A stretch of DNA of 64,000 nucleotides from Alloacidobacterium dinghuense (GTDB taxonomy: Bacteria > Acidobacteriota > Terriglobia > Terriglobales > Acidobacteriaceae), in NCBI RefSeq assembly GCF_014274465.1, contig NZ_CP060394.1, forward strand, positions 1,426,001-1,490,000, in the 5' to 3' direction. Made by a program: the position numbers and the translations under genes. Shown in pieces: positions 1 through 64,000 of the stretch. Within the stretch, counting starts at the first letter, position 1. Each line of letters starts with the position of its first letter. The notes under the pieces are model-generated. The model worked only from the letters and a program-made list of their open reading frames with translations, had not been told where the DNA came from and searched no databases.

Positions 1-548
1 GGAGTGCCTTTCTGAAGCGCCTCTTCCAGTGTGGTCAGCGGGAAGCCGGAGTCGATGGTAAGAAAGGCTCTTTCAGGATTTGCAGTGGACAGGAAGACAT
101 TTTTCTCGCCGCAATTCTGTCTCAGCCGGTAGCCGAGAATCTGAATTAAGGCGATAGCCTCTTCGCAATTGGTGACGCGAATGTTGCCGTTGTTTGCGTT
201 GGCCAGAGCCTCTAGTTCTCGCGCCTGATGCACGTAGCGGTCAAGCAGCAAGAGGAATTCAGTCTCTCGGCCTCCCTCGTAGCCCTGCAAGTAGGAGTTA
301 CGGGACAGCAGCGGCAGCACATCTTCAGGCGCGACCTTTTGGCTGATGCCTGCCATGCGAAGAAATGACCGCAATGGTCCCGGGACCGTGACGTAATTGA
401 TAGGAGGAGCCGCTGGTGTTCCACCAGGGTCGCTATCGGCTGACGAGACAGCCGTTTGTTGAGGATTACCAGCGTAGGCGGTTGCGCAATAAGTTGTGCA
501 CGACAGACCCAGGATGAAAACAGCGAACCAACGAAGAGGAGCCCCCAT
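1..548 (-). CDS. secreted protein of unknown function (3' part beyond window edge)
   Basis: An open frame runs on the minus strand from an ATG at 548 to the left edge without a stop, giving about 182 residues. It opens with a signal-peptide-like start (MGAPLRWF, then a hydrophobic stretch to about residue 25 ending in A-T-A-Y-A), followed by a Pro/Ala/Ser-rich linker and a helical region containing EFLLLLDRYVHQARELEAL. The later part has N-C-E-E-A and R-Q-N-C-G-E-K-N segments and reads like folded protein. I do not recognise the family. The frame is missing its C-terminus, so length and function stay unknown. It was chosen over short ORFs in other frames because of the continuous frame and signal peptide. 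Confidence 0.55.
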   Translation of the reverse strand, partial: MGAPLRWFAVFILGLSCTTYCATAYAGNPQQTAVSSADSDPGGTPAAPPINYVTVPGPLRSFLRMAGISQKVAPEDVLPLLSRNSYLQGYEGGRETEFLLLLDRYVHQARELEALANANNGNIRVTNCEEAIALIQILGYRLRQNCGEKNVFLSTANPERAFLTIDSGFPLTTLEEALQKGT

Positions 549-1129
549 GACTGAATACCCCTTCAGAACCTTCGAGATTCGCGGCAACCACTTCCAGGAA
601 AACGCAACACTTGCATTTCACATGCGAAGTGATAAACGGAACAAGCTTAGGACCACAAATGAATCACAACTCGAAGCTAAGTCACGTTTGGCGCCGTTAT
701 CTCCCGATTCTCACTATCGTCGGACAAGATATACCATTGATCACCGGAGTCCAAGGCTTTTCATCGCTTCTTATAAAGAAGACTTTGATGTTTGATCAAT
801 TTGCATCTCCTCCATCGAATAGGGCCTCGCAACAAGTTGCCGAGGAATGAGTTAGGGTGGCTTCGGAGAAATCACCGGGTCAGCGAATTCTTTTTGTCAG
901 AATCGTTGCGAAGCCGATTGCAAATGACATGACTGCGGCGTATAGTTCTGGCGCAAGTGGCGGTCTTCTACGTTTGGCAGTGCGAGCGAACGTGTGGAAA
1001 GATCTATGTGTTTCTTTTCAGCCAGCGCCGCGTTTCAAAGCCCGACAAGCGACATCTGTGTCCGGCGCCTAACTTGCTTCTACCTTATCGAGGCCACCTC
1101 AATTGTTTGTTGCGTATAGGGAGTCAGCC
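549..1129. other. gene-poor intergenic region between divergent genes
   Basis: About 580 bp separate the start of the secreted protein (minus) and the CBS protein (plus). Several short ORFs exist (496-795, 611-850, 857-1072) but none has a convincing ribosome-binding site, domain or signal. The region is expected to hold the two divergent promoters. I could not assign them to exact positions. Confidence 0.4.
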
Positions 1130-1579
1130 ATGAAAGTGTGCGATCCTGTTTCGCTTATTTTGCGCAAAAAGGGTGGGACCGTTTGGTCTGTACCCGCGAA
1201 AACCACGGTCTATGCCGCGATAGAGTTGATGGCAGAAAGGGAGGTGGGCGCCCTTCTGGTGGTGGACGAAGGCCACCTGCACGGCATCATCACTGAGCGC
1301 GATTACGCGCGCAAGGTAGTCCTTATGGGACGCTCATCGAAAGAGACGCCGGTAAGCGAAATCCTGTCGGAGCCACTGCTTACGATTGCGCCGGATTGCT
1401 CTGTTGATGAGGCGATGCGGTTGATCACTACGCACCGTATCCGGCATCTTCCTGTAGTACAGGACGGGAAACTGGTGGGATTGATTTCCATCGGCGACCT
1501 GGTGCAATGGATCGCGTTCGCACAAGATCAGACGATTGAGGATCTCTCGCACTACATCGAGGGAAAATATCCCTGCTAG
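1130..1579 (+). CDS. CBS-domain pair protein
   Basis: A 149-residue cytoplasmic protein made of two CBS motifs (about residues 10-62 and 75-125). The first holds the stretch VYAAIELMAEREVGALLVVD followed by ITERDYARKV; the second holds AMRLITTHRIRHLPVV and GLISIGDLV. Paired CBS domains bind adenine nucleotides such as AMP, ATP or NAD in many stand-alone proteins of this kind; the ligand here is not predictable. An upstream TTG at 1103 is in frame, but AGGGAG seven bases before the ATG at 1130 decides the start. The stop lies only nine bases from the convergent nuoN stop, with no obvious terminator between them. Confidence 0.85.
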   Translation: MKVCDPVSLILRKKGGTVWSVPAKTTVYAAIELMAEREVGALLVVDEGHLHGIITERDYARKVVLMGRSSKETPVSEILSEPLLTIAPDCSVDEAMRLITTHRIRHLPVVQDGKLVGLISIGDLVQWIAFAQDQTIEDLSHYIEGKYPC

Positions 1580-1588
1580 GGCAGGCTT

Positions 1589-3013
1589 CTATCCCAGAGT
1601 GCGAGCGGCGGAGACGATCGCATTCCATAGCGGCGCGGGATAAAGGCCAAGCAGGAAGATCAAACCTGTCAGAACGGCAAGCGCTACGGTTGCTGGTACG
1701 GGCATTGTCGTCCGCTGTGGGATGATTTGGCTGGTTTTTGCATACATGGCCGCGAGGATGCGCAGATAGTAGAACAAACCAATGGTGCTGCTCACGATGA
1801 GGGTGAACAGAAGGACCCATCGTGACTGCGATGCGCCTGCGGCGATGACGTAAAACTTGCCGAGGAAGCCGGCGGTGAGTGGAATTCCTGCAAGCGAGAG
1901 AAGCATGGCGGTGAACGCTGCCGCGAGGATTGGTCTGCGCCAGAAGAGTCCGCGGTAATCGTCGATCGATGCCGCTTCACCTTCAGGGCCGGAGAGAATG
2001 GTCATTACGCCGAAGGCCCCGAGAATGGTGGTGAAGTAAGCGGCTAAATAATAAGTGGCCGCGGGTGCGCCGAGGGTTCCGCCGGCGATGAGGGCGACGA
2101 GCGCGTAACCCATGTGGGCAATCGATGAATACGCGAGGATTCGCTTGATGTTGGTCTGCGTAAGCGCGAGTAGATTGCCGGTCAGCATTGAGGCTATGGC
2201 GATGATGGAAAGTACCACTCCCACTGTTCCTGCCAGTCCGGTGTTTTGCAGATGAAGCCAGCGCAGGATTAGTGCGAACATTCCGCCCTTCGATACCGTC
2301 GCGATGAAGGCTGTAACGGGTAGCGGAGCGCCTTCATATACATCAGGTGTCCAGAGGTGGAAGGGAACGACTGCCAATTTGAATCCGATACCTGTAAATG
2401 CGAGCATCAGGCCTGCGATGAGCGGGAATGTTGCAGTGTGATTCAGCGTTGTAGCTAGTTGACTGAGATCCATCGATCCTGATTCCTCGTAGATCAGCGC
2501 GAGACCGAATAACAGCACCGATGATGAAGATGCGGCGAGGACCAGATACTTGATTCCGGCTTCGATTGAAATGGTTTCGGAGCGGGTGTAGGAAATCAGC
2601 GCATAGAGCGAGACGCTCAGCAATTCGAGTCCGAGAAAGAGCGAGATGAAGTGACGGCTGGCTACGAGGACCATTGCACCTGTGGTGGCTAGCAGAATCA
2701 GGATGTAGAACTCTTCGCGATGCTCGTGGCGCTGTTCTAGGTAGTTGTAGCTGAGCAGGACGACAAACGCGGCGGCGCATAGAAGCAACGCCATATAGAG
2801 AAGGGAATAGGAGTCGAAGATGAGCAGGCGCCCGAGCTGTTGCGGAATGGAGGAAGCTGCAACCAGGAGGCTGAAAAACGATGCACCTAAGCCGATGAGC
2901 GTGATCCCAGCTGCGGCCAGATGGTTGCGCTTGACTGCGATGGCGAGCATCACCGCGAGGGCAGTTGCCGACATGAGCATCAGCGGCAATGAAACGGCAA
3001 GATGAGCGTTCAT
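1589..3013 (-). CDS. nuoN: NADH-quinone oxidoreductase subunit N
   Basis: A 474-residue polytopic membrane protein, one of three antiporter-like proton-pumping subunits of respiratory complex I. It has the expected size and about 14 hydrophobic segments. Typical sequence blocks are visible: GIKYLVLAASSSSVLLFG in TM5, GIGFKLAVVPFHLWTPDVYEG with the conserved TM7 lysine and the HxWTPDVYEGAP segment, and RILAYSSIAHMGY around TM12. It is the last gene of the operon; its start lies three bases after the nuoM stop, so the two are probably translationally coupled. No U-rich terminator is seen between it and the convergent CBS gene. Confidence 0.97.
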   Translation of the reverse strand: MNAHLAVSLPLMLMSATALAVMLAIAVKRNHLAAAGITLIGLGASFFSLLVAASSIPQQLGRLLIFDSYSLLYMALLLCAAAFVVLLSYNYLEQRHEHREEFYILILLATTGAMVLVASRHFISLFLGLELLSVSLYALISYTRSETISIEAGIKYLVLAASSSSVLLFGLALIYEESGSMDLSQLATTLNHTATFPLIAGLMLAFTGIGFKLAVVPFHLWTPDVYEGAPLPVTAFIATVSKGGMFALILRWLHLQNTGLAGTVGVVLSIIAIASMLTGNLLALTQTNIKRILAYSSIAHMGYALVALIAGGTLGAPAATYYLAAYFTTILGAFGVMTILSGPEGEAASIDDYRGLFWRRPILAAAFTAMLLSLAGIPLTAGFLGKFYVIAAGASQSRWVLLFTLIVSSTIGLFYYLRILAAMYAKTSQIIPQRTTMPVPATVALAVLTGLIFLLGLYPAPLWNAIVSAARTLG

Positions 3014-3016
3014 GCT

Positions 3017-4501
3017 TTATCTCCTGACGATCTCCTGTACAGGTGTAGCTTGTTGCGAAGCGGCAGCGAGGCTTGGGCGCACGGCGTTCAGGACTGGCTG
3101 CGGATAAAGGCCAAGCCAAATGAGGCAGATCATCATGGGGCCGAGAATTGCCCATTCGCGGAAGTTCAAGTCGGGGAGCTTCCAATGATGTGGATTGGGG
3201 CCCTGGAATGCACTCTGACCGAGTCTCAGCCCATAGAGGGTTGCCGCGACAAGACCCAGCGTTGCCAGGACAGTAAGGCTTACGTTGGCGCGATAGGCTC
3301 CGAGAAGGACGAGGAATTCACCGACGAAGTCACCTAGTCCGGGGAGTCCCAGCGAGGCCATGGCAAAGACGAGGCCTGCTCCGCTGAGTGATGGCATGGT
3401 TTCCCAGAGGCCGCCCATCTGGGTGATTTCTCGCGTGTGCATTCGCTGCTGCAGTAGGCCTGCGAGAATGAAGAGCGCACCCGTGCTGATTCCGTGACTG
3501 ACCATCTGGACGACTGCGCCTTCGAGGGCGATTTCGTTTCCGGCGAAGATGCCGAGGAGCACGAAGCCCATGTGGCTGACGCTGGTGTAAGCGACCAGGC
3601 GCTTCAGATCACTCTGGCCGACGGCGAGCACGGCGCCGTAAAGAATAGCGATGACGCCGATGGTCATCATCAAAGGCGCCATTCTGCGTGATGCGTCGGG
3701 GAAGAGCGGCAGGACGAAACGGATCAGCCCGTATGCGCCGGTCTTCAGGAGTAATCCAGCGAGTATGACACTGCCTGCGGTTGGTGCTTCTGTGTGCGCG
3801 TCGGGCAGCCATGTGTGCAGGGGGAAGATTGGAAGCTTGACCGCGAATGCAATGAAGAAGCCGAGCATGAGCAGAAGCGCGGTGTTGGGTTGCAGAGCTG
3901 TGCCAAGCAACTGCTCGTAGTCAAAGGTGAAAACTCCGGTTATCTGCTGGTGAATGATGGCGAGCGAGATGATCGCGACGAGCATCAACAGGCCGCTCAA
4001 TTGCGTGAAGAGGAAGAATTTTGTGGCGGCGTAGATGCGTCGTTCGTGGCCCCAGATGCCGATCAGCAGATACATCGGCACCAGCATCAGTTCCCAGAAG
4101 AGGTAGAAGAGGAACAAGTCCATGGAGAGAAAAACGCCGGTAATGCCGGCGAGAACCCACAGCAGGTTGAAATGGAAGAAGCCTGCACGGTCCTGTATTT
4201 CGGTCCATGAGCAGAGAATGGCCATGATGCCGAGGAAGTAGGTCAGCAACAGCATCACGAGACTGAGTCCGTCGATGGCCAGATGAAGGCGGATGCCAAA
4301 TTGGGGAATCCACTGCAGATTACACTCTGCGAACCAGCGCTGCGGGGTGGGCGCGGCAGACCATAGTGCGATGGTTACGACGAAGTCTACACAGACGCTC
4401 AAAAGGGCGATCCAGCGTGCGGCGGTTGCGTTGCGAGATGCAACCAGCCAGGCTGCGATGCCTCCGGCCATCAGAATGAGGATAAGAATGAATAGCACCA
4501 T
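3017..4501 (-). CDS. nuoM: NADH-quinone oxidoreductase subunit M
   Basis: A 494-residue integral membrane subunit of complex I and proton channel of the membrane arm. Conserved features include FYLFWELMLVPMYLLIGIWG, which carries the essential TM5 glutamate (WELMLVP), AFAVKLPIFPLHTWLPDAHTEAPTAGS with the TM7 lysine and the LPDAHTEAP signature, and DLKRLVAYTSVSHMGFVLLG. The length is normal for the family. It sits between nuoL and nuoN with gaps of four and three bases, as expected for one polycistronic message. Confidence 0.97.
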   Translation of the reverse strand: MVLFILILILMAGGIAAWLVASRNATAARWIALLSVCVDFVVTIALWSAAPTPQRWFAECNLQWIPQFGIRLHLAIDGLSLVMLLLTYFLGIMAILCSWTEIQDRAGFFHFNLLWVLAGITGVFLSMDLFLFYLFWELMLVPMYLLIGIWGHERRIYAATKFFLFTQLSGLLMLVAIISLAIIHQQITGVFTFDYEQLLGTALQPNTALLLMLGFFIAFAVKLPIFPLHTWLPDAHTEAPTAGSVILAGLLLKTGAYGLIRFVLPLFPDASRRMAPLMMTIGVIAILYGAVLAVGQSDLKRLVAYTSVSHMGFVLLGIFAGNEIALEGAVVQMVSHGISTGALFILAGLLQQRMHTREITQMGGLWETMPSLSGAGLVFAMASLGLPGLGDFVGEFLVLLGAYRANVSLTVLATLGLVAATLYGLRLGQSAFQGPNPHHWKLPDLNFREWAILGPMMICLIWLGLYPQPVLNAVRPSLAAASQQATPVQEIVRR

Positions 4502-4505
4502 GCCG

Positions 4506-6380
4506 TCACCTTAAAAAGAATGCGACCGCGAGAATTGCCGCGGTTCCCATGGCGAGTCCTGCTGCATACCAGCGGACGCGTCCGGTCTGCGTGAGGCGCA
4601 AGGCTCGATTGCCGAGCATGGCAGCTTGGCCGAGGCCTCGAATCGGCAGGTCTGCCGGGTCTCTTCGGATTTGGCGGGCCACCCACAGGAAAGGACGAAC
4701 GAGGAGGCGGTCATAGATCCAGTCGAAGCCCCAACCGGCGAACCATAGCTCTTGCAGGAAGCCTGTCATCGGCACGCGTGTTCGTTGTGGTCCGAAAAAG
4801 AGATATGCGAGCCCGAGACCGATTGCGAATACGGTGCTGGCGCAGAGGGCGGTGATAGTTTCAGTGATCGGGCCCGGATGAACGATGGCGAGCGGAGGCA
4901 GTACGCTGTTGAGAAAATTGGAAAGCGCAGGAACGCCGCCATAGTCGGGTGGAGTGTCTACATATCCCCCCACGATGGACAGAACGCAAAGCGTAATGAG
5001 GGCGATGCGAACTGGTGCGCCGCTGTGCGCATGTACATGCGCTTGTTGCCGGCCGTAGAAGGCGAGCGAGATCATACGGAACGTATAAAGCGAGGTGAGC
5101 AATGCGCCGGTCATGCCGACGATCCAGAACAGGATGTTTCCGTTTGGCCCTGCCCACGATTGCCAGAGGATGAGGTCTTTGCTGAAGAAGCCCGCAGTGA
5201 TCAAGGGCAAGCCTGCGAGAGCACACCCGCCGATGATGAAGGAGAAGAAGGCTAGACGCAATTCTTTGCGGAGGCCACCCATCTTGAAAAGATCCTGCTC
5301 ATGGATTGCATGAATGACGACGCCTGCAGCGAGGAAGAGAAGCGCTTTGAAGAAGGCGTGCGTCATGAAGTGGAACATGGCCGCCGACCACGCGCCGAGG
5401 CCGAGGGCGAGAAACATGTAGCCGATCTGGCTGATGGTGGAGTAGGCGAGCACTCGCTTCATGTCGCGTTGCGCAAGCGCGCTGAAGGCGGCAAGCAGCA
5501 TGGTGGCGGCTCCAATGATGGCGACGGCGAGTTGGACCTCGGGAGCTAAGGTGAAGAGTACGTGGGTGCGCGCGATGAGATAGACGCCGGCGGTGACCAT
5601 AGTTGCGGCGTGAATGAGCGCGCTGGTGGGAGTAGGTCCGGCCATTGCGTCTGGCAGCCATGTTTGCAGGGGTAACTGCGCGGACTTGCCGACTGCTCCG
5701 CCTAAGAGCAGCGCGGCGGATGCAATGGCTGCGCCGGTGCTTATGGGCCATTGATCTGAGGCGCGATGCATCAGTTCCTGAATGTCGAGGGTTCCGAGTT
5801 TTGTGAAGAGCAGGAAGAGACCGATGGCGAAGGCGGTGTCGCCGAATCTTGTCACGATGAATGCTTTGCCCGCTGCGCGAACATTTGCAGGGTCCTGATA
5901 CCAGAAGCCGATGAGCAGGAAGCTGCAGAGTCCGACGCCTTCCCATCCGAGATAGAGCAGCAGCAGATTGTTGGCGAGGATGAGCGTTAGCATGGACGCG
6001 ACGAAGAGGTTCATGTAGGCGAAGAAGCGCGCGTAGCCCTCGTCGTCGTGCATGTATTCAGCGGAGTAGAGATGAATGAGGAAGCTGACGAAGGTGACGA
6101 CGAGAAGCATCAGGAGCGAGACGGGATCGAGGTAGAACGCGATCTCGGGTTGAAAGCCGCCGGTACTCATCCATGTCCACAGATGTTGTGTGTAGGCATT
6201 GTTGGGCGGCGGTGATGAAAGAAACGAAATGCTGATCAAAATACTTACCACTGCGGCAAGGCCGATGGAGCCTGCTCCCAGGAACGCGACGAGGCGGCGG
6301 CTGAACCTGGAGCCGAATAGAGCGAGCACCGCCGCGCTGGTGAAGGGAATCGCTACAACGAGCCAGAGGAAGTGCAGCAT
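4506..6380 (-). CDS. nuoL: NADH-quinone oxidoreductase subunit L
   Basis: A 624-residue membrane subunit at the distal end of the complex I arm. It shows the NuoL signatures LLLYLGWEGVGLCSFLLIGFW, with the TM5 glutamate of GWEGVGLCS, then GKSAQLPLQTWLPDAMAGPTPTSALIHAATMV, and RVLAYSTISQIGYM. The long C-terminal portion (about 500-624) contains the lateral amphipathic helix and last transmembrane segment, ending in a hydrophobic tail. The gene starts one base after the nuoK stop. Confidence 0.97.
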   Translation of the reverse strand: MLHFLWLVVAIPFTSAAVLALFGSRFSRRLVAFLGAGSIGLAAVVSILISISFLSSPPPNNAYTQHLWTWMSTGGFQPEIAFYLDPVSLLMLLVVTFVSFLIHLYSAEYMHDDEGYARFFAYMNLFVASMLTLILANNLLLLYLGWEGVGLCSFLLIGFWYQDPANVRAAGKAFIVTRFGDTAFAIGLFLLFTKLGTLDIQELMHRASDQWPISTGAAIASAALLLGGAVGKSAQLPLQTWLPDAMAGPTPTSALIHAATMVTAGVYLIARTHVLFTLAPEVQLAVAIIGAATMLLAAFSALAQRDMKRVLAYSTISQIGYMFLALGLGAWSAAMFHFMTHAFFKALLFLAAGVVIHAIHEQDLFKMGGLRKELRLAFFSFIIGGCALAGLPLITAGFFSKDLILWQSWAGPNGNILFWIVGMTGALLTSLYTFRMISLAFYGRQQAHVHAHSGAPVRIALITLCVLSIVGGYVDTPPDYGGVPALSNFLNSVLPPLAIVHPGPITETITALCASTVFAIGLGLAYLFFGPQRTRVPMTGFLQELWFAGWGFDWIYDRLLVRPFLWVARQIRRDPADLPIRGLGQAAMLGNRALRLTQTGRVRWYAAGLAMGTAAILAVAFFLR

Positions 6381-6381
6381 A

Positions 6382-6690
6382 TCAGCCTCTCAACTCGCTG
6401 GCTGCGTCTACATCCAGTTCGGACTGTTTTCTATGAAAGAGCAGGACAAATGCCAGGCCAATGGCGACTTCTGCGGCAGCCATGGTGAGGATGAAGAGGA
6501 ACATGATCTGACCGTCGGGTTGTCCCCAGCGAGAGCCAGCCGCGATAAAGGCGAGGCCGCTGGCGTTGAGCATGATCTCAACGCTCATGAGCGTGAAGAT
6601 GAGATTACGCCGCGTGATCAGTCCTGCCAGCCCCAGCGTGAACAAGATCGCCGCCAGTATCATGGCGTGCTGTATTGGTATCTGCGGCAT
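6382..6690 (-). CDS. nuoK: NADH-quinone oxidoreductase subunit K
   Basis: A 102-residue three-helix membrane subunit of complex I. The N-terminus ([20 protein letters not shown]) matches the NuoK start closely. The two membrane glutamates needed for proton transfer are visible in SVEIMLNA (about residue 38) and AAAEVAIGL (about 74). The ATG at 6690 lies inside the nuoJ frame, so the genes overlap by 86 bases. Starting later would cut into the conserved first helix, so the overlap appears real. Confidence 0.95.
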
Positions 6691-7195
6691 GTTTTGTTTC
6701 CTCCTTTGCGAATGCCTGGCGTCCGAGGTGATAGGCGCCCACCAGGCCCGCCGTCAACAGCAGAGATGCGAGTTCTACCCCAATCCAGAAATTGCCGAAT
6801 AACGCGATGCCGATTTGTTTGGGCCCGACTGTGGCGGCGCGGGGTGCGCTGCTGGATGTCAGCGTGCAGTAGACCATTTCACCCAGCAGAATGAAGGCCA
6901 GCAGAGAGGGCCCGAACCAGTTCATCGGCTTGAGGGAGACGCGTTCGACTTCCATTGCGTGGTCGGCTACGTTGAGCATCATCACCACGAAGACGAAGAG
7001 CACCATGATGGCGCCTGCGTAGATCATGATTTCGAGCGCGGCGACGAAGGGAGCGCCGAGCGTGTAGAAATCAACGGCGACTGCGAGCAGGGAGACGATC
7101 AGGTAAAGCAGCGCGTGCACGGCATGGTGCCGCGTGATCGCTAGGAGCGTGGCGATAATGGCGAGGATGCCGGCGAGATAGAAGAGCATTCCCAT
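6605..7195 (-). CDS. nuoJ: NADH-quinone oxidoreductase subunit J
   Basis: A 196-residue membrane subunit with five hydrophobic helices. The stretch [25 protein letters not shown] carries the TM3 signature, which includes the pi-bulge of coupling in characterised complexes, and the last helix is [17 protein letters not shown]. After this helix the protein continues for about 35 hydrophilic residues that are encoded by the same DNA as the first 28 codons of nuoK. That tail ([16 protein letters not shown] and onward) resembles no NuoJ segment I know and probably exists only because the reading frame stays open. Confidence 0.94.
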
Positions 7196-7204
7196 GTTGT
7201 CCTC

Positions 7205-7720
7205 TCAGGGCATCAGACTGTGAACGTCTACGGGCGCCGTTTCATGCTCGGCTTGTCCCTTGTCTTTGCCGCCGATCGCTACCCCGGCGACGCGCCAGAA
7301 GTTGTAGCCGGGATATTTTCCGGGGCCATTGATCATGAGGTCTTCTTTCTCGTAGACGAGATTCTTGCGTTTGTATTCGCCCATTTCGAAATCGGGCGTG
7401 AGCTGAATTGCGTAGGTGGGGCAGGCTTCTTCGCAGAATCCGCAAAAGATGCAGCGCGAAAAATTGATGCGGAAAAACTCGGGGTATCTGCGGCCGGTTT
7501 CATCTTCGGTGGCCTGAAGGGAAATGCAATCGACTGGACAAGCTACGGCGCAGAGGTTGCAGGCAACGCAGCGTTCGCCTCCGTCGGGATCACGGCTGAG
7601 CACGATGCGGCCGCGGTAGCGCGGGGCAAGGTAGGGTTTTTCATCGGGATACTGGATGGTGACACGACGCGCAAAGGCGTGCCGGAAGACTTCCCACAAC
7701 GAGCGCACGAGACTGAACAT
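7205..7720 (-). CDS. nuoI: NADH-quinone oxidoreductase subunit I (two 4Fe-4S clusters)
   Basis: A 171-residue peripheral-arm ferredoxin-like subunit carrying clusters N6a and N6b. Both cysteine motifs are intact: [15 protein letters not shown] at about residues 51-65 and [16 protein letters not shown] at about 90-105. The N-terminus has the amphipathic helix expected to lie on the membrane near the quinone site. It lies between nuoH (13-base gap) and nuoJ (9-base gap). Length and motifs are typical, so the call is firm. Confidence 0.97.
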
Positions 7721-7733
7721 CAGCAGCCTCCTT

Positions 7734-8687
7734 CTATCTCAGGGCCAATACGACGGCTCCGGTTACCAATAAATTCACCAGCGCCAAGGGCAGTAATATC
7801 TTCCAGGCCCAGGACATCAGCTGGTCAAAACGCGGCCTGGGGAGCGCCGCGCGAAAGAGAATGAACATGCAGATGAAGAACATCGTCTTGCCGGCAAACC
7901 ATAACGGTCCTGGTAGCCATGGTCCGAGCCAGCCGCCGAAATACAACAGCGAAATAGTTGCCGAGATCAGGGTCACGCCGATGTACTCACCCACGAAGAA
8001 CATGCCGAATTTCATGCCGGAGTATTCGGAGTGAAAGCCGGCGATCAGTTCGTTTTCGGCTTCCGCGAGGTCGAAGGGAAGGCGACGGGTTTCGGCTACT
8101 CCTGCGATCAGGAACAGAATGAAGCCAAGGAATTGCGGTACTACGAACCACATCTTGCGCTGGGCTTCGACAATGTCGGTGAGTCGAAATGAGCCTGCGA
8201 GAATGACGACTCCCAGCAGCGAGAGACCCATGAAGACTTCATAGCTCAACATTTGCGCCGATGCGCGGATTCCGCCGAGCAGAGAATATTTGTTGTTTGA
8301 TGCCCAGCCCGCCAGCACCACGCTGTAGACGCCGAGAGAGGACATCGCCAGCAGGTAGAGGATGCCGATGTTGAGGTCAGCTACGACGAAACCGGGGGCA
8401 AACGGGATGACTGCGAATGAGAGAAGCGCAGTTGCTACAACAATTGCCGGAGCCATGATGAAGACGGGCTTATCAGCAAATGGAGGCACCCAGTCTTCTT
8501 TCGCGAAGAGCTTCAGCGAGTCGGCGAGGATTTGTCCCAGTCCGAATGGACCGACGCGGTTCGGGCCGTAGCGATCCTGCCATAGCGCGAGGAGACGGCG
8601 CTCTACCCAGATGAGCCCGGCAGCGAGATTGAGCGCCACACCAAGCACGACGGCGATGACGATCAGGGGGAAGATGTACTGCATCAT
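7734..8687 (-). CDS. nuoH: NADH-quinone oxidoreductase subunit H
   Basis: A 317-residue membrane subunit at the junction of the two arms that forms part of the quinone chamber. Conserved blocks include [21 protein letters not shown] in the first cytoplasmic loop, [49 protein letters not shown] with the acidic loop near the quinone site, and [18 protein letters not shown] near the C-terminus. The ATG overlaps the nuoG stop by four bases (ATGA), which suggests coupling to nuoG. Confidence 0.97.
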
Positions 8688-11425
8688 GCTCCACCCCCTG
8701 CGGGTGTTTTGACGTTAGCCGGCGCGAGTGTGGCGAGGGCGGGGGATGGGATGGCGTCGATTGGTACGAGTCCGGCAGGTAAGCCTGCTGTGCCGCGAGG
8801 CAAGTCATCGCGCAACAGAACTTCAAGTTCGAGGCTGGCGTTGCCAGCGGTTACTTTGATTTCTTCGCCTGCCTTTACGCCGAGGCCGGACGCGTGGGCA
8901 GAGTGCAACGCAACATACGGGCGCGGGACCAGTTGTGCGATGCCGTGTGCATGGCAACTCAATTCTTCGGAGCCAAAGATATGGAAGATCGGGATGAGCA
9001 GCGGCGCGTCGGTTTTTGAGATGTACGCTGCTGGAACTGTCGAGAAGTATTTCCAGTCTGGTTGTGGTGATGGTTCGATCAGGCGTACGCCGGGATCGCC
9101 GCCGCGGAGGTGTCCTCCGATCTCACTTTGAAACTTATTGACGGATTGGATGGAGTTCCAGCCGGGCGCCCAGAAGAAGGGAAGTAGCGCGGATGGTGCG
9201 GGCGCGGGGCCCGACTCCATGGAGAACGCGAGCGCTGAGTCGGGATCGTCGGGTGGTTTTGGTTCATGTACGCTGATGTTCGCGAGCATCGATGTGCGTC
9301 CGCTGTAGCGATTGGGTTCGCGGGCTATTTTCCCGCCTGCCTTGCGTGCGGGGGCGACGAGAGGGATTGAGGCGAAGGCCGGCAGCTCGGCGGCCATCAC
9401 CGTTGTCAGGTCGTCGAATCCTTGCCATTTCGTTTCGGCCTCGATGCCCCCTGTCATCGATCCTTCACGCAGCCATCGCCAGCTTTCTTCTACATCGGAG
9501 CTTGGAACAAAGACCTGGAAGAATCGCTGCGCGCGGCCCTCGCTGTTGACGAGGGTTCCGTCGGATTCGGCAAAGGTGCCTGCGGGCAGTACTACTTCGG
9601 CTGCTTCTGTGGTTGCGGATTCCGTGTGATCGAGCACAACCAGATGACGTGCGCTTCGCACCAGTGAAGTCACTTCGCTTGCGGGGGCGCGGCGAAAGAG
9701 ATCGTTCTCAAGAACAATCACGGTGGTTGCCGGTTCGGTGCCCACCGCTTGCATCGCAGCAGACAACGGTCGCGCCTCCATCATCGCGAGGCCAAGGCTG
9801 TTGCATTCCGGTGTGGTGAAGCTGAGGCCTGCGGGATGGCCGGTCTTGCATAGAGCCCAGGCAACTTGTGCTGCAGCTTCGATCACGCTTTGACTGCGGC
9901 AACTTGTACCGGAGACGACCAGCGGTCGGTTGCTGCTGATTAGAGCGGATGCGATTTGGGCGGCCATGTTCGTTAATTCTTCCGGGAGGGCCGTTACTTC
10001 CGGGGCGGTGGGGTCGATCGCATGCGCAACGGCGAAGCCGAGACGCGCGAGATCGTCTGGGGTAGCTCGATAGGTTGCAGTTGCGATGTCGTCGAGCTTC
10101 GTAGCGTAAGGCGCGGCGATGAAGAGTGGGCCTTTTGTTTCCTGCACGACTTCTCGCACCGACTGATCGAGCCACTCGGGGATATGAAGATCGGTCGCAA
10201 GCTTCATCGGTGCCTGACGTACGGACTGGCGCAGTTTCAGGGCCATGATTGGCGCCACGTTGGTTACGTCTTCGCCGAGGACGAATACCGCATCCGCATG
10301 CTCAATGTCATCGAGAGACGGAGACCGCGCTGGGCCCTCGCGCAGAATGCGGAGCATTGTCGATAATAGCTGCGATTCCTGATCTGAGGTTCCGGCGAAG
10401 AAGCGGTCGGGCCCGACGAGCGTGCGCAGAGCGAAGTTGCCTTCCAGTGAGGCTCGCGGAGAGCCGACCCCGATTATGTTGCCTTCACGCAGAATCTCAC
10501 CGAAGCGTTCGAGGGCCTCGTTCTTGGTTGCGCTTTTGCCGTTCACCAGGGGAAAGCGGATTCGCTCGTGGCTCTCGACGAACTCGTAGCCGAAACGTCC
10601 GCGGTCGCAGAGGAAGTAGCCATTTACCTCGTGGTTGTAGCGATTGACGGCGCGGCGTAGTGAGCCGTATCGCTCACCGACACTGGTGTTGCAGCCGAGT
10701 CCGCAGTGCACGCAGATGGAGGGCGCCATTTGCAGGTCCCATTTGCGCGTGTAGTGCTTCTTGAGTGTGGCGTCGGTAAAGACGCCGGTAGGGCAGACTT
10801 CGACCAGATTTCCGCTGAACTCGCTTTCGAGGACGCCGTCTTCGGCGCGCCCGAAGAAGATGTTATCGCGGAGGCGGAATGCGTTCAGATCGTCTCCGCC
10901 GGCGTATTCGCGGTAAAAACGAACACAACGCTGGCATTGAATGCAGCGGTTCATCTCGTGATTGACCAGTGGGCCGAGATACTGATTGCGAAATGTTCGC
11001 TTGCCGAAGCTGTAAGAGCGCATGCAGTGGCCGGTCATCACCGTCATGTCCTGCAGGTGGCACTCGCCGCCTTCATCGCATACCGGGCAGTCGTGCGGAT
11101 GGTTTTGCATGAGGCCCTGAATCACGGCAGCGCGAAAGGAGACGGCTTCGGGATCGGCGATGGAGATGCGCGTGCCTTCGGAGGCGGGCGTCATGCAGGC
11201 CATGATGAGCTTGCCCGTCGCGTCCTGCTCGTTGCGGAATTGCTTAACCGCGCATTGGCGGCACGCGCCAACGGAGCCCAATGCTGGATGCCAGCAGAAA
11301 TAGGGGACATTGTAACCGAGCGAAAGGCAGGCGTGGAGCAGGTTCTCTTTCGGGTTGGCCTCTTTCGCTTCGTTATCGATGTAAATGGTCGCCACAGTTT
11401 TCTCCACACTTATTTCCAGGGACAA
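8684..11425 (-). CDS. nuoG: NADH-quinone oxidoreductase subunit G (iron-sulfur)
   Basis: A 913-residue peripheral-arm subunit that carries several iron-sulfur clusters and a molybdopterin-oxidoreductase-like domain without apparent catalysis. Residues 1-90 form a 2Fe-2S ferredoxin domain ([15 protein letters not shown]). It is followed by the His-Cys3 motif [14 protein letters not shown], then [10 protein letters not shown] and CPTGVF. The additional cysteine set [11 protein letters not shown], with a later C of LCDRGRFG, is the signature of the distant cluster N7. The C-terminal half resembles the bis-MGD domain family but is divergent. It overlaps nuoF by 16 bases and nuoH by four. Confidence 0.95.
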
Positions 11426-12681
11426 CGTTGTTCGTCGACATGCTTTCGGAAATCGTCGCCAAAGTATTTCAAGGCGCTTTGTAAGGGCTCGACTGCGCCG
11501 GGGGCAAAGGCGCAGAAGGTGTTTCCAGGAGCGAGGAATTTTGTCTGGAAGGTGAGCGTGTCGAGATCCTGACGGCTGCCTTTACCTTGCTCCATTGCCA
11601 GCAGAATTTTTTCTGTCCACGACAGGCCGCTCCAACATGGCGTGCACCAGCCGCAGGATTCCTGCGCGAAGAAGTGCTCGAGGTTCCAGACCATGCCGAC
11701 GGGGCAGGTCTTGTCGTCGAGCACGACCATGGTTCCGGTGCCGAGACGGCTTCCCGCTTTCTGGACGTTGCCGTAGTCCATGGGTGTGTCGAGGTGTTCT
11801 TCGATGAGAAAGTCGGTGGAGGCTCCGCCAGGCAAAAGGCCGCGGAAATGCAGGCCGTCGCGCATGCCTCCGGCGTGGTCTTCGAGGATTTCGCGCATGG
11901 GCGTACCCATGGGAAGTTCCCAGAGACCCGGCTTTTTCACCTTTCCGCTGACGCCGTACAGTTTGGTGCCGCCGTCTTCGGTTTTGCTCAGGCCGCGGAA
12001 CCAGTCGGGACCGTTCTTCACGATGTGGTGAACGTTACAGAGGGTCTCCACATTCTGAACGATGGTTGGCTTGCCGAAGAGGCCGGAGACTTGCGGGAAG
12101 GGTGGCTTGGTTCTTGGGTGTGCACGCTTGCCTTCGAGAGCGTTCAGCAGTGCCGTTTCTTCGCCGCAGATGTAGCGGCCTGCGCTGACGTGGAGATGAA
12201 TTTCGAGATTGTAGCCTGAGCCGAGAATGTTGTGGCCGACGTAATTCTTTGTTTTCGCCTCGGCTAGCGCGCGCTCAAGACGATCATGGGAGCAGACGTA
12301 CTCGCCACGCAGGAAGATGTAGGCGATGTCGGCTTCGATGGCGTATGCCGCAACGATTACGCCCTCGATCAACTGATGCGGATCGCGCTCCATTAAGGCG
12401 CGGTCTTTGAAGGTGCCCGGCTCCATCTCGTCGGCATTCACGACCAGGTATTTCGGATGAGGCGCGTCTTTCCCCATCGGCACGAAGCTCCACTTCATCC
12501 CGGTAGGGAAACCCGCGCCACCTCGTCCGCGCAGGCCAGATTTCTTTACGAGTTCGCCGACGTCTGCGGGCGCGATGGTCAGCGCCTTATGCAGGCCTTG
12601 ATAGCCGCCGGCGCGCTCGTAGTCTTCGAGACTTACCGCTTGCTTGTCGCTGCGAAAATTGCCAGTGAGAGGTTTTTCCAT
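11410..12681 (-). CDS. nuoF: NADH-quinone oxidoreductase subunit F (NADH/FMN binding)
   Basis: A 423-residue NADH-oxidising subunit that binds NADH, FMN and 4Fe-4S cluster N3. The NADH-binding glycine-rich segment LRGRGGAGFPTGMKWSF is near residue 50. The GEETALLNALEG block and SGLFGKPTIVQNVET follow. The cluster motif is ESCGWCTPCWSG with the fourth cysteine in NTFCAFAPG. The residue after the third cysteine is usually Arg (CxPCR) but is Trp here, and CAFAPG differs slightly from the common CALGD-type segment. These are small departures that probably do not remove function. Confidence 0.96.
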   Translation of the reverse strand: MEKPLTGNFRSDKQAVSLEDYERAGGYQGLHKALTIAPADVGELVKKSGLRGRGGAGFPTGMKWSFVPMGKDAPHPKYLVVNADEMEPGTFKDRALMERDPHQLIEGVIVAAYAIEADIAYIFLRGEYVCSHDRLERALAEAKTKNYVGHNILGSGYNLEIHLHVSAGRYICGEETALLNALEGKRAHPRTKPPFPQVSGLFGKPTIVQNVETLCNVHHIVKNGPDWFRGLSKTEDGGTKLYGVSGKVKKPGLWELPMGTPMREILEDHAGGMRDGLHFRGLLPGGASTDFLIEEHLDTPMDYGNVQKAGSRLGTGTMVVLDDKTCPVGMVWNLEHFFAQESCGWCTPCWSGLSWTEKILLAMEQGKGSRQDLDTLTFQTKFLAPGNTFCAFAPGAVEPLQSALKYFGDDFRKHVDEQRCPWK

Positions 12682-12690
12682 GGTGCGCGC

Positions 12691-13155
12691 CTAGTCGTAC
12701 TGCGTCAGTGCTTCTTCGATCCTTTCTTCGTCGAGATCCTCGTACAACTCGTCGTCGATCATCATGGTGGGGGCGTGGTCGCACGCTCCCAGGCAAACTA
12801 TAGGCAGCAGCGTGAAGCGGCCGTCCGCTGTCGTTCCGCCAAGCGGCGTGCTCAACCTTGCGCAGAGATGGTCACGTACCTTGTCGCTGCCCATCAGCCA
12901 GCAGGAGACGCTGTCGCAAATCAACGCGACGTGTTTTCCTACCGGCTTCCGGTGGATGAGGTTGTAGAAGGTTGCTACACCGTCGAGATCAGCCACGGAG
13001 ACGCCGAGCACTTCGGAGAGATCGCGGAGGCTCTCGTCGGATACCCAGCCACGATGGCGCTGCACGGCCAGCATCGCGTCGATCGAAACGGCCTGCCGGT
13101 TCGGGTACTCAGCGATTTTCTCTTCGATCTCCTGGCGTTCTTCCGTGGTCAGCAT
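12691..13155 (-). CDS. nuoE: NADH-quinone oxidoreductase subunit E (2Fe-2S)
   Basis: A 154-residue thioredoxin-like 2Fe-2S subunit that partners NuoF and holds cluster N1a. The cysteine pairs are visible as CDSVSC and CLGACDHAP. The N-terminal helical part (EEKIAEYPNRQAVSIDAML, then QRHRGWVSDESLRDLSEVLGVS) is typical. It lies nine bases upstream of nuoF and 21 bases downstream of nuoCD, in the usual gene order. Confidence 0.96.
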   Translation of the reverse strand: MLTTEERQEIEEKIAEYPNRQAVSIDAMLAVQRHRGWVSDESLRDLSEVLGVSVADLDGVATFYNLIHRKPVGKHVALICDSVSCWLMGSDKVRDHLCARLSTPLGGTTADGRFTLLPIVCLGACDHAPTMMIDDELYEDLDEERIEEALTQYD

Positions 13156-13176
13156 CGTTTTCGTTTTCCTCCTGCT

Positions 13177-14922
13177 TTATCGATCGATATCTGCGAGCAC
13201 GTAATCCAGACTTCCGATAATGGCGAGCAGGTCCGGGATCAAACGTCCTCTGCATAACAGCGGCAGCATCTGCATATGGGCAAACGATGGCGTTCGAATT
13301 CGTGTGCGATAGGAGCCGGTGCTTCCGTCGCTGGTGAGGTAGTAGCCGTTATTTCCCTTCGTAGCTTCAATGGGCACCATTGCTTCTCCGGGCGGCATTA
13401 CCGGGCCCCAACTCACGCCAAGAAAATGGTTGATGAGCGTTTCAATGTCGTGCATGGTGCGCGCCTTGGGCGGTGGCGTGGTAAGAGGATGGTCGGCGTT
13501 GCATGGGCCGCCCGGCATCTGATCGACGCATTGCTGGATGATGCGAAGACTCTGGCGAATTTCTTCGATATGAATGATGGCGCGGTCATAGCAGTCGCCT
13601 GTATTGGCGATCGGTATGTCGAATTCGAGTTGGTCGTAGCAGGAGTAAGGCTGCTTCTTACGGAAATCCCATTCAAGGCCCGCAGCGCGAAGGTTGGGGC
13701 CAGTCATGCCCCACTCGATCGCTTCATCGACGGTGCAGCCTCCGATACCCTTGGTGCGCACCTTGAAGAGGCGGTTGCGCATGACGGTGCGCTCGTATTC
13801 GGCCATGCGCGGCGGCATGTAATTCAGGAAGTCGCGAAACATGCCGTCCCATCCGTTGGGCAGGTCTTGCGCTACTCCGCCGATGCGGAACCAGTTGGGG
13901 TGCATGCGCGCGCCGCAAATTGCTTCGACGATAGAGAGCGCCTTCTCGCGATCGTTGAACATGAAGAAGACGGGCGACATCTGGCCGACGTCCTGCGCGA
14001 AAGTTCCGTACCAGACGAGGTGGTTCATGATGCGGAAGAGTTCTGCCATCATGACGCGAATCATCTGTCCGCGCGGAGGCACGGTGATGCCCGCCAGCTT
14101 CTCGACGCTGCTCAGATAGGCAAGGTTGTTCATTACACCGCCAAGGTAGTCGACGCGGTCGGTGTAGGGAATGTAGGTGTGCCACGTCTGGCGCTCGCCC
14201 ATCTTTTCTGCGCCGCGATGGTGGAAGCCGATCTCTGGTACGCAATCGATAATTTCTTCGCCGTCGAGCTCCAGGATGATGCGCAGAACGCCATGCGTGC
14301 CCGGATGTTGCGGGCCGATATTCAGGAAGATGAAGTCAGAGCCTTCGCGCTGGCGGGACATGCCCCACTCTTCCGGATGGAACTGCAATGCTGCCTGCTC
14401 GGCGTCCTCTTTTTCAGGAGGCAGTGTGAAGGGGCCCATCTCGGTGGCGCGTGCGGGATGATCTTTGCGCAGAGGATGTCCAACCCACGTGCTCGGCATG
14501 AGGATGCGCGTCAGATGGGGATGTCCGTCGAACTTAATGCCGAACATGTCCCACACTTCACGTTCATACCAGTTGGCTGCGGGGAAGACGTCGGTGATGG
14601 TAGGGAGAGTAAGGTCGTTCTCTTCGAGGGCGACCTTCAAGCGAACATATTCGTTTCGCCCGAATGAGTAGAGGTGATAGACGGCGGTGAAGTCGCTTGG
14701 GGGTTGACCATCGCGGTGTGTGCGGCCGCGTTCGTCGATTGCGGTAACGTCGTAGAAGAGCTTGTAGGGATCGGGTACGCTGTGGCGCAGGGATCGGACG
14801 GCTTCGTGGATGTCTTGCTTCGCGATCCAGAATGTCGGGATTTCATCGCGAGCGCTCTGGGGGACAGATGGAACGAGCAACTCGTTCTGCAATCCTTCGT
14901 CGGCGACAAGGCTGCGCACCAT
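13177..14922 (-). CDS. nuoCD: NADH-quinone oxidoreductase subunit C/D fusion
   Basis: A 581-residue fusion of the two subunits that line the quinone site. Residues 1-190 are the NuoC domain ([54 protein letters not shown]). NuoD begins near residue 200 with [19 protein letters not shown] and includes the quinone-site His in GPQHPGTHG and the block [12 protein letters not shown]. It ends in [11 protein letters not shown], where family members end. Fusion of these genes is known from enterobacteria and other lineages; here it leaves 13 nuo genes rather than 14. Start ATG at 14922 is preceded by AGGCGG. Confidence 0.96.
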
Positions 14923-14940
14923 ACAGCACCGCCTATAAAG

Positions 14941-15576
14941 CTAAACGCTATCGGGAGTCCTGAGCACCGTCAGAGTCTGCCTCTGTGGTTGTTTCATATC
15001 GCGCATCGAAGGCATCTCGGCGCGCTCCACTCCCTGCGGCCCCACAACCCAACTCAGAGGCCGCTTTTCCTTACCAATTGCGTCCCGTAACAGCAAAACA
15101 CCTTCAAGAAATGCATCCGGCCGCGGCGGGCAGCCGGGCACGTAGACATCTACGGGCAGAAACTTGTCCACGCCCTGTACGACGCTGTAGATGTCGAACA
15201 TGCCACCGGAATTGGCGCACGAGCCCATGGAGATGACCCAGCGGGGCTCCATCATTTGCTCGTAGAGGCGCTGAATGACGGGCGCCATCTTGATGAAGAC
15301 CGTGCCTGCGATGACCATCAGGTCTGCCTGGCGCGGCGTGCCGCGTATGACTTCGGCGCCGAAGCGAGAGATGTCGTACTTGCTTGTAATGCTTGTAGCC
15401 ATCTCCACGAAGCAGCAGGAGAGGCCAAAGTTGAATGGCCAGACGGAATTCTTTCGGCCCCACGCCACAAGGTCATCCACACGGGACAGGATGAGAGTGC
15501 GACGAATGGCTTCCTCGACGAATCCGTCGGTCTTCTCGGCCTCTGTGGATCCAGGCCGACTGATCGACCAGCCCAT
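14941..15576 (-). CDS. nuoB: NADH-quinone oxidoreductase subunit B (cluster N2)
   Basis: A peripheral-arm subunit of about 211 residues that carries terminal cluster N2, the electron donor to quinone. The ligands are visible: the CC pair in [10 protein letters not shown], a third cysteine in GSCANSGG, and the fourth in [10 protein letters not shown]. The ATG at 15576 is preferred because GGAC is suitably spaced upstream; an in-frame GTG at 15582 is the alternative. The C-terminal extension after [13 protein letters not shown] is somewhat longer than in enterobacterial NuoB. Confidence 0.96.
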
Positions 15577-15599
15577 AATCACCGTCCGCTATATTTATT

Positions 15600-15980
15600 T
15601 CAACTTCTACTCAACATTCTTGCACTTCTTTGTTTCCAATCAAGCGCGCCGACACGCCACAAATACGCGAGAGTTGCAAGCAGTACCGCAATAAAGAGCG
15701 ATACCTCTGCGTAACCTTTCCATCCGGTTTCACGAACGGCAATGGCCCATGCGAATAAGAAAACCGCTTCCAGATCAAAGATGACGAAGAACATTGCGAC
15801 GAGATAAAACTGCGCAGGGAAGCGAACGCGCGCAGAGCCCTCTGACAAGATGCCACCCTCGTAAGGTGAGCCGGTAGCGCGGTCCTGATGACGTTGCCCG
15901 AGCACATAAGACAAACCGAGCATGGCTAGAACGAGGAAACCAACGATCGCGGTATAAACTGCCAGCGGCCAAAGGTGCAT
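15600..15980 (-). CDS. nuoA: NADH-quinone oxidoreductase subunit A
   Basis: A 126-residue three-helix membrane subunit and first gene of the operon. It contains PYEGGILSEGSARVRFPAQFYLVAMFFVIFDLEAVFLFAWAI, in which the YEGG and IFDLEAVFLFAWA blocks are diagnostic. The acidic residues of the second helix are kept. AAGGGA lies six bases before the ATG. A strong promoter candidate lies about 50 bases further upstream. Confidence 0.96.
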   Translation of the reverse strand: MHLWPLAVYTAIVGFLVLAMLGLSYVLGQRHQDRATGSPYEGGILSEGSARVRFPAQFYLVAMFFVIFDLEAVFLFAWAIAVRETGWKGYAEVSLFIAVLLATLAYLWRVGALDWKQRSARMLSRS

Positions 15981-16028
15981 AGTCCCTTGCCTCAGTGCGG
16001 CCGGATGTCGTCAGCATCGGCCCCCGAA

Positions 16029-16057
16029 AGTATGTCGCAAGTCGAAGAAGTTGACAA
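16029..16057 (-). promoter_or_regulatory. candidate sigma-70 promoter of the nuo operon
   Basis: Read on the minus strand, TTGTCA (16057-16052) and CATACT (16034-16029) are separated by exactly 17 bases, and lie about 50 bases upstream of the nuoA ATG. They match the housekeeping consensus at five and four of six positions. This is the only such pair I noticed close to nuoA. Confidence 0.5.
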
Positions 16058-16253
16058 CAGGCTTTTTTTGCCGACACTTCCAAGAACAAGTTGTAAGCCA
16101 TCGGGCGCGGGGATAGAAGGCGAGTCCGCTTTATACGATGAACAAATTTGCGGCGCGGCTAGACCGCCTCGCGAAGGTGAGTCTGATGCGTGTGGATTTG
16201 TCGGATAACGCCAGGCAAGATAGCGGCCTTATGGAATCAATGAATCGATGATA

Positions 16254-16302
16254 CTCAGATCTAGGTACAGATCTATGTACAGATCGATCGGCACAGATCT
16301 GA
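16254..16302. repeat. cluster of short ACAGATC repeats
   Basis: The sequence reads CAGATCTAGGTACAGATCTATGTACAGATCGATCGGCACAGATCTG in broken form: the unit (G)TACAGATC or CACAGATC occurs three times, preceded by a CAGATC, at roughly 12- to 17-base spacing. AGATCT palindromes lie within two of them. It may be an operator array or simple repeat drift. It lies between the divergent nuo and lipoprotein genes. Confidence 0.4.
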
Positions 16303-16548
16303 TTCTGCATTTTCTGCTTCGTCGCAGGCCGTGGCACTGCAGCGATACTCTCAGAGGCCCCTGCGATATAGCGAAGGCTTAGTGGATCTTCGGTAGTCGC
16401 AAGATGAGTGCCTTGTCAATCCTTAACGATGGCTAGGTACATCTCGATAGTTATAGCGAAATGCGATATTCGACTGACTAAAGTAATTTGAAAAATAAAC
16501 TCCAGTGCGATAAAACATGTTCAGACAAATAACAAATCTGATTTATCT

Positions 16549-16586
16549 CGCGTAATAAGTCGCCACAACGGGCGACTTATTACGCG
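16549..16586. repeat. perfect 16-bp inverted repeat (hairpin)
   Basis: CGCGTAATAAGTCGCC at 16549-16564 is the exact reverse complement of 16571-16586, with the six-base loop ACAACG. No T-run follows on either strand, so it is not a typical intrinsic terminator. A weaker relative occurs in the same relative position before the second lipoprotein gene. Confidence 0.85.
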
Positions 16587-16877
16587 CAAATGTAATCGTG
16601 TTGGGTGAAGGCTTAAGTATAGTTGTGCGAAGAAGTTGATCTTTATCTGCATTATGGTTGTTGCCGTCCCGCTGAGCACCAGGGCAACATCAGTATTCAA
16701 TCGCGAAATCTTTGATTTTTAGGAAGCACGGATGCGCTGGGAGACTACTCCTAGTGGATTCGTGCCTGAAGTGTGTGTGGCAGGTTGGCACTCACCGCAG
16801 CCAGAAAATAGATTTGACACGGACTGCAGGACATAAAGGTACCAACGTAATCCGCCTATTCTCATACCCTTTTTTAT

Positions 16878-16920
16878 CTGCCCCTGAAACAAATGCTCAT
16901 TTGCAGAGGTGAAGTTGGTG
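16878..16920 (+). promoter_or_regulatory. leader hairpin covering the Shine-Dalgarno of ASH lipoprotein 1
   Basis: CCCCTG at 16881-16886 can pair, with one mismatch, with CAGAGG at 16904-16909, which is the Shine-Dalgarno. Inside it, CAAATG and CATTTG form a second stem. The same arrangement recurs before the second paralogue (18827-18857) although the inner stem sequence differs. The pairing would hide the ribosome site. Confidence 0.45.
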
Positions 16921-18363
16921 TCCTATATATGTGTTCCTCCCCCATCGGACTCCGATGAAGGAATTCTTTGTGTTTCCAAAACAAGTGACCGCTCGAAAAC
17001 AGGTTCATCCTGGAATGGCCCTCGCACGCAAGATGCCAGGTTCAGCGGTCGATGCGGCAAAGCCCTCATGGTTTCGGTCTGCCGCCTTTCCCTTATCCTC
17101 ATCGTTATCGTTTTGGGATGCGGATATTCGCTGACAGCAAAGGCTGCCAGTGCAACCGGACCTCAGTTGACGGTAAGTTCGAACTATTTCCCTTTCGGAA
17201 AAGTAACGACCGGATCAAAGGCCACGCTTCCGGTGACGCTTACATCTACTGGAAGTACAGCTGTCAAGATCAACTCGGCATCGATTGGCGGGAGCGGCTT
17301 CAGCGTCTCCGGGGCAACCTTTCCGGTAACACTGAAGCCCCAACAGTCAGTCAAGCTGAATCTGACATTTGCTCCTAAGTCGGCGGGTACCGTGACGGGT
17401 ACACTGACGGTCAGCAGTACTTCAACGACCAACCCCACCGCTTACATCAATATGGCAGGCACGGGTGTTACTCCCACAACCGGTGCGCTACTGTCGGTGA
17501 GTTCGACTTATCTAACTTTTGGTAATGTCGCTATTAGCTCGAGCGGGTCAATACCGGTAGTACTGAGTTCAACTGGAACGTCAGCGGTGACGATCAGTTC
17601 GGGATCGATCGGCGGCAGCGGCTTCAGCGTCTCTGGTGCCAGTTTCCCGGTAACGCTCCAGCCGAAGCAAACCTTAACGCTTAACTTTAAGTTTGCTCCG
17701 GCATCGGCTGGTTCTGTAACTGGAACGATGATACTCAGCAGTAATTCGGCGACCGGCTCGGCAGCTTATATCAACATGTCAGGAACCGGCGTCTCTGCGA
17801 GCAGCGCGCAACTCACGGTGAGCCCGGCCAGCTTGAGTTTCGGTGATGTAGCGGTGGGATCGAGTGCAACGTTGGGGGTAACATTGACCTCTACCGGGAG
17901 TTCCGCGGTAACGATCAACTCCGCGACAATCAGCGGTAGTGGTTACACTGTATCCGGAGCGACCTTCCCGGTTACGCTGAGTGCGAAACAGACGCTGACA
18001 CTGCAGGTGAAGTTTGCTCCAACTGCGGCCAGCGCTGCAACTGGCAAGCTAACCATCAGTAGCAACTCGTCAAGCAATGCCACTGTTGCGGTCAGCATGA
18101 GCGGAACTGGTACGAAATCTCAGGTTTCGCTAAGCTGGGGTGCTCCGAGCGGTTCTTCTGACCCGGTGGCGGGTTACCACATCTATCGAGCGACGGGCAG
18201 CAGTGCTTCGTATTCACTGCTGAATTCCTCGATTGAGAGTCAGACATCGTATATGGATAGCACGGTCGCTGCCGGCACGTCCTACAGTTATTACGTGAAG
18301 AGCGTTGACTCTTCCGGTCACGAGAGCGCCGCGTCGAATAGCATCAACGTGGCGGTTCCATAG
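16918..18363 (+). CDS. ASH-repeat lipoprotein with C-terminal fibronectin III domain (paralogue 1)
   Basis: About 481 residues. After an unusual hydrophilic N-terminus of about 50 residues comes a hydrophobic signal segment ending in the lipobox-like V-L-G-C, then three about 100-residue ASH (SPD-2/Hydin, choice-of-anchor D) beta-domains. These begin near LTVSSNYFPFGKV, LSVSSTYLTFGNV and LTVSPASLSFGDV, each with the motif SGSGFSVSGATFPVTL or close. A fibronectin type III domain (VSLSWGAPSG to SINVAVP) closes the protein. Likely a surface-anchored adhesive or matrix protein. GTG at 16918 is favoured over GTG 16909 because AGAGGTGA is well spaced and because the neighbouring paralogue starts at the same place. 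Base composition is more Ser/Thr-driven than its neighbours. Confidence 0.75.
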   Translation: MSYICVPPPSDSDEGILCVSKTSDRSKTGSSWNGPRTQDARFSGRCGKALMVSVCRLSLILIVIVLGCGYSLTAKAASATGPQLTVSSNYFPFGKVTTGSKATLPVTLTSTGSTAVKINSASIGGSGFSVSGATFPVTLKPQQSVKLNLTFAPKSAGTVTGTLTVSSTSTTNPTAYINMAGTGVTPTTGALLSVSSTYLTFGNVAISSSGSIPVVLSSTGTSAVTISSGSIGGSGFSVSGASFPVTLQPKQTLTLNFKFAPASAGSVTGTMILSSNSATGSAAYINMSGTGVSASSAQLTVSPASLSFGDVAVGSSATLGVTLTSTGSSAVTINSATISGSGYTVSGATFPVTLSAKQTLTLQVKFAPTAASAATGKLTISSNSSSNATVAVSMSGTGTKSQVSLSWGAPSGSSDPVAGYHIYRATGSSASYSLLNSSIESQTSYMDSTVAAGTSYSYYVKSVDSSGHESAASNSINVAVP

Positions 18364-18384
18364 GCGATAACAAGAAGGACTGAC

Positions 18385-18443
18385 AAGAGGCAGGTTCGGC
18401 GCTCGATTCGCAAGCAAGAGTCGCCGGGCTTTGCCTCTTTTCA
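18385..18443 (+). terminator. intrinsic terminator after ASH lipoprotein 1
   Basis: AAGAGGCA (18385-18392) pairs with TGCCTCTT (18432-18439), and inner GGCG and CGCC segments extend the stem; a short T-run (CTTTTCAC) follows. It begins 22 bases after the stop codon. Confidence 0.65.
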
Positions 18444-18479
18444 CTTTTATCGATGTGCTTCGAATCCCGTATCGTTCCG

Positions 18480-18509
18480 AGTAAGTGCCGCTGGGACAGG
18501 CGGCTTACT
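18480..18509. repeat. bulged hairpin upstream of ASH lipoprotein 2
   Basis: AGTAAG-TG-CCGC (18480-18491) pairs with GCGGCTTACT (18500-18509) except for a two-base bulge, with an eight-base loop. Its AGTAAG..CTTACT core is like the ATAAG..CTTAT core of the perfect hairpin at 16549-16586, which has a matching position before the first paralogue. Confidence 0.6.
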
Positions 18510-18823
18510 TTCGTAATCCAGATTTTTATATGCCCGGATTTCGATGTTGGGTATAGTGTCTCTACGTCAAATTTTCGCTACTTCGTGTGTTCCCCTTTCG
18601 CAGAGCTCAGGGTGACATCAGTCATTCATCTGTAGACTTCTTGATTTCTTAACCCAGTTCCGCAAGACCGCTCTAGAAATCTTAAGGCTTGAACAGCTCT
18701 AGGGTCGGTTGATTCAGAGCAAAAGTGGCGCCTACTGCAGTCAGATGAGCAGCATGCATACGAGAACTACAGGGGACCATACTTAGCAACTCAGTCCGCT
18801 TGTTTCCCTTAAAACTTCTTTTT

Positions 18824-18867
18824 CTGCCCCTGGAAACGAAATTCTTGTTTGCAGAGGTGAAGTGGTG
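18824..18867 (+). promoter_or_regulatory. leader hairpin covering the Shine-Dalgarno of ASH lipoprotein 2
   Basis: CTGCCCCTG at 18824-18832 and GCAGAGG at 18851-18857 correspond to the same segments before paralogue 1. CCCCTG pairs with CAGAGG, the ribosome site, with one mismatch; the inner AAACGAA and TTGTTT can pair with a bulge. Confidence 0.45.
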
Positions 18868-20613
18868 TCCGACATTCGTGTTCCTCCCCCATTGGACTCC
18901 GATGAGGTAGTTCTCCGTCCACTTGTATCCCGTGACCGCTCACCGTCAAATGTGTACGATATTCGCTCCGTGTGCAGCGGTTGGTGTAGCAGAACCGTCA
19001 TTCTTGCGGCCTGCTGCCTTTTCCTTGCCTTATCTGGATGTGGCTATTCGGCGAATTTGTCAGCTGCCAGCAGCTTGAATAGTCTGCAGGTTTCTCCGAG
19101 CACGGTCGATTTTGGAGCCGTACCGATAGGACAAATGGCGAACACTGTGGTTTCGATGTTGAACAGAGGGGCGCGAGCGGTTGAAGTCTCTCAGTTATCA
19201 GTGGCTGGCCAGACGTTCTCCGTCGCCAGTCAAAACCAACTGCCGATTACTATCTCTCCCGGCGAAGCTTACAACGTCAAGGTAGGATTCAAGCCCAGCG
19301 CCGGCACCAGCTATTCCGGAAAACTCAATGCGATCGATTCATCCTCCAGGACGGTTGGAGAGAGTGTACTCAGTGGATCAGGTGTTGCTGCAAATGCAAA
19401 TGCAAGCGGAACCCCGACATTGTACGTGAGTTCGAGTAACTTAGCTTTTGGCAGCGTGACGGTTGGTTCGAGCTTGACACTGCCGGTGACACTGGCCTCA
19501 ATCGGAAGTGCTCCGGTGACAATCAGCTCGATATCCATCGGGGGCGCCGGCTTCAGTGTGTCGGGAGCAACCTTTCCAATGACGCTGAGTCAGCATTCGG
19601 CAGTGACGCTCAATTTGTCCTTTACTCCGGTATCGGCGAGCACTGTAACGGGAATGCTGACGATCAATAGCAATTCGTCGACAGGTACAACTAACTACAT
19701 AAACATGATCGGCACGGGCTCGGCTTCTACAACTGGAGCATTGCTGACGATGAGCTCGAACTATCTTTCGTTCGGCAATGTGCCGCTAGGGTCTAGAGCA
19801 ACGCTGCCGGTTACATTAACTTCAACAGGATCAGGTGCTTTGACGATCAGTTCGGCATCGCTCGGTGGCAGTGGCTATAGTCTGTCGGGGGCGAGCTTTC
19901 CCCTGACGCTGAACCCTCAACAATCAGTGACGTTGCAAATCAACTTTTCACCGCAATCTGCCGGCACGTGGACGGGTACGCTGATACTCAACAGTAACTC
20001 GTCGATTAATCCAACTGCATATATCAACATGGCTGGCACGGGCGTGGCTGCGGGCAGCCCACAGCTCAGTGTTAGTCCGACGAGTCTGAGTTTTGGTGAT
20101 GTGACAGTGGGTTCGAATCCGACATTGAATGTAATGCTGACTTCTACCGGTAGTTCTCCGGTTACTGTCAACTCGGCTGCGATCAGCGGAGGTGGTTTCA
20201 CGCTCTCGGGGGCTAGCTTCCCGGTGACGTTGAATCCCCAGCAGGCGGTGTCACTTTCGATTCAATTTGCTCCAGCGTCTGCCGGCGCGTCGACCGGGAA
20301 GCTGGTCATAAGCAGCAGTTCAGCGACGGTTACGGTCAGCCTGAGCGGGACTGGCTCCTCTGGGCAACATCAGGTCAACTTGAGTTGGTCGGCGCCTACC
20401 AACTCACCGGTTGCGGTGAGCGGTTATAACATCTACCGGGCGACAGGCAGCAGTTCTTCGTATCAACTGCTTAACTCCGCCATTAATACTCAAACAGCGT
20501 ATGTGGACAGCGCGGTCGCGAGTGGTACGACTTACCGCTATTACGTGACGAGCGTCGGTTCATCAGGCATGGAAAGCGCTCCGTCAAATTCGTTCTCGGT
20601 GGCGATTCCATAG
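18862..20613 (+). CDS. ASH-repeat lipoprotein with C-terminal fibronectin III domain (paralogue 2)
   Basis: A 583-residue paralogue of the preceding gene. The N-terminus keeps VPPPxDSDE and S-G-x-C blocks, then a hydrophobic signal segment (VILAACCLFLALSGC) with a good lipobox L-S-G-C followed by GYS, as in paralogue 1. Four ASH domains follow (starts near LQVSPSTVDFGAV, LYVSSSNLAFGSV, LTMSSNYLSFGNV, LSVSPTSLSFGDV), one more than paralogue 1, and then a fibronectin III domain (VNLSWSAPTN to FSVAIP). The first ASH domain is the most divergent. Likely exported and lipid-anchored. Adjacent GTG codons at 18862 and 18865 can serve as start, with AGAGGTGA upstream. Confidence 0.8.
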   Translation: MVSDIRVPPPLDSDEVVLRPLVSRDRSPSNVYDIRSVCSGWCSRTVILAACCLFLALSGCGYSANLSAASSLNSLQVSPSTVDFGAVPIGQMANTVVSMLNRGARAVEVSQLSVAGQTFSVASQNQLPITISPGEAYNVKVGFKPSAGTSYSGKLNAIDSSSRTVGESVLSGSGVAANANASGTPTLYVSSSNLAFGSVTVGSSLTLPVTLASIGSAPVTISSISIGGAGFSVSGATFPMTLSQHSAVTLNLSFTPVSASTVTGMLTINSNSSTGTTNYINMIGTGSASTTGALLTMSSNYLSFGNVPLGSRATLPVTLTSTGSGALTISSASLGGSGYSLSGASFPLTLNPQQSVTLQINFSPQSAGTWTGTLILNSNSSINPTAYINMAGTGVAAGSPQLSVSPTSLSFGDVTVGSNPTLNVMLTSTGSSPVTVNSAAISGGGFTLSGASFPVTLNPQQAVSLSIQFAPASAGASTGKLVISSSSATVTVSLSGTGSSGQHQVNLSWSAPTNSPVAVSGYNIYRATGSSSSYQLLNSAINTQTAYVDSAVASGTTYRYYVTSVGSSGMESAPSNSFSVAIP

Positions 20614-20640
20614 AAAGGCTTTTCGAAAAGCGGTCGGTGG

Positions 20641-20675
20641 CGGTCTTGGTGACTCTTCCAGGGGAAGAGCTACCG
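20641..20675. terminator. hairpin between convergent genes
   Basis: CTCTTCC (20653-20659) and GGAAGAG (20663-20669) form a seven-base stem with loop AGG; outer CGGT and ACCG can extend the structure. No T-run is adjacent. It lies between the convergent lipoprotein 2 and LhgO genes and may act as a bidirectional transcript end. Confidence 0.35.
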
Positions 20676-20730
20676 AGCCGTCATTATTCATTCGGCTTAC
20701 GCGTAAATCGCTGGTCCTTTGCCACACTGT

Positions 20731-21960
20731 TCAGCTCAGCCTGCCTATATTAGCGCCTTGCTGCTTTACAACGGTATCGACGATGTATTCACCGATGGCC
20801 AGCGATGCAGTAGCCGCGGGCGACGGTACATTGCACACGTGCACGATGCCGTCGGTGTGGACGAAATGGAAGTCGTCCATCAGTGTGCCATTCCTTGCGA
20901 GGGCCTGCGCACGCACGCCAGCTCCGTTTGGAACAAGGTCGTCAGAATTGATCTCTGGCATGAGCCGTTGCAATGCCCTGACAAAGGCTTGCTTGCTCCA
21001 CGAACGGCGATATTCACTGAGTGACATTCGCCAATATTTAGCCGCCATGATCCAGAAGCCCGGGAAAGTCGCGTAGTCGAATACATCACGTGCGCGAAAG
21101 GATACTTTCGTATATCCCTCGCGCTTGAGGGCAAGCACAGCGTTTGGCCCCGCTTCCACTCCGCCTCCAATTCGCCTGGTCAGGTGAACGCCAAGGAAGG
21201 GGAATCGCGGGTCGGGGACAGGATAGATCAAGCCTTTGAGGTAGTGATGCTTTCCCGGCACGATGTCATAGTATTCGCCCCGAAAAGGCACGATCGTGAG
21301 ATCCAGTTCTGCCTTGGCTAAACGACTGATCCGGTCACTTTGCAAACCGGCGCAATTGATGACGAGTTTCGCATGGATAGGGCCTTGAGTTGTTTCAATG
21401 ACGGTTGAGGCGCCGTTGCGCTTGAGCCCGGTTACTTCGTGAGAGAGATGGATCGTCCCTTCTCGGGCGGTTATGAGCTCTGCGTATTTCTCTGCAACTC
21501 TGGCATAGTCCACGATTCCGGTGCTCGGCACGTGGATGCCCTGAATTCCGGCTGCATGTGGTTCTATCTCTAGAATCTCTTGACTACACAGCATGCGAAG
21601 ACCTTGCAGTCCATTGTGTTTGCCACGGACGTAGAGCCCTTCGAGTCGTGGAAGCTCATCCTTTGTTGCCGCAACAACCACCTTGCCGCAAATGTCGTAA
21701 GGGACGCTGTGTTCCTGGCAAAAGCGCACCAACGCTTCTGCGCCCTTCACGCAGAGGCGAGCCTTGAGGCTCCCTGGCTTGTAGTAGATCCCGGAGTGGA
21801 TAACACCGCTGTTGTGGCCCGTCTGGTGGCGGGCTAACTCCGGCTCTTTCTCAATAATTGACAAAGAGGTACCCGGAAACCGCTTGCTGAATTCAAGACC
21901 AGTTGCCAGGCCTACAATCCCACCGCCGATAATTGCAATTGAACTGGACGGCTTAGACAT
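20731..21960 (-). CDS. lhgO: L-2-hydroxyglutarate oxidase
   Basis: A 409-residue FAD-dependent oxidoreductase of the DAO family. The dinucleotide-binding motif IAIIGGGIVGLATG starts near residue 8. The diagnostic segment HQTGHNSGVIHSGIYYKPGSLKARLC follows, as do PHAAGIQGIHVPSTGIVDY and the C-terminal PSPAATASLAIGEYI. Family members oxidise L-2-hydroxyglutarate to 2-oxoglutarate and pass electrons to the quinone pool. It lies 71 bases after the LuxR-type gene on the same strand and could share its transcript, but no functional tie to the polysaccharide locus is apparent. Confidence 0.9.
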   Translation of the reverse strand: MSKPSSSIAIIGGGIVGLATGLEFSKRFPGTSLSIIEKEPELARHQTGHNSGVIHSGIYYKPGSLKARLCVKGAEALVRFCQEHSVPYDICGKVVVAATKDELPRLEGLYVRGKHNGLQGLRMLCSQEILEIEPHAAGIQGIHVPSTGIVDYARVAEKYAELITAREGTIHLSHEVTGLKRNGASTVIETTQGPIHAKLVINCAGLQSDRISRLAKAELDLTIVPFRGEYYDIVPGKHHYLKGLIYPVPDPRFPFLGVHLTRRIGGGVEAGPNAVLALKREGYTKVSFRARDVFDYATFPGFWIMAAKYWRMSLSEYRRSWSKQAFVRALQRLMPEINSDDLVPNGAGVRAQALARNGTLMDDFHFVHTDGIVHVCNVPSPAATASLAIGEYIVDTVVKQQGANIGRLS

Positions 21961-22031
21961 GTGCTCGATTATTTTGCGATCACATTTCTAATATCGCGCA
22001 TTTTGCCTTCGCGTGCGAGGCTCAAGCAAGA

Positions 22032-23084
22032 TTACTCGGAGACTGCGCGCAGGACCGGGCCAGAGGGGCGATCGGTTGCTTCTCCGATTTTGGCTGGTGA
22101 AAATTTATTGGTCTTCTTCAGCCACTCTTCAGCCATCTGCTCGGCCAGGAGCAATTGCTCCATTGTCAAAGCCTTTCCAACACTCTTACTGGTTCGTGAG
22201 ATCTGGTGGCTGGCAATCAAATACCACTTGTAGGCTTGTATCAAATCCTTGGAATCTGCTCTTCGAGTCCAGTAATAGCGAGCTAACTCAAGCTGCGCGA
22301 CCGGTACGCCCTGCTCTGCGGCTCGTTGATACCCGACCAGGATCGAGGCACTTTGCAAATCCTGATCGATGCCGTTCTGCCTGAATGAATTGCTGGTTGC
22401 ATCAGGTGGGCTTGTCCGGCCGAGCGTCATGAACAAGAGTTCCACTCGGCTTGAAACTCCGAGTTTGTCATACACGCGGAACAGATAGTTCTTTACCGTG
22501 TGCTCGCTTAGTCCCAAACTCTTGGCAATTTCACGGTTGGTCAAACCTTGAGCTACACAGCCAACGACCTCGATTTCGCGCTTGGAGAGCTGTTCCATAT
22601 TCTGAGCATTCACAGTGCTATGACTGTGCGAAGTGGCGAGCGCCTCGACCACCAAGCCCATTTGCTGGCTATTGGCCCAGATCTGCCCTTGATGTACTTT
22701 TCGTACGCACTTACTCAAGGTTTCGAGCGAGTCCTGTCTGCTTAACACGCCCCGGGCACCAGCCCGAAATGCTTCCAGGATCGCTTCAGGCTTCGAAGAG
22801 TCCAACAGCATCACTGCGCGAAGGTTCGGGTGAGATGCATGCACCTCTCTGAGAACTTCAAAGCCGCCGGCAAAATGCTCATCAACATCAGAGCTCAGAA
22901 GGAGAACATCGATGCTGTCTAAATCCTCTCGCGCCGTCAGTTGCTGCGAGTCCGAACTAATTACCTCTAGTCCGCCATCACGTCTGAGAGCATCTGCGAG
23001 CAGCTGCGTATGCAGTCGCGTGTCGTCGGCAACGAGAACGCGTATCACTACCTCGACAGGCTTGTTGCGCATCGTCCTGCTCAT
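22032..23084 (-). CDS. LuxR-type transcription regulator with degenerate receiver and Sel1-like tail
   Basis: A 350-residue regulator. Residues about 14-130 have the shape of a response-regulator receiver with an early acidic pair (VADDT). However, the phospho-acceptor position in VLLLSSDVD is Ser rather than Asp, and the usual Lys near residue 115 is in S-R-Q-D (LSRQDS). A LuxR/GerE helix-turn-helix is clear at about 165-230 (LSKREIEVVGCVAQGLTNREIAK, then LGLSEHTVKNYLFRVYDKLGV). The tail holds a Sel1-like repeat (AAEQGVPVAQLELARYYW, then AYKWYLIAS). It probably does not depend on phosphorylation. Its location just upstream of and divergent from the polysaccharide locus suggests that it regulates it. 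Confidence 0.85.
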   Translation of the reverse strand: MSRTMRNKPVEVVIRVLVADDTRLHTQLLADALRRDGGLEVISSDSQQLTAREDLDSIDVLLLSSDVDEHFAGGFEVLREVHASHPNLRAVMLLDSSKPEAILEAFRAGARGVLSRQDSLETLSKCVRKVHQGQIWANSQQMGLVVEALATSHSHSTVNAQNMEQLSKREIEVVGCVAQGLTNREIAKSLGLSEHTVKNYLFRVYDKLGVSSRVELLFMTLGRTSPPDATSNSFRQNGIDQDLQSASILVGYQRAAEQGVPVAQLELARYYWTRRADSKDLIQAYKWYLIASHQISRTSKSVGKALTMEQLLLAEQMAEEWLKKTNKFSPAKIGEATDRPSGPVLRAVSE

Positions 23085-23803
23085 GGAACCTCAGTGCAAC
23101 TTAGATAATTTCTTCGGGGGAGATGCTGCTTGGTCAAAAGATCAACATTTCAATACGGCTAATCAAAAGAATTACTCGACTCCAGAAAATTCATAACGAA
23201 ATCGAGGGTGTTTCACCTGCAAAGAGCATCCTTGATTGCCACGATACCAAACGGTTGCATCATCTACAATAATTACGCTTGATGGAAGAAGCAAGTTAAT
23301 AAAATCTGACATTTGAACGCTATTCGAGTTCGGATATATTGCTGTAAGGAAATGATTTATGCGAAATGTTCCGATCTGGGTCTCACGGAGGCGCACATTC
23401 TTTAAGATCTTCAAAATGAGAAAAACGTCTCACGTACTTTCTTCTCCAGGTGGTGAGTGGAAAGCCCCTGAACAATAGGAGAAATGCTTCGCGGAGATGC
23501 TATACCTCTTGCAGCAAGCTGCATAGGACTGTAAGCTCAATCTCACTTAGGGCAATCGACTGCCGGATGCAGTCTCCCACCCCCTGCCCAAAGCTTCCCC
23601 CGATGTTTGGTCGCAAGAAGGAGCCGTTGGCGGCAGTTGCTGCCATGGCATTTCGTAAACCATTCCCTGTGCCCGATCAGGGGCTCGTTAGCAGTGCGCA
23701 GGTCTTTAAGGGTTGCAGGGATGTGACTCAGAGGGCGAAGCTATGCGCGTTGCACAGGTAGCTGTCAGGTTCAATCTCCACGAGTGAACGAAAAGGCGAA
23801 TCG
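23085..23803. other. intergenic region upstream of the polysaccharide locus
   Basis: About 720 bp between the divergent LuxR-type regulator and the antiterminator gene. The left half is AT-rich and the right half GC-rich. No supported gene is present; ORFs at 23172-23414 (minus) and 23450-23761 (plus) lack start signals and domains. It should contain both divergent promoters and a long 5' leader for the antiterminator. A GGCGGCAG sequence near 23629 resembles the ops element used by RfaH, but with one mismatch and in an unproven context. Confidence 0.5.
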
Positions 23804-24358
23804 ATGAGTACCAGCAATCAGGTGTGGGAGTCTCTCAACACGACTGCAAATGTTGGGAATGATGTCGAAAACTGGTACGGCGTGCAGACCCGCGCTCGAC
23901 ACGAAAAGGTTGTTGCCAGCAGGCTCTGCGAAAAGGGAGTGACCACATTTTTCCCGACCGTTACCGAGGTGCATCGTTGGAGTGACCGGAAGAAATTGGT
24001 CGAATTACCCTTATTTAGTTGTTATCTGTTCGTTAAGTTGGCGCCTTGCAACGAAGATCGGCAGAAGGTGCTGCGAATCGACAGCGTTTTGAGCCTCGTT
24101 GGCCCCGACCGAACGGGCACACCAATTCCGAGCGAACAGATCGAGGCTGTGCGTATTCTGGTGAAGAAAAAGCTATCCTATACCTGTCATCCATATCTCA
24201 AAATTGGACAACGCGTACGAGTCCGCAGCGGTGCGCTTGATGGCATGGAGGGAATCCTCCAGTCACGAAAGGGTGACAGCAAATTGATCATATCCGTGGA
24301 TGCCATGCAAAGATCTTTGGCCATTCAAATTGACGGATACGACATTGAACCCATCTAA
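23804..24358 (+). CDS. UpxY-type specialised transcription antiterminator (NusG paralogue)
   Basis: A 184-residue NusG-like protein. The NGN domain (about 24-120) starts with NWYGVQTRARHEKVVASRL and includes GVTTFFPTVTE and PLFSCYLFVKL. A KOW motif follows (IGQRVRVRSGALDGMEGILQSRKG, about 130-155). Such paralogues, represented by UpxY and RfaH, bind elongating RNA polymerase and allow transcription through long polysaccharide operons. Being the first gene of the locus, with a long leader in front, fits that job. AAAAGG lies shortly before the ATG. Confidence 0.9.
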   Translation: MSTSNQVWESLNTTANVGNDVENWYGVQTRARHEKVVASRLCEKGVTTFFPTVTEVHRWSDRKKLVELPLFSCYLFVKLAPCNEDRQKVLRIDSVLSLVGPDRTGTPIPSEQIEAVRILVKKKLSYTCHPYLKIGQRVRVRSGALDGMEGILQSRKGDSKLIISVDAMQRSLAIQIDGYDIEPI

Positions 24359-24402
24359 GCCCCTACTCTCTCCTTCCTCGGGCGATCTCTAAAGACCAGG
24401 CC

Positions 24403-25920
24403 GTGACCCAAAAATCAATTGAAACAGCAAGGTTATTCGTTGTTAGTCATGATTCGGCCGTTCTACGTCCAATCTGGCTGATTGGGGAATCGAACGACTG
24501 GCAGTTTGAGAGTTCCTCCAACGCCTGGGAAGCGATAGAACGAGTGCAATCGGGAGTAACCCCGGACCTGCTCTTGTTAGATTTGCCTCCGGAAGATGAT
24601 GACGGGTTACATATTCTGCGGTGGCTGCGACGCCTTCGGCCTGCATTGCCGATTATCTTGATTGGTCATCAACCCGACTTGGGCAGGAAACAGGAAGCCA
24701 TTCGCATGGGCGCACGCGACTATCTTGCCAGGCCACTTGACGAGAGGCACCTGGAAGCAGTCATCGGACAATATCTCTCCCAAGCATGCGAAGTAAGCGA
24801 AGCAGAGATATCGAGCGATGATGTAGAGCAGGTCAATGAGGAGAACTTTTTCATCGGCGTGAGCCCCATTATGCGCAGGCTGCGAGCACAGGCTGTTTTG
24901 TTGGCCGAAGCGAATGTGCCTGTGCTGATTCTTGGAGAGAGCGGGAGCGGCAAAGAGACTACCGCGCGGTTACTTCATAAACTATCGGTCCGCTCAGGAT
25001 TCGAATTTGCGAAAGTAAATTGTGCGGCACTTCCGAGTGATCTGCTTGAGCGAGAGCTCTTCGGATATCGGCGCGATGGCGCAGCCGCAGGAGCCAAGTC
25101 AGGCAAATTGGAGCATTGCGCAAGGGGGACAATCCTGCTGGATGAAATCACCGAGATGTCGATGGACTTGCAAGCCAATCTGCTGCAGACTCTGCAAAAT
25201 AAGCGTTTCGTTAGACCTGGGACATCGAACTTTGTTGAAGTCGACGTGCGGATTCTGGCTGCGAGCTCGACAAACATGGAACAGGCGCTGTCTGAAAACC
25301 GACTTCGCGAAGACCTTTACTATCGCCTGAGCGCATACACGATTCATGTGCCACCCCTTCGCCAGCGCAAGGAAGAACTTCCGTTGCTGTCCCGTCACTT
25401 CATGCACCAACTGGCCAAGCATTATGGCTTGTCTCCTCGCAGCTTTTCGCCCGCGATTATTGAGGCCTGCCGATCCTACTCCTGGCCGGGAAATCTGCGA
25501 GAGCTGGAAAACTTTGTGAAGCGCTATCTTATGGTGGGTGACCGGGAACTGACATTCGAAAAGAATCATTCCGATGCCAATGAGGTGAACCAGAACATTT
25601 CCTTCTCAGCGCCTCGACGTCTGAAGCTGGTTCCAGCAGCGATCACTCCATCCAGGAGCGCTGCTACGGCTTCGGACTCGCTTAAATCTCTGGTGGAAAG
25701 CGTTAAGTTAGAGGCCGAGAGGAATGCAATCGCTGCGGCACTGGAGAAGACTGGCTGGAACCGAAAAGCCGCGGCGCGCTTGCTCAAGGTTAGCTATCGG
25801 ACATTGTTGTACAAGATCGAACACTACCAAATGAGATCACCTGATGCCTCTGTTTTTCCGGGAGGAAATGGGCTCAGGAGCAAAGGAGCCGGGTTCCGCG
25901 GCAACGGCCAGACAGATTGA
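24403..25920 (+). CDS. NtrC-like AAA+ regulator with altered GAFTGA loop
   Basis: A 505-residue protein with a receiver domain (about 9-125; phospho-acceptor Asp in LLLLDLPPE, but the usual Lys is Arg in YLARPLD), an AAA+ domain (about 145-385; Walker A GESGSGKET, Walker B TILLDEIT, arginine-finger region LREDLYYRLS) and a Fis-type helix-turn-helix (about 440-485; WNRKAAARLLKVSYRTLLYKI). The loop that normally reads GAFTGA and touches sigma-54 reads G-A-A-A-G-A here. The Phe and Thr contact residues are therefore lost, so normal sigma-54 activation is doubtful. Start is a GTG at 24403. Likely a locus-specific regulator. Confidence 0.88.
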   Translation: MTQKSIETARLFVVSHDSAVLRPIWLIGESNDWQFESSSNAWEAIERVQSGVTPDLLLLDLPPEDDDGLHILRWLRRLRPALPIILIGHQPDLGRKQEAIRMGARDYLARPLDERHLEAVIGQYLSQACEVSEAEISSDDVEQVNEENFFIGVSPIMRRLRAQAVLLAEANVPVLILGESGSGKETTARLLHKLSVRSGFEFAKVNCAALPSDLLERELFGYRRDGAAAGAKSGKLEHCARGTILLDEITEMSMDLQANLLQTLQNKRFVRPGTSNFVEVDVRILAASSTNMEQALSENRLREDLYYRLSAYTIHVPPLRQRKEELPLLSRHFMHQLAKHYGLSPRSFSPAIIEACRSYSWPGNLRELENFVKRYLMVGDRELTFEKNHSDANEVNQNISFSAPRRLKLVPAAITPSRSAATASDSLKSLVESVKLEAERNAIAAALEKTGWNRKAAARLLKVSYRTLLYKIEHYQMRSPDASVFPGGNGLRSKGAGFRGNGQTD

Positions 25921-25962
25921 GCGACCCGGAAGGCCCCTAAACATCGTGGACAGGACTTTGCC

Positions 25963-26619
25963 ATGAAAAGTTGTATGTTCGCTCCGATAACCATAAGTGT
26001 ATTTTTCGTTGCTCTAGCGGGGTTCATGCAGGCGCAAGCGCCGCTCCCCAGTCAGGCAGAGGGCAAACTGCCTACGCCGCAAGCTGAGGTTGCTCTAGCG
26101 CAACCTCCGGCTCCATCAGTGGCGAAGGCGCATGATGACAGTTTTGTGATTGGCAATGACGATGTCTTGGCAATCAATGTGTGGAAGGAGCCCGACATTT
26201 CTCGAGCGATTCCTGTGCGTTCGGATGGGAGAATCTCGCTGCCACTCGTGGGAGAGGTACAGGCCACGGGACGAACTCCGCTGCAACTCGAACAGGAAAT
26301 TACCAGCAAACTGAAGAACTATATCTCAGAGCCGGTGGTCACGGTGATGGTGCAGCAGATCAACAGCGAGAAATTCAACATCCTTGGCCAGGTGGTTAAA
26401 CCTGGATCATACCCGTTGATAAACGGGACGACGGTTCTGGATGCAATTGCGACGGCGGGCGGATTCAGGGATTTCGCAAAGCAGAAGTCCATTTATGTTC
26501 TGCGCCAGAGTGGCGGTACTGATTCGCGCATCGCCTTCAACTACAAAGACGTTATCAAAGGTCAGCATCCGGAACAAAACATTAAGCTTGAGCCGCGCGA
26601 CACGATCGTCGTGCCTTGA
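25963..26619 (+). CDS. periplasmic/outer-membrane polysaccharide export protein (Wza/KpsD family)
   Basis: A 218-residue export protein with a cleavable signal peptide (first 26 residues, ending in F-M-Q-A-Q-A) and no lipobox cysteine. A polysaccharide-export domain runs from about 60 to 140 (YSIGxxDVLAINVWKEPDISRAIPVR, then DGRISLPLVGEV) and is followed by an SLBB domain (about 145-195: NILGQVVKPGSYPL). Shorter than Wza (about 380 residues), as is common for versions that work with a separate outer-membrane barrel. That barrel may be the next gene, whose TTG start overlaps this stop. Confidence 0.9.
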   Translation: MKSCMFAPITISVFFVALAGFMQAQAPLPSQAEGKLPTPQAEVALAQPPAPSVAKAHDDSFVIGNDDVLAINVWKEPDISRAIPVRSDGRISLPLVGEVQATGRTPLQLEQEITSKLKNYISEPVVTVMVQQINSEKFNILGQVVKPGSYPLINGTTVLDAIATAGGFRDFAKQKSIYVLRQSGGTDSRIAFNYKDVIKGQHPEQNIKLEPRDTIVVP

Positions 26620-27956
26620 GAGTTCTTGTGTTTACACGCGTTTTTCTAAGCCTATCATTATTTCTCGTCCTACCTGGGTGGTCACAGGTCCAAATCGAAA
26701 ATGAGATGCGGACACCGCCTCCGGTAAGTGGCGAAGACTACTCGACAGCCATCGGCGCCGAGGCACGATCAAACTACCTGTACGCCGGATTTACTGTTAA
26801 CACGGCATATACAGACAATGTACTGGCAGGAACTACAACTAATCCTGTCGGAGACACAAGTTATTCGATCTGGCCAACAATCGCGATCGACCAGACTACT
26901 CCAAGGCTACACCAGACATTCACATACAGACCTGGCTTCACGATCTATCAGCATACAAGCTCTCTGAATGAGACAGACCAGAATTTGGCTTTTGATCTGC
27001 AATATCGGTTGAGCCCTCACCTGACTGCCACCGTGCGCGACTCCTTTAGAAAGAGTTCTAATGTATTCAACCAATCCTACCCGTTCACAGGAGAGGGCAT
27101 CTCCGGATCGGCGCAGTCTCCACTAGTGCCTGTCGTTGCTCCCTTTGCGGATCAGCTTAGCAACAATGCGAATGCCGAAATAACGTATCAATTTGCCAGA
27201 AACGGCATGTTTGGTGCCTCAGGCACATTTACGAACTTGCATTATCCCGATCCAAGCCAAGCCCCTGGTCTTTCCGACTCAAGTTCACGCGGAGGCGCCG
27301 GCTTCTATAGTTATCGCTTAACCAAAGCGCAATACTTAGGCGCAACCTATCAGTATTCGCAAATGCTAGGCTCGCTCGCGGCGGTGGACAATGGAGCGCA
27401 AACCGGTGCTGAGAGCGACACTCGGACACATGCACTCCTGGCCTTCTATACGGTTTATCTCAAACCAAACCTTTCTTTGTCTTTGTCGGGTGGTCCACAG
27501 CACTACGAAGTTTCGGAGGCTCCGTTTCCAACGATTCGGTCCTGGGCGCCGGCCGCGACTGCCAGCATGGGCTGGCAAGGGAGTCGCACGACCTTTGCAG
27601 TTAGCTACGCCCACGTGATTTCAGGTGGAGGAGGGTTGGTGGGGGCGTTCGATTCGAACAGCGCAAATGTATCGGCCGGATGGCAGGTAGCACGCGCATG
27701 GACCGTTGGCCCTATGGCAAGCTATGCATCCACGAAGAACGTGAGCCCCTTCCTCATAGGCACGAATCCTGGTGGGCACATGATTTCTGGGACGATCGCG
27801 GTTCGACATCGGATCGGAGAACGCTTTGGTGTGGAATTCGGATACCAGCGACTGCACCAAAGCTATAGAAGTATCGCAGTGGTGAGTAATGCGCCCGATA
27901 CTGATCGCGGCTACATGTCGATCTCCTATCAGCTGACGAGACCGCTGGGAAGATAA
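26616..27956 (+). CDS. outer-membrane beta-barrel protein
   Basis: A 446-residue protein with an N-terminal signal peptide (VFLSLSLFLVLPGWSQ) and many alternating amphipathic strands rich in Tyr, Thr and Asn. Examples are NYLYAGFTVNTAYTDNV, LHQTFTYRPGFTIYQ and the final RGYMSISYQLTRPLG. The pattern matches the putative outer-membrane barrels that follow polysaccharide export genes in Acidobacteriota and Proteobacteria. The TTG at 26616 overlaps the previous stop; GTG at 26628 is an alternative start. Role is inferred: the outer-membrane channel for the polymer. Confidence 0.7.
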   Translation: MRVLVFTRVFLSLSLFLVLPGWSQVQIENEMRTPPPVSGEDYSTAIGAEARSNYLYAGFTVNTAYTDNVLAGTTTNPVGDTSYSIWPTIAIDQTTPRLHQTFTYRPGFTIYQHTSSLNETDQNLAFDLQYRLSPHLTATVRDSFRKSSNVFNQSYPFTGEGISGSAQSPLVPVVAPFADQLSNNANAEITYQFARNGMFGASGTFTNLHYPDPSQAPGLSDSSSRGGAGFYSYRLTKAQYLGATYQYSQMLGSLAAVDNGAQTGAESDTRTHALLAFYTVYLKPNLSLSLSGGPQHYEVSEAPFPTIRSWAPAATASMGWQGSRTTFAVSYAHVISGGGGLVGAFDSNSANVSAGWQVARAWTVGPMASYASTKNVSPFLIGTNPGGHMISGTIAVRHRIGERFGVEFGYQRLHQSYRSIAVVSNAPDTDRGYMSISYQLTRPLGR

Positions 27957-27958
27957 CC

Positions 27959-29569
27959 ATGCCGGAAATTACTGAAGAGCAAAAGGCTGGGCCGTTCGAC
28001 ATCCAGTATTGCCTGGATATAGTCCGCCGTCGCCACATCCATTTCCTGATACCGTTGTTTCTTGGATGGATCGTCGTTTGGGGGGTCAGCTGGATTCTAC
28101 CCGTGCGCTATCAGTCGGCCACGCTCATTCTGGTTGAGCAGCCTACTATGCCCAAGGACTATGTGCTGCCGAATGTTAGCGACAATCTGCAAGATCGACT
28201 GCGGAGCATCACACAACAGATTCTAAGCCGTACGCGACTTCTTCTCATCATTGACCAGTTCCATTTATATGAAGACGGGCGCAAGCAACTCAACCCGGAT
28301 GAAAAGGTCCAGCTTATGCGCAAGGATATCGACATTGAGCTTGTGCGGGATCAGCGCGAGGATCAAATCACAGCATTTAATATTTACTATTCCGCGAGAG
28401 ATCCAAAAATCGCCCAGAAAGTAACCGGCGAATTAAGCAAGCTATTCATCGACGCGAACCTAGAAGTGCGCCAGCAACAGTCCGAAGACACAACCAAGTT
28501 TCTGGAGACCCAATTGGAAAACGCTCGGCAGGATCTTGCTGATCAGGAAGAAAAGATCCGAGAATTCAAAGGGCAGCACATGGGCGATCTCCCCAGTCAG
28601 CAGGCGAGTAATCTACAAATCCTGAGTGGCTTCCAACAACAACTCCTAAATGAGCAGGACGCGCTTAACACGGCGCAGCAGCAGAAGGTTTACCTGCAGA
28701 CATCCATCAATCAATACAGAACTCTTCAAACTACCGGCAAGACGGCCGACGGTACAATTGCACGCTTACCTGCGATTGAACAGGAACTCGAAAAGCTAAA
28801 AGCTCAATTAGCCGATTTGAGCTCTCGTTACACGGATAGTTATCCCGATATTCGAAACCTGAAAATCCAGATTGCCAAGACCGAGAAGATGAGGGATGCC
28901 CTAGTTGCGGACTTAAGGAGCAAGGGTGCGGCTGATAACCAATCCGAAGCCAATTCGACTGCGCGTGACCCCGTGGAACTTTCCCAGAATTCGCCTTTGC
29001 TGCAGTTGCAAAGTCAGCTCAAGGCTAACGAGTCGGAAATCAAAAACCGCGAACAGTCGATCGCAAGTTTGAAAGTGAAGATCGGCGACTATCAGGGTCG
29101 TTTAAATCAGGAACCCATGACTGAGCAGCAGATGGCCGATCTGACTCGGGGCTACGAACAGTCAAAGGCAAGTTACGACGACCTGCTGAAGAAGAAGAAT
29201 CAATCACAAATGGCGACAAGCATGGAGCTTTTACAGCAGGGCGAGCGCTTCAGCGTTCTTGATCCTCCCAGTCTGCCGTTGAAGCCCAATTTCCCCAATC
29301 GGGTCAAATTTTGCGGAATGGGAGTCGGCATTGGTTTGGCATTAGGGGTCCTTGTGGCTGGGGTATTTGAATTCATTGACGATCGTATGCACAGTGAAAA
29401 AGAAATCAAGAGCCTGCTGCCGATTCTCGTGATCTCTGAAATCCCCGAAATTGCAAGTCAGACAGACGAACAGCGTAACAAAAGGAAGATATTGCTGGGG
29501 TGGGGAATGGCTGCAGTCGTAGTGGTCGTCATCCTGGCCGGCTCAGTATTCAACTACATCCATAGCTAA
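27959..29569 (+). CDS. polysaccharide co-polymerase / chain-length determinant (Wzz/GNVR family)
   Basis: A 536-residue inner-membrane protein. An N-terminal transmembrane helix lies at about 30-50 (IPLFLGWIVVWGVSWIL), a Wzz domain follows (RYQSATLILVEQP), and a long periplasmic part (about 165-430) consists largely of coiled-coil helix (QLENARQDLADQEEKIREFK). The second transmembrane helix is near the end (WGMAAVVVVVILAGSVFNYI). There is no kinase domain; the tyrosine kinase is a separate gene downstream. It sets chain length and links the inner-membrane polymerase to export. Confidence 0.92.
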   Translation: MPEITEEQKAGPFDIQYCLDIVRRRHIHFLIPLFLGWIVVWGVSWILPVRYQSATLILVEQPTMPKDYVLPNVSDNLQDRLRSITQQILSRTRLLLIIDQFHLYEDGRKQLNPDEKVQLMRKDIDIELVRDQREDQITAFNIYYSARDPKIAQKVTGELSKLFIDANLEVRQQQSEDTTKFLETQLENARQDLADQEEKIREFKGQHMGDLPSQQASNLQILSGFQQQLLNEQDALNTAQQQKVYLQTSINQYRTLQTTGKTADGTIARLPAIEQELEKLKAQLADLSSRYTDSYPDIRNLKIQIAKTEKMRDALVADLRSKGAADNQSEANSTARDPVELSQNSPLLQLQSQLKANESEIKNREQSIASLKVKIGDYQGRLNQEPMTEQQMADLTRGYEQSKASYDDLLKKKNQSQMATSMELLQQGERFSVLDPPSLPLKPNFPNRVKFCGMGVGIGLALGVLVAGVFEFIDDRMHSEKEIKSLLPILVISEIPEIASQTDEQRNKRKILLGWGMAAVVVVVILAGSVFNYIHS

Positions 29570-29582
29570 CTTCAGCAGCTCA

Positions 29583-30554
29583 ATGTATAAGGCATTCTTC
29601 AATCTAAACCGGAACCCATTCGACCTTACTCCGGATCCTGCCTTCCTCTTTTCAACCAAACGACACAATGAGGCGCTCGCAGCGCTCTATTACGGAGTGC
29701 GGCGCCACAAAGGATTCGTGGTTGTAACTGGAGAAGTTGGTACGGGCAAGACTCTGGTGCTTCGATGTTTGCTTCAACTGTTGAAGCAAAGTACAGATAT
29801 TGCATACGCATATATTTTCAACAGCTTGCTATCGCCAGCGGAATTTCTTCAATATATTCTTGCAGATTTCGGCCTGCCAGCGTCTGGCAAGAATAAAGGC
29901 GAGTTGCTATTCGACCTGGGCCAATTTCTGACCTTGCGTGGATCGAAGAAGCTGACGACCGTCCTCATTGTGGACGAAGCACATCATTTGTCGGCGGAGA
30001 TACTGGAAGAAATTCGCCTGTTGACCAATCTGGAGACTGCCGAGGACAAGTTATTGCAAATCGTGCTGGTTGGCCAGCCCGAACTCGATGCAAAACTGGA
30101 TTCCGTTGGACTCAGGCAGCTCAAACAGCGGATTGCTCTTCGTGCACGGCTTGATCCGCTGACTCAGAGTGAGACCAAAGGGTACATTGAACGGCGTTTG
30201 TCGATCGCCGGGAACAACGTTGAGGGAAGTAGTGTGTTCACCCCGCAGGCAGTTGCAGCGATATATCGCAACTCCAGGGGATTTCCGCGGCTGATCAATA
30301 CAATTTGTGAGAACGCACTCATTACCGCCTATGCAAAACGAATGCAAAGCGTGACTCCGAGCATCATCGAAAATGTGGCTTGGGAACTCCGCCTTGATGT
30401 GGTTCATTCCTCTGAGACCGAAAGAGAGCCTGAACACAGCGAGAAAGCTCTCCAGGAAGCTACAAATGCCCTTCTTAATCTGTATGCCGCGAACGGCTCA
30501 AACTTTAGTGAAGACGAGGCCGTTCAAGTGAGCGAAAATGAGCCTAATATTTGA
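29583..30554 (+). CDS. ExeA/GspA-like AAA ATPase
   Basis: A 323-residue ATPase with the start MYKAFFNLNRNPFDLTPDP typical of the group. Walker A is GEVGTGKT (about residue 50) and Walker B is VLIVDEAHHL (about 125). The sensor region LLQIVLVGQPEL and the C-terminal helical lid follow. Members of this family occur in type II secretion (ExeA) and in XrtA-type polysaccharide loci between the chain-length protein and the kinase, where this gene also sits. Its exact mechanical role is unknown. It overlaps the next gene by 17 bases. Confidence 0.88.
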   Translation: MYKAFFNLNRNPFDLTPDPAFLFSTKRHNEALAALYYGVRRHKGFVVVTGEVGTGKTLVLRCLLQLLKQSTDIAYAYIFNSLLSPAEFLQYILADFGLPASGKNKGELLFDLGQFLTLRGSKKLTTVLIVDEAHHLSAEILEEIRLLTNLETAEDKLLQIVLVGQPELDAKLDSVGLRQLKQRIALRARLDPLTQSETKGYIERRLSIAGNNVEGSSVFTPQAVAAIYRNSRGFPRLINTICENALITAYAKRMQSVTPSIIENVAWELRLDVVHSSETEREPEHSEKALQEATNALLNLYAANGSNFSEDEAVQVSENEPNI

Positions 30555-31545
30555 CGCGTTACAGAGATCGGAAGAAGAGCGCTCCGGACTTGACCTTTCG
30601 GCGCTCACGGAAGTAACTGAGTTACTGCAGCGCGTTGAGCGGCACGAAGCAGTGTCGGTATTGGAGCCGTCACCACAGCCGGAATTGGACAACGGAGCGA
30701 AAAGCGCAGATCGCGAAAGGTCACTCCGTCCGCAACCAGCGCCGCCAATTCCGGCTATGGACTCCCGCTTGTTTGCGTGCGAGCCCTCACTGGATAACAA
30801 ATCTCCGGATCTGTTCGACCGGTTCCAGTCTTTGTCCATTACGGCAAGTGTTAAAAGTCAGCTTGCTTGTGTCACAGATAAAGAAAGCCTGGTTGCGGAG
30901 AAGTTTCGCTTTTTGGGCGTACGATTACGGCATCTCCAACGAGAGCGCCCACTTAAGAAGGTGTTAATCACGAGTACAATTCCCCGCGAGGGAAAAAGTA
31001 CGGTGGCTGCCAATTTAGCCTGTACTTTTGCTCGAAAAAAACAGCAGCGGACGCTACTGCTAGAAGGAGACGTTCGCCGGCCGTCGCTCTCGCAATTGTT
31101 TGGACTGCGAGGGATGCTAGGTCTATGCGACTGGCTCCATGGAAACGACAAGAGTGTAAGTAATATCTACCATCTTGAAGACCTGGATCTTTGGATCATG
31201 CCTGCAGGCATTGCTACGGACAATCCTCTTGAACTTCTGCAATCAGGGAGATTGTCTGCAATGATGAGTCAGGTGACCTCATTATTCGATTGGGTCATCA
31301 TCGACTCACCTCCTGTCTTGCCTTTGGCTGACACAAGTGTCTGGTCAAGGCTAGCAGATGGAATTCTATTAGTCGCCCGCCAGGGGACCACCGAAAAGCG
31401 ACAGCTACAGAGAGGGCTCGAGGCTCTCGACCATCAAAAGCTGATTGGGGCGTTGTTGAACGGTTCTCAAAGCTCAGGCCCAAACGATTACTACTATTAC
31501 CGTCAGCCGTCGACTTCAGGGCCGGACAGTCCGCCCGAGAAGTAG
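30538..31545 (+). CDS. cytoplasmic BY-kinase (CpsD/CapB-like)
   Basis: A 335-residue tyrosine-kinase ATPase. After a variable N-terminus of about 110 residues come Walker A (STIPREGKST, about 145-155), Walker A' (LLLEGDVRRPS, about 173-183) and Walker B (WVIIDSPP, about 253-260). The tail contains a small tyrosine cluster (NDYYYYRQP), the likely autophosphorylation site. Such kinases control polymerisation with their membrane partner, here the Wzz protein two genes upstream. It starts within the ATPase gene. After it comes a 233-base gap, so transcription may be restarted or attenuated. Confidence 0.9.
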   Translation: MSLIFDALQRSEEERSGLDLSALTEVTELLQRVERHEAVSVLEPSPQPELDNGAKSADRERSLRPQPAPPIPAMDSRLFACEPSLDNKSPDLFDRFQSLSITASVKSQLACVTDKESLVAEKFRFLGVRLRHLQRERPLKKVLITSTIPREGKSTVAANLACTFARKKQQRTLLLEGDVRRPSLSQLFGLRGMLGLCDWLHGNDKSVSNIYHLEDLDLWIMPAGIATDNPLELLQSGRLSAMMSQVTSLFDWVIIDSPPVLPLADTSVWSRLADGILLVARQGTTEKRQLQRGLEALDHQKLIGALLNGSQSSGPNDYYYYRQPSTSGPDSPPEK

Positions 31546-31569
31546 GTAATCCCCTCCCAAAGAATTCGA

Positions 31570-31615
31570 CACACCGGTGTAGTAGACACGTCCTTCGGTA
31601 TTGAAGACCGGTGTG
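31570..31615. repeat. 9-bp inverted repeat in the gap before the sugar transferase
   Basis: CACACCGGT (31570-31578) is the reverse complement of ACCGGTGTG (31607-31615). The left copy lies within a short ACACCGGTGT palindrome. It could be an operator or an RNA hairpin with a 28-base loop. No T-run follows. Confidence 0.45.
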
Positions 31616-31778
31616 ATTAGCCCTTCGAAGAAAAGCTGTTGATCGATCAAGTCGAACATTCAATGATCAGCGGCTCGAACCTATTTCCCCTCATTCATGT
31701 GTACGCGCGAGGCCCATGGCCTCCCTTCTGGGTTTTGTCGCACAAGATTGTTCCCTGAGGCGAATAAGGAGAGGTCCA

Positions 31779-32921
31779 GTGACTCTATTAGACTCGATTG
31801 ACGAAGGAACTGCCCGCTCGCTGCTTTCCAGCTCGACTGACGAACGTATCGCTCTTTGCGAAGACGCGTTTCGACGGATGCTTGTTATTGAACGCAAGAG
31901 AACGGAGCGCTCTGGCAAGCCGTTCCTACTGGTGCTATTGGAGGCAGGGAACAATCAAGATTCCGGGAAGAACGGAAAAGCCCTCGAGAGTCTGATGTCA
32001 GCTCTACTGTCATCAACCAGAGAGACTGACGTAATCGGGTGGTATAAACACCAGACCACAGTTGGCGCTATGTTTACCGGCCTTTTGGCAGACGAGAAGA
32101 ACTCAATCCTGAGCATTCTTCTGACCAGGATTAGCAACGCGCTGCGAGAAATTTTGACCTTCGAGCAATTCAGTCAAGTCAGCATCTCATTTCACTTCTA
32201 TCCAGACGATTGGGATCAGGATGGTTCTGGCCGTCCGAGCAACGCTGCCCTATATCCCGATTTGTCGAGTCGTGATGATGCTAAGCGGTCCCTATTAGGG
32301 GTAAAGCGGGCGATGGATATTGTAGGTAGCTGCCTAACGTTAATTATTTGCGCACCTGTGCTTCTCTTCATCGGAGCTGCAATCAAGCTGTCATCGAACG
32401 GGCCGATTTTATTTAAGCAACAACGTGTAGGTCGACATGGCCAGTGTTTTACATTTCTGAAGTTTCGTTCCATGCACGTCAACAACGACCACAGCGCTCA
32501 CAAGGAATATGTAACGAAATTGATTGCCGGCGAAGCGTCGCGCGAGTCAATGAACGGAAACGGAGACGGCGTATACAAGCTCGCAAACGATAAGAGGATT
32601 ACTCCACTGGGGAGGTTGTTGCGGAGAAGCAGCTTAGATGAACTTCCTCAGTTCCTGAATGTTCTCAGAGGGGACATGTCTCTGGTTGGTCCTCGTCCGG
32701 CGATTCCTTATGAGGTAGCCACCTATCAGACCTGGCACCGTCGGCGGGTACTAGATGTGAAACCTGGGATTACTGGACTCTGGCAGGTAAATGGTCGAAA
32801 TCGTCTCAAATTCGACGAAATGGTTCGGCTAGATCTGCAATACGCGAAGTCGTGGTCTCCGTGGCTTGATCTCAAGATCCTCATGCTCACGCCTCGAGCA
32901 GTGCTTAAGGGCGCGTGCTGA
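31779..32921 (+). CDS. polyprenyl-phosphate sugar transferase with cyclase/GGDEF-like N-terminal domain
   Basis: About 380 residues. The C-terminal half is a priming hexose-1-phosphate transferase of the bacterial sugar transferase family: KRAMDIVGS, then one membrane helix (about 184-205), KQQRVGRHGQCFTFLKFRSM, RRSSLDELPQFLNVLRGDMSLVGPRP, and GITGLWQVNGR. These are the expected catalytic blocks. The N-terminal 150 residues do not form the four helices of WcaJ; the pattern (FLLVLLEAGN, TDVIGWYKHQTTVGAMF, VSISFHFYP) recalls a degenerate nucleotide-cyclase or GGDEF palm. GTG 31779 is preferred over ATG 31716 because AAGGAGAGG is ideally placed. It starts synthesis of the lipid-linked repeat. 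Confidence 0.85.
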   Translation: MTLLDSIDEGTARSLLSSSTDERIALCEDAFRRMLVIERKRTERSGKPFLLVLLEAGNNQDSGKNGKALESLMSALLSSTRETDVIGWYKHQTTVGAMFTGLLADEKNSILSILLTRISNALREILTFEQFSQVSISFHFYPDDWDQDGSGRPSNAALYPDLSSRDDAKRSLLGVKRAMDIVGSCLTLIICAPVLLFIGAAIKLSSNGPILFKQQRVGRHGQCFTFLKFRSMHVNNDHSAHKEYVTKLIAGEASRESMNGNGDGVYKLANDKRITPLGRLLRRSSLDELPQFLNVLRGDMSLVGPRPAIPYEVATYQTWHRRRVLDVKPGITGLWQVNGRNRLKFDEMVRLDLQYAKSWSPWLDLKILMLTPRAVLKGAC

Positions 32922-33023
32922 TGCAGACTTCCCGATCGAGCAGAGTCTTCATATCTCTCCCGCTGTTGCGCTGGTGTTGCTCGGTGAATGTCATATCCGA
33001 CAGTTTTTAGGGGTGGAGGAACC

Positions 33024-34022
33024 GTGAATTTTGGTGTAATTGGTTACGGCTACTGGGGGCCAAACGTTGTTAGAAATCTTACGAGTCTGGAAGAGTCTCA
33101 TGTCCTTGCAATCGCAGAGATGAGCCCTGCGGCGCGGAAACGCGCGCAGAAGGCGTATCCAGGCATCCATGTAACTCCAGACGCATCGGAAGTGATCTCG
33201 GCACCAAACATCGACGCGGTTGCTGTTATCACTCCTGTCTGGACACACTACGAACTAGCCAAAGCCGCGCTGGAGAATGGTAAGCACGTCTTTGTTGAGA
33301 AGCCCTTTACGAGTAATACTGCGCAAGGGGAGGAACTGATCAACCTCGCACAGCGGAAGAATCTTCGGATTATGGTGGATCACACCTTCTTGTTTACGGG
33401 CGCGGTTAAGAAAATCTGGGAGCTTCTCGACGAAGGAACCCTAGGAAAGCTTTATTATTACGATTCCACTCGCGTCAACTTAGGCCTTTTTCAGCACGAC
33501 GTGAACGTTCTTTGGGATCTTGCACCACACGATCTCTCCATCATGGACTACCTCATCAAGGGAAGTCCTGAAGCGGTTGTTGCGACGGGCCAAAGTCATC
33601 TGAACGGTCACGAAGATGTCGCGTACATGACGCTCTACTTTCCTGAAAAGGTGATAGCTCATATCAATGTCAACTGGCTGTCGCCAGTGAAAGTCAGGAC
33701 CACCCTCCTTGGCGGAGAGAAGCGAATGCTCGTTTGGAACGATCTTGAAGCCGATGAAAAGGTAAAGGTGTACGACAAAGGAGTAAATATTACGAACCGC
33801 GAGGGAGTTTACGAACTGTTGGTGAATTATCGGTCCGGCGATATGTGGGCTCCCCAGCTAGAACAAGTGGAAGCGCTTCGTCAGGAACTTTCTTACTTCG
33901 TGGACTGCATTTCGAGTGGGAAAAATCCGTTTAATGATGGATGTGCTGGTCTGCGAGTGGTCAAGATGCTGGAGGCAGCCAGCGAATCGCTCAGCAAGAA
34001 GGGGTCGCTGGTCTATCTATGA
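33024..34022 (+). CDS. Gfo/Idh/MocA oxidoreductase (WbpB/WlbA-like)
   Basis: About 332 residues. A Rossmann motif lies at the start (FGVIGYGYWGPN) and the EKPF motif of this family is seen at VFVEKPFTSN. The position directly before an acetyltransferase and a PLP aminotransferase matches the wbpB-wbpD-wbpE and wlbA-B-C sets. In those pathways the enzyme oxidises C3 of UDP-N-acetylglucosaminuronate before transamination. GTG at 33024 follows GGAGGA; an ATG at 32988 is in frame but has no good ribosome site. The stop overlaps the next start (ATGA). Confidence 0.85.
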   Translation: MNFGVIGYGYWGPNVVRNLTSLEESHVLAIAEMSPAARKRAQKAYPGIHVTPDASEVISAPNIDAVAVITPVWTHYELAKAALENGKHVFVEKPFTSNTAQGEELINLAQRKNLRIMVDHTFLFTGAVKKIWELLDEGTLGKLYYYDSTRVNLGLFQHDVNVLWDLAPHDLSIMDYLIKGSPEAVVATGQSHLNGHEDVAYMTLYFPEKVIAHINVNWLSPVKVRTTLLGGEKRMLVWNDLEADEKVKVYDKGVNITNREGVYELLVNYRSGDMWAPQLEQVEALRQELSYFVDCISSGKNPFNDGCAGLRVVKMLEAASESLSKKGSLVYL

Positions 34023-34522
34023 GTTCTTACAACTGCATTTCGGATGATGTGAAGCTGGGGAAAGACGTCCGGCTATCAAAATTCGTCAATCTATATGGGT
34101 GCGAAGTCGGGGATGAGACCAAGATCGGCGCATTCGTGGAAATTCAGAAGAATGCCAGCGTTGGCAGGCGCTGCAAGATCTCGAGTCACACGTTCATCTG
34201 CGAGGGGGTCGTCATCGAAGACCAAGTGTTCATCGGTCACGGTGTGATGTTTATCAACGACAGCTATCCCCGGGCAACTACTTCCGAGGGCGATCTGCAG
34301 ACTGAGGCTGATTGGAAGGTCGAGCGGACCACCGTAAAAAAGGGCGCCTCCGTCGGATCTGGAGCCACGATCCTCTCGAACATCAGCATTGGCGAGAGTG
34401 CGATCGTGGGTGCCGGCAGCGTAGTCACGAAAGATGTCCCACCCAACTCGATCGTGGCTGGCAATCCGGCCAGGGTCCTGCGTTATACCGAACCGAGCTT
34501 GGAGGGTTGCCATGCCCAGTAA
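34019..34522 (+). CDS. left-handed beta-helix N-acetyltransferase (WbpD/WlbB-like)
   Basis: A 167-residue acetyltransferase built from hexapeptide repeats (ISDDVKLGKDVRLSKFVN, IGAFVEIQKNASVG, ISSHTFICEGVVIED), with the C-terminal GAGSVVTKDVPPNSIVAGNPARV. The VFIGHGVMFINDSYPRA loop, with His and Asn-Asp-x-Tyr-Pro, matches the WbpD/WlbB active-site region. It probably acetylates the 3-amino group of a UDP-diamino-uronate. The ATG overlaps the stop of the preceding gene, and the end overlaps the next by 11 bases, so all three are coupled. Confidence 0.88.
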   Translation: MSSYNCISDDVKLGKDVRLSKFVNLYGCEVGDETKIGAFVEIQKNASVGRRCKISSHTFICEGVVIEDQVFIGHGVMFINDSYPRATTSEGDLQTEADWKVERTTVKKGASVGSGATILSNISIGESAIVGAGSVVTKDVPPNSIVAGNPARVLRYTEPSLEGCHAQ

Positions 34523-35759
34523 TGAAAATATCCCATTCCTTGATCTTGTAACTCCGCACGTGGAGCTTGAGCAGGAGCTCACCGGAGTCTTTCGCCGCGC
34601 CCTTTACACGGCCGGCTTCATCGGCGGGCCCATGGTGGAGGAGTTTGAGAGCTCCTTTGCTGCCTTCTGCGATACGAAGGACTCGATTGCCATCAGCAGC
34701 GGGACCGACGCACTGCGCTTTGCGCTGATGGCGTGCGGAGTCCAGCAAGGCGATGTGGTGGTGACCGTACCGCACACTTTTATCGCCACGACCGAAGCGA
34801 TCTCTCAGGCCGGGGCGGTTCCAGAGTTTGTTGATATCGACGAACAGACTTACAACATGTCGGTCGAAAGGCTGCGGGAATTTCTCGAAGAGAAATGCAC
34901 GCGCGACGCTTCTGGGAACCTCATCAGCCGCAGAAGCCATCGACCAGTAACGGCGATCGTTCCCGTCCATTTGTACGGACAAATGGCTGATATGGACCCG
35001 ATCCTGAGTATGGCCGAGCAATATGGCCTGACGGTAGTGGAAGATGCCTGTCAGGCTCACGGCGCAAAATATTTTTCAGCGAAGCACAATCGCTGGATGA
35101 CCGCAGGATCGATGGGGCGTGCCGCTGCCTTCAGCTTTTATCCGGGAAAGAACCTGGGAGCCTGCGGGGAAGCCGGAGCCGTCACCACGAACGATGCGGA
35201 GATCGCTGCGAAGATTCGAATGCTACGGGACCACGGCCAGGCTAAGAAGTACTATCACGACGTGGAGGGATACAACGGACGGCTGGACGCTATCCAGGCA
35301 GGACTTCTGAAGATCAAGCTGCGGCGCCTGTCTGAATGGAATGCTCTGCGGTGCAAACATGCGGGAGAGTACAACCGCCTGCTGTCGGATGTCGATACCC
35401 TGATCTGTCCCTCAGAGCCGTCCTGGTCGCGCGCAGTCTACCATCTGTACGTAGTGCGCACCGCCGAGCGCGACAAGTTGATTCGCCATCTGAACGACGC
35501 GCGCATCGGTACTGGAATTCACTATCCGGTGCCGCTGCACCTGCAAAAGGCATACCGCTGGTTCGGGTACCAGCGAGGCGACTTTCCTGTCACGGAGTGC
35601 GCCGCCGCCGAAATTGTTTCACTCCCCATGTTCCCGCAGCTAACCGCAGACCAACAGGCTCGTGTTGCGGCAGAAGTCTGTGTGTTCGCGGCCGAATCGC
35701 ATTGCGCGCAACCGGAATCGGCTCGGGATCTCAGCGAACCTCAGACGCTGATCGTCTAA
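34512..35759 (+). CDS. DegT/DnrJ/EryC1 PLP aminotransferase (WbpE/WlbC-like)
   Basis: A 415-residue aminotransferase. The typical blocks are IPFLDLVTPHVELEQEL at the start, ISSGTDALRFALMACG, VPVHLYGQMADMDPI, VVEDACQAHGAKY, and FSFYPGKNLGACGEAGAV, in which the lysine near residue 211 binds PLP. The end of the domain shows GTGIHYPVPLHLQKAY and VTECAAAEIVSLPMFP. It should aminate the 3-keto sugar made by the upstream oxidoreductase. GGAGGG lies six bases before the ATG at 34512; an upstream ORF extension is not used. Confidence 0.9.
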   Translation: MPSNENIPFLDLVTPHVELEQELTGVFRRALYTAGFIGGPMVEEFESSFAAFCDTKDSIAISSGTDALRFALMACGVQQGDVVVTVPHTFIATTEAISQAGAVPEFVDIDEQTYNMSVERLREFLEEKCTRDASGNLISRRSHRPVTAIVPVHLYGQMADMDPILSMAEQYGLTVVEDACQAHGAKYFSAKHNRWMTAGSMGRAAAFSFYPGKNLGACGEAGAVTTNDAEIAAKIRMLRDHGQAKKYYHDVEGYNGRLDAIQAGLLKIKLRRLSEWNALRCKHAGEYNRLLSDVDTLICPSEPSWSRAVYHLYVVRTAERDKLIRHLNDARIGTGIHYPVPLHLQKAYRWFGYQRGDFPVTECAAAEIVSLPMFPQLTADQQARVAAEVCVFAAESHCAQPESARDLSEPQTLIV

Positions 35760-35802
35760 CTTCAAGCGCTCCGGAGAATCCCTTCTCACGCATGGCACCG
35801 CT

Positions 35803-36741
35803 ATGACGGCAAGACTAAGTTACGTCCTCATCACCCCGGCACGGAATGAAGCGCAATTCATCGAGTTGACGCTTCGATCGATGATTGCCCAAACCTATAA
35901 ACCACTGCGATGGGTCATCGTTAGTGATGGCTCAACGGACGAAACAGACGAAATTGTTGCTCGATATTCTGCTGAGCATGCCTGGATCGAATTGGTAAGT
36001 CTGCCCCAGCGCAAAGAACGCCACTTCGCCGGAAAGGTGATGGCATTCAACGCCGGCCTTGAGCGCGTCGCCGGCCTGCCATACGAGGTCGTTGTTAGCC
36101 TGGATGCAGACATCAGCTTCGACTCCGATTACTTTGCATTCCTGCTGGGAAAGCTCGCATCGGATCCCGAACTGGGCTTGGTCGGAACGCCATTCCGTGA
36201 GTTATCCGGAGAGAGCTATGACTATCGGTTCGTGAGCATTGAGCATGTCTCCGGAGCTTGCCAGGTGTTTCGACGCAGCTGTTTCGAGGGGATTGGAGGC
36301 TACGTTCCGATCCGTGGCGGTTCCATCGACCACGTAGCGGTGATCACCGCCAGAATGAAGGGCTGGAAGACGCGCACCTTTACCGAGAAGCATTGTATTC
36401 ATCATCGGCAAATTGGCACGGCGGCCCATCACCCGATAGCTGCCAGGTTCCGAGTGGGCCTGAAGGATTATGCCGTCGGCAACCATCCTTTGTGGGAATT
36501 GTGTAGAGTGGCACGTCAGATGATGATGCCGCCGCGTTGCATCGGTGGCCTTGCTTTGGGAGCAGGTTATGTCTGGGGTCTTGTCCGGCGGATAAAGCGC
36601 CCGGTTTCGCCCGAACTGATCGAGTTTCATCGGGGCGAGCAGATGCAGCGGCTGTTCCGTTTCCTGCAGCGAGGTGCGCGCTCATCGAAACAGATGCCGT
36701 GGGCGGGCGAATCTAACATGGGGAAGGGAACGGCGGAATGA
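35803..36741 (+). CDS. GT2-family glycosyltransferase
   Basis: A 312-residue GT-A fold transferase. It begins with YVLITPARNEAQFIELTLRSM and VIVSDGSTDETDEIV; the metal-binding SLDADISFD motif lies near residue 100. A later segment (GGSIDHVAVITARMKGWKTRTF) corresponds to the acceptor-side ED/DH region. There is no clear transmembrane helix, although the C-terminus is moderately hydrophobic. The sugar is not predictable. Its last codons overlap the next gene (ATGA). Confidence 0.85.
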   Translation: MTARLSYVLITPARNEAQFIELTLRSMIAQTYKPLRWVIVSDGSTDETDEIVARYSAEHAWIELVSLPQRKERHFAGKVMAFNAGLERVAGLPYEVVVSLDADISFDSDYFAFLLGKLASDPELGLVGTPFRELSGESYDYRFVSIEHVSGACQVFRRSCFEGIGGYVPIRGGSIDHVAVITARMKGWKTRTFTEKHCIHHRQIGTAAHHPIAARFRVGLKDYAVGNHPLWELCRVARQMMMPPRCIGGLALGAGYVWGLVRRIKRPVSPELIEFHRGEQMQRLFRFLQRGARSSKQMPWAGESNMGKGTAE

Positions 36742-37580
36742 AGCCGACCACGTTCACGTCCAACATTAATGAGACCGGGGTGGAAGCTCAGCCTGTCGGC
36801 CCGAAGGGGAAGTCACTGCGAACCGGCCGCCTCATCATTAATGCGGACGATTGGGGCCGCGATCGCGAAACGACCGATCGCACCTTGGACTGTGTGCGCC
36901 GGGGAACGGTTTCATCCGTCAGCGCCATGGTATTTATGGAAGATTCGGAACGTGCCGCCGGGATCGCTCGCGATCACGGGATCGACACGGGTCTCCACCT
37001 CAACTTCACGTCAGCCTTTTCGGCGTTGGGGCTTCCATCACAGCTCGTCGAGCATCAGAAGTGCGTGTCGCAGTACTTGCTACGACACCGTCTTTCTCAG
37101 GTCGTGTTCCACCCCGGCCTAATTCGCTCCTTCGAATATGTGTTGACCGCTCAACGAGACGAATTTATTCGTCTCTATGGACAAGAACCCAGGCGCCTTG
37201 ATGGTCACCATCACATGCACCTTTGCGCCAATGTCCTCTTCGGTGGACTCCTGCCTCCAGGAACTACTGTCCGGCGAAACTTCTCGTTTGAGCCTGGAGA
37301 GAAGAGTTCTGGCAACCGTTGCTATCGCCGGGTAACAGACTGGGCTCTAGACCGACATCATCGATTAACCAACTTTTTCTTCTCCATTCAGCCGCTCGCG
37401 CCGTTGGACCGCCTCCAACGGATCGTCAACTTATCCCGCCAGTTTATTGTCGAAGTGGAGACTCATCCGCAGGATCCGGCAGAGTACGCATTTCTAACCG
37501 GCGATGGAATCGACAACTTAGTCGGTACCTGTGTGATCGCCTCACGTTATGATGTCGGCCCTAGTGAGACCGGGCGGTAA
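36738..37580 (+). CDS. ChbG/HpnK (YdjC-like) carbohydrate deacetylase
   Basis: A 280-residue member of the YdjC fold. LIINADDWG (about 34-42), TGLHLNF (about 91-97) and LDGHHHMHL (about 155-163) carry the metal-binding Asp and His residues. Known relatives remove acetyl groups from chitooligosaccharides (ChbG) or from N-acetylglucosaminyl hopanoids (HpnK). Here the neighbours suggest a polysaccharide-intermediate substrate. It overlaps the preceding glycosyltransferase by four bases. Confidence 0.85.
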   Translation: MKPTTFTSNINETGVEAQPVGPKGKSLRTGRLIINADDWGRDRETTDRTLDCVRRGTVSSVSAMVFMEDSERAAGIARDHGIDTGLHLNFTSAFSALGLPSQLVEHQKCVSQYLLRHRLSQVVFHPGLIRSFEYVLTAQRDEFIRLYGQEPRRLDGHHHMHLCANVLFGGLLPPGTTVRRNFSFEPGEKSSGNRCYRRVTDWALDRHHRLTNFFFSIQPLAPLDRLQRIVNLSRQFIVEVETHPQDPAEYAFLTGDGIDNLVGTCVIASRYDVGPSETGR

Positions 37581-37737
37581 TATCCGCGGCCGATGCAACC
37601 GATGAGAGTTTCTCTTCACCGATCAAAAAGATTTTTCCCGTTCCAACGTTTGCCCCTAGGGATCGAAGATCACTAGAGTGGCGCAATAGTGCCTTAACTG
37701 CTCATTAGAGCTGGGGCAACCCCCGGTGCAGGAATCG

Positions 37738-38643
37738 ATGACGAACCAAGCAAGCCATATCAACGTTTGCATTTGTACCTACAAACGATCAGACTTTCTC
37801 AAGCGTTTGCTGAAAGATCTCCGCCATCAGGAAACGGGAGGCCGCTTCACCTATTCGATCGTGATCTGCGACAACGATCACCTGCGATCAGCTGAACCCC
37901 TCGTCGCGGAGTTTGCTGCAACCTCGAGCATTGCCGTCAAATACTGCGTGGAGCCTCAGCAGAGCATTGCGCTCGCGCGCAACAGGGCTGTGCAGAACAC
38001 GACAGGAGACTATGTCGCATTTATCGACGATGACGAGTTTCCGGAGCGGAACTGGCTGCAGGCACTGTTCCTCGCCTGCGAGAAATATCGGGTGGATGGA
38101 GTGCTGGGGCCTGTGAAGCCAGCGTTTGGAGACGGTGTTCCGGGATGGATCGTGAAGGGTAGATTTTACGACCGGGAGTGCCACGAGACTGGTCTGGTCC
38201 TTGCTCCCGGCCAGACTCGAACAGGAAACGTGCTGCTGAAAGCAAACGTACTGCGAGACATCAATCCGCCCTTCCGCCCGGAGTTCCGAGCCGGCGAGGA
38301 CGTGGATTTCTTCAGAAGAGCGATCGAGCAAGGGCGTGTCTTCACTTGGTGCAATGAAGCGGTGGTGTATGAAGTCGTGCCGCCCTCGCGATGGACGCGC
38401 ATGCACCTCCTAAAGAAAGCCCTGCTGCGAGGTGCCTGTGCGGCGCTGCGGCCAACCGTCGGCGTGCTCAACATCACACTGTCGATCATCGCTGTTCTGG
38501 CTTACGGACTGGCGCTGCCCTTTGTAGTGCTGCTGGGGCAGCACAGATTCATGGACCTGATGATACGGCTGTGTCACCACTTGGGGAAGCTTCTCGCGCT
38601 GCTAGGCGTGAATCCGATAGCGGAACCATATGTGGCAGGGTAG
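37738..38643 (+). CDS. GT2-family glycosyltransferase with membrane-associated tail
   Basis: About 301 residues. INVCICTYKRSDFLKRLLKDL is the N-terminal block; AFIDDDEFPERNW (about 95-107) is the metal/nucleotide-binding region. EFRAGEDVDFFRRAIEQG supplies the ED motif. Hydrophobic helices near the C-terminus (ITLSIIAVLAYGLALPFVVLLG) anchor it to the membrane. The ATG at 37738 has AGGAA upstream and is preferred to GTG at 37726. It is followed by 308 bases without a protein gene, which hold the tRNA-like element. Confidence 0.85.
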   Translation: MTNQASHINVCICTYKRSDFLKRLLKDLRHQETGGRFTYSIVICDNDHLRSAEPLVAEFAATSSIAVKYCVEPQQSIALARNRAVQNTTGDYVAFIDDDEFPERNWLQALFLACEKYRVDGVLGPVKPAFGDGVPGWIVKGRFYDRECHETGLVLAPGQTRTGNVLLKANVLRDINPPFRPEFRAGEDVDFFRRAIEQGRVFTWCNEAVVYEVVPPSRWTRMHLLKKALLRGACAALRPTVGVLNITLSIIAVLAYGLALPFVVLLGQHRFMDLMIRLCHHLGKLLALLGVNPIAEPYVAG

Positions 38644-38951
38644 ATATGAAATCTTTGGCCTTATCCCAAATCATGGACACCATGTTTGGTCAGTTCAACG
38701 CGAAGCTGCTACAAACAGGAACGCATACATTTTCGGGAGCGAGCTAGGCAAAGTCGCTCTGCACGGAGAGGTCGCCGCTGGTTAAGGCACCGGTCGGTTC
38801 GCCGGCCGCGATGGGTAACCATCCGAGGGTTCAAATCCCTTCCCTCTCCGCCAACTTCTATGAGCAGCCCTTGCCGCGGGCGAGATCGATTGGTAAACGA
38901 CCCGATCTGGCTGCGCGCTGGGCGTGCGCTACACGAATAAGGTTTCAGATA
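38644..38951 (+). other. 308-bp spacer that carries the tRNA-like element
   Basis: Between the GT2 gene and the FemAB-like gene. Nothing protein-like is supported; the short ORFs overlapping it are the usual spurious frames across tRNA sequence. Apart from the tRNA-like element (38765-38853) I see no distinct promoter or terminator. Both flanking genes and the tRNA lie on the same strand, so it may be processed from the operon transcript. Confidence 0.5.
38765..38853 (+). tRNA. class II tRNA(Ser)-like RNA without an anticodon loop
   Basis: Acceptor GGAGAGG (38765-38771) pairs perfectly with CCTCTCC (38843-38849), followed by G73 (38850) and encoded CCA (38851-38853). A 3-bp D stem (38774-38776 with 38786-38788) encloses a loop with the GG pair. 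The long variable arm is GATGG-GTAA-CCATC (38810-38823). The T arm is GAGGG-TTCAAAT-CCCTT (38825-38841), with one extra C (38842) before the acceptor. These are serine-tRNA features. In the anticodon arm, CGGTCGG (38791-38797) pairs with CCGGCCG (38802-38808) with one G-T pair, leaving only the tetraloop TTCG, so no normal seven-base loop can form. It could be a tRNA pseudogene or a non-decoding tRNA. Confidence 0.8.
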
Positions 38952-39860
38952 GTGACAAAACTGATTAACGTTCGAGACAGAGAAATCCATGTCGCGGGGC
39001 GGACCTTGCGCATCGCGCAGCTGCACGGCGACCGATACAAGTTCTTAGACGATCCCGTGCCGGTAATTGAGGGGTTACGGGCGGCCGGCGAGCGAGTGGA
39101 TTTGTTCTCCTTTGCGCAAAGGCTTCCTGACAGCAAGCCGAAATTCTCCTACTCATTTGAGTGGGACAATTTCGCAGTATTGCCGATAACGACGTTTGAG
39201 AATTGGTGGAAGAATGAACTCGGCTTTAAGGCGAGGAACAAAGCGAAGCAGGCGGAAAAGAACGGTGTTGTGGTACGTGAAGTTCCTTTCGACGATGCGT
39301 TGGTTGCCGGGATCCGTGAAATCTACAATGAATGCCCGATCAGGCAGAGACGGCGCTTCCCCCATTACGGAAAAGATTTCGAAACCGTGCGCCGCGAAGA
39401 GGCGACATTCCTGGATAGCAGCATCTTTCTCGGGGCTTTTTTCGACGACAGGCTGATTGGATTTGTAAAGTTAGTGCCCGATGAGACCTGCACTCAAGCG
39501 GGGCTCATGAACATTATTTCGATGGTTAAACACAGGGACAAAGTGCCACAGAATGCTCTGATTGCACACGCAGTCCGAGCTTGCGCAACCCGGGGTATTC
39601 AGTATCTTGTGTACTCGAGATTTGATTATGGGAAGAAAGAGCATGACGGTTTACGTGACTTTAAAGAGCGCAACGGGTTCCGACGGGTTGACACACCCCG
39701 GTTCTATGTTCCTTTGACTACGATGGGTCGGATTGCCTTGCGCCTGAAGTTACACCACAGCATCTCAGAGCGCATTCCAGAGGGTGTTGCGAGCAGGCTT
39801 CGCGACCTTCGTGCTGGCTGGTACGAGCGAAAATACCGTTCGGTGATGGGAGAAGCTTAG
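38952..39860 (+). CDS. FemAB-fold acyl/aminoacyl transferase
   Basis: A 302-residue protein of the FemAB/GNAT fold. The N-terminal half carries FKARNKAKQAEKNGVVVREV, a segment very like the R-x(3)-KAE-K-x-G-V pattern of FemX/FemAB relatives. The second half has FLGAFFDDRLIGFVKLV and DGLRDFKERNGFRRVDTPRFYVPL, the latter like the terminal FK-x(2)-FG block. FemAB proteins transfer amino acids from aminoacyl-tRNA to peptidoglycan precursors, while other members act on polysaccharides with unknown donors. GTG 38952 has AAGG upstream, some 12 bases away. The tRNA-like gene lies 98 bases before it, and its stop overlaps the next start by one base. Confidence 0.75.
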   Translation: MTKLINVRDREIHVAGRTLRIAQLHGDRYKFLDDPVPVIEGLRAAGERVDLFSFAQRLPDSKPKFSYSFEWDNFAVLPITTFENWWKNELGFKARNKAKQAEKNGVVVREVPFDDALVAGIREIYNECPIRQRRRFPHYGKDFETVRREEATFLDSSIFLGAFFDDRLIGFVKLVPDETCTQAGLMNIISMVKHRDKVPQNALIAHAVRACATRGIQYLVYSRFDYGKKEHDGLRDFKERNGFRRVDTPRFYVPLTTMGRIALRLKLHHSISERIPEGVASRLRDLRAGWYERKYRSVMGEA

Positions 39861-41683
39861 TGCCTGGCATTGTAGGACTGATTACAAAGCTTCCTAGGGA
39901 GCGCGCTGAACGTGAATTGGCGACCATGCTGGGCACGCTTCGCCACGAGTCGTTTTACGTAACGGGAACGTGGATTGATGAATCTCTCGGCGTTTATGTA
40001 GGCTGGAGTGTTCAGAAGGACTCGTTTGCGGACGGGATGCCGCTATCGAACGAAACGGGCGACGTTGTTCTTGTCTTTGCGGGAGAAGAATTTCCCGAGG
40101 TCGGAACGGCAGCGCGATTGACAGCGCGCGGACACAAGCTCGATTCCGCCGAGGCATCGTACCTGGTGCATTTGTATGAGGACGATCCAAGTTTTCCGGC
40201 GAGTCTGAACGGCTTCTTTCATGGATTGTTGGTGGACCGGGTGCGCGGAACAGCCACCCTTATGAACGATCGCTACGGCATGCAGCGTCTTTACTACCAC
40301 GAATCAAAGGACGCATTTTACTTTGCCGCAGAAGCGAAAGCGGTTCTTGCCGTTCGTCCCGAACTTCGTTCGGTGGACCCAGCGAGCTTGGGAGAACTCA
40401 TTGCGATGAACGCGGTTCTGGAGAACCGTTCATTGTTTCAAGGCATTTCCGTGATGCCGGGAGCTTCGCTGTGGAGGTTTCGGAACGGCGCCATCGAACA
40501 CAAAGGCGCCTACTTTCACCCTGAGGAGTGGGAGACTCAAACCGCTCTCGATGCGGATACTTACTATGGTGAGTTGCGTAAAGTCTTCGTTCGAAACCTG
40601 CCGCGCTATTTCACCGGCCGGCAGCGTGTGGCGATGTCGCTGACAGGTGGGTTGGACACGCGGGCAGTTATGGCCTGGTACAAGGGCCCTGCGGGTTCGC
40701 TACCCTGCTACACGTTTGGAGGAATATACCGGGACTGCCAGGACGTCCTCGTCGCCCGACAGGTTGCACGAACATGCGAGCAGCCTCATCAAGTGATTGA
40801 GGCTGGCGCGGATTTTCTTTCACGATTTCCTCAGCTCGCTGAGCGGACCGTATACCTGACGGATGGCTGCGCCGATGTGAGTTGCGCCCCGCCATTCTAC
40901 GTCTGCCAACAGGCGCGCGAGATTGCTCCGGTAAGAATGACCGGCAATTATGGCGACCAAATCCTTCGCCGATTCCGGGCGTTTAAGCCAAGCGCGCTTG
41001 CTGCCGACATATTTCGGCCAGAAATGCTGGCACACATTACAGCGGCCCGCGAAACGTACATCCGCATCGCTGACACACACCCACTTTCGTTTTCCGCGTT
41101 TCGTCAGACGGCGTGGCACCACTCGAGCCTCTTTGCACTCGAACGGAGTCAAGTCTCTCAGCGGTCACCATTTCTCGATAATGACGTTGTTCGGACCAAC
41201 TTTCGGGCGCCTGCATCCGTCGCCGAGAATAATATCGCTAGGCTTCGGCTGATCGCGGACGGAAATTCCGCGCTACGGCAAATACGTACCGATATAGGCG
41301 TCGGAGGTAGGAACGAAGTCTTCCCGGGTGCGATCGTTCGTCGCTACCAAGATTTTACGTTTAAGGCCGAGTATGCCTACGATCACGGCATGCCTCAATG
41401 GGTGGCCCGAGTCGATCATGCGCTTTCACCTTTTCACTTGGAACGGCTGTTTCTCGGACGTCACAAGTATTACCATTTCCGGGTCTGGTACCGCGACAGG
41501 CTCTCGAAATACGTTCAGGAGATGCTGCTTGACCCGCTAGCTTTATCCCGACCCTATCTTGATCGCAAAGCGGTGGAGTCCATGGTTCGGGGCCATTTGA
41601 CAGGTGGCCGCAACTATACAAACGAAATCCATACACTACTCTCACTTGAGTTACTGCACCGGCTCTTTATGCATGCCGGATGA
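39860..41683 (+). CDS. asparagine-synthase-like amidotransferase without the glutaminase cysteine
   Basis: A 607-residue homologue of asparagine synthetase B. The N-terminal Ntn-hydrolase-like domain (about 1-200; NDRYGMQRLYY, FYFAAEAKAVL) begins M-P-G-I-V-G where active enzymes have Met-Cys, so the catalytic Cys2 is missing. The synthetase domain has the PPi loop as SLTGGLDTRAV (usually SGG-x-DS). Glutamine hydrolysis is thus unlikely. It may use free ammonia or another nucleophile, for example to modify uronic acid carboxyls as WbpS-type proteins do. The GTG start overlaps the FemAB-like stop, so the two are translationally coupled. Confidence 0.85.
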   Translation: MPGIVGLITKLPRERAERELATMLGTLRHESFYVTGTWIDESLGVYVGWSVQKDSFADGMPLSNETGDVVLVFAGEEFPEVGTAARLTARGHKLDSAEASYLVHLYEDDPSFPASLNGFFHGLLVDRVRGTATLMNDRYGMQRLYYHESKDAFYFAAEAKAVLAVRPELRSVDPASLGELIAMNAVLENRSLFQGISVMPGASLWRFRNGAIEHKGAYFHPEEWETQTALDADTYYGELRKVFVRNLPRYFTGRQRVAMSLTGGLDTRAVMAWYKGPAGSLPCYTFGGIYRDCQDVLVARQVARTCEQPHQVIEAGADFLSRFPQLAERTVYLTDGCADVSCAPPFYVCQQAREIAPVRMTGNYGDQILRRFRAFKPSALAADIFRPEMLAHITAARETYIRIADTHPLSFSAFRQTAWHHSSLFALERSQVSQRSPFLDNDVVRTNFRAPASVAENNIARLRLIADGNSALRQIRTDIGVGGRNEVFPGAIVRRYQDFTFKAEYAYDHGMPQWVARVDHALSPFHLERLFLGRHKYYHFRVWYRDRLSKYVQEMLLDPLALSRPYLDRKAVESMVRGHLTGGRNYTNEIHTLLSLELLHRLFMHAG

Positions 41684-41918
41684 CTTAACGATCGAATCGG
41701 AATCGATACGACAGATCGGTCTGTGCAGCGCAACAGTCTGGCCGATATCGCCAAACTCGTACTCATTTACGTTTGTCGTGACTCCCTCGAGAGCTACGCC
41801 ACACAACCAGGCAGTATTTTCAAGTGGTCCGCACCCGATCGATCCGGGATTGAAGCTTTCTTATTAGCCTCAGCGCTGGAAAGCACTGGCGGTTCTCTTT
41901 TTTGGAAAACATCGAGAC

Positions 41919-43019
41919 ATGTCAATGTCAATATCAATACAGAATAAGTTAGAGCATATTGAGCCCTGTGCCCCAGCAGAGTATCAGTTGTCGAGTTCCA
42001 AACCAGGGAAAACAGGACTCCCTCGTGATATGGCCATCGATTTCACTAAAGGAGCCCTTGTGCTCTTTATGGTCCTCTATCATTGGCTTAACTACTTCGT
42101 CGGATCTCAAGGCCACTATTACAACTATCTTCGCTTTCTAACTCCTTCCTTTATCTTCATCAGCGGCTTCATGATCTCGCAGATCCTTTTGCCTCGCTAC
42201 AAAAGCGGCAGTAGGAGCCTGGCCAAAAGATTGATCGTCCGAGGGTCCAAGCTTCTCGCCGTGTATTTGTTACTGAACATCCTTGTTGGCATCTGTCTAT
42301 CGCGCTTTCCAATCCAGTATGCTGTTTTGGGGAGGTGGCTGCGCAGCATTTGTTGGGCATTTATAGTCGCGAATCCAACGGCGTCTGCGGGCCAAAAGAG
42401 TGTCTCATTTAGCATGTTGGTGCCGATTGCTTATCTGCTCATCTTGTCGGCCGGCTTGATTATGCTGACCGGGCGAGAACGAAATACTTTTCGCTATGCA
42501 CTGTTTGTGTTACTCGCGGCCGTCATTTTATTAAGCGTCTATGGGATCGTAAGCTCCTACATTGATTTATTGATGATAGGTGTTCTTGGGGTTGTCATCG
42601 GGTTCTCGGGACGGCGGGAGATCGAATTAGTTGTAAGCCATCCTTACATACTGATTGTGCTGTATTGCTGCTATCTGGCCATAATCACTATTTGGGACGT
42701 GATACTACCGTTGGAGGTGGCTAGCGTGATCCTCACTACTGCGCTGTTGTATATCGCGGGCAGCAAAAGCGCGGCACTCGGCGCGACCCATCGTCACATC
42801 ATTTTGCTCGGACAGTACTCGCTGTTGGGTTACATCTCGCAGATTGTGATTTTGCAGGGACTGAGAAGGATTTCTTGGCTGTACCAAAATGGAGTTGGTG
42901 CTGCGCTTCTCTCCTTGTTCCTGGGCGTACTGCTAACCGTCATGGTCGTCGGAGTCGTGGATGTCGCGAGACGAAGGTTGAAAGTGGCTAACAACATGTA
43001 TCGGCTGGTTTTCGCCTAA
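41919..43019 (+). CDS. multipass membrane acyltransferase (OpgC/acyltransferase-3/DUF1624-like)
   Basis: A 366-residue protein with about ten hydrophobic helices. The first helix has the family-like arrangement RDMAIDFTKGALVLFMVLYHWLNYF, with an Asp and the conserved His in LYHW, followed by FLTPSFIFISGFMISQ. Such membrane acyltransferases add acetyl, succinyl or other acyl groups to extracellular glycans. The base composition is more AT-rich than that of neighbouring genes, which may reflect transfer. It begins 235 bases after the amidotransferase gene; that gap holds no supported gene. Confidence 0.75.
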   Translation: MSMSISIQNKLEHIEPCAPAEYQLSSSKPGKTGLPRDMAIDFTKGALVLFMVLYHWLNYFVGSQGHYYNYLRFLTPSFIFISGFMISQILLPRYKSGSRSLAKRLIVRGSKLLAVYLLLNILVGICLSRFPIQYAVLGRWLRSICWAFIVANPTASAGQKSVSFSMLVPIAYLLILSAGLIMLTGRERNTFRYALFVLLAAVILLSVYGIVSSYIDLLMIGVLGVVIGFSGRREIELVVSHPYILIVLYCCYLAIITIWDVILPLEVASVILTTALLYIAGSKSAALGATHRHIILLGQYSLLGYISQIVILQGLRRISWLYQNGVGAALLSLFLGVLLTVMVVGVVDVARRRLKVANNMYRLVFA

Positions 43020-43208
43020 CAGGGCATGGATGTCTTTTGGAAAGAGGGAATCGCGGACCTACATTGTGTCAACCGGCAAGAGATGAGGGAGATGTGGTTG
43101 GGCATCAACGTTCGGGTCAGTCAGCTCATCGGTAGTCGATTCTTACGGTGGCATGAGACGGCTAGATCACCGTTGCAGCGAGAAATAGGGTACTTAACGA
43201 GGTTCTGA

Positions 43209-44660
43209 ATGCCCCCAAATGTCGCCTCTATTATTTTCTGGATCGGCATCTTCGGCCTCTTTCTCCTTGATCGACGTGGAAAGACTCCGGCGTCCAAAGC
43301 CCTGTGGATTCCGACGGCGTGGCTGTTCTTCTGTTCCTCGCGGTCACTCTCCCTATGGCTGGGAGTCGGTGCGTCGGATACAAGTCAGGCTAGTGTCTAT
43401 CTTGAGGGTAGCCCCGTTGACCGAGCCGTTTTCATGGCTCTCGAGATAGCCGCGCTGATCGTGGTTATCAGTAGACGACAACGGGTAGGCCCCATCCTGC
43501 GAAACAATTGGGCGATCTGGCTGTTCTTCTCTTATGCGGCATTTAGCATCTTTTGGTCTGATTATCCGCTCGTAACGTTCAAGCACTGGATTAAAGGGAT
43601 TGGCGACGTGATGATGGTCCTGATCGTGCTAACCGAGGCGAACGTCAGCGACGCTATCAAACACCTGTTCACCCGACTTGGCTTCGTGCTCGTGCCGTTA
43701 TCCCTCCTCTTCATCAGGTACCTTCCGCAACTGGGGCGAGTGCTGAATAAGAGTTGGCTCATGGAGCCGGTCGGTGTTGCCACGCAGAAGAACGGCCTGG
43801 GCGAGTTGTGCGATTTTATCGGCATTGCCTTTCTTTGGCGCTTTCGCAGTGCTTATATCGACCGGAAAGACCCGAACCGCAAACGGCGCCTGCTGGCGCT
43901 TGGTACGGTCCTGGCGATGATCGTATGGTTGCTATGGATCTGCGATTCAATGACTTCCATTTGCGCGCTCAGCATGGCGAGCGCCGTGATGTTGCTCTCG
44001 ACCACTCCCGTCTTCCGCCGCAGACCCGCTTCAGTGCACCTTCTGGCTGCTGGGGTGATTGCCTGTACGGTGTACGCGCTGTTTTTTCAGTCTTCGGGCA
44101 CGTTGATACAGGGTTTGGGAAGAAATCCCACGTTAACTGGCCGCACCGAGGCTTGGCCTATATTGCTCCGCTTTGTTAATAATCGGCTGGTCGGTGTCGG
44201 GTATGAGAGCTTCTGGCTGGGCTCGCGGCTCGAAAGGGTGTGGGCGGAACCGCTGTTTAGCGGATTTCAGATTAATGAAGCCCACAACGGTTATGTCGAG
44301 ATTCTTCTTACTCTGGGGTGGATTGGAGAGGCTTTGCTGGGAATCCTGATCGCGACGGGTTATAGGAACGCAATCGGCGTCTATCGCCGCGACCCTGATA
44401 TCGGCAGTCTCAGGCTGGCCTTTTTACTCGCAACCGTTATTACCGGCTTCACGGAGGGGGCGTTCAGGATGATGGGTCCTCCATGGATCGTATTGCTGCT
44501 TGCGACCATCGCCCCGGTGTACGCCGTACGCAAGAGTGGCAGCAACAGTCGCGTGGGCAGCCAGGGACCATGGCTTGCTCAAGAGACTGATGCCGTCCGC
44601 GAGGAAGTGCCTGTTGGCAGTTACTCGGTTGCCCTTTCGCAAAGAGCGGGTCGCGGATAA
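43209..44660 (+). CDS. O-antigen ligase/polymerase family membrane protein (Wzy-like)
   Basis: A 483-residue integral membrane protein with about 11-12 helices. The periplasmic signature in the C-terminal half (LTGRTEAWPILLRFV, VGVGYESFWLG, NEAHNGYVEILLTLGWIG) is typical of the Wzy_C/WaaL superfamily; the His in EAHNGYVE is the usual conserved residue. In a Wzx/Wzy locus it is the best candidate for the polymerase. It lies between the acyltransferase and a GT4 gene. Confidence 0.85.
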   Translation: MPPNVASIIFWIGIFGLFLLDRRGKTPASKALWIPTAWLFFCSSRSLSLWLGVGASDTSQASVYLEGSPVDRAVFMALEIAALIVVISRRQRVGPILRNNWAIWLFFSYAAFSIFWSDYPLVTFKHWIKGIGDVMMVLIVLTEANVSDAIKHLFTRLGFVLVPLSLLFIRYLPQLGRVLNKSWLMEPVGVATQKNGLGELCDFIGIAFLWRFRSAYIDRKDPNRKRRLLALGTVLAMIVWLLWICDSMTSICALSMASAVMLLSTTPVFRRRPASVHLLAAGVIACTVYALFFQSSGTLIQGLGRNPTLTGRTEAWPILLRFVNNRLVGVGYESFWLGSRLERVWAEPLFSGFQINEAHNGYVEILLTLGWIGEALLGILIATGYRNAIGVYRRDPDIGSLRLAFLLATVITGFTEGAFRMMGPPWIVLLLATIAPVYAVRKSGSNSRVGSQGPWLAQETDAVREEVPVGSYSVALSQRAGRG

Positions 44661-44791
44661 ACGAGTGCTGGAGTGGGAGTGCGCTCGTGCAAGCGAGCGT
44701 TAGCGCGGTCTTCCTGTATATGCGAATGGGGCTGCACCTACCGACGCCAGGTATTGTTCTGGACGAGACGAGAAAGGAGGAGAGAGGGATT

Positions 44792-46099
44792 ATGGGTCCC
44801 TTACGTATCTTAGTGCTCGCACAAAATGCGAACCCGGACTCGATTTGCGGGCCACTCATCGGCTATTCTCAAGCTCAAGCACTTGCTCGCCTCCATGACG
44901 TGACTTTGATCATTGGCTCCTCAAGCGAGGAAGCCGTGCGGCGCAGGCAGGGGACGCTTCGCGCCGTGGAAGTGATCAAGCTGGGATGGCTTGACGGCAT
45001 TTATGCTTGGAGCATCGACAAGATTTTCAAAAACAACTACAACAACCAACTGTTACAGGTCTTTGTCCGGCCGTTTTCTGTTGTTTTTGAATGGCAGGCT
45101 TGGCGCCAGATGCAAGGACGTATCAAAGGCGGCGAGTTCGATATAGTGTTGCGACTCTTGCCGGTGTCGATGATCAGTCTTAGTCCCTTTGCTTTCTTCC
45201 TGCGGAACGGTCCTGTACCTTTTCTGGTCGGCCCTGTCAATGGAGGTTTGCCCTGGCTTCAAGGCTTCAAACAAGCCAAGATCCAGAATAAATGGGTCAC
45301 TCGATTACGGAACCTGTACTCGTTTCTCCCCTTTGGTCGGTCCACCTATCGCCGCGCAGCAGCGATCATGGCGGGTTCTTCGCACACTTATGCGGAGTTA
45401 AGCGAACATCGCGAAAAGCTCTTCTTTCTCCCCGAAAATGGCATTGAAAGCTCAATGTGCGCCCGTACGCTGCGCAGTCGCCAGCCGGGCGCCAAACTCG
45501 AATTGATCTTCGTCGGCAGCTTGATTCCCTTGAAGGCCTGTGATCTTGCTTTACGGGGAGCTGCTTCTCTATTGCGGGAGGACTTGGCCCGTTTTACCGT
45601 GGTCGGCGATGGACCCGAGCGGGACCGTCTTGAGCACCTCGCGCGGTCTCTCGGCGTCGACAAGGCGGTCTTGTTTTGTGGCTGGCTCAGCCATGACGAA
45701 GCGATTCAGCAGCTGCGATCAGCGGACGTACTTTTGTTTCCATCCATTCGCGACTTCGGTGGGGGAGTGGTCTTTGAGGCTCTCGCGCACGGCGTCGTAC
45801 CGGTAGTCGCCGACTTCGGTGGGCCCGGGGACACAGTGCATCCGGGGGTCGGTTGTAAAGTGTCTCTCACTAATGAGACCGACGTGGTCTCACAAATTGA
45901 AGAAATTCTGCTCAGCCTTGCACGAGACGGAGATCGTCTTGACCAGCTACGTCATCAGGGCGTTTCTTACGCGCGGGAATACTTAAGCTGGGACGCCAAG
46001 GCGCAGAGGATTACTACGATCATGCGCTGGGTTTTGCGTCAGGGCCCGAAACCAAACCTTCCGCCACCAAGGTTGCTACGCAGCGAACGCGCAAGCTGA
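44792..46099 (+). CDS. GT4-family glycosyltransferase
   Basis: A 435-residue GT-B retaining glycosyltransferase. The N-terminal part has LRILVLAQNANPDS; the C-terminal nucleotide-binding half contains LELIFVGSLIPLKACDLALRG, FTVVGDGPERDRLEHLA, and FPSIRDFGGGVVFEALAHGVVPVV, which holds the E-x7-E type motif. An extra N-terminal segment in the same frame is excluded because AAGGAGGAGAGAGG sits just before the ATG at 44792. A hairpin terminator-like element starts seven bases after the stop. Confidence 0.9.
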   Translation: MGPLRILVLAQNANPDSICGPLIGYSQAQALARLHDVTLIIGSSSEEAVRRRQGTLRAVEVIKLGWLDGIYAWSIDKIFKNNYNNQLLQVFVRPFSVVFEWQAWRQMQGRIKGGEFDIVLRLLPVSMISLSPFAFFLRNGPVPFLVGPVNGGLPWLQGFKQAKIQNKWVTRLRNLYSFLPFGRSTYRRAAAIMAGSSHTYAELSEHREKLFFLPENGIESSMCARTLRSRQPGAKLELIFVGSLIPLKACDLALRGAASLLREDLARFTVVGDGPERDRLEHLARSLGVDKAVLFCGWLSHDEAIQQLRSADVLLFPSIRDFGGGVVFEALAHGVVPVVADFGGPGDTVHPGVGCKVSLTNETDVVSQIEEILLSLARDGDRLDQLRHQGVSYAREYLSWDAKAQRITTIMRWVLRQGPKPNLPPPRLLRSERAS

Positions 46100-46106
46100 T
46101 CTTAAT

Positions 46107-46126
46107 GCGCCCTGTGCTCAGGGCGC
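46107..46126 (+). terminator. hairpin after the GT4 gene
   Basis: GCGCCCTG and CAGGGCGC form a perfect eight-base stem with the tetraloop TGCT, seven bases after the stop codon of the GT4 gene. No U-run follows, so it may be weak or serve as an RNA-end barrier. Confidence 0.4.
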
Positions 46127-46242
46127 GCTCATTGGATGAACAACGAGTATCGCAGCCGAATATGCCTCCCTGCGACTCGAATGAGCAATGCTAAAAAGAG
46201 CACTGGCTACTCTCTTATGGATTGCTCGACCCAGGTTAGAAA

Positions 46243-46485
46243 ATGAAACTATTCGACGCTAATGGCGTCTTGCATCCGAGCGCTGAAGACAGCAAACTAC
46301 GGAGCCTCCCTATTCGCGGCGCCGCAGGGAGATTATCGGCTTTGAGGCTGATGGTCGCAGCCCAGCTTGTCAGCGCTACCGTGCTGGCCCAGCTGCCGAA
46401 GCCGGCCGACTTTGGCGTCTCCGCCATCATTACCACCCTCGGTCTTCTCCTGGTCAGCTTCGGACTCAACGGGCTTAGGGCATGA
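46243..46485 (+). pseudogene. diverged partial tandem duplicate of the flippase N-terminus
   Basis: An 80-codon frame whose product aligns without gaps over almost its whole length with the first 78 residues of the following flippase. By eye about 42 of 78 positions are identical, including FDA, RGAA, AQLVS, PADFGV and SFGLNG. It stops at L-R-A, where the true gene continues into T-E-A-V-I-Q. The stop overlaps the start of the real gene (ATGA), as if the first 240 bases had been duplicated in tandem. A fragment of two helices cannot flip sugars, so it is most likely a decaying copy, although a leader or coupling role is possible. Confidence 0.8.
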
Positions 46486-48035
46486 TTCCATTCGATGCCA
46501 GTGGCACCTTTTACCCGCGAGCTGGGAGCCACGAATTAAGACGCCTCGCCGTTCGCGGCGCCGCAGCGACAGTATCGGCTTCGGGGTTAGCACTCGTGGC
46601 CCAGTTGGTCAGCACGGTCATTCTGGCACGACTGTTGACTCCGGCCGATTTTGGGGTCGTCGCCATGGTTACCACTTTCAGCCTCCTCGTAGCCAGCTTC
46701 GGCCTCAACGGATTTACGGAAGCGGTCATCCAGTTTGAAGGAGTGGACCACTACACTGCCAGCAATTTGTTCTGGCTTAATTCAGCAGCTGGGGTCGTCC
46801 TCGCAATTGCGTTTAAGGCGGCTGGGGCAATGCTGGTACGATTCTACGGAAATCCGCTGGTTGCGAATGTAGCCACTGGTCTTTCGGTTGGGGTCTTCAT
46901 TGCGGCAGTTTCCGTCATACACTTAGCTCTCCTAAAGCGTGGCATGCGCTTCGCGGCAACTTCTACCAACGACGTCGTCGGCCGTGTGGCAAATACCGCT
47001 GTTTCGATCCTGCTGGCCTTAAGAGGTTGGGGATATTGGGCATTGGTGGCGGGAATCATTTCGCAACAGCTGAGCGTCACGATTGGAGCCTGGTGGCTTT
47101 GCCGATGGGTTCCCAGCTTGCCTCGGCGGACGGGCAAGACAGGCGCCATGGTCTGGTTCGCGGCGAAGGTCTATGGGCAGTTCAGCGTCAGCTACTCCAT
47201 GCTGAACCTCGACAACCTGCTGGTTGGTTGGCAATTCAATGCGGTGGCCCTTGGATTCTACAAAAAGGCTTATGACTTGTTTGCGCTCTCGGCCAGTCAA
47301 CTCACTGCGCCGCTCAACAATGTCGCACTGGCATCCTTGAGCCGGCTGAATCAGGACCATGTTCGCTTCCGGCGGTACCTCGCCAATTCGCTTGGGATCA
47401 TCGCATTTGTTGGCATGGGAATGAGCGCCAATCTTACCTTGGCCGGCAAGGGCGTGGTGCGCCTTGTGCTTGGATCGCAATGGTCGCAATCCGGCAGAAT
47501 CTTCGAACTTTTCGGACCGGGAATTGGCGTCATGCTTCTCTGCAGCACTGTTGGCTGGATCCACCTCTCAGTGGGGAAGCCAGAACGATGGCTGCGCTGG
47601 ACTGTATTTCAACTAGCAGCAACCGCCTGCCTATTTCTGCTGGCGCTCCCCTGGGGGCCTGAAGGAGTTGCCGCAGCCTGGAGCATCTCCTTTTGGACGC
47701 TCTTGATTCCCGGCTTCTGGTATGCTGGACGACCAATCCGGTTCGGTCTCTCAGCTTTGATTGCTCCTACCTGGAGGTACGTTGTCGCCGCGCTCGTAGC
47801 GGGCTTGATAACTGCCGCGATCATCCGAGGCACGCCGGTCTGGGGCACCCCTTCAGGCACCGGAGCCGCGCTCGAGGCAATCGTCATCATTTCAGCCCTG
47901 TTTGTTACGCTTTATTTGGGCGCTGTCATCCTTCTTCATTGGGGCTTGGCGCCGCTGCGCCAGCTTACCAGTCTTCTGCGCGAGTTGACCCCGTTATCAA
48001 AACCGGCCGCCGAGGCCGTAGAAGAATACAAATGA
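46482..48035 (+). CDS. lipid-linked oligosaccharide flippase (Wzx/MurJ-like)
   Basis: A 517-residue multidrug/oligosaccharidyl-lipid/polysaccharide flippase-type protein with about 12-14 hydrophobic helices. RGAAATVSASGLALVAQLVSTVILARLLTPADFGVVAMV is the typical first two helices, and YTASNLFWLNSAAGVVLAIAF follows. It would move the lipid-linked repeat unit to the periplasm for the Wzy-like polymerase. The start overlaps the stop of its own partial duplicate. It ends convergently with the beta-helix gene on the minus strand. Confidence 0.9.
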   Translation: MIPFDASGTFYPRAGSHELRRLAVRGAAATVSASGLALVAQLVSTVILARLLTPADFGVVAMVTTFSLLVASFGLNGFTEAVIQFEGVDHYTASNLFWLNSAAGVVLAIAFKAAGAMLVRFYGNPLVANVATGLSVGVFIAAVSVIHLALLKRGMRFAATSTNDVVGRVANTAVSILLALRGWGYWALVAGIISQQLSVTIGAWWLCRWVPSLPRRTGKTGAMVWFAAKVYGQFSVSYSMLNLDNLLVGWQFNAVALGFYKKAYDLFALSASQLTAPLNNVALASLSRLNQDHVRFRRYLANSLGIIAFVGMGMSANLTLAGKGVVRLVLGSQWSQSGRIFELFGPGIGVMLLCSTVGWIHLSVGKPERWLRWTVFQLAATACLFLLALPWGPEGVAAAWSISFWTLLIPGFWYAGRPIRFGLSALIAPTWRYVVAALVAGLITAAIIRGTPVWGTPSGTGAALEAIVIISALFVTLYLGAVILLHWGLAPLRQLTSLLRELTPLSKPAAEAVEEYK

Positions 48036-48092
48036 GTCAGCCGGCAACCAACCCATGGAGAGGGATCTGCTGGCTGGCTCGCAGGCGGACTA

Positions 48093-48133
48093 GAAAAAGG
48101 CCGCCTGCCAATCTCCTGATCATCGGCAGGCGG
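48093..48133 (-). terminator. intrinsic terminator of the beta-helix gene
   Basis: On the minus strand CCGCCTGCC (48133-48125) pairs with GGCAGGCGG (48109-48101), followed by CCTTTTTC. It lies ten bases after the stop of the minus-strand gene. The stem may also end the convergent flippase transcript. Confidence 0.7.
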
Positions 48134-48143
48134 AACTGTCACC

Positions 48144-50198
48144 TCAATTTACCGTGCCCACAAGTCCCGTGGGGGGCGAGGGGTTCCCAGGCGTCTGCCC
48201 GGAAGATGCATAGCACTGGGTGGCATCGAAATTTAGGACGCTGCCCGTTCCGTCCGGAGGACCATGCATCACGTTTAGAAAGCAGTCCTGCGCCGGTAGC
48301 GAATTTGCATGCCCCGCCCATGCAGTACTCAAACTGCCGCCTGCGCATTGGCTTGAGGATGTTGCCTGCGCTCCGGCGTATGTTCCGCTGCCGCAAACGC
48401 CAAGATTGCCGGATGAAACATCGGGTCCAATCGGAGGCCAGGGTTTTCCTGCAGGCCACCAAGTAGGAGTGGAACTGTAATACAGAGATGGAGGTAGCGT
48501 GTGCGCCAGGGAAGTGAAATACGAAGAGCTGAAATTAGCATTCACATAGGGCACCGCTGCGGGAGAGGATTCAGTTGCATCCCACTTCACTCCCGCGGTC
48601 ACCGTGTCGAAGTTACCCCAACGCATCAGCGTAGACCGGACAAGAGGATCGCATAAGGAAGGACCAGTACATCCTCCCGTACCATCCGCGCCCGTCCAGC
48701 CAAGAACATAGATGCTTACATTAGCGGTTTCACCACCGTTTGCCCCACCTGTCGATGAGTTCGCATAGGACTCGTAGGTGGTCTGATAACCGGGCTGTCC
48801 CAGGACGTTTCCGACAACATTAAATGCTCTCGACCATGACTCCAGAGACACCGGGTAGGTTGACTCGGATTTTCCGTTTTCCCATCCGAGGAGCTGATTG
48901 CGGTAGAAGGTGCTTACTGGTGCGGCTCCCCATGAATCATCGGACCAAATCCCGAATAGATTATTGCCTTCCCATAGATTCATGGCATTCCCAGCGTTAT
49001 GACCAGCGTCAGCCGTCTGCTCCCACACGCTACCAGCGTCGGCGTAAAGATTGTCCACTCCCAAATTGTATGCAGTGACCCAACCAGAGCCTTGACCGAA
49101 CATCAGCGAGTTTGTGAGTTGTTGAAAGATATTATTCACAACCAAGGTGGAAGACGAAGACTCGACTTCAATACCATAGCTCTCGGAAAAATGCGATTGG
49201 GATTGATAGAAGTAGCTATCGCGGATCACGTCCCCGGCACTCAGGAAAGATATGACATGACCGCGCCCGGCGTTAATCGACCGCAGATTCTTGATCCAGC
49301 AGTGGTAACAGCCGTACATTGCTACCCCCATGTCGGTGATGTTGCTTTGGTCAATGCTCAGATTTTCCAGTCCTTCATTCTGAACTGGAGCCATCCACCA
49401 CGCTCCGGGAGATTGACTGGGGCGAATGTTGTTGAAGTAGACTCCGGGCGAAATGGTAACGGAGTATGTTCCATTGCCGTTGTTCTTAACGCCCGTCACA
49501 TATGTAACTTGCTTCTGCGAATATGTGACCCCGCCAACGGTGCGCCCGTCATAGTTCCCGCTAGATTCCACAGTGCAAGTAGGCGTTATGCTGTCGCACT
49601 GGTAGATGCCTCCTGTGTCGCTCGTATCGTTGGCCTGATCGAGAACCATGAGTTGACCCGAGGTCGGCGCGCCGCCGCAACTGCTCAGCGTGATCGTTGT
49701 CGATCCTTTGGACAAGCCCCCCGTCCACATGCATTGCTGTGTGCCGCTCGACGGCTGAACCACACTGTTTCCCGCATAAATAGGGGAACCGGTTATCATG
49801 CAAGCCCCGGAATTCTGGCCGCCGCATCCCGCCTCGGCGGTAAATATGACGGTTGTGGACATCGGCCCCGCTCCGCGCACGACTTGGTTGCCTTGCGATC
49901 CGTACGTCCACCCGGCCACGTAGTACGTCCCCGCAGGGATGTTGACCACGTTGTGCGTTGCATCGCATGAGGCCAAGGCATTCTGAATCGCCGTGGTGTT
50001 GGCGGACGCGGCGCTTGAGCTATTGGCCGTGAGCGTGGGTTGTACCGAACAGTTGGCTGTGTAACTCGGGATGGTAAATCCCGCGCTACTCCAGTCAATC
50101 GCCCGTGAAGAATCCAGGAACGTAGACCATGCCTGCGGATAGGCTTTCAGACAGGGCACAGCTAGAAAAAAGAGAATTGTGAGAAGTCTGTACTTCAT
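48144..50198 (-). CDS. secreted right-handed beta-helix protein (pectate-lyase-like)
   Basis: About 684 residues with a signal peptide (MKYRLLTILFFLAVPCLKA). The N-terminal part has the pectate-lyase-3 look (NTTAIQNALASCDATHNVVNIPAGTYY, then VVRGAG). Repetitive beta-strand turns follow (GLENLSIDQSNITDMGVAMYGCYHCWIKNLRSINAGRG, NNIFQQLTN). It may cleave or modify the local polysaccharide; no catalytic triad could be assigned by eye. ATG at 50198 has AAGGAA upstream and is chosen over the earlier in-frame ATG at 50246. It runs opposite to all neighbours, so it is separately controlled. The tail ends in PPTGLVGTVN. Confidence 0.75.
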   Translation of the reverse strand: MKYRLLTILFFLAVPCLKAYPQAWSTFLDSSRAIDWSSAGFTIPSYTANCSVQPTLTANSSSAASANTTAIQNALASCDATHNVVNIPAGTYYVAGWTYGSQGNQVVRGAGPMSTTVIFTAEAGCGGQNSGACMITGSPIYAGNSVVQPSSGTQQCMWTGGLSKGSTTITLSSCGGAPTSGQLMVLDQANDTSDTGGIYQCDSITPTCTVESSGNYDGRTVGGVTYSQKQVTYVTGVKNNGNGTYSVTISPGVYFNNIRPSQSPGAWWMAPVQNEGLENLSIDQSNITDMGVAMYGCYHCWIKNLRSINAGRGHVISFLSAGDVIRDSYFYQSQSHFSESYGIEVESSSSTLVVNNIFQQLTNSLMFGQGSGWVTAYNLGVDNLYADAGSVWEQTADAGHNAGNAMNLWEGNNLFGIWSDDSWGAAPVSTFYRNQLLGWENGKSESTYPVSLESWSRAFNVVGNVLGQPGYQTTYESYANSSTGGANGGETANVSIYVLGWTGADGTGGCTGPSLCDPLVRSTLMRWGNFDTVTAGVKWDATESSPAAVPYVNANFSSSYFTSLAHTLPPSLYYSSTPTWWPAGKPWPPIGPDVSSGNLGVCGSGTYAGAQATSSSQCAGGSLSTAWAGHANSLPAQDCFLNVMHGPPDGTGSVLNFDATQCYASSGQTPGNPSPPTGLVGTVN

Positions 50199-50329
50199 TA
50201 TGGGTTCCTTAAAAGTCAGTAAAAGTCTGTGATGCATCCAAAACATTTCTCTCCAACGCGACCTAAGTGGTTAAGAAACAAGGCGAGACCCCTCGTAACG
50301 CCATGGTCCTCATCGGTCAAATTGCGGTG

Positions 50330-50369
50330 GATTACCTTTGTTTTTGTAACAGATTACCTTTGATTTTTG
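50330..50369. repeat. direct repeat upstream of the GDP-mannose dehydrogenase gene
   Basis: GATTACCTTTGTTTTTG at 50330-50346 and GATTACCTTTGATTTTTG at 50352-50369 are spaced 22 bases apart, about two turns of DNA, in the region between the divergent beta-helix gene and the dehydrogenase gene. They could be paired regulator sites. Confidence 0.55.
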
Positions 50370-50480
50370 CCAGTTACGCAAGTAAGCCCCCGCCATCGTG
50401 GTTCGAACCAGTCTAGATTTCTGCTCGCACCGCTCCAAAAGCCCCACCTCCGGTCAGAGAGGGAAGAAAGGGAATTCAGA

Positions 50481-51794
50481 GTGAAAGTAAGTGTATTTGG
50501 TTTGGGATACGTCGGAACCGTTTGCGCGGGATGCTTGGCAGCTGAGGGGCATGACGTAGCTGGTGTTGACCCGGTTCAGATCAAGGTCGACTTTATCAAT
50601 CAGGGACATTCGCCGATCGTTGAGCCGGAAATTGACGGCATTATCGCGCGGCACGCAAAGACCGGGCGGATCCGGGCCACCACAGATCCGATCCAGGCCG
50701 TTATTGAATCCGAGTTGTCGTTCGTCTGCGTTGGCACACCCAGCCAAGCGAATGGCAATCTGGATCTCCGCTTCATCCGTCGCATTTGTGAGCAGATTGG
50801 AGAAGCGCTCCGGACGAAAGATGCGTACCACACCGTCGTGATTCGCAGCACAATTCTTCCCGGCACGATGCACAAGGTTGTGATTCCTACTCTTGAGGAA
50901 TTCTCCGGCAAGAAAAGCGGACGGGACTTCGGTGTCTGCAACAATCCCGAATTCCTGAGAGAGGGCACGGCAGTCGCCGATTTCCGACAGCCACCGAAGA
51001 CGGTCATCGGGGAAATGGACACCCGCAGCGGCGACCTGGTCGCGTCTCTTTACGAGGCGATCCCCGGGCCGCTCGTCCGGACAGACCTACGTACGGCCGA
51101 GATGATCAAGTACGTCGATAACTGCTGGCACGCCCTCAAAATCGGGTTCGCCAACGAGATCGGGAATCTGTGCGACGCGTCGGAGATCGACGCCCAGAAG
51201 GTGATGGATATTTTTTGTGAGGACCGCAAGCTGAATATCTCGCCAGCGTATCTTCGTCCCGGGTTCGCCTTCGGTGGATCCTGCCTTCCGAAGGACCTGC
51301 GAGCGCTTTCATACCATGCGCGCTTGCACGATTTGCAACTTCCGATCCTTAACTCCGTTCTACCCAGCAACGAGATACAGATTATGCGTGGCCTAAAGCT
51401 CGTGATGGAGAGCGAAAACTCCCGCATTGGGATTCTTGGATTCAGCTTCAAAGCCGGAACCGATGATCTGCGCGAGAGCCCGATGATCGAGGTAATCGAG
51501 CGCCTGATCGGCAAGGGCTACGATCTCCGCATCTACGACCGCAACGTGAACATCGCCGCGCTGACCGGTGCCAACCGGGAGTTTATTCTCAAGCGTATAC
51601 CCCACATCTCGCGCCTCATGGTTCCCAGGATCGAAGACGTTCTGGCTTGGGCGCAGACCATCGTGATCGGCAACAGCGATCCAGAATTCAAACAGGCGCC
51701 GCAGAAGCTACGGGTGGATCAGTGCTTGATCGACTTTGTCCGAATAACCACTCCGGAAAGGAAATATGCTCCCAGCTCGCTCGCTTACGCTTGA
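50481..51794 (+). CDS. GDP-mannose 6-dehydrogenase (AlgD-like)
   Basis: A 437-residue nucleotide-sugar dehydrogenase almost the same length as AlgD. It starts VKVSVFGLGYVGTVCAGCLAAEGHDV and has NQGHSPIVEP, TDLRTAEMIKYVDNCWHALKIGFANEIGN, and RPGFAFGGSCLPKDLRAL, which holds the catalytic cysteine near residue 267. LGFSFKAGTDDLRESPMIE closes the core. The sequence is closer to AlgD than to Ugd or WbpA-type enzymes, so the product is predicted to be GDP-mannuronate. GTG at 50481 follows an AAAGGGAA; a 38-codon upstream extension is not credible. It overlaps the next gene by 29 bases. Confidence 0.88.
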   Translation: MKVSVFGLGYVGTVCAGCLAAEGHDVAGVDPVQIKVDFINQGHSPIVEPEIDGIIARHAKTGRIRATTDPIQAVIESELSFVCVGTPSQANGNLDLRFIRRICEQIGEALRTKDAYHTVVIRSTILPGTMHKVVIPTLEEFSGKKSGRDFGVCNNPEFLREGTAVADFRQPPKTVIGEMDTRSGDLVASLYEAIPGPLVRTDLRTAEMIKYVDNCWHALKIGFANEIGNLCDASEIDAQKVMDIFCEDRKLNISPAYLRPGFAFGGSCLPKDLRALSYHARLHDLQLPILNSVLPSNEIQIMRGLKLVMESENSRIGILGFSFKAGTDDLRESPMIEVIERLIGKGYDLRIYDRNVNIAALTGANREFILKRIPHISRLMVPRIEDVLAWAQTIVIGNSDPEFKQAPQKLRVDQCLIDFVRITTPERKYAPSSLAYA

Positions 51795-53025
51795 GAACCC
51801 GGCATCGGCCGAGTCGATTGCAGCCGCAAAACCCGTACTCCATTCGATCGAGCGGCTCTTGCACTGGCTCGAAATCCACGACTACCGTGGCTATGATACC
51901 TTCGACGGCCTGAATGCACGCTATGTTCGCCCCCTGACGTTCAACAATGCGCTGCTGCGCATCTTGCTTCAACAGGGTGTGCGCAGGTTCCCGCTGAATC
52001 TGCGACCATTCTTAGGCGTCGCGCCGGAACGCTCCACGAAGGGCATGGGGTTCCTGGCTCGCGGGTTCATTCGCCTTTACCAGTGCACTTCCGATGCAAT
52101 GTGGCGCAACCGCGCTGAGTCAATGCTCCAGTGGCTGGTCGAAAATCAATCGCCCGGGTACAGTGGCGCGTGCTGGGGCAATCATTTTGATTATCAGTCA
52201 CGCAGCGTATTCGTGAAGGCACTGTCACCGTCCGTAGTATGGACCTCACTGATCGGTCACGCGTTCCTCGATGCGTATGATCAGTTCGGCAACGCAAAGT
52301 ACCTCGACACGGCGATCAGTTGCTGCGAGCATATTGACCGTGACCTGGGAGCGTATCGGGAGGGTGACACTCGGTGCATCCACTACTTCCCGACGTCGAC
52401 GCACCAAGTACATAACGCCAACACACTGGGAGCGAGTTTGCTAGCTCGCACCGCTTCCTATGTGGGAAATTCTTCATGGCTTGATCTGGCGACAAGAGCC
52501 ATGCAGTACACCGCGAAATATCAAAGAGACAATGGCTCATGGTATTACGGCGAAGCTGGAAATTTGGGTTGGGTGGACAATTTTCACACAGCATACGTGC
52601 TTGATTGCTTCAAGTGGTACGCAATGGCGACAAACGACCACCGCTTCGAGCGGCAAATGATGGATGGCTATCAATACTGGAAAGAGAACTTTTTCCTTTC
52701 CGACGGAACACCGCGCTATTACGATCACAAGACCCTGCCGCTCGATATTCAATGTTGCTCGCAGGCCATTGATACTCTTGTTTTCTTCCGCGACCGCGAT
52801 GCGGGTAGCCTGCCGCTGGCGCTGAAGGTCGCCCAATGGACGATCAAACACATGCAGGACCGGAGCGGTTATTTCTACTACCGCAGATATTCCCGCCGGA
52901 TTGTAAACAAGACACCAACGCTGCACTGGGGGCAGGCCACGATGTTTTGCGCGCTGGCTGGACTTTACCAGGCGCTGGTCGGCTCTGAACACTTTTCGAA
53001 CAACCTTACGGCGATTGCTCAATGA
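51766..53025 (+). CDS. (alpha/alpha)-toroid six-hairpin-like protein of uncertain activity
   Basis: A 419-residue soluble-looking protein of repeated helix pairs (FTNNALLRIL-like, GFLARGFIRLYQCT, WTSLIGHAFLDAYDQFG, GASLLARTASYVGN, HTAYVLDCFKWYA). Characteristic segments are W-Y-Y-G-E-A-G and YYDHKTLPLDIQCCSQAIDTL. Such toroids include uronate lyases, epimerases and unsaturated glucuronyl hydrolases; some relatives are annotated in databases with implausible names. No secretion signal is apparent. A role in uronic-acid modification is a guess from its overlap with the AlgD-like gene. GGAAAGGAAAT precedes the ATG. Its stop overlaps the FkbH-like start (ATGA). Confidence 0.6.
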   Translation: MLPARSLTLENPASAESIAAAKPVLHSIERLLHWLEIHDYRGYDTFDGLNARYVRPLTFNNALLRILLQQGVRRFPLNLRPFLGVAPERSTKGMGFLARGFIRLYQCTSDAMWRNRAESMLQWLVENQSPGYSGACWGNHFDYQSRSVFVKALSPSVVWTSLIGHAFLDAYDQFGNAKYLDTAISCCEHIDRDLGAYREGDTRCIHYFPTSTHQVHNANTLGASLLARTASYVGNSSWLDLATRAMQYTAKYQRDNGSWYYGEAGNLGWVDNFHTAYVLDCFKWYAMATNDHRFERQMMDGYQYWKENFFLSDGTPRYYDHKTLPLDIQCCSQAIDTLVFFRDRDAGSLPLALKVAQWTIKHMQDRSGYFYYRRYSRRIVNKTPTLHWGQATMFCALAGLYQALVGSEHFSNNLTAIAQ

Positions 53026-54761
53026 AGCTGATTGACGCTCTGCAAGTGTCCCAATCTCCGGCGGGCGAAGGATGGCCGGAACTCAGGATCTTTCTGGCCT
53101 GCGGCTTTACGCCGCTGCATCTGCATACGTTTCTGGCAGCGCATCTGCGCAGCCGACTTCCTGGCGTCCGGCCGGAGATTCGCACCGGGCTTTTCGGCGA
53201 CTTATTTGGAAACATCGAGCGCCTGAAGTCATCCGAGGCTGATTTGTTGGTTGTTGCATTGGAGTGGAGCGATCTCGACCCGCGGCTCGGCATTCGCAGC
53301 CTCGGCGGCTGGCGGCCGTCAGACGTGGCTGATATCGCACGATTTGCGGAGCTGAACTCCCGGCGCCTGTTGCGCGCGCTTGAAGGCATTTCTCGCGACA
53401 TGACAGCAGTCGTCTCACTACCGACGCTGCCACTTCCGCCCGCCTTTACAACGCGGCCCGTGCAGAGCGGACTGTACGAGAGGCAGCTGGATCGGATGCT
53501 TGCGCAACTCGCTGAATCGTTGTCCGGGCTTTCGGGAGTTCGCATCCTCAACGAACAGAAACTAGCTGCGGTTTCAGCACCCGCAGCGCGGTACGACGTG
53601 AAATCCGATTTGGCGACTGGCTTTCCTTATACACTGGGCCATGCTTCCGCCATGGGAGAACTGCTTGCCTGCCTCATTGAAAACCGAATGCCGATGAAGG
53701 GCCTGATCACTGATTTGGATGACACTCTTTGGTCGGGTATCGTGGGCGACGATGGAGTCGATGCAATCTCATGGAATCTCGATAAACACTCGCAGATGCA
53801 TGGAGTGTATCAGCAATTCCTTTCATCGCTCGCTGCCGCCGGAGTTCTGTTAGGAGTGGCTAGCAAAAACGATGCGGCTACGGTGGCACAGGCATTTGAA
53901 CGCCGTGACATGTTGCTGTCGAAGGAAGATGTGTTCCCGTTTGAAGTGCACTGGTCGCGCAAGTCGGAATCAGTGCGGCGCATTCTGAGTATCTGGAACA
54001 TTGCTGCGGATGCAGTTGTGTTTATCGATGACAACCCTGCAGAGATTGCCGAAGTCGAAGCGGCGTTTCCGGAATTGACCTGTAGGCTCTTTCCAAAGGG
54101 TGATTCGGCCAGGATCCTGACGCTGCTCGAAGAGCTTCGCGACCTGTTCGGCAAACCGGTTATCTCCGAAGAGGACTCGATGCGAATAAGGAGCATCCGC
54201 AATGCGGGAGCATGGCGCGATGCAAGTGACACGTCTGCATCGGCATCGGACGAATTCATCCAGTCCGCCGAGGGGCGCATCTGGTTTGAATGCTCCCATG
54301 CCACCGATGACCTGCGAGCGTTCGAGCTGGTAAATAAAACGAACCAGTTTAATCTGAACGGTAAACGCTATGCCGAGTCTGAATGGCGGCAGTTTCTAGC
54401 CAATCCCGCAGCTTTTCTGCTCACAGCGGCGTACGAGGACAAATTTGGAGCCCTCGGCAAAATCGCCGTCCTGCTAGGAACGAGGTACGCGGACCGCGTC
54501 CACGTGCAAGCCTGGGTGATGAGCTGCCGCGCTTTCTCCCGCCGCATAGAGCACCAGTGCCTGCAGTATCTTTTCGATGAATTTGGGGTAGACCGAGTCA
54601 GCTTTGAATACACCCTGACGCCCCGGAATGGTCCATTGCAGGAGTTTCTGAAATCGCTGGTTGACGGCGCGCTAGAGACGCCTGTATGTCTGACCAAAGA
54701 AATGTTTTTTGCCAAGCGTATTCCTTTGTTTCATCGCGTTGAGGTGAGTGTTCATGTCTGA
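53022..54761 (+). CDS. FkbH-like HAD-superfamily acyltransferase
   Basis: A 579-residue FkbH/OzmB-like protein. A SGNH-like N-terminal domain (about 20-185) precedes the HAD catalytic domain (LITDLDDTLWSGIVGDDG, about 228-245, with the D-x-D-x-T/L-W motif; VVFIDDNPAEIAEVEAAFP, about 340) and a GNAT-like C-terminal domain (LVNKTNQFNLNGKRYAESEW). Characterised members dephosphorylate 1,3-bisphosphoglycerate and load a glyceryl unit onto an ACP. The adjacent ACP fits this role. It overlaps that ACP gene by eight bases. Confidence 0.88.
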   Translation: MKLIDALQVSQSPAGEGWPELRIFLACGFTPLHLHTFLAAHLRSRLPGVRPEIRTGLFGDLFGNIERLKSSEADLLVVALEWSDLDPRLGIRSLGGWRPSDVADIARFAELNSRRLLRALEGISRDMTAVVSLPTLPLPPAFTTRPVQSGLYERQLDRMLAQLAESLSGLSGVRILNEQKLAAVSAPAARYDVKSDLATGFPYTLGHASAMGELLACLIENRMPMKGLITDLDDTLWSGIVGDDGVDAISWNLDKHSQMHGVYQQFLSSLAAAGVLLGVASKNDAATVAQAFERRDMLLSKEDVFPFEVHWSRKSESVRRILSIWNIAADAVVFIDDNPAEIAEVEAAFPELTCRLFPKGDSARILTLLEELRDLFGKPVISEEDSMRIRSIRNAGAWRDASDTSASASDEFIQSAEGRIWFECSHATDDLRAFELVNKTNQFNLNGKRYAESEWRQFLANPAAFLLTAAYEDKFGALGKIAVLLGTRYADRVHVQAWVMSCRAFSRRIEHQCLQYLFDEFGVDRVSFEYTLTPRNGPLQEFLKSLVDGALETPVCLTKEMFFAKRIPLFHRVEVSVHV

Positions 54762-54999
54762 TCAGGAACAACTTCTGATCCGCTGTTTTGCTTCTATCTT
54801 TCCGGGGCTGACGGAAGAAGAGATTCAGAACGCGAGCACAGATTCTGTGGGAATCTGGGACTCGCTTTCTACCGTCACCCTGGCTTCAGTGATACAGGAA
54901 GAGTTCAGCTTGGAGATTGATCCTGAGATCCTTCCGCGTCTGGATTCCTTCGAGGCATTTCACGACTATCTGCTTCGATACAGTGAGCATCAAGCATGA
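54754..54999 (+). CDS. acyl carrier protein
   Basis: An 81-residue acidic ACP-like protein. The phosphopantetheine-attachment Ser lies in IWDSLSTVTLASVIQEEF; the negatively charged helix E-E-I-Q-N and the last helix FEAFHDYLLRYSEH are normal. GAGGTGAG before the ATG at 54754 decides the start; a GTG six bases earlier is possible. It is set between the FkbH-like gene and the acyltransferase, so it most likely carries the unit loaded by FkbH. Confidence 0.85.
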   Translation: MSDQEQLLIRCFASIFPGLTEEEIQNASTDSVGIWDSLSTVTLASVIQEEFSLEIDPEILPRLDSFEAFHDYLLRYSEHQA

Positions 55000-55529
55000 A
55001 AGAGTTCTTTCTGCGTGGTCTTATCAATCGCGCTTCGCAGCAGTTAGCGAGGGCTGTTCCGGGCGCCAGGAGCTTTCGTGTTTCGCTACATCGGATGCGT
55101 GGCGTACACATCGGAAAAAACGTTTGGATCGGCTACGATGTGGTGCTTGACACCTCGCGCCCTTTCGCCATCACGCTGGAAGACGGCTGTGTTCTCAGCC
55201 TGCGCGTCACGGTCCTCGCGCACTTTCGGGAGACTCAGGGAGTGACGATCGGGCGCGATGCATTCATCGGAGCCGGTGCTCTGATTCTGCCCGGCGTTGT
55301 GATCGGGGAGGGCGCGGTGGTCGCTGCCGGCAGCGTAGTTACCCGATCGGTCGCACCGTTCACCATGGTCCAAGGCAATCCGGCGGCTCCGGTGGCCAAA
55401 TGTGGTATTCCACTGGGTCCCACTACCACGATGAAAGAATTTTCACGCAGCCTGCGGCCATTGCCACCTCGCGTCCGGATGCAGGAGACATCGCGCGAGG
55501 AAGCTTTAGCTGGAAAGAGCAGATCGTGA
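54996..55529 (+). CDS. hexapeptide-repeat acyltransferase
   Basis: A 177-residue left-handed beta-helix acyltransferase (GVHIGKNVWIGYDVVLD, GVTIGRDAFIGAGALILPGVVIGEGAVVAAGSVVTRSV, MVQGNPAAPVAKCG). The His of VLAHF and the terminal motif fit sugar O-acetyltransferases. Its start overlaps the ACP stop by four bases (ATGA), so its acyl donor may be the ACP-bound group rather than acetyl-CoA. The end overlaps the next gene (GTGA). Confidence 0.85.
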   Translation: MKEFFLRGLINRASQQLARAVPGARSFRVSLHRMRGVHIGKNVWIGYDVVLDTSRPFAITLEDGCVLSLRVTVLAHFRETQGVTIGRDAFIGAGALILPGVVIGEGAVVAAGSVVTRSVAPFTMVQGNPAAPVAKCGIPLGPTTTMKEFSRSLRPLPPRVRMQETSREEALAGKSRS

Positions 55530-57298
55530 AGCTCGTCGTTCCTTATCTACGTGAGGTTAGGCCTGCCGATGCACGTCTAATCTGCTTAGCCGAGTTTCTC
55601 GGGATTCAGTGCCGGCCGATTTCTCTGACGAAGCCATCTGGAGGCGCTCTCGGGACTGTCGCTTGCGTTCCGGCAGATGACAGATCTTGCCTGGTGATCA
55701 ATCCCGACGTGATCAAGGAATGGACAGACGGAGCAGCACCTGCACAACAGTTTCTTTCATCGCTTACCGCACCATTTCGCACCATGCTGGTGCATGCCGT
55801 GCGTCCAGATCCCTTCCATTCCACGCTCGTTTCGCGTCTTACAATCGGCCGCTTCCATGCCGTGAAGCAGATTCGGGATCACCATGCCGAGTTTGCAGTC
55901 GCATCCGATTCCCGCGACATCTGCGAGGCATTTGCCGGGCTTTCGATCGGCGCTGCCAATGCTGCAACTGACCGGATCTTTGTCGGCGGCAACGGCGCCA
56001 GAAAGCTCATCACCATCGGGGATGGCGCTTTCTTTGCGAGCGCCAGGTTGGAGAACACCGAAATCTTCCTGATCGGCAGCGAAGATGTAGCCGATCTGGA
56101 TTCAGAAGTTTCAGATTCGTGGCTCAGCGATTCGTTTTCCCGGTTTCTCCCCCATGCCATGGCGCTCCGTCACATCTTTGGCGACCGATGCTGGCACCCT
56201 GCTCACAATCACGCCAGCGTGATTGTCGACGATCCGTTGTTGCGTCCCAACTATGGCTTTCTCAATTTCGAGCGTTTGCTGCGGATGATGGAGGAGCATA
56301 ACTTCGGAACGACCATTGCATTTATTCCGCACAACTTCCGCCGGAATTCGAAGCGCGTCGTCCGCCTCTTTTCCGAGCATGCTGATCGCCTGTCGCTCTG
56401 CTTCCACGGGAATGACCACGGCGGTGCCGAGTTTGCCGTCACAGACGCGGCGCTTCTACACGCGATGCTTCACACCGCTGAACAGCGTATGGCAGCACAT
56501 GGCCGGATGACCGGGCTACCCTGTGAGCGTGTCATGGTCTTTCCGCAAGGAAGATTCTCTGTCGAAGCGATGGCCGCACTGCGAATGCACACTTTCGACG
56601 CAGCGATCAACACTGCTGCACATCCCTGGCAGGAGCCTAAGCAACTCACCCTCCGTGAACTAGCGCAACCAGCAGTGTTGCGCTACGCAGCTTTCCCGCT
56701 CTTCACTCGCAGATACAGCATGCAGATGCAGCACGCCGAGATTGCCTTCAGGATCTTCTTTGGGATTCCGCTCCTGCTTGTGGAGCACCACGATATTTTT
56801 GAAAACCCGCAGAATCTGATCGATGCCGTGGGGCGAATCAACCGAGCCGCAGCCGATATTCGTTGGTCAAGCGCTGGCGCAGCAGTTCGGGAATCCATTC
56901 TCTGCCGCCGGGATGATCGTGGCATCCTGAATGTGAAGGCATATGCTGGAACGGTACGCGTAGCTAATCCATCCCATTTGCCTGAACGCGTCCTAGTCGA
57001 GTGGAGTTATCCAGATCACGAGTCTCACGTTGAATCGGTGTACCGCGATGGATTACCATGCCCTGTGATCAAGGCTGACGAACCGGGAGTTCGTGTTTCC
57101 GCTGTTCTCGATCCGGGGATGTCGGCTCTTTTCTCGATTCGATACCGCCGTCCCGACACCTCATTGGTCCATCCTGGTTTTCGCTACAACACGCGGGCTA
57201 TTGTTCGCCGAAGACTTTCGGAAATTCGAGACAACTACATCAGCAAGAGTCCCTCGCTTTTGGCTGCTGTCAAAATTCTGCAGGGTCACCTGCACTAG
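55526..57298 (+). CDS. large protein with a NodB-like polysaccharide-deacetylase domain and unknown flanks
   Basis: About 590 residues. Residues about 240-430 resemble a CE4/NodB deacetylase: ASVIVDDPLLRP (metal-binding Asp pair), LSLCFHGNDHGGAEF (His-x3-His), and VMVFPQGRFSVEAM. The first 230 residues have no assignable family (LICLAEFLGIQCRPI, FVGGNGARKLITIGDG), and the last 130 look beta-rich. GTG 55526 overlaps the acyltransferase stop; the earlier in-frame extension crosses that gene and is rejected. It may deacetylate sugar residues of the polymer. Confidence 0.65.
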   Translation: MKLVVPYLREVRPADARLICLAEFLGIQCRPISLTKPSGGALGTVACVPADDRSCLVINPDVIKEWTDGAAPAQQFLSSLTAPFRTMLVHAVRPDPFHSTLVSRLTIGRFHAVKQIRDHHAEFAVASDSRDICEAFAGLSIGAANAATDRIFVGGNGARKLITIGDGAFFASARLENTEIFLIGSEDVADLDSEVSDSWLSDSFSRFLPHAMALRHIFGDRCWHPAHNHASVIVDDPLLRPNYGFLNFERLLRMMEEHNFGTTIAFIPHNFRRNSKRVVRLFSEHADRLSLCFHGNDHGGAEFAVTDAALLHAMLHTAEQRMAAHGRMTGLPCERVMVFPQGRFSVEAMAALRMHTFDAAINTAAHPWQEPKQLTLRELAQPAVLRYAAFPLFTRRYSMQMQHAEIAFRIFFGIPLLLVEHHDIFENPQNLIDAVGRINRAAADIRWSSAGAAVRESILCRRDDRGILNVKAYAGTVRVANPSHLPERVLVEWSYPDHESHVESVYRDGLPCPVIKADEPGVRVSAVLDPGMSALFSIRYRRPDTSLVHPGFRYNTRAIVRRRLSEIRDNYISKSPSLLAAVKILQGHLH

Positions 57299-57367
57299 AA
57301 CGAATAGGCTTGACTATTTAGGCATGCGTCAAGCGAACTCAATTCCTACTGCCACGAGAGTGTTCAC

Positions 57368-58633
57368 GTGACACTGACAAAGAAAAAGATTCTGATCATC
57401 GTCGAGAACTTGCCTGTGCCATTTGACAGCCGCGTCTGGAAAGAAGCACGCGCGCTTCATCAGCACGGATACGAGGTGAGCGTGCTCAGTCCGCGAGGCA
57501 AGGGCTATCGGCAGACTCACGAAATCCTTGAGGGGATTTACGTCTATCGGCACCCCATGCCAAAGGAGGCCAGCCGACCCATCGGCTACCTGTGGGAGTA
57601 TGCATGTGCGTTGTTCTGGGAATTTTTGTTTTCCTGGTGGATATTTCTCACGCGCGGGTTCCATGTGATTCAGGGCTGCAATCCACCGGATGATATTTTT
57701 CTGGTGGCCCTGCCCTTCCGCCTGTTTGGGGTGAAGTACATTTTCGATCAACATGACGCTGGTCCGGAACTGTATCACTCCAAATATGAAAGAAAGGACT
57801 TCTTTTACCGCGCTCAGGTCTGGCTGGAGCGCCTGACGTATCGGGCCAGTCACGTTGTCATTGCTACGAATTCCAGCTATCGAGACCTGGCGCTGACTCG
57901 CGGAGGAATAAGACCGGACGACATGTTTGTAGTGCGCAATGGACCCGACTTGGAAACATTCCGCCTAGTTCCTCCCGATCCTACGTTGAAGCATGGGCAG
58001 AAATTCCTTGTCGGCTATGTTGGGACGATGAGTGATCAAGACGGGCTCGAAATCCTGCTGGAGGTGGCCGCTCGTATCAAAGCGTCCGGTCGCACGGATG
58101 TGCATTTCACTTGTGTGGGTGGCGGCCCGGGTCTTGCAGGATTGCGTCAGATGGTCAAGCAAATGAACCTGGCAGACATGGTGGATTTCACCGGGCGCGT
58201 CCCGGATGAGCACCTGCTGCGCGTGCTGTCCACGGCCGATGTCTGCGTCAATCCCGACAAGCCCTGCGAGATGAATGATATCTCCACGATGATCAAGATT
58301 ATGGAGTACATGGCTTTAGGCAAGCCCATCGTGCAGTTCGATCTCCGGGAAGGACGGTTCAGTGCCGGCGAGGCTTCTCTTTACGCACGGGCCGATCTAG
58401 GTGCCGAGGATTTCGCCGCCAAAATCCTGTGGCTCCTCGACCATCCCGAGGAACGCACCAGAATGGGCGGTCTGGGACGCGACCGCGTGGCAAATCAGCT
58501 CGCCTGGGAGTTTTCTGTGCCTAACTTGCTGAAGGCCTATGACCGCGCATTTTCAAAGCGGATCGGATGGACATTGCAGGGGCGCGCGGTCACCTCCGCC
58601 TCGCGAAAGGAACAGGTAGAAAGGGCACAATGA
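57368..58633 (+). CDS. GT4-family glycosyltransferase
   Basis: A 421-residue GT-B transferase. KKILIIVENLPVPFDSRVWKEARAL is the typical N-terminus for EPS-locus GT4 enzymes. The C-terminal half has FLVGYVGTMSDQDGLEILLEVA, FTCVGGGPGLAGLRQMV, and MIKIMEYMALGKPIVQFD. A GTG start is used. The stop overlaps the start of the flavoprotein gene (ATGA). The sugar is unknown. Confidence 0.9.
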   Translation: MTLTKKKILIIVENLPVPFDSRVWKEARALHQHGYEVSVLSPRGKGYRQTHEILEGIYVYRHPMPKEASRPIGYLWEYACALFWEFLFSWWIFLTRGFHVIQGCNPPDDIFLVALPFRLFGVKYIFDQHDAGPELYHSKYERKDFFYRAQVWLERLTYRASHVVIATNSSYRDLALTRGGIRPDDMFVVRNGPDLETFRLVPPDPTLKHGQKFLVGYVGTMSDQDGLEILLEVAARIKASGRTDVHFTCVGGGPGLAGLRQMVKQMNLADMVDFTGRVPDEHLLRVLSTADVCVNPDKPCEMNDISTMIKIMEYMALGKPIVQFDLREGRFSAGEASLYARADLGAEDFAAKILWLLDHPEERTRMGGLGRDRVANQLAWEFSVPNLLKAYDRAFSKRIGWTLQGRAVTSASRKEQVERAQ

Positions 58634-59916
58634 AGCAAGATAAGTTATCATCCACCAAAGCCGTCGAGCTGGCCATAATCGGGGCCGGACCGTATGGCCT
58701 CTCGATCGCAGCCCACCTGGGCGCGCGTGATATTCCGTTCCGGATCTTTGGTGATCCCATGAGCGCTTGGTCAAAACAGATGCCCAAGGGAATGCATCTG
58801 AAATCCGAAGGGTTTGCGTCGTCCCTATCCGACCCGCATTCGGAATTTACGCTTCGCCACTTCTGCGAAGAAAGAGGACTGCCGTACGCGGACACTGGTC
58901 TCCCAGTGTCTCTGGAGACATTCGTTACTTACGGGCTCGAGTTCCAGAAGCGATTCGCACCGGCTCTGGAGCAGAAGACCGTTATTTCTATCCGCCAAGC
59001 TCCTTCCGGCTTTGAGCTGCAGCTGGACAATGGCGAGACGTTTTTTGCGCGCCGCGTTATCATGGCCGCCGGCATAGTGCCGTTCGCGCATATACCAGTT
59101 CCGCTTTCGGAACTTCCGCGCGGTTACGCCAGCCACAGCTCGGAGCACAGCGACCTTGAGAAGTTCCGCGGGCAGCACGTCATCGTAGTGGGCGGAGGGG
59201 CTTCGGCTCTAGACTTGGCGGCTTTGCTGCACGAGGCGGGAGCGAATGTCGAGGTGGTGGCCCGCACTTCCGTCATCCGTTTTCACGATCCGCCGCAGCC
59301 GCGCTCGCTGAAAGAACGCATTGTGCGACCGACTACGGGACTCGGCGCCGGTATGCAACTGCTGTTCTATGTGAAGGCTCCACGGGTTTTCCGGCTTCTG
59401 CCGCGAAAGATCAGGATTGATCGTCTTCGAAAGACACTCGGACCGGCTCCAGGCTGGTTTATCCGCGACCGCGTCGCAGGAAAGGTGCCTCTGCGCCTGG
59501 AAGTTAAGATCTCCAGTGCCACTGTGCAGCAGAACCACGTTACCCTGAACTTGACCGACCGTCAGAACGGAAATCAGACCGTAGTAGCCGACCATGTGAT
59601 CGCAGCTACCGGCTACCGGGTTGACTTGGAGCGCCTGCAATTTCTCGACCCCGCATTGCGGGGCAGGATTCAGACCATCGAAGGAGCACCCGCTCTCTCC
59701 GACACCTTCGAATCCTCGGTTCCCGGGCTCTATTTCATTGGCGTGAGCGCCGCCAGCACGTTCGGTCCATTGATGCGTTTTGCCTGTGGGGCCGATTTTA
59801 CTGCGCGCCATCTCTCGTCGCACTTGGGCCGCCGGCTTGGCCATTCCTTGGTGAAAAGCAAGAAAAAGGGGCATAGTCCAGATCTTCCGACGAACCTGAC
59901 ACCGTCCTCTTACTGA
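58630..59916 (+). CDS. FAD/NAD(P)-dependent monooxygenase-like flavoprotein
   Basis: About 428 residues, with a FAD-binding motif at the start (LAIIGAGPYGLSIAAHLG, about 14-30) and a NADPH-like motif (VIVVGGGASALDLAALLHEAGANVEVV, about 180-205). The FMO/SidA-like topology is clear (DPMSAWSKQMPKGMHLKSEG, ATGYRVD). Such enzymes hydroxylate or oxidise small amines or sugars; the substrate is not predictable. It is translationally coupled to the GT4 gene and lies before the ATP-grasp gene, so it may form an oxidised or N-hydroxylated substituent. Confidence 0.75.
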   Translation: MKQDKLSSTKAVELAIIGAGPYGLSIAAHLGARDIPFRIFGDPMSAWSKQMPKGMHLKSEGFASSLSDPHSEFTLRHFCEERGLPYADTGLPVSLETFVTYGLEFQKRFAPALEQKTVISIRQAPSGFELQLDNGETFFARRVIMAAGIVPFAHIPVPLSELPRGYASHSSEHSDLEKFRGQHVIVVGGGASALDLAALLHEAGANVEVVARTSVIRFHDPPQPRSLKERIVRPTTGLGAGMQLLFYVKAPRVFRLLPRKIRIDRLRKTLGPAPGWFIRDRVAGKVPLRLEVKISSATVQQNHVTLNLTDRQNGNQTVVADHVIAATGYRVDLERLQFLDPALRGRIQTIEGAPALSDTFESSVPGLYFIGVSAASTFGPLMRFACGADFTARHLSSHLGRRLGHSLVKSKKKGHSPDLPTNLTPSSY

Positions 59917-59917
59917 T

Positions 59918-59963
59918 AAATTCAGATGGAAGAAAGACAGAGAAATTCAGATGCAAGAAAGAC
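59918..59963 (+). repeat. 25-bp-period tandem repeat over the ATP-grasp start
   Basis: The segment AAATTCAGATG followed by (G/C)AAGAAAGAC occurs at 59918-59938 and 59943-59963. The second copy contains the ATG at 59951 used as start. The first contains an ATG in another frame. The period of 25 puts the two ATGs out of phase. Confidence 0.75.
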
Positions 59964-61306
59964 TTCGGAATCTGCGCCGGGATTCATTAGCAGATCCGTG
60001 CATCCTGCTGACCGACACTAATCGCTGGCCCGTCGTCCCCCGGCTAGCAATGAGGTTTGAGAAGCTCGGCGCCAAGGTGGCAGTGCTGTGCGCCACTCCC
60101 GGTCATCCGGTAGAGAGTCTCCGCGAGCGCGTGCAGATCTTTTCCTACAGTGGTTTTCAGCCACTGTCTTCGTTGCGTATGGCTGTCGAGACATTCCGTC
60201 CGGACATCATAATTCCCGCATGTGATCGCAGTGTGCAGCATCTGCACGAACTGCATGGGGCATGCCAGGCAGAAGACGGCAGGGCCGCGCTATCGATGTC
60301 GCTGCTGATCGAACGGTCTCTCGGTTCGCCGCAGAGTTTCTCTATTGTTTCCAATCGTTATGCGCTGCTACAGACCGCCCTCGAAGAAGGCATTCGAGTG
60401 CCGAAGCTTCTTGCGATTAATGAAGTTTCAGATCTAGAACATTTGAGCGCCGAGATCCCGGCGCCTTGGGTCATTAAGACTGATGGAACGTGGGGAGGCC
60501 GAGGCGTGCGCGTGGCTTACAGTCTCGCGGAAGCCGGCCAGTGCCTCCGTGAGTTGACAAGTAGACCTGATGCGCTTCAGTTAATGAAGCGCATGTCCCT
60601 GAATCGCGACCGCGACTGGGTCTATCTGGATTGGAGCCGTCCGCGTCCGGCGGTCGTAGCTCAGGCGTTTATCCCGGGGCGCCCAGCCAATTGCGCGGCG
60701 GTTTGTCGCGATGGCGAAGTGTTGGCGGTGATCGCCGTCGAGGTCATCCAGTCCCAGGGGCCGACAGGACCCGCCACGATCGTCCAAGTGGTTCCCGGCG
60801 GCGAAATGATGCAAGCGGCCGAGCGCATCGCGCGACGCCTTCGGCTCTCAGGGTTCTTCGGCCTCGATTTCGTGATCGAAGAGCGCACTGGCGCAACATA
60901 CCTCATTGAGATGAATCCGCGCTGCACTCCCCCCTGTCCGTTGCCGCTGGGCGAGAGCCGCGATTTAGTTGCCGCTTTCTGGTCTCATCTGAAGGAGCAG
61001 CCCATGCCGCACACTGTGAGCGTGACGGACAAGAGCCGGATCGCTTATTTTCCGCAGGCCTCACTCCGCGCGCCAGATGCACCCGATACCATTTTGAGCA
61101 GCAGCTTTGTCGACATTCCGGCGGAAGAGCCCAATCTGGTACACCAACTTCGGAATCCCTGGGTGGGACGCAGCCTCCTGGGCCGTTTTCTCGACTGGAT
61201 CAGGCAACGACTGGTGCGGGAAGAGTCAACCTGCACAACCCGTACAGTTCTCTTCGAAAGAGCCATGGAAATCCAGCCCACCACCGTGGCCGATCTCGAT
61301 GTCTGA
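59951..61306 (+). CDS. ATP-grasp ligase-like protein
   Basis: A 451-residue ATP-grasp protein. The pre-ATP-grasp part has DPCILLTDTNRWPVV and ETFRPDIIIPACDRSVQHL. The ATP-grasp fold includes WVIKTDGTWGGRGVRVAYS, GFFGLDFVIEERTGATYLIEMNPRCTPP, with the Mg-binding E-x-N-P-R sequence. Such ligases form amide or ester links between carboxylates and amines. In this setting an amino-acid or other amide on a uronic acid is plausible but not shown. A stretch past the core (about 350-450) is of unknown role. GGAAGAAAGACAGAG precedes the ATG. Confidence 0.8.
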   Translation: MQERLRNLRRDSLADPCILLTDTNRWPVVPRLAMRFEKLGAKVAVLCATPGHPVESLRERVQIFSYSGFQPLSSLRMAVETFRPDIIIPACDRSVQHLHELHGACQAEDGRAALSMSLLIERSLGSPQSFSIVSNRYALLQTALEEGIRVPKLLAINEVSDLEHLSAEIPAPWVIKTDGTWGGRGVRVAYSLAEAGQCLRELTSRPDALQLMKRMSLNRDRDWVYLDWSRPRPAVVAQAFIPGRPANCAAVCRDGEVLAVIAVEVIQSQGPTGPATIVQVVPGGEMMQAAERIARRLRLSGFFGLDFVIEERTGATYLIEMNPRCTPPCPLPLGESRDLVAAFWSHLKEQPMPHTVSVTDKSRIAYFPQASLRAPDAPDTILSSSFVDIPAEEPNLVHQLRNPWVGRSLLGRFLDWIRQRLVREESTCTTRTVLFERAMEIQPTTVADLDV

Positions 61307-61364
61307 CAATAGTCGATCGGTCCTCGCCCAGGTCGCGGTCTCTCCCCTGGAATAGGCAGAAGAT

Positions 61365-61916
61365 ATGCGTTTCACTGAAGCCAGTATTCCCGGCGTCTGG
61401 ACGATCGATCCGGACCCTCGCGAGGATGAGCGCGGCCGCTTTTTTCGAGCCTGGTGTGCCAGGGAGTTTGCGGAACGCGGCATCGCCTTTGCTCCGGTTC
61501 AAGCCAATATGGGATTCAGCTTGCAAGGGGGCACGATTCGCGGCATGCATTATCAGGTTGAGCCGGCGCTCGAGGCCAAGCTGGTCCGTTGCACTCGCGG
61601 AGCCATATTCGATGTGGCACTCGATCTCAGGTCTAACTCTCTAACCTTCCGGCAGTGGATCGGCGTCGAGTTGTCGGCTGTCAATGGTCGCATGCTCCTG
61701 GTGCCTGAAGGCTGCGCCCACGGCTACCAGACGCTTGAGGATGAAACAGAAATGCACTATATGACCTCAGCAGTCTACATGCCAAGTGCGGCCCGCGGCG
61801 TGCGTTTCGATGACCCCGCCTTCGGCATTGAATGGCCGCTGCCGGCAACCGCTATTTCTAAGCAGGACCGCGATTGGCCTTTGATCGCGACGCACACCAC
61901 AATCGCGAAGCTCTGA
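61365..61916 (+). CDS. dTDP-4-dehydrorhamnose 3,5-epimerase-like enzyme (RmlC family)
   Basis: A 183-residue cupin of the RmlC family. FRAWCAREFAERGI and FSLQGGTIRGMHYQVEPALEAKLVRCTRGAIFDVALDLR hold the catalytic His (GMHYQ) and the Lys/Arg surround; LVPEGCAHGYQTLED, with the conserved PxGxAHG block, follows. It may epimerise a 4-keto sugar nucleotide for L-rhamnose or another deoxysugar. RmlA, RmlB and RmlD are not in this window, so the pathway could use genes elsewhere. Confidence 0.85.
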   Translation: MRFTEASIPGVWTIDPDPREDERGRFFRAWCAREFAERGIAFAPVQANMGFSLQGGTIRGMHYQVEPALEAKLVRCTRGAIFDVALDLRSNSLTFRQWIGVELSAVNGRMLLVPEGCAHGYQTLEDETEMHYMTSAVYMPSAARGVRFDDPAFGIEWPLPATAISKQDRDWPLIATHTTIAKL

Positions 61917-62019
61917 ACCGGCGCAGCTTCGGGGCGGAAATTCGCCGCATTTGCAACGGCCGTCAATCGCACAAATTCCTTCGATCCGAGGTTGTCGGAT
62001 CCAGTCCGAGGAACTCCTT

Positions 62020-63165
62020 ATGCAGACCGGGCAAAAAACCTCGCGTGTCCTGATTTTTTCGCAACGCAACCTCACCAGCATTCAACCGTTCTTGTGCCCC
62101 CACGTCGAATTCGAAGATGTCATTGCGCAGGTCGATGACGTCGATATGCTGGCGCCGCGGTTCAACCCCAACACAAGGCGTCAGAGAATTGCGAAGCAGC
62201 TTGCTTACCATACGCCTCTCAGGTTGAACCCCGGTATTGAATCGACGTCGATTGGAGCCAAATACGATCTCTTTCTGGCTATTTGCGGCAACCCAACCGA
62301 TCTTCTTCGAGTTCACGCCGCCGGCGACTGGAGGTCGAAGTGTCGGATGGCAGTTTGCTTGATCGATGAGATGTGGGCGCGGCAGATCAACCACTACAAA
62401 AACTATATCCGCATGCTTGCCGAGTTCGACCTCGTGGTTCTTTACTACAGCATGAGCATCGAGCCCCTCAATCAACACATCGGGAATAAGGGCCTGTTCA
62501 TGCCACCTGGTGTAGACACCCTCCGCTTTTGCCCCTGGCCCGACCCGCCTCAGCGCGCAATTGATGTTTACAGCATAGGAAGGCGTTCGGCTGTCACCCA
62601 TCACGCGCTCCTTGGCATGGCAAAAGAAGAAGATATCTTCTACGTCCATGACAGTACTTCTGCCGACCGGGTTCTGGTTCCGACCGAGCACCGAGTGCTT
62701 TTCGCAAATCTCTTGAAGCGGAGCCGGTATTTCATCGTCAATCCTGGCTTGATCGATCAACCTGCTGCCCGTGGCAATCAGATAGAGATTGGCAACCGCT
62801 ATTTTGAAGGTGCTGCAGCCGGCGCCATCATGATCGGCGTACGGCCTAACAACGACGTCTTCGAAAAGGTCTTCAACTGGCCCGAGCCCATGATTGACCT
62901 TCCGTGGGATTCTTCAGCGGTCGCGGATGTGATCCGGGAATGCGACAGAGATTCTGAGCGCCAGGAAACGATCCGCCGCCGGAACGTGGAACAGGCACTC
63001 CTGCAGCATGACTGGCTGTACCGATGGGAAACCGTGCTCAACGCTTTGGGGATGGATCTTCTACCCAAGGCGCAAGCGCGCAAACAAAGACTTCATTCTC
63101 TCGCCGAGATGGTTAGGAAAGGCGTTTCATCTTACTCGGCTCCATATATTGTCGGGGCTAAGTGA
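62020..63165 (+). CDS. glycosyltransferase-like protein (CgeB-like)
   Basis: About 381 residues. The C-terminal half (FIVNPGLIDQPAARGNQIEIGNRYFEGAAAGAIMIG, with an E-G-A-A-A-G turn) looks like the sugar-nucleotide-binding half of CgeB-like/GT4-related proteins. The first half has a Rossmann-like start (RVLIFSQRNLTSI) and contains VDTLRFCPWPDPPQRAIDVYSIGRRS. ATG at 62020 follows GAGGAA. The function is likely glycosyl transfer in the same polysaccharide. Confidence 0.65.
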   Translation: MQTGQKTSRVLIFSQRNLTSIQPFLCPHVEFEDVIAQVDDVDMLAPRFNPNTRRQRIAKQLAYHTPLRLNPGIESTSIGAKYDLFLAICGNPTDLLRVHAAGDWRSKCRMAVCLIDEMWARQINHYKNYIRMLAEFDLVVLYYSMSIEPLNQHIGNKGLFMPPGVDTLRFCPWPDPPQRAIDVYSIGRRSAVTHHALLGMAKEEDIFYVHDSTSADRVLVPTEHRVLFANLLKRSRYFIVNPGLIDQPAARGNQIEIGNRYFEGAAAGAIMIGVRPNNDVFEKVFNWPEPMIDLPWDSSAVADVIRECDRDSERQETIRRRNVEQALLQHDWLYRWETVLNALGMDLLPKAQARKQRLHSLAEMVRKGVSSYSAPYIVGAK

Positions 63166-63252
63166 ATCGGCAGATAAAGCTCTCCTGTGATGGCGATCTT
63201 TCACCTACTGAACTGAATTTCTCTCGCTGGAAATAACGTCCTTCGGGTACTC

Positions 63253-64000
63253 ATGCAAACAAGTCGTACGTCATCGTCGTCCATGCCGGATATAGGGCGC
63301 AAATTGTTTGACTTCTATCTCAGACATCTCCGCCGCATTTGGCGATACACACCCAATTTCGTGCGCGTGCGTCGGGCCGGACGCATTTATGCGCGCTTTC
63401 TGGATAAGATGGTTCGCCGCAGTTCGGACCGCTCCCAGTCTTTCACCACATTTTTCCTGCGCAACCGCCCCGAGTTGGAGTTGCTGCAGATGCTGATCGC
63501 CGACAAGCCGACAGGGGCCGAGTTGAAGATCACTGTCCTCGCCTGCAGCAAGGGAGCTGAGGTTTACTCCATGGCCTGGGCCATTCGATCAGCGCGTCCA
63601 GACCTGCGAATCAGTCTTCAGGCCATCGACATTTCACCAGCGATCGTCGAGTTCGCAAAAAGAGGTGTATATTCGCTGCGAAAACCGCAGCCAACGGACT
63701 TGTCGAGTGATAGCTACGTCCGCCAGAATGGCCACGTCGACGCGATCCCCTCCAGCGATCCTAACCATTGGCTCTTCGAACATGTAAGCAATGAGGAAAT
63801 GGAAGGCATGTTCGATATCCGCGGCGATCAGGCGATTGTCAAGCCGTGGCTGCGCGAGGGCATTCAGTGGTTTTGCGGCGACGCGAATGATCCGAACCTC
63901 ATTGTAAGGCTTGGCGGGTCCCAGGAGATCGTCGTTGCCAATCGCTTCCTCTGCCATATGCGTCCTCCAGAGGCCATGAACTGCCTGCGCAACATCGGAC
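63253..64000 (+). CDS. CheR-like SAM-dependent methyltransferase (3' part beyond window edge)
   Basis: An ATG at 63253 opens a frame that stays open to the window edge, giving about 249 residues. The first 90 residues are helical and Arg-rich; they are followed by VLACSKGAEVYSMAWAI, very close to the CheR G-C-S-x-G-E-E-x-Y-S motif I, then LRISLQAIDISPAIVEFAKRGVYS and the ILFRNFL-like turn IVVANRFLCHM. CheR proteins methylate chemoreceptor glutamates, but no chemotaxis gene is nearby. Here a small-molecule or glycan methylation role fits the context better. The C-terminus lies outside the window. Confidence 0.75.
   Translation, partial: MQTSRTSSSSMPDIGRKLFDFYLRHLRRIWRYTPNFVRVRRAGRIYARFLDKMVRRSSDRSQSFTTFFLRNRPELELLQMLIADKPTGAELKITVLACSKGAEVYSMAWAIRSARPDLRISLQAIDISPAIVEFAKRGVYSLRKPQPTDLSSDSYVRQNGHVDAIPSSDPNHWLFEHVSNEEMEGMFDIRGDQAIVKPWLREGIQWFCGDANDPNLIVRLGGSQEIVVANRFLCHMRPPEAMNCLRNIG

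Follow-up and report, generated by a model that had tools for sequence, protein, structure and literature searches.

A conserved serine-type tRNA-like RNA without an anticodon is linked to a FemAB-like transferase gene in acidobacterial polysaccharide clusters

We describe an RNA with the build of a serine tRNA that lacks an anticodon and is encoded ahead of a FemAB-like transferase gene in a polysaccharide cluster of Alloacidobacterium dinghuense. The RNA is real and far beyond chance, as 22 distinct sequences with compensatory changes were found, nearly all of them beside the same gene. Very probably, dedicated non-decoding seryl- and threonyl-tRNAs of this kind donate their amino acids to FemAB-like transferases acting on polysaccharide precursors. 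In a wider sense, they probably represent an operon-encoded family of carrier RNAs without a decoding role that serve FemAB-like partners in polysaccharide decoration, with serine, threonine and perhaps other isotypes co-inherited with the matching enzymes. The window referred to below is the whole stretch of 64,000 nucleotides of the A. dinghuense genome that was analysed, and its relevant features are collected in Table 1.

Table 1. Features of the polysaccharide cluster and of the RNA encoded within it, in window positions
Feature	Positions	Strand	Basis
Polyprenyl glycosylphosphotransferase, polysaccharide-initiating	31716..32921	+	TIGR03025, 280.7 bits, just under the cut-off of 295.55
Sugar-nucleotide 3-dehydrogenase-like oxidoreductase, amino-sugar pathway	32988..34022	+	NCBIfam UDP-GlcNAc 3-dehydrogenase best, 157.8 bits, below cut-off
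Hexapeptide sugar N-acetyltransferase-like protein, NeuD/PglB type	33941..34522	+	Below curated cut-off
DegT-type sugar aminotransferase, PseC/LegC-like	34434..35759	+	Below curated cut-off; true start probably downstream of 34434
YdjC-like carbohydrate deacetylase	36738..37580	+	PF04794; homologues in several RNA loci
Family 2 glycosyltransferase, gene preceding the RNA	37726..38643	+	Pfam PF00535
Serine-type tRNA lacking an anticodon, 89 nt with the encoded CCA	38765..38853	+	Fold; covariation in 22 distinct full-length sequences
Acceptor stem, 5' strand GGAGAGG	38765..38771	+	Identical to host tRNA-Ser(CGA)
Hairpin in place of the anticodon arm, 7-bp stem CGGTCGG/CCGGCCG closed by UUCG	38791..38808	+	Fold; compensatory changes in homologues
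Long variable arm, 5-bp stem with GTAA loop	38810..38823	+	Fold; alignment
Additional C separating the T and acceptor stems	38842..38842	+	Found in all aligned homologues
FemAB-like transferase, 302 aa, candidate partner of the RNA	38952..39860	+	AlphaFold2 model; linkage
Asparagine-synthase-like amidotransferase, similar to XrtA/PEP-CTERM amidotransferases	39860..41683	+	In most homologous loci

Structure and conservation of the serine-type RNA

The minimum-free-energy fold of the window RNA is a complete class II cloverleaf (-41.8 kcal/mol, z -2.8, with 4 of 200 shuffles equally stable), in full agreement with an earlier note on this DNA that had described such a cloverleaf with a UUCG-closed 7-bp arm. 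It consists of a 7-bp acceptor stem, a 3-bp D stem, the UUCG-closed arm, a 5-bp variable stem and a 5-bp T stem, with a single extra C preceding the acceptor 3' strand and with G73 and an encoded CCA at the end. The long variable arm is the main recognition feature of seryl-tRNA synthetase (SerRS). When compared with an elongator tRNA-Ser, the RNA has the parts that confer serine identity (acceptor stem, G73, long variable arm and CCA) but lacks the 7-nt anticodon loop, U33 and a serine anticodon. ARAGORN called no tRNA in the window and Rfam gave no match there at gathering score. The best sub-threshold match of the RNA was tRNA-Sec (RF01852), where its 25.5 bits against a cut-off of 47 place it outside the family.

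The host genome (6.27 Mb, single contig) carries a full normal set of tRNA-Ser genes (GGA, GCT, CGA and TGA, four genes) and one full-length SerRS gene, a second and partial SerRS match being far below cut-off. The window RNA shares its complete acceptor stem with tRNA-Ser(CGA). A whole-genome search with the 3' end of the RNA returned tRNA-Ser(CGA) as the only other copy. The same contig (G000 C1) also holds CCA-ending tRNA-like remnants or 3' ends at 3657412-3657490, 2822576-2822643, 388179-388246 and 879161-879229. All are missed by ARAGORN, and none of the three that were folded (all but 388179) forms a full cloverleaf.

Relatives were located via the FemAB-like protein. A covariance model was needed because a DNA-level search in 60 relatives matched essentially only the 3' ends of normal tRNA-Ser. 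The first model, for which only the window RNA was used, recovered this RNA at 84-89 bits upstream of three FemAB-like relatives, while ordinary tRNA-Ser scored about 32-44 bits. Model R2, built from the window RNA and these three relatives, detected at least 16 copies in at least 15 genomes when run on 398 genomes from the host's family, and further copies in four genomes from two other families of the same class; in these searches the best ca. ten candidates per genome were scored and absences are soft. A degenerate pattern scan of GTDB genomes, which reports exact matches only and is escaped by types such as L204 described below, yielded 22 true loci including seven new ones. Counting that of the window, there are in total 22 distinct full-length sequences, and a further one is cut by a contig end. 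The hosts are Acidobacteriaceae and other Terriglobia, among them Acidobacterium sp. S8 and Terracidiphilus gabretensis S55, and many of the loci are contigs of metagenome-assembled genomes (MAGs). One of the 22 sequences lies on a short contig of a MAG labelled Nitrospira and may be contamination. In this MAG (G425, loci L150 and L187), the serine RNA with a FemAB-like gene and a second FemAB-like gene are found on 3-kb contigs, as a result of either transfer or binning contamination.

Pattern matches L146, L154, L158-L160, L162 and L164, from cyanobacteria, Roseobacter, Puniceicoccaceae, Natronohydrobacter and one acidobacterial contig, were rejected because they were either tRNA-Ser genes with a short D loop in tRNA arrays or formed no cloverleaf. 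The cyanobacterial arrays (L146, L160 and L162) contain genes similar to tRNA-Ser(GCT) whose D loop is shortened in a way reminiscent of the window RNA, and in L146 the matching place has a long insertion and no ARAGORN call. The RNA was absent from IMG/VR viral contigs scanned with the same pattern.

In the alignment of the 22 sequences, which was fitted to the model and leans toward structure, 97.9% of cells pair, across all five arms, compared with 46-63% in slid controls. Nine pairs are doubly changed, five of them in the arm at the anticodon position, and the covariation score was reached by none of 500 shuffles. Acceptor stem, G73, CCA and the extra C are constant, and the variable arm and elbow bases are kept as well. 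The arm at the anticodon position has 5-10 bp, usually 7-8 bp with a 4-nt loop (UUCG, CUUG, CUCG, UUGA and others); longer arms are seen in L163 (9 bp) and in L144 and L156 (10 bp, with CAAA or CUAA), and for a minority with an A.C mismatch in the arm, an 8-nt loop on a stem of 5 or 6 bp is an alternative drawing. Of one measurement of arm and loop lengths, the 6/8, 5/8 and 10/4 rows were used, and pairing was taken from the 22-sequence alignment. The combination of a 5-bp stem and a 7-nt loop is seen in none of the serine-type homologues, and no loop triplet is conserved among the 22 sequences. The earlier note had suggested a covariance search for the same stem with a conserved TTCG loop near femAB-like genes: the RNA does recur beside the gene, but the tetraloop varies, and what is conserved in this part is only that a normal anticodon loop is missing. 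In the D loop, GG is kept and the A14-R15 positions of tRNA-Ser are gone; U8-A14-type tertiary contacts are probably missing, and their loss could lower charging. ARAGORN calls three of the 22 full-length sequences, none of them as serine, illustrating that tRNA finders overlook RNAs of this kind.

The L204 locus (4926-5019, genome G187) encodes, about 1 kb downstream of its FemAB-like gene, a divergent serine-type RNA that has no anticodon. Its D arm is normal in sequence, and GCAA closes a 7-8-bp arm. In L140 (G270 C151, 2336-4573), a serine RNA, a first FemAB-like gene, a frame-broken second one and a threonine RNA follow each other in series. The serine RNA has broken pairs too and the cassette looks as if it were decaying.

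The FemAB-like partner and a threonine-type counterpart

The window RNA starts 121 nt past the glycosyltransferase gene and ends 98 nt ahead of the FemAB-like gene (GTG at 38952), the distance given in the earlier note. The longest ATG open reading frame, 38811-39860, begins within the RNA, and homologues align only from about 38952. Since no promoter or terminator match was found around the RNA, between the flanking genes, it is likely co-transcribed with its neighbours, as judged from sequence. Each of the 21 uncut loci among the 23 has a FemAB-like gene downstream in the same orientation, directly in 18 and at a distance of 8-10 kb in three (G200, G422 and G423), while two loci are cut by contig ends. 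Among the 398 genomes, a FemAB-like gene is found in 14 of the 15 RNA-bearing genomes compared with 43 of the 383 others (Fisher p 5e-12).

The association is one-sided, with numerous FemAB-like genes having no RNA. For 24 of 43 serine-clade proteins in our tree, including the closest relative of the window protein (G065, 69% identity), no RNA was detected nearby, and within ca. 10 kb of these genes R2, ARAGORN and a custom scan revealed no convincing tRNA-like structure. The enzyme family thus does not strictly require the RNA; ordinary Ser-tRNA may be a further substrate, or the RNA may have a regulatory role. The earlier note had named RNA-free homologous loci, or random decay of the stems, as speaking against its idea. 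RNA-free loci do occur; broken stems were seen in L140, and the 22 sequences show compensatory changes.

The AlphaFold2 model of the protein (pLDDT 83, pTM 0.79) most closely resembles the aminoacyl-tRNA-dependent peptide synthases Sbb17/Sba18, MprF and FemX/FemA along almost its entire length (Foldseek E 2.5e-10 to Sbb17; VIA Z 17.0 to FemX 6snr, rmsd 3.7, 244 aligned). The predicted structure has the two-domain GNAT-like fold of FemX, MprF and Sbb17, consistent with the FemAB-type transferase expected from the earlier note; taken alone, this fold may also be compatible with an acyl-CoA-dependent GNAT. Sequence similarity to FemAB is weak. The Pfam FemAB family PF02388 gave no match to the window protein at gathering score and was found in 2 of 27 relatives (best E 0.0013), and sequence profiles gave weak GNAT matches, with FemAB or LPG-synthase in a few relatives. 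Phe237 is invariant and Lys238 nearly invariant among 27 sequences. Lys238 may be the equivalent of Lys305, the catalytic lysine of W. viridescens FemX.

In a sister group of FemAB-like proteins, which are about 35-45% identical to the window protein, the gene is followed immediately by a threonine-type RNA of 75 nt. Model R3 scored 82.6-103.7 bits at at least 15 places in the 398 genomes. Other matches reached at most 72 bits and are, judged by position and length, mostly ordinary tRNA-Thr. All 15 strong matches are on the strand of the FemAB-like gene, at a distance of 0-110 nt from where the aligned FemAB region ends. This RNA always has G35 and U36, while position 33 is U, C or A and position 34 is A, C or U. 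G18G19 is lost in most sequences and the T arm is abnormal, pairing to 100% as 4 bp with a 10-nt loop; a standard 5-bp T stem was rejected, as it pairs to only 66.7%. Departures in the T arm are present in both the serine- and threonine-type RNAs. In a tree of 65 sequences, the partners of threonine-type and serine-type RNAs (L204 included) are split cleanly by a branch with 100/99 support, and RNA isotype tracks transferase clade. Threonine identity is determined by anticodon nucleotides and acceptor pairs while serine identity is independent of the anticodon (PMC9976931). By these rules, each of the two RNAs retains the features read by its synthetase and drops those needed for decoding. This parallel is the strongest argument that the RNAs may be charged.

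Two further tRNA genes were observed near sister-clade FemAB-like genes. In L208 (2595-2668, G136), a tRNA-Cys(GCA) with G33 replacing U33 lies ca. 340 nt from the gene on the opposite strand and is possibly a cysteine-type dedicated tRNA. In L203 (4064-4139, G131), a normal-looking tRNA-Asn(GTT) is encoded ca. 95 nt upstream on the same strand.

Proposed function and alternative readings

We propose that the RNA would be made from the polysaccharide operon and processed like a tRNA. The cell's single ordinary SerRS would load it with serine via acceptor stem, G73 and long variable arm, with no need to read an anticodon, and the missing anticodon together with the altered T arm and D loop would keep it from EF-Tu and the ribosome. 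The downstream FemAB-like transferase would take the seryl group off the 3' end and transfer it to a product of the cluster, most likely to the free amino group of an amino sugar, resulting in an N-seryl polysaccharide. The sister-clade transferase would act alike with its own threonine-type tRNA. Aminoacyl ester chemistry favours an amine or hydroxyl acceptor, and an amino sugar is the best guess given the relatives of UDP-GlcNAc 3-dehydrogenase, DegT aminotransferase, NeuD-type acetyltransferase and YdjC deacetylase encoded in the cluster; the deacetylase could free an amino group. Bacterial surface glycans that carry N-linked L-serine and L-threonine are known (PMC10609480). The central idea of the earlier note, namely that a FemAB-fold transferase of a polysaccharide cluster is served by a serine tRNA with no decoding role, is supported by the conserved structure, the genetic linkage, the predicted fold and the threonine pair, whereas expression, charging, transfer, acceptor and glycan product are inferred.

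Alternatively, the RNA could be a regulatory tRNA mimic which donates no amino acid and serves either as a sensor of SerRS or of charging, or as a leader or signal for processing that controls expression of the polysaccharide genes. Its position between genes of one apparent operon and its absence at many FemAB-like genes would fit such a role, and both tRNA-like leaders in synthetase mRNAs (PMC9976931) and regulatory pseudo-tRNAs (PMC3399842) are known. However, a cis element would not be expected 8-10 kb from the FemAB-like gene and before other genes, as in the three distant loci, or downstream of the gene, where the threonine-type RNA and the L204 serine-type RNA are both found. Further, neither sensing nor a leader role requires a discriminator and an encoded CCA in every copy, and a match between RNA isotype and transferase clade is unneeded for regulation. 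We consider a regulatory role unlikely.

Serine-accepting allo-tRNAs with odd cloverleaves exist in Acidobacteria (PMC7609411), and the RNA might accordingly be an unusual tRNA-Ser that translates a rare or shifted codon. Allo-tRNAs have an anticodon and a 12-bp acceptor domain of 8/4 or 9/3 architecture, whereas the RNA described here combines a 7-bp acceptor with a 5-bp T stem and an unpaired C, and its loop of 4-8 nt on an arm of 5-10 bp has no conserved triplet, which makes a translating role very improbable. tRNA genes are often used by genomic islands, yet a functionless decayed tRNA-Ser or a tRNA-derived attachment site of a mobile element is hardly credible even in light of further CCA-ending tRNA 3' fragments in the host genome and of one homologue (L140) with broken pairs beside a broken FemAB-like copy, since the 22 distinct sequences, which come from several families, have unbroken stems with compensatory changes, copies retain CCA, acceptor and a fixed genetic partner, and the 3' end has no second genomic copy beyond tRNA-Ser(CGA).

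Comparison with known systems

The concept of tRNAs reserved for FemAB-type enzymes is already known from Staphylococcus aureus peptidoglycan synthesis (PMC4052509), where dedicated tRNAs barred from translation by changes in the T stem and G18G19 serve FemAB-fold transferases (PMC4052509, PMC9976931). The non-proteinogenic tRNA-Gly species used by FemX, FemA and FemB resemble the proposed system in this reservation for FemAB-fold enzymes. They retain an anticodon and supply the peptidoglycan bridge, whereas the RNA described here is of serine type without an anticodon, is found in a polysaccharide cluster, belongs to a set of at least two isotypes and has genes that travel with the transferase gene.

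GNAT-fold enzymes of the VlmA, DhpH, PacB and Orf11/Sbb17 type use seryl- and other aminoacyl-tRNAs as non-translational donors (PMC12945691); the terms 'tRNA gene' and 'dedicated' are absent from the text of this review. These natural-product enzymes have the fold closest to that predicted for the window protein. They use ordinary cellular tRNAs, while in the present case a special RNA accompanies the enzyme gene in the context of polysaccharide synthesis. Allo-tRNAs share the serine type, the unusual cloverleaf and the acidobacterial origin but can translate (PMC7609411), and differ from the anticodon-less RNA with its 7/5 arrangement and bulged C. tRNA-Sec is also serylated and is held off EF-Tu by features of the acceptor and T arm (PMC9976931), and it is the sole Rfam tRNA family with a sub-threshold match; the RNA here lacks the UCA anticodon and the 13-bp acceptor-T helix and is linked to a FemAB-like gene. 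The Bacillus cereus pseudo-tRNA tRNA-Other is likewise a tRNA-like RNA outside translation and affects the cell envelope (PMC3399842). In contrast to the present RNA, it has a Trp anticodon, is poorly charged, forms part of a longer regulatory RNA and has no described transferase partner.

In agreement with the earlier note, which knew of no system of exactly this kind, no such RNA-transferase pair is described in the literature searched, which covered mainly open-access journal articles. The features undescribed there are the complete loss of the anticodon, the linkage within an operon, two clade-matched isotypes and the polysaccharide setting. If our proposal is true, this would be, to our knowledge, the first natural chargeable tRNA without an anticodon and the first case in which tRNAs are genetically coupled to a transferase of their own within a polysaccharide cluster. 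The system would then represent a clean natural split of tRNA identity from decoding, would allow the amino acid of a surface glycan to be predicted from RNA sequence and would provide compact carriers and enzymes orthogonal to translation.
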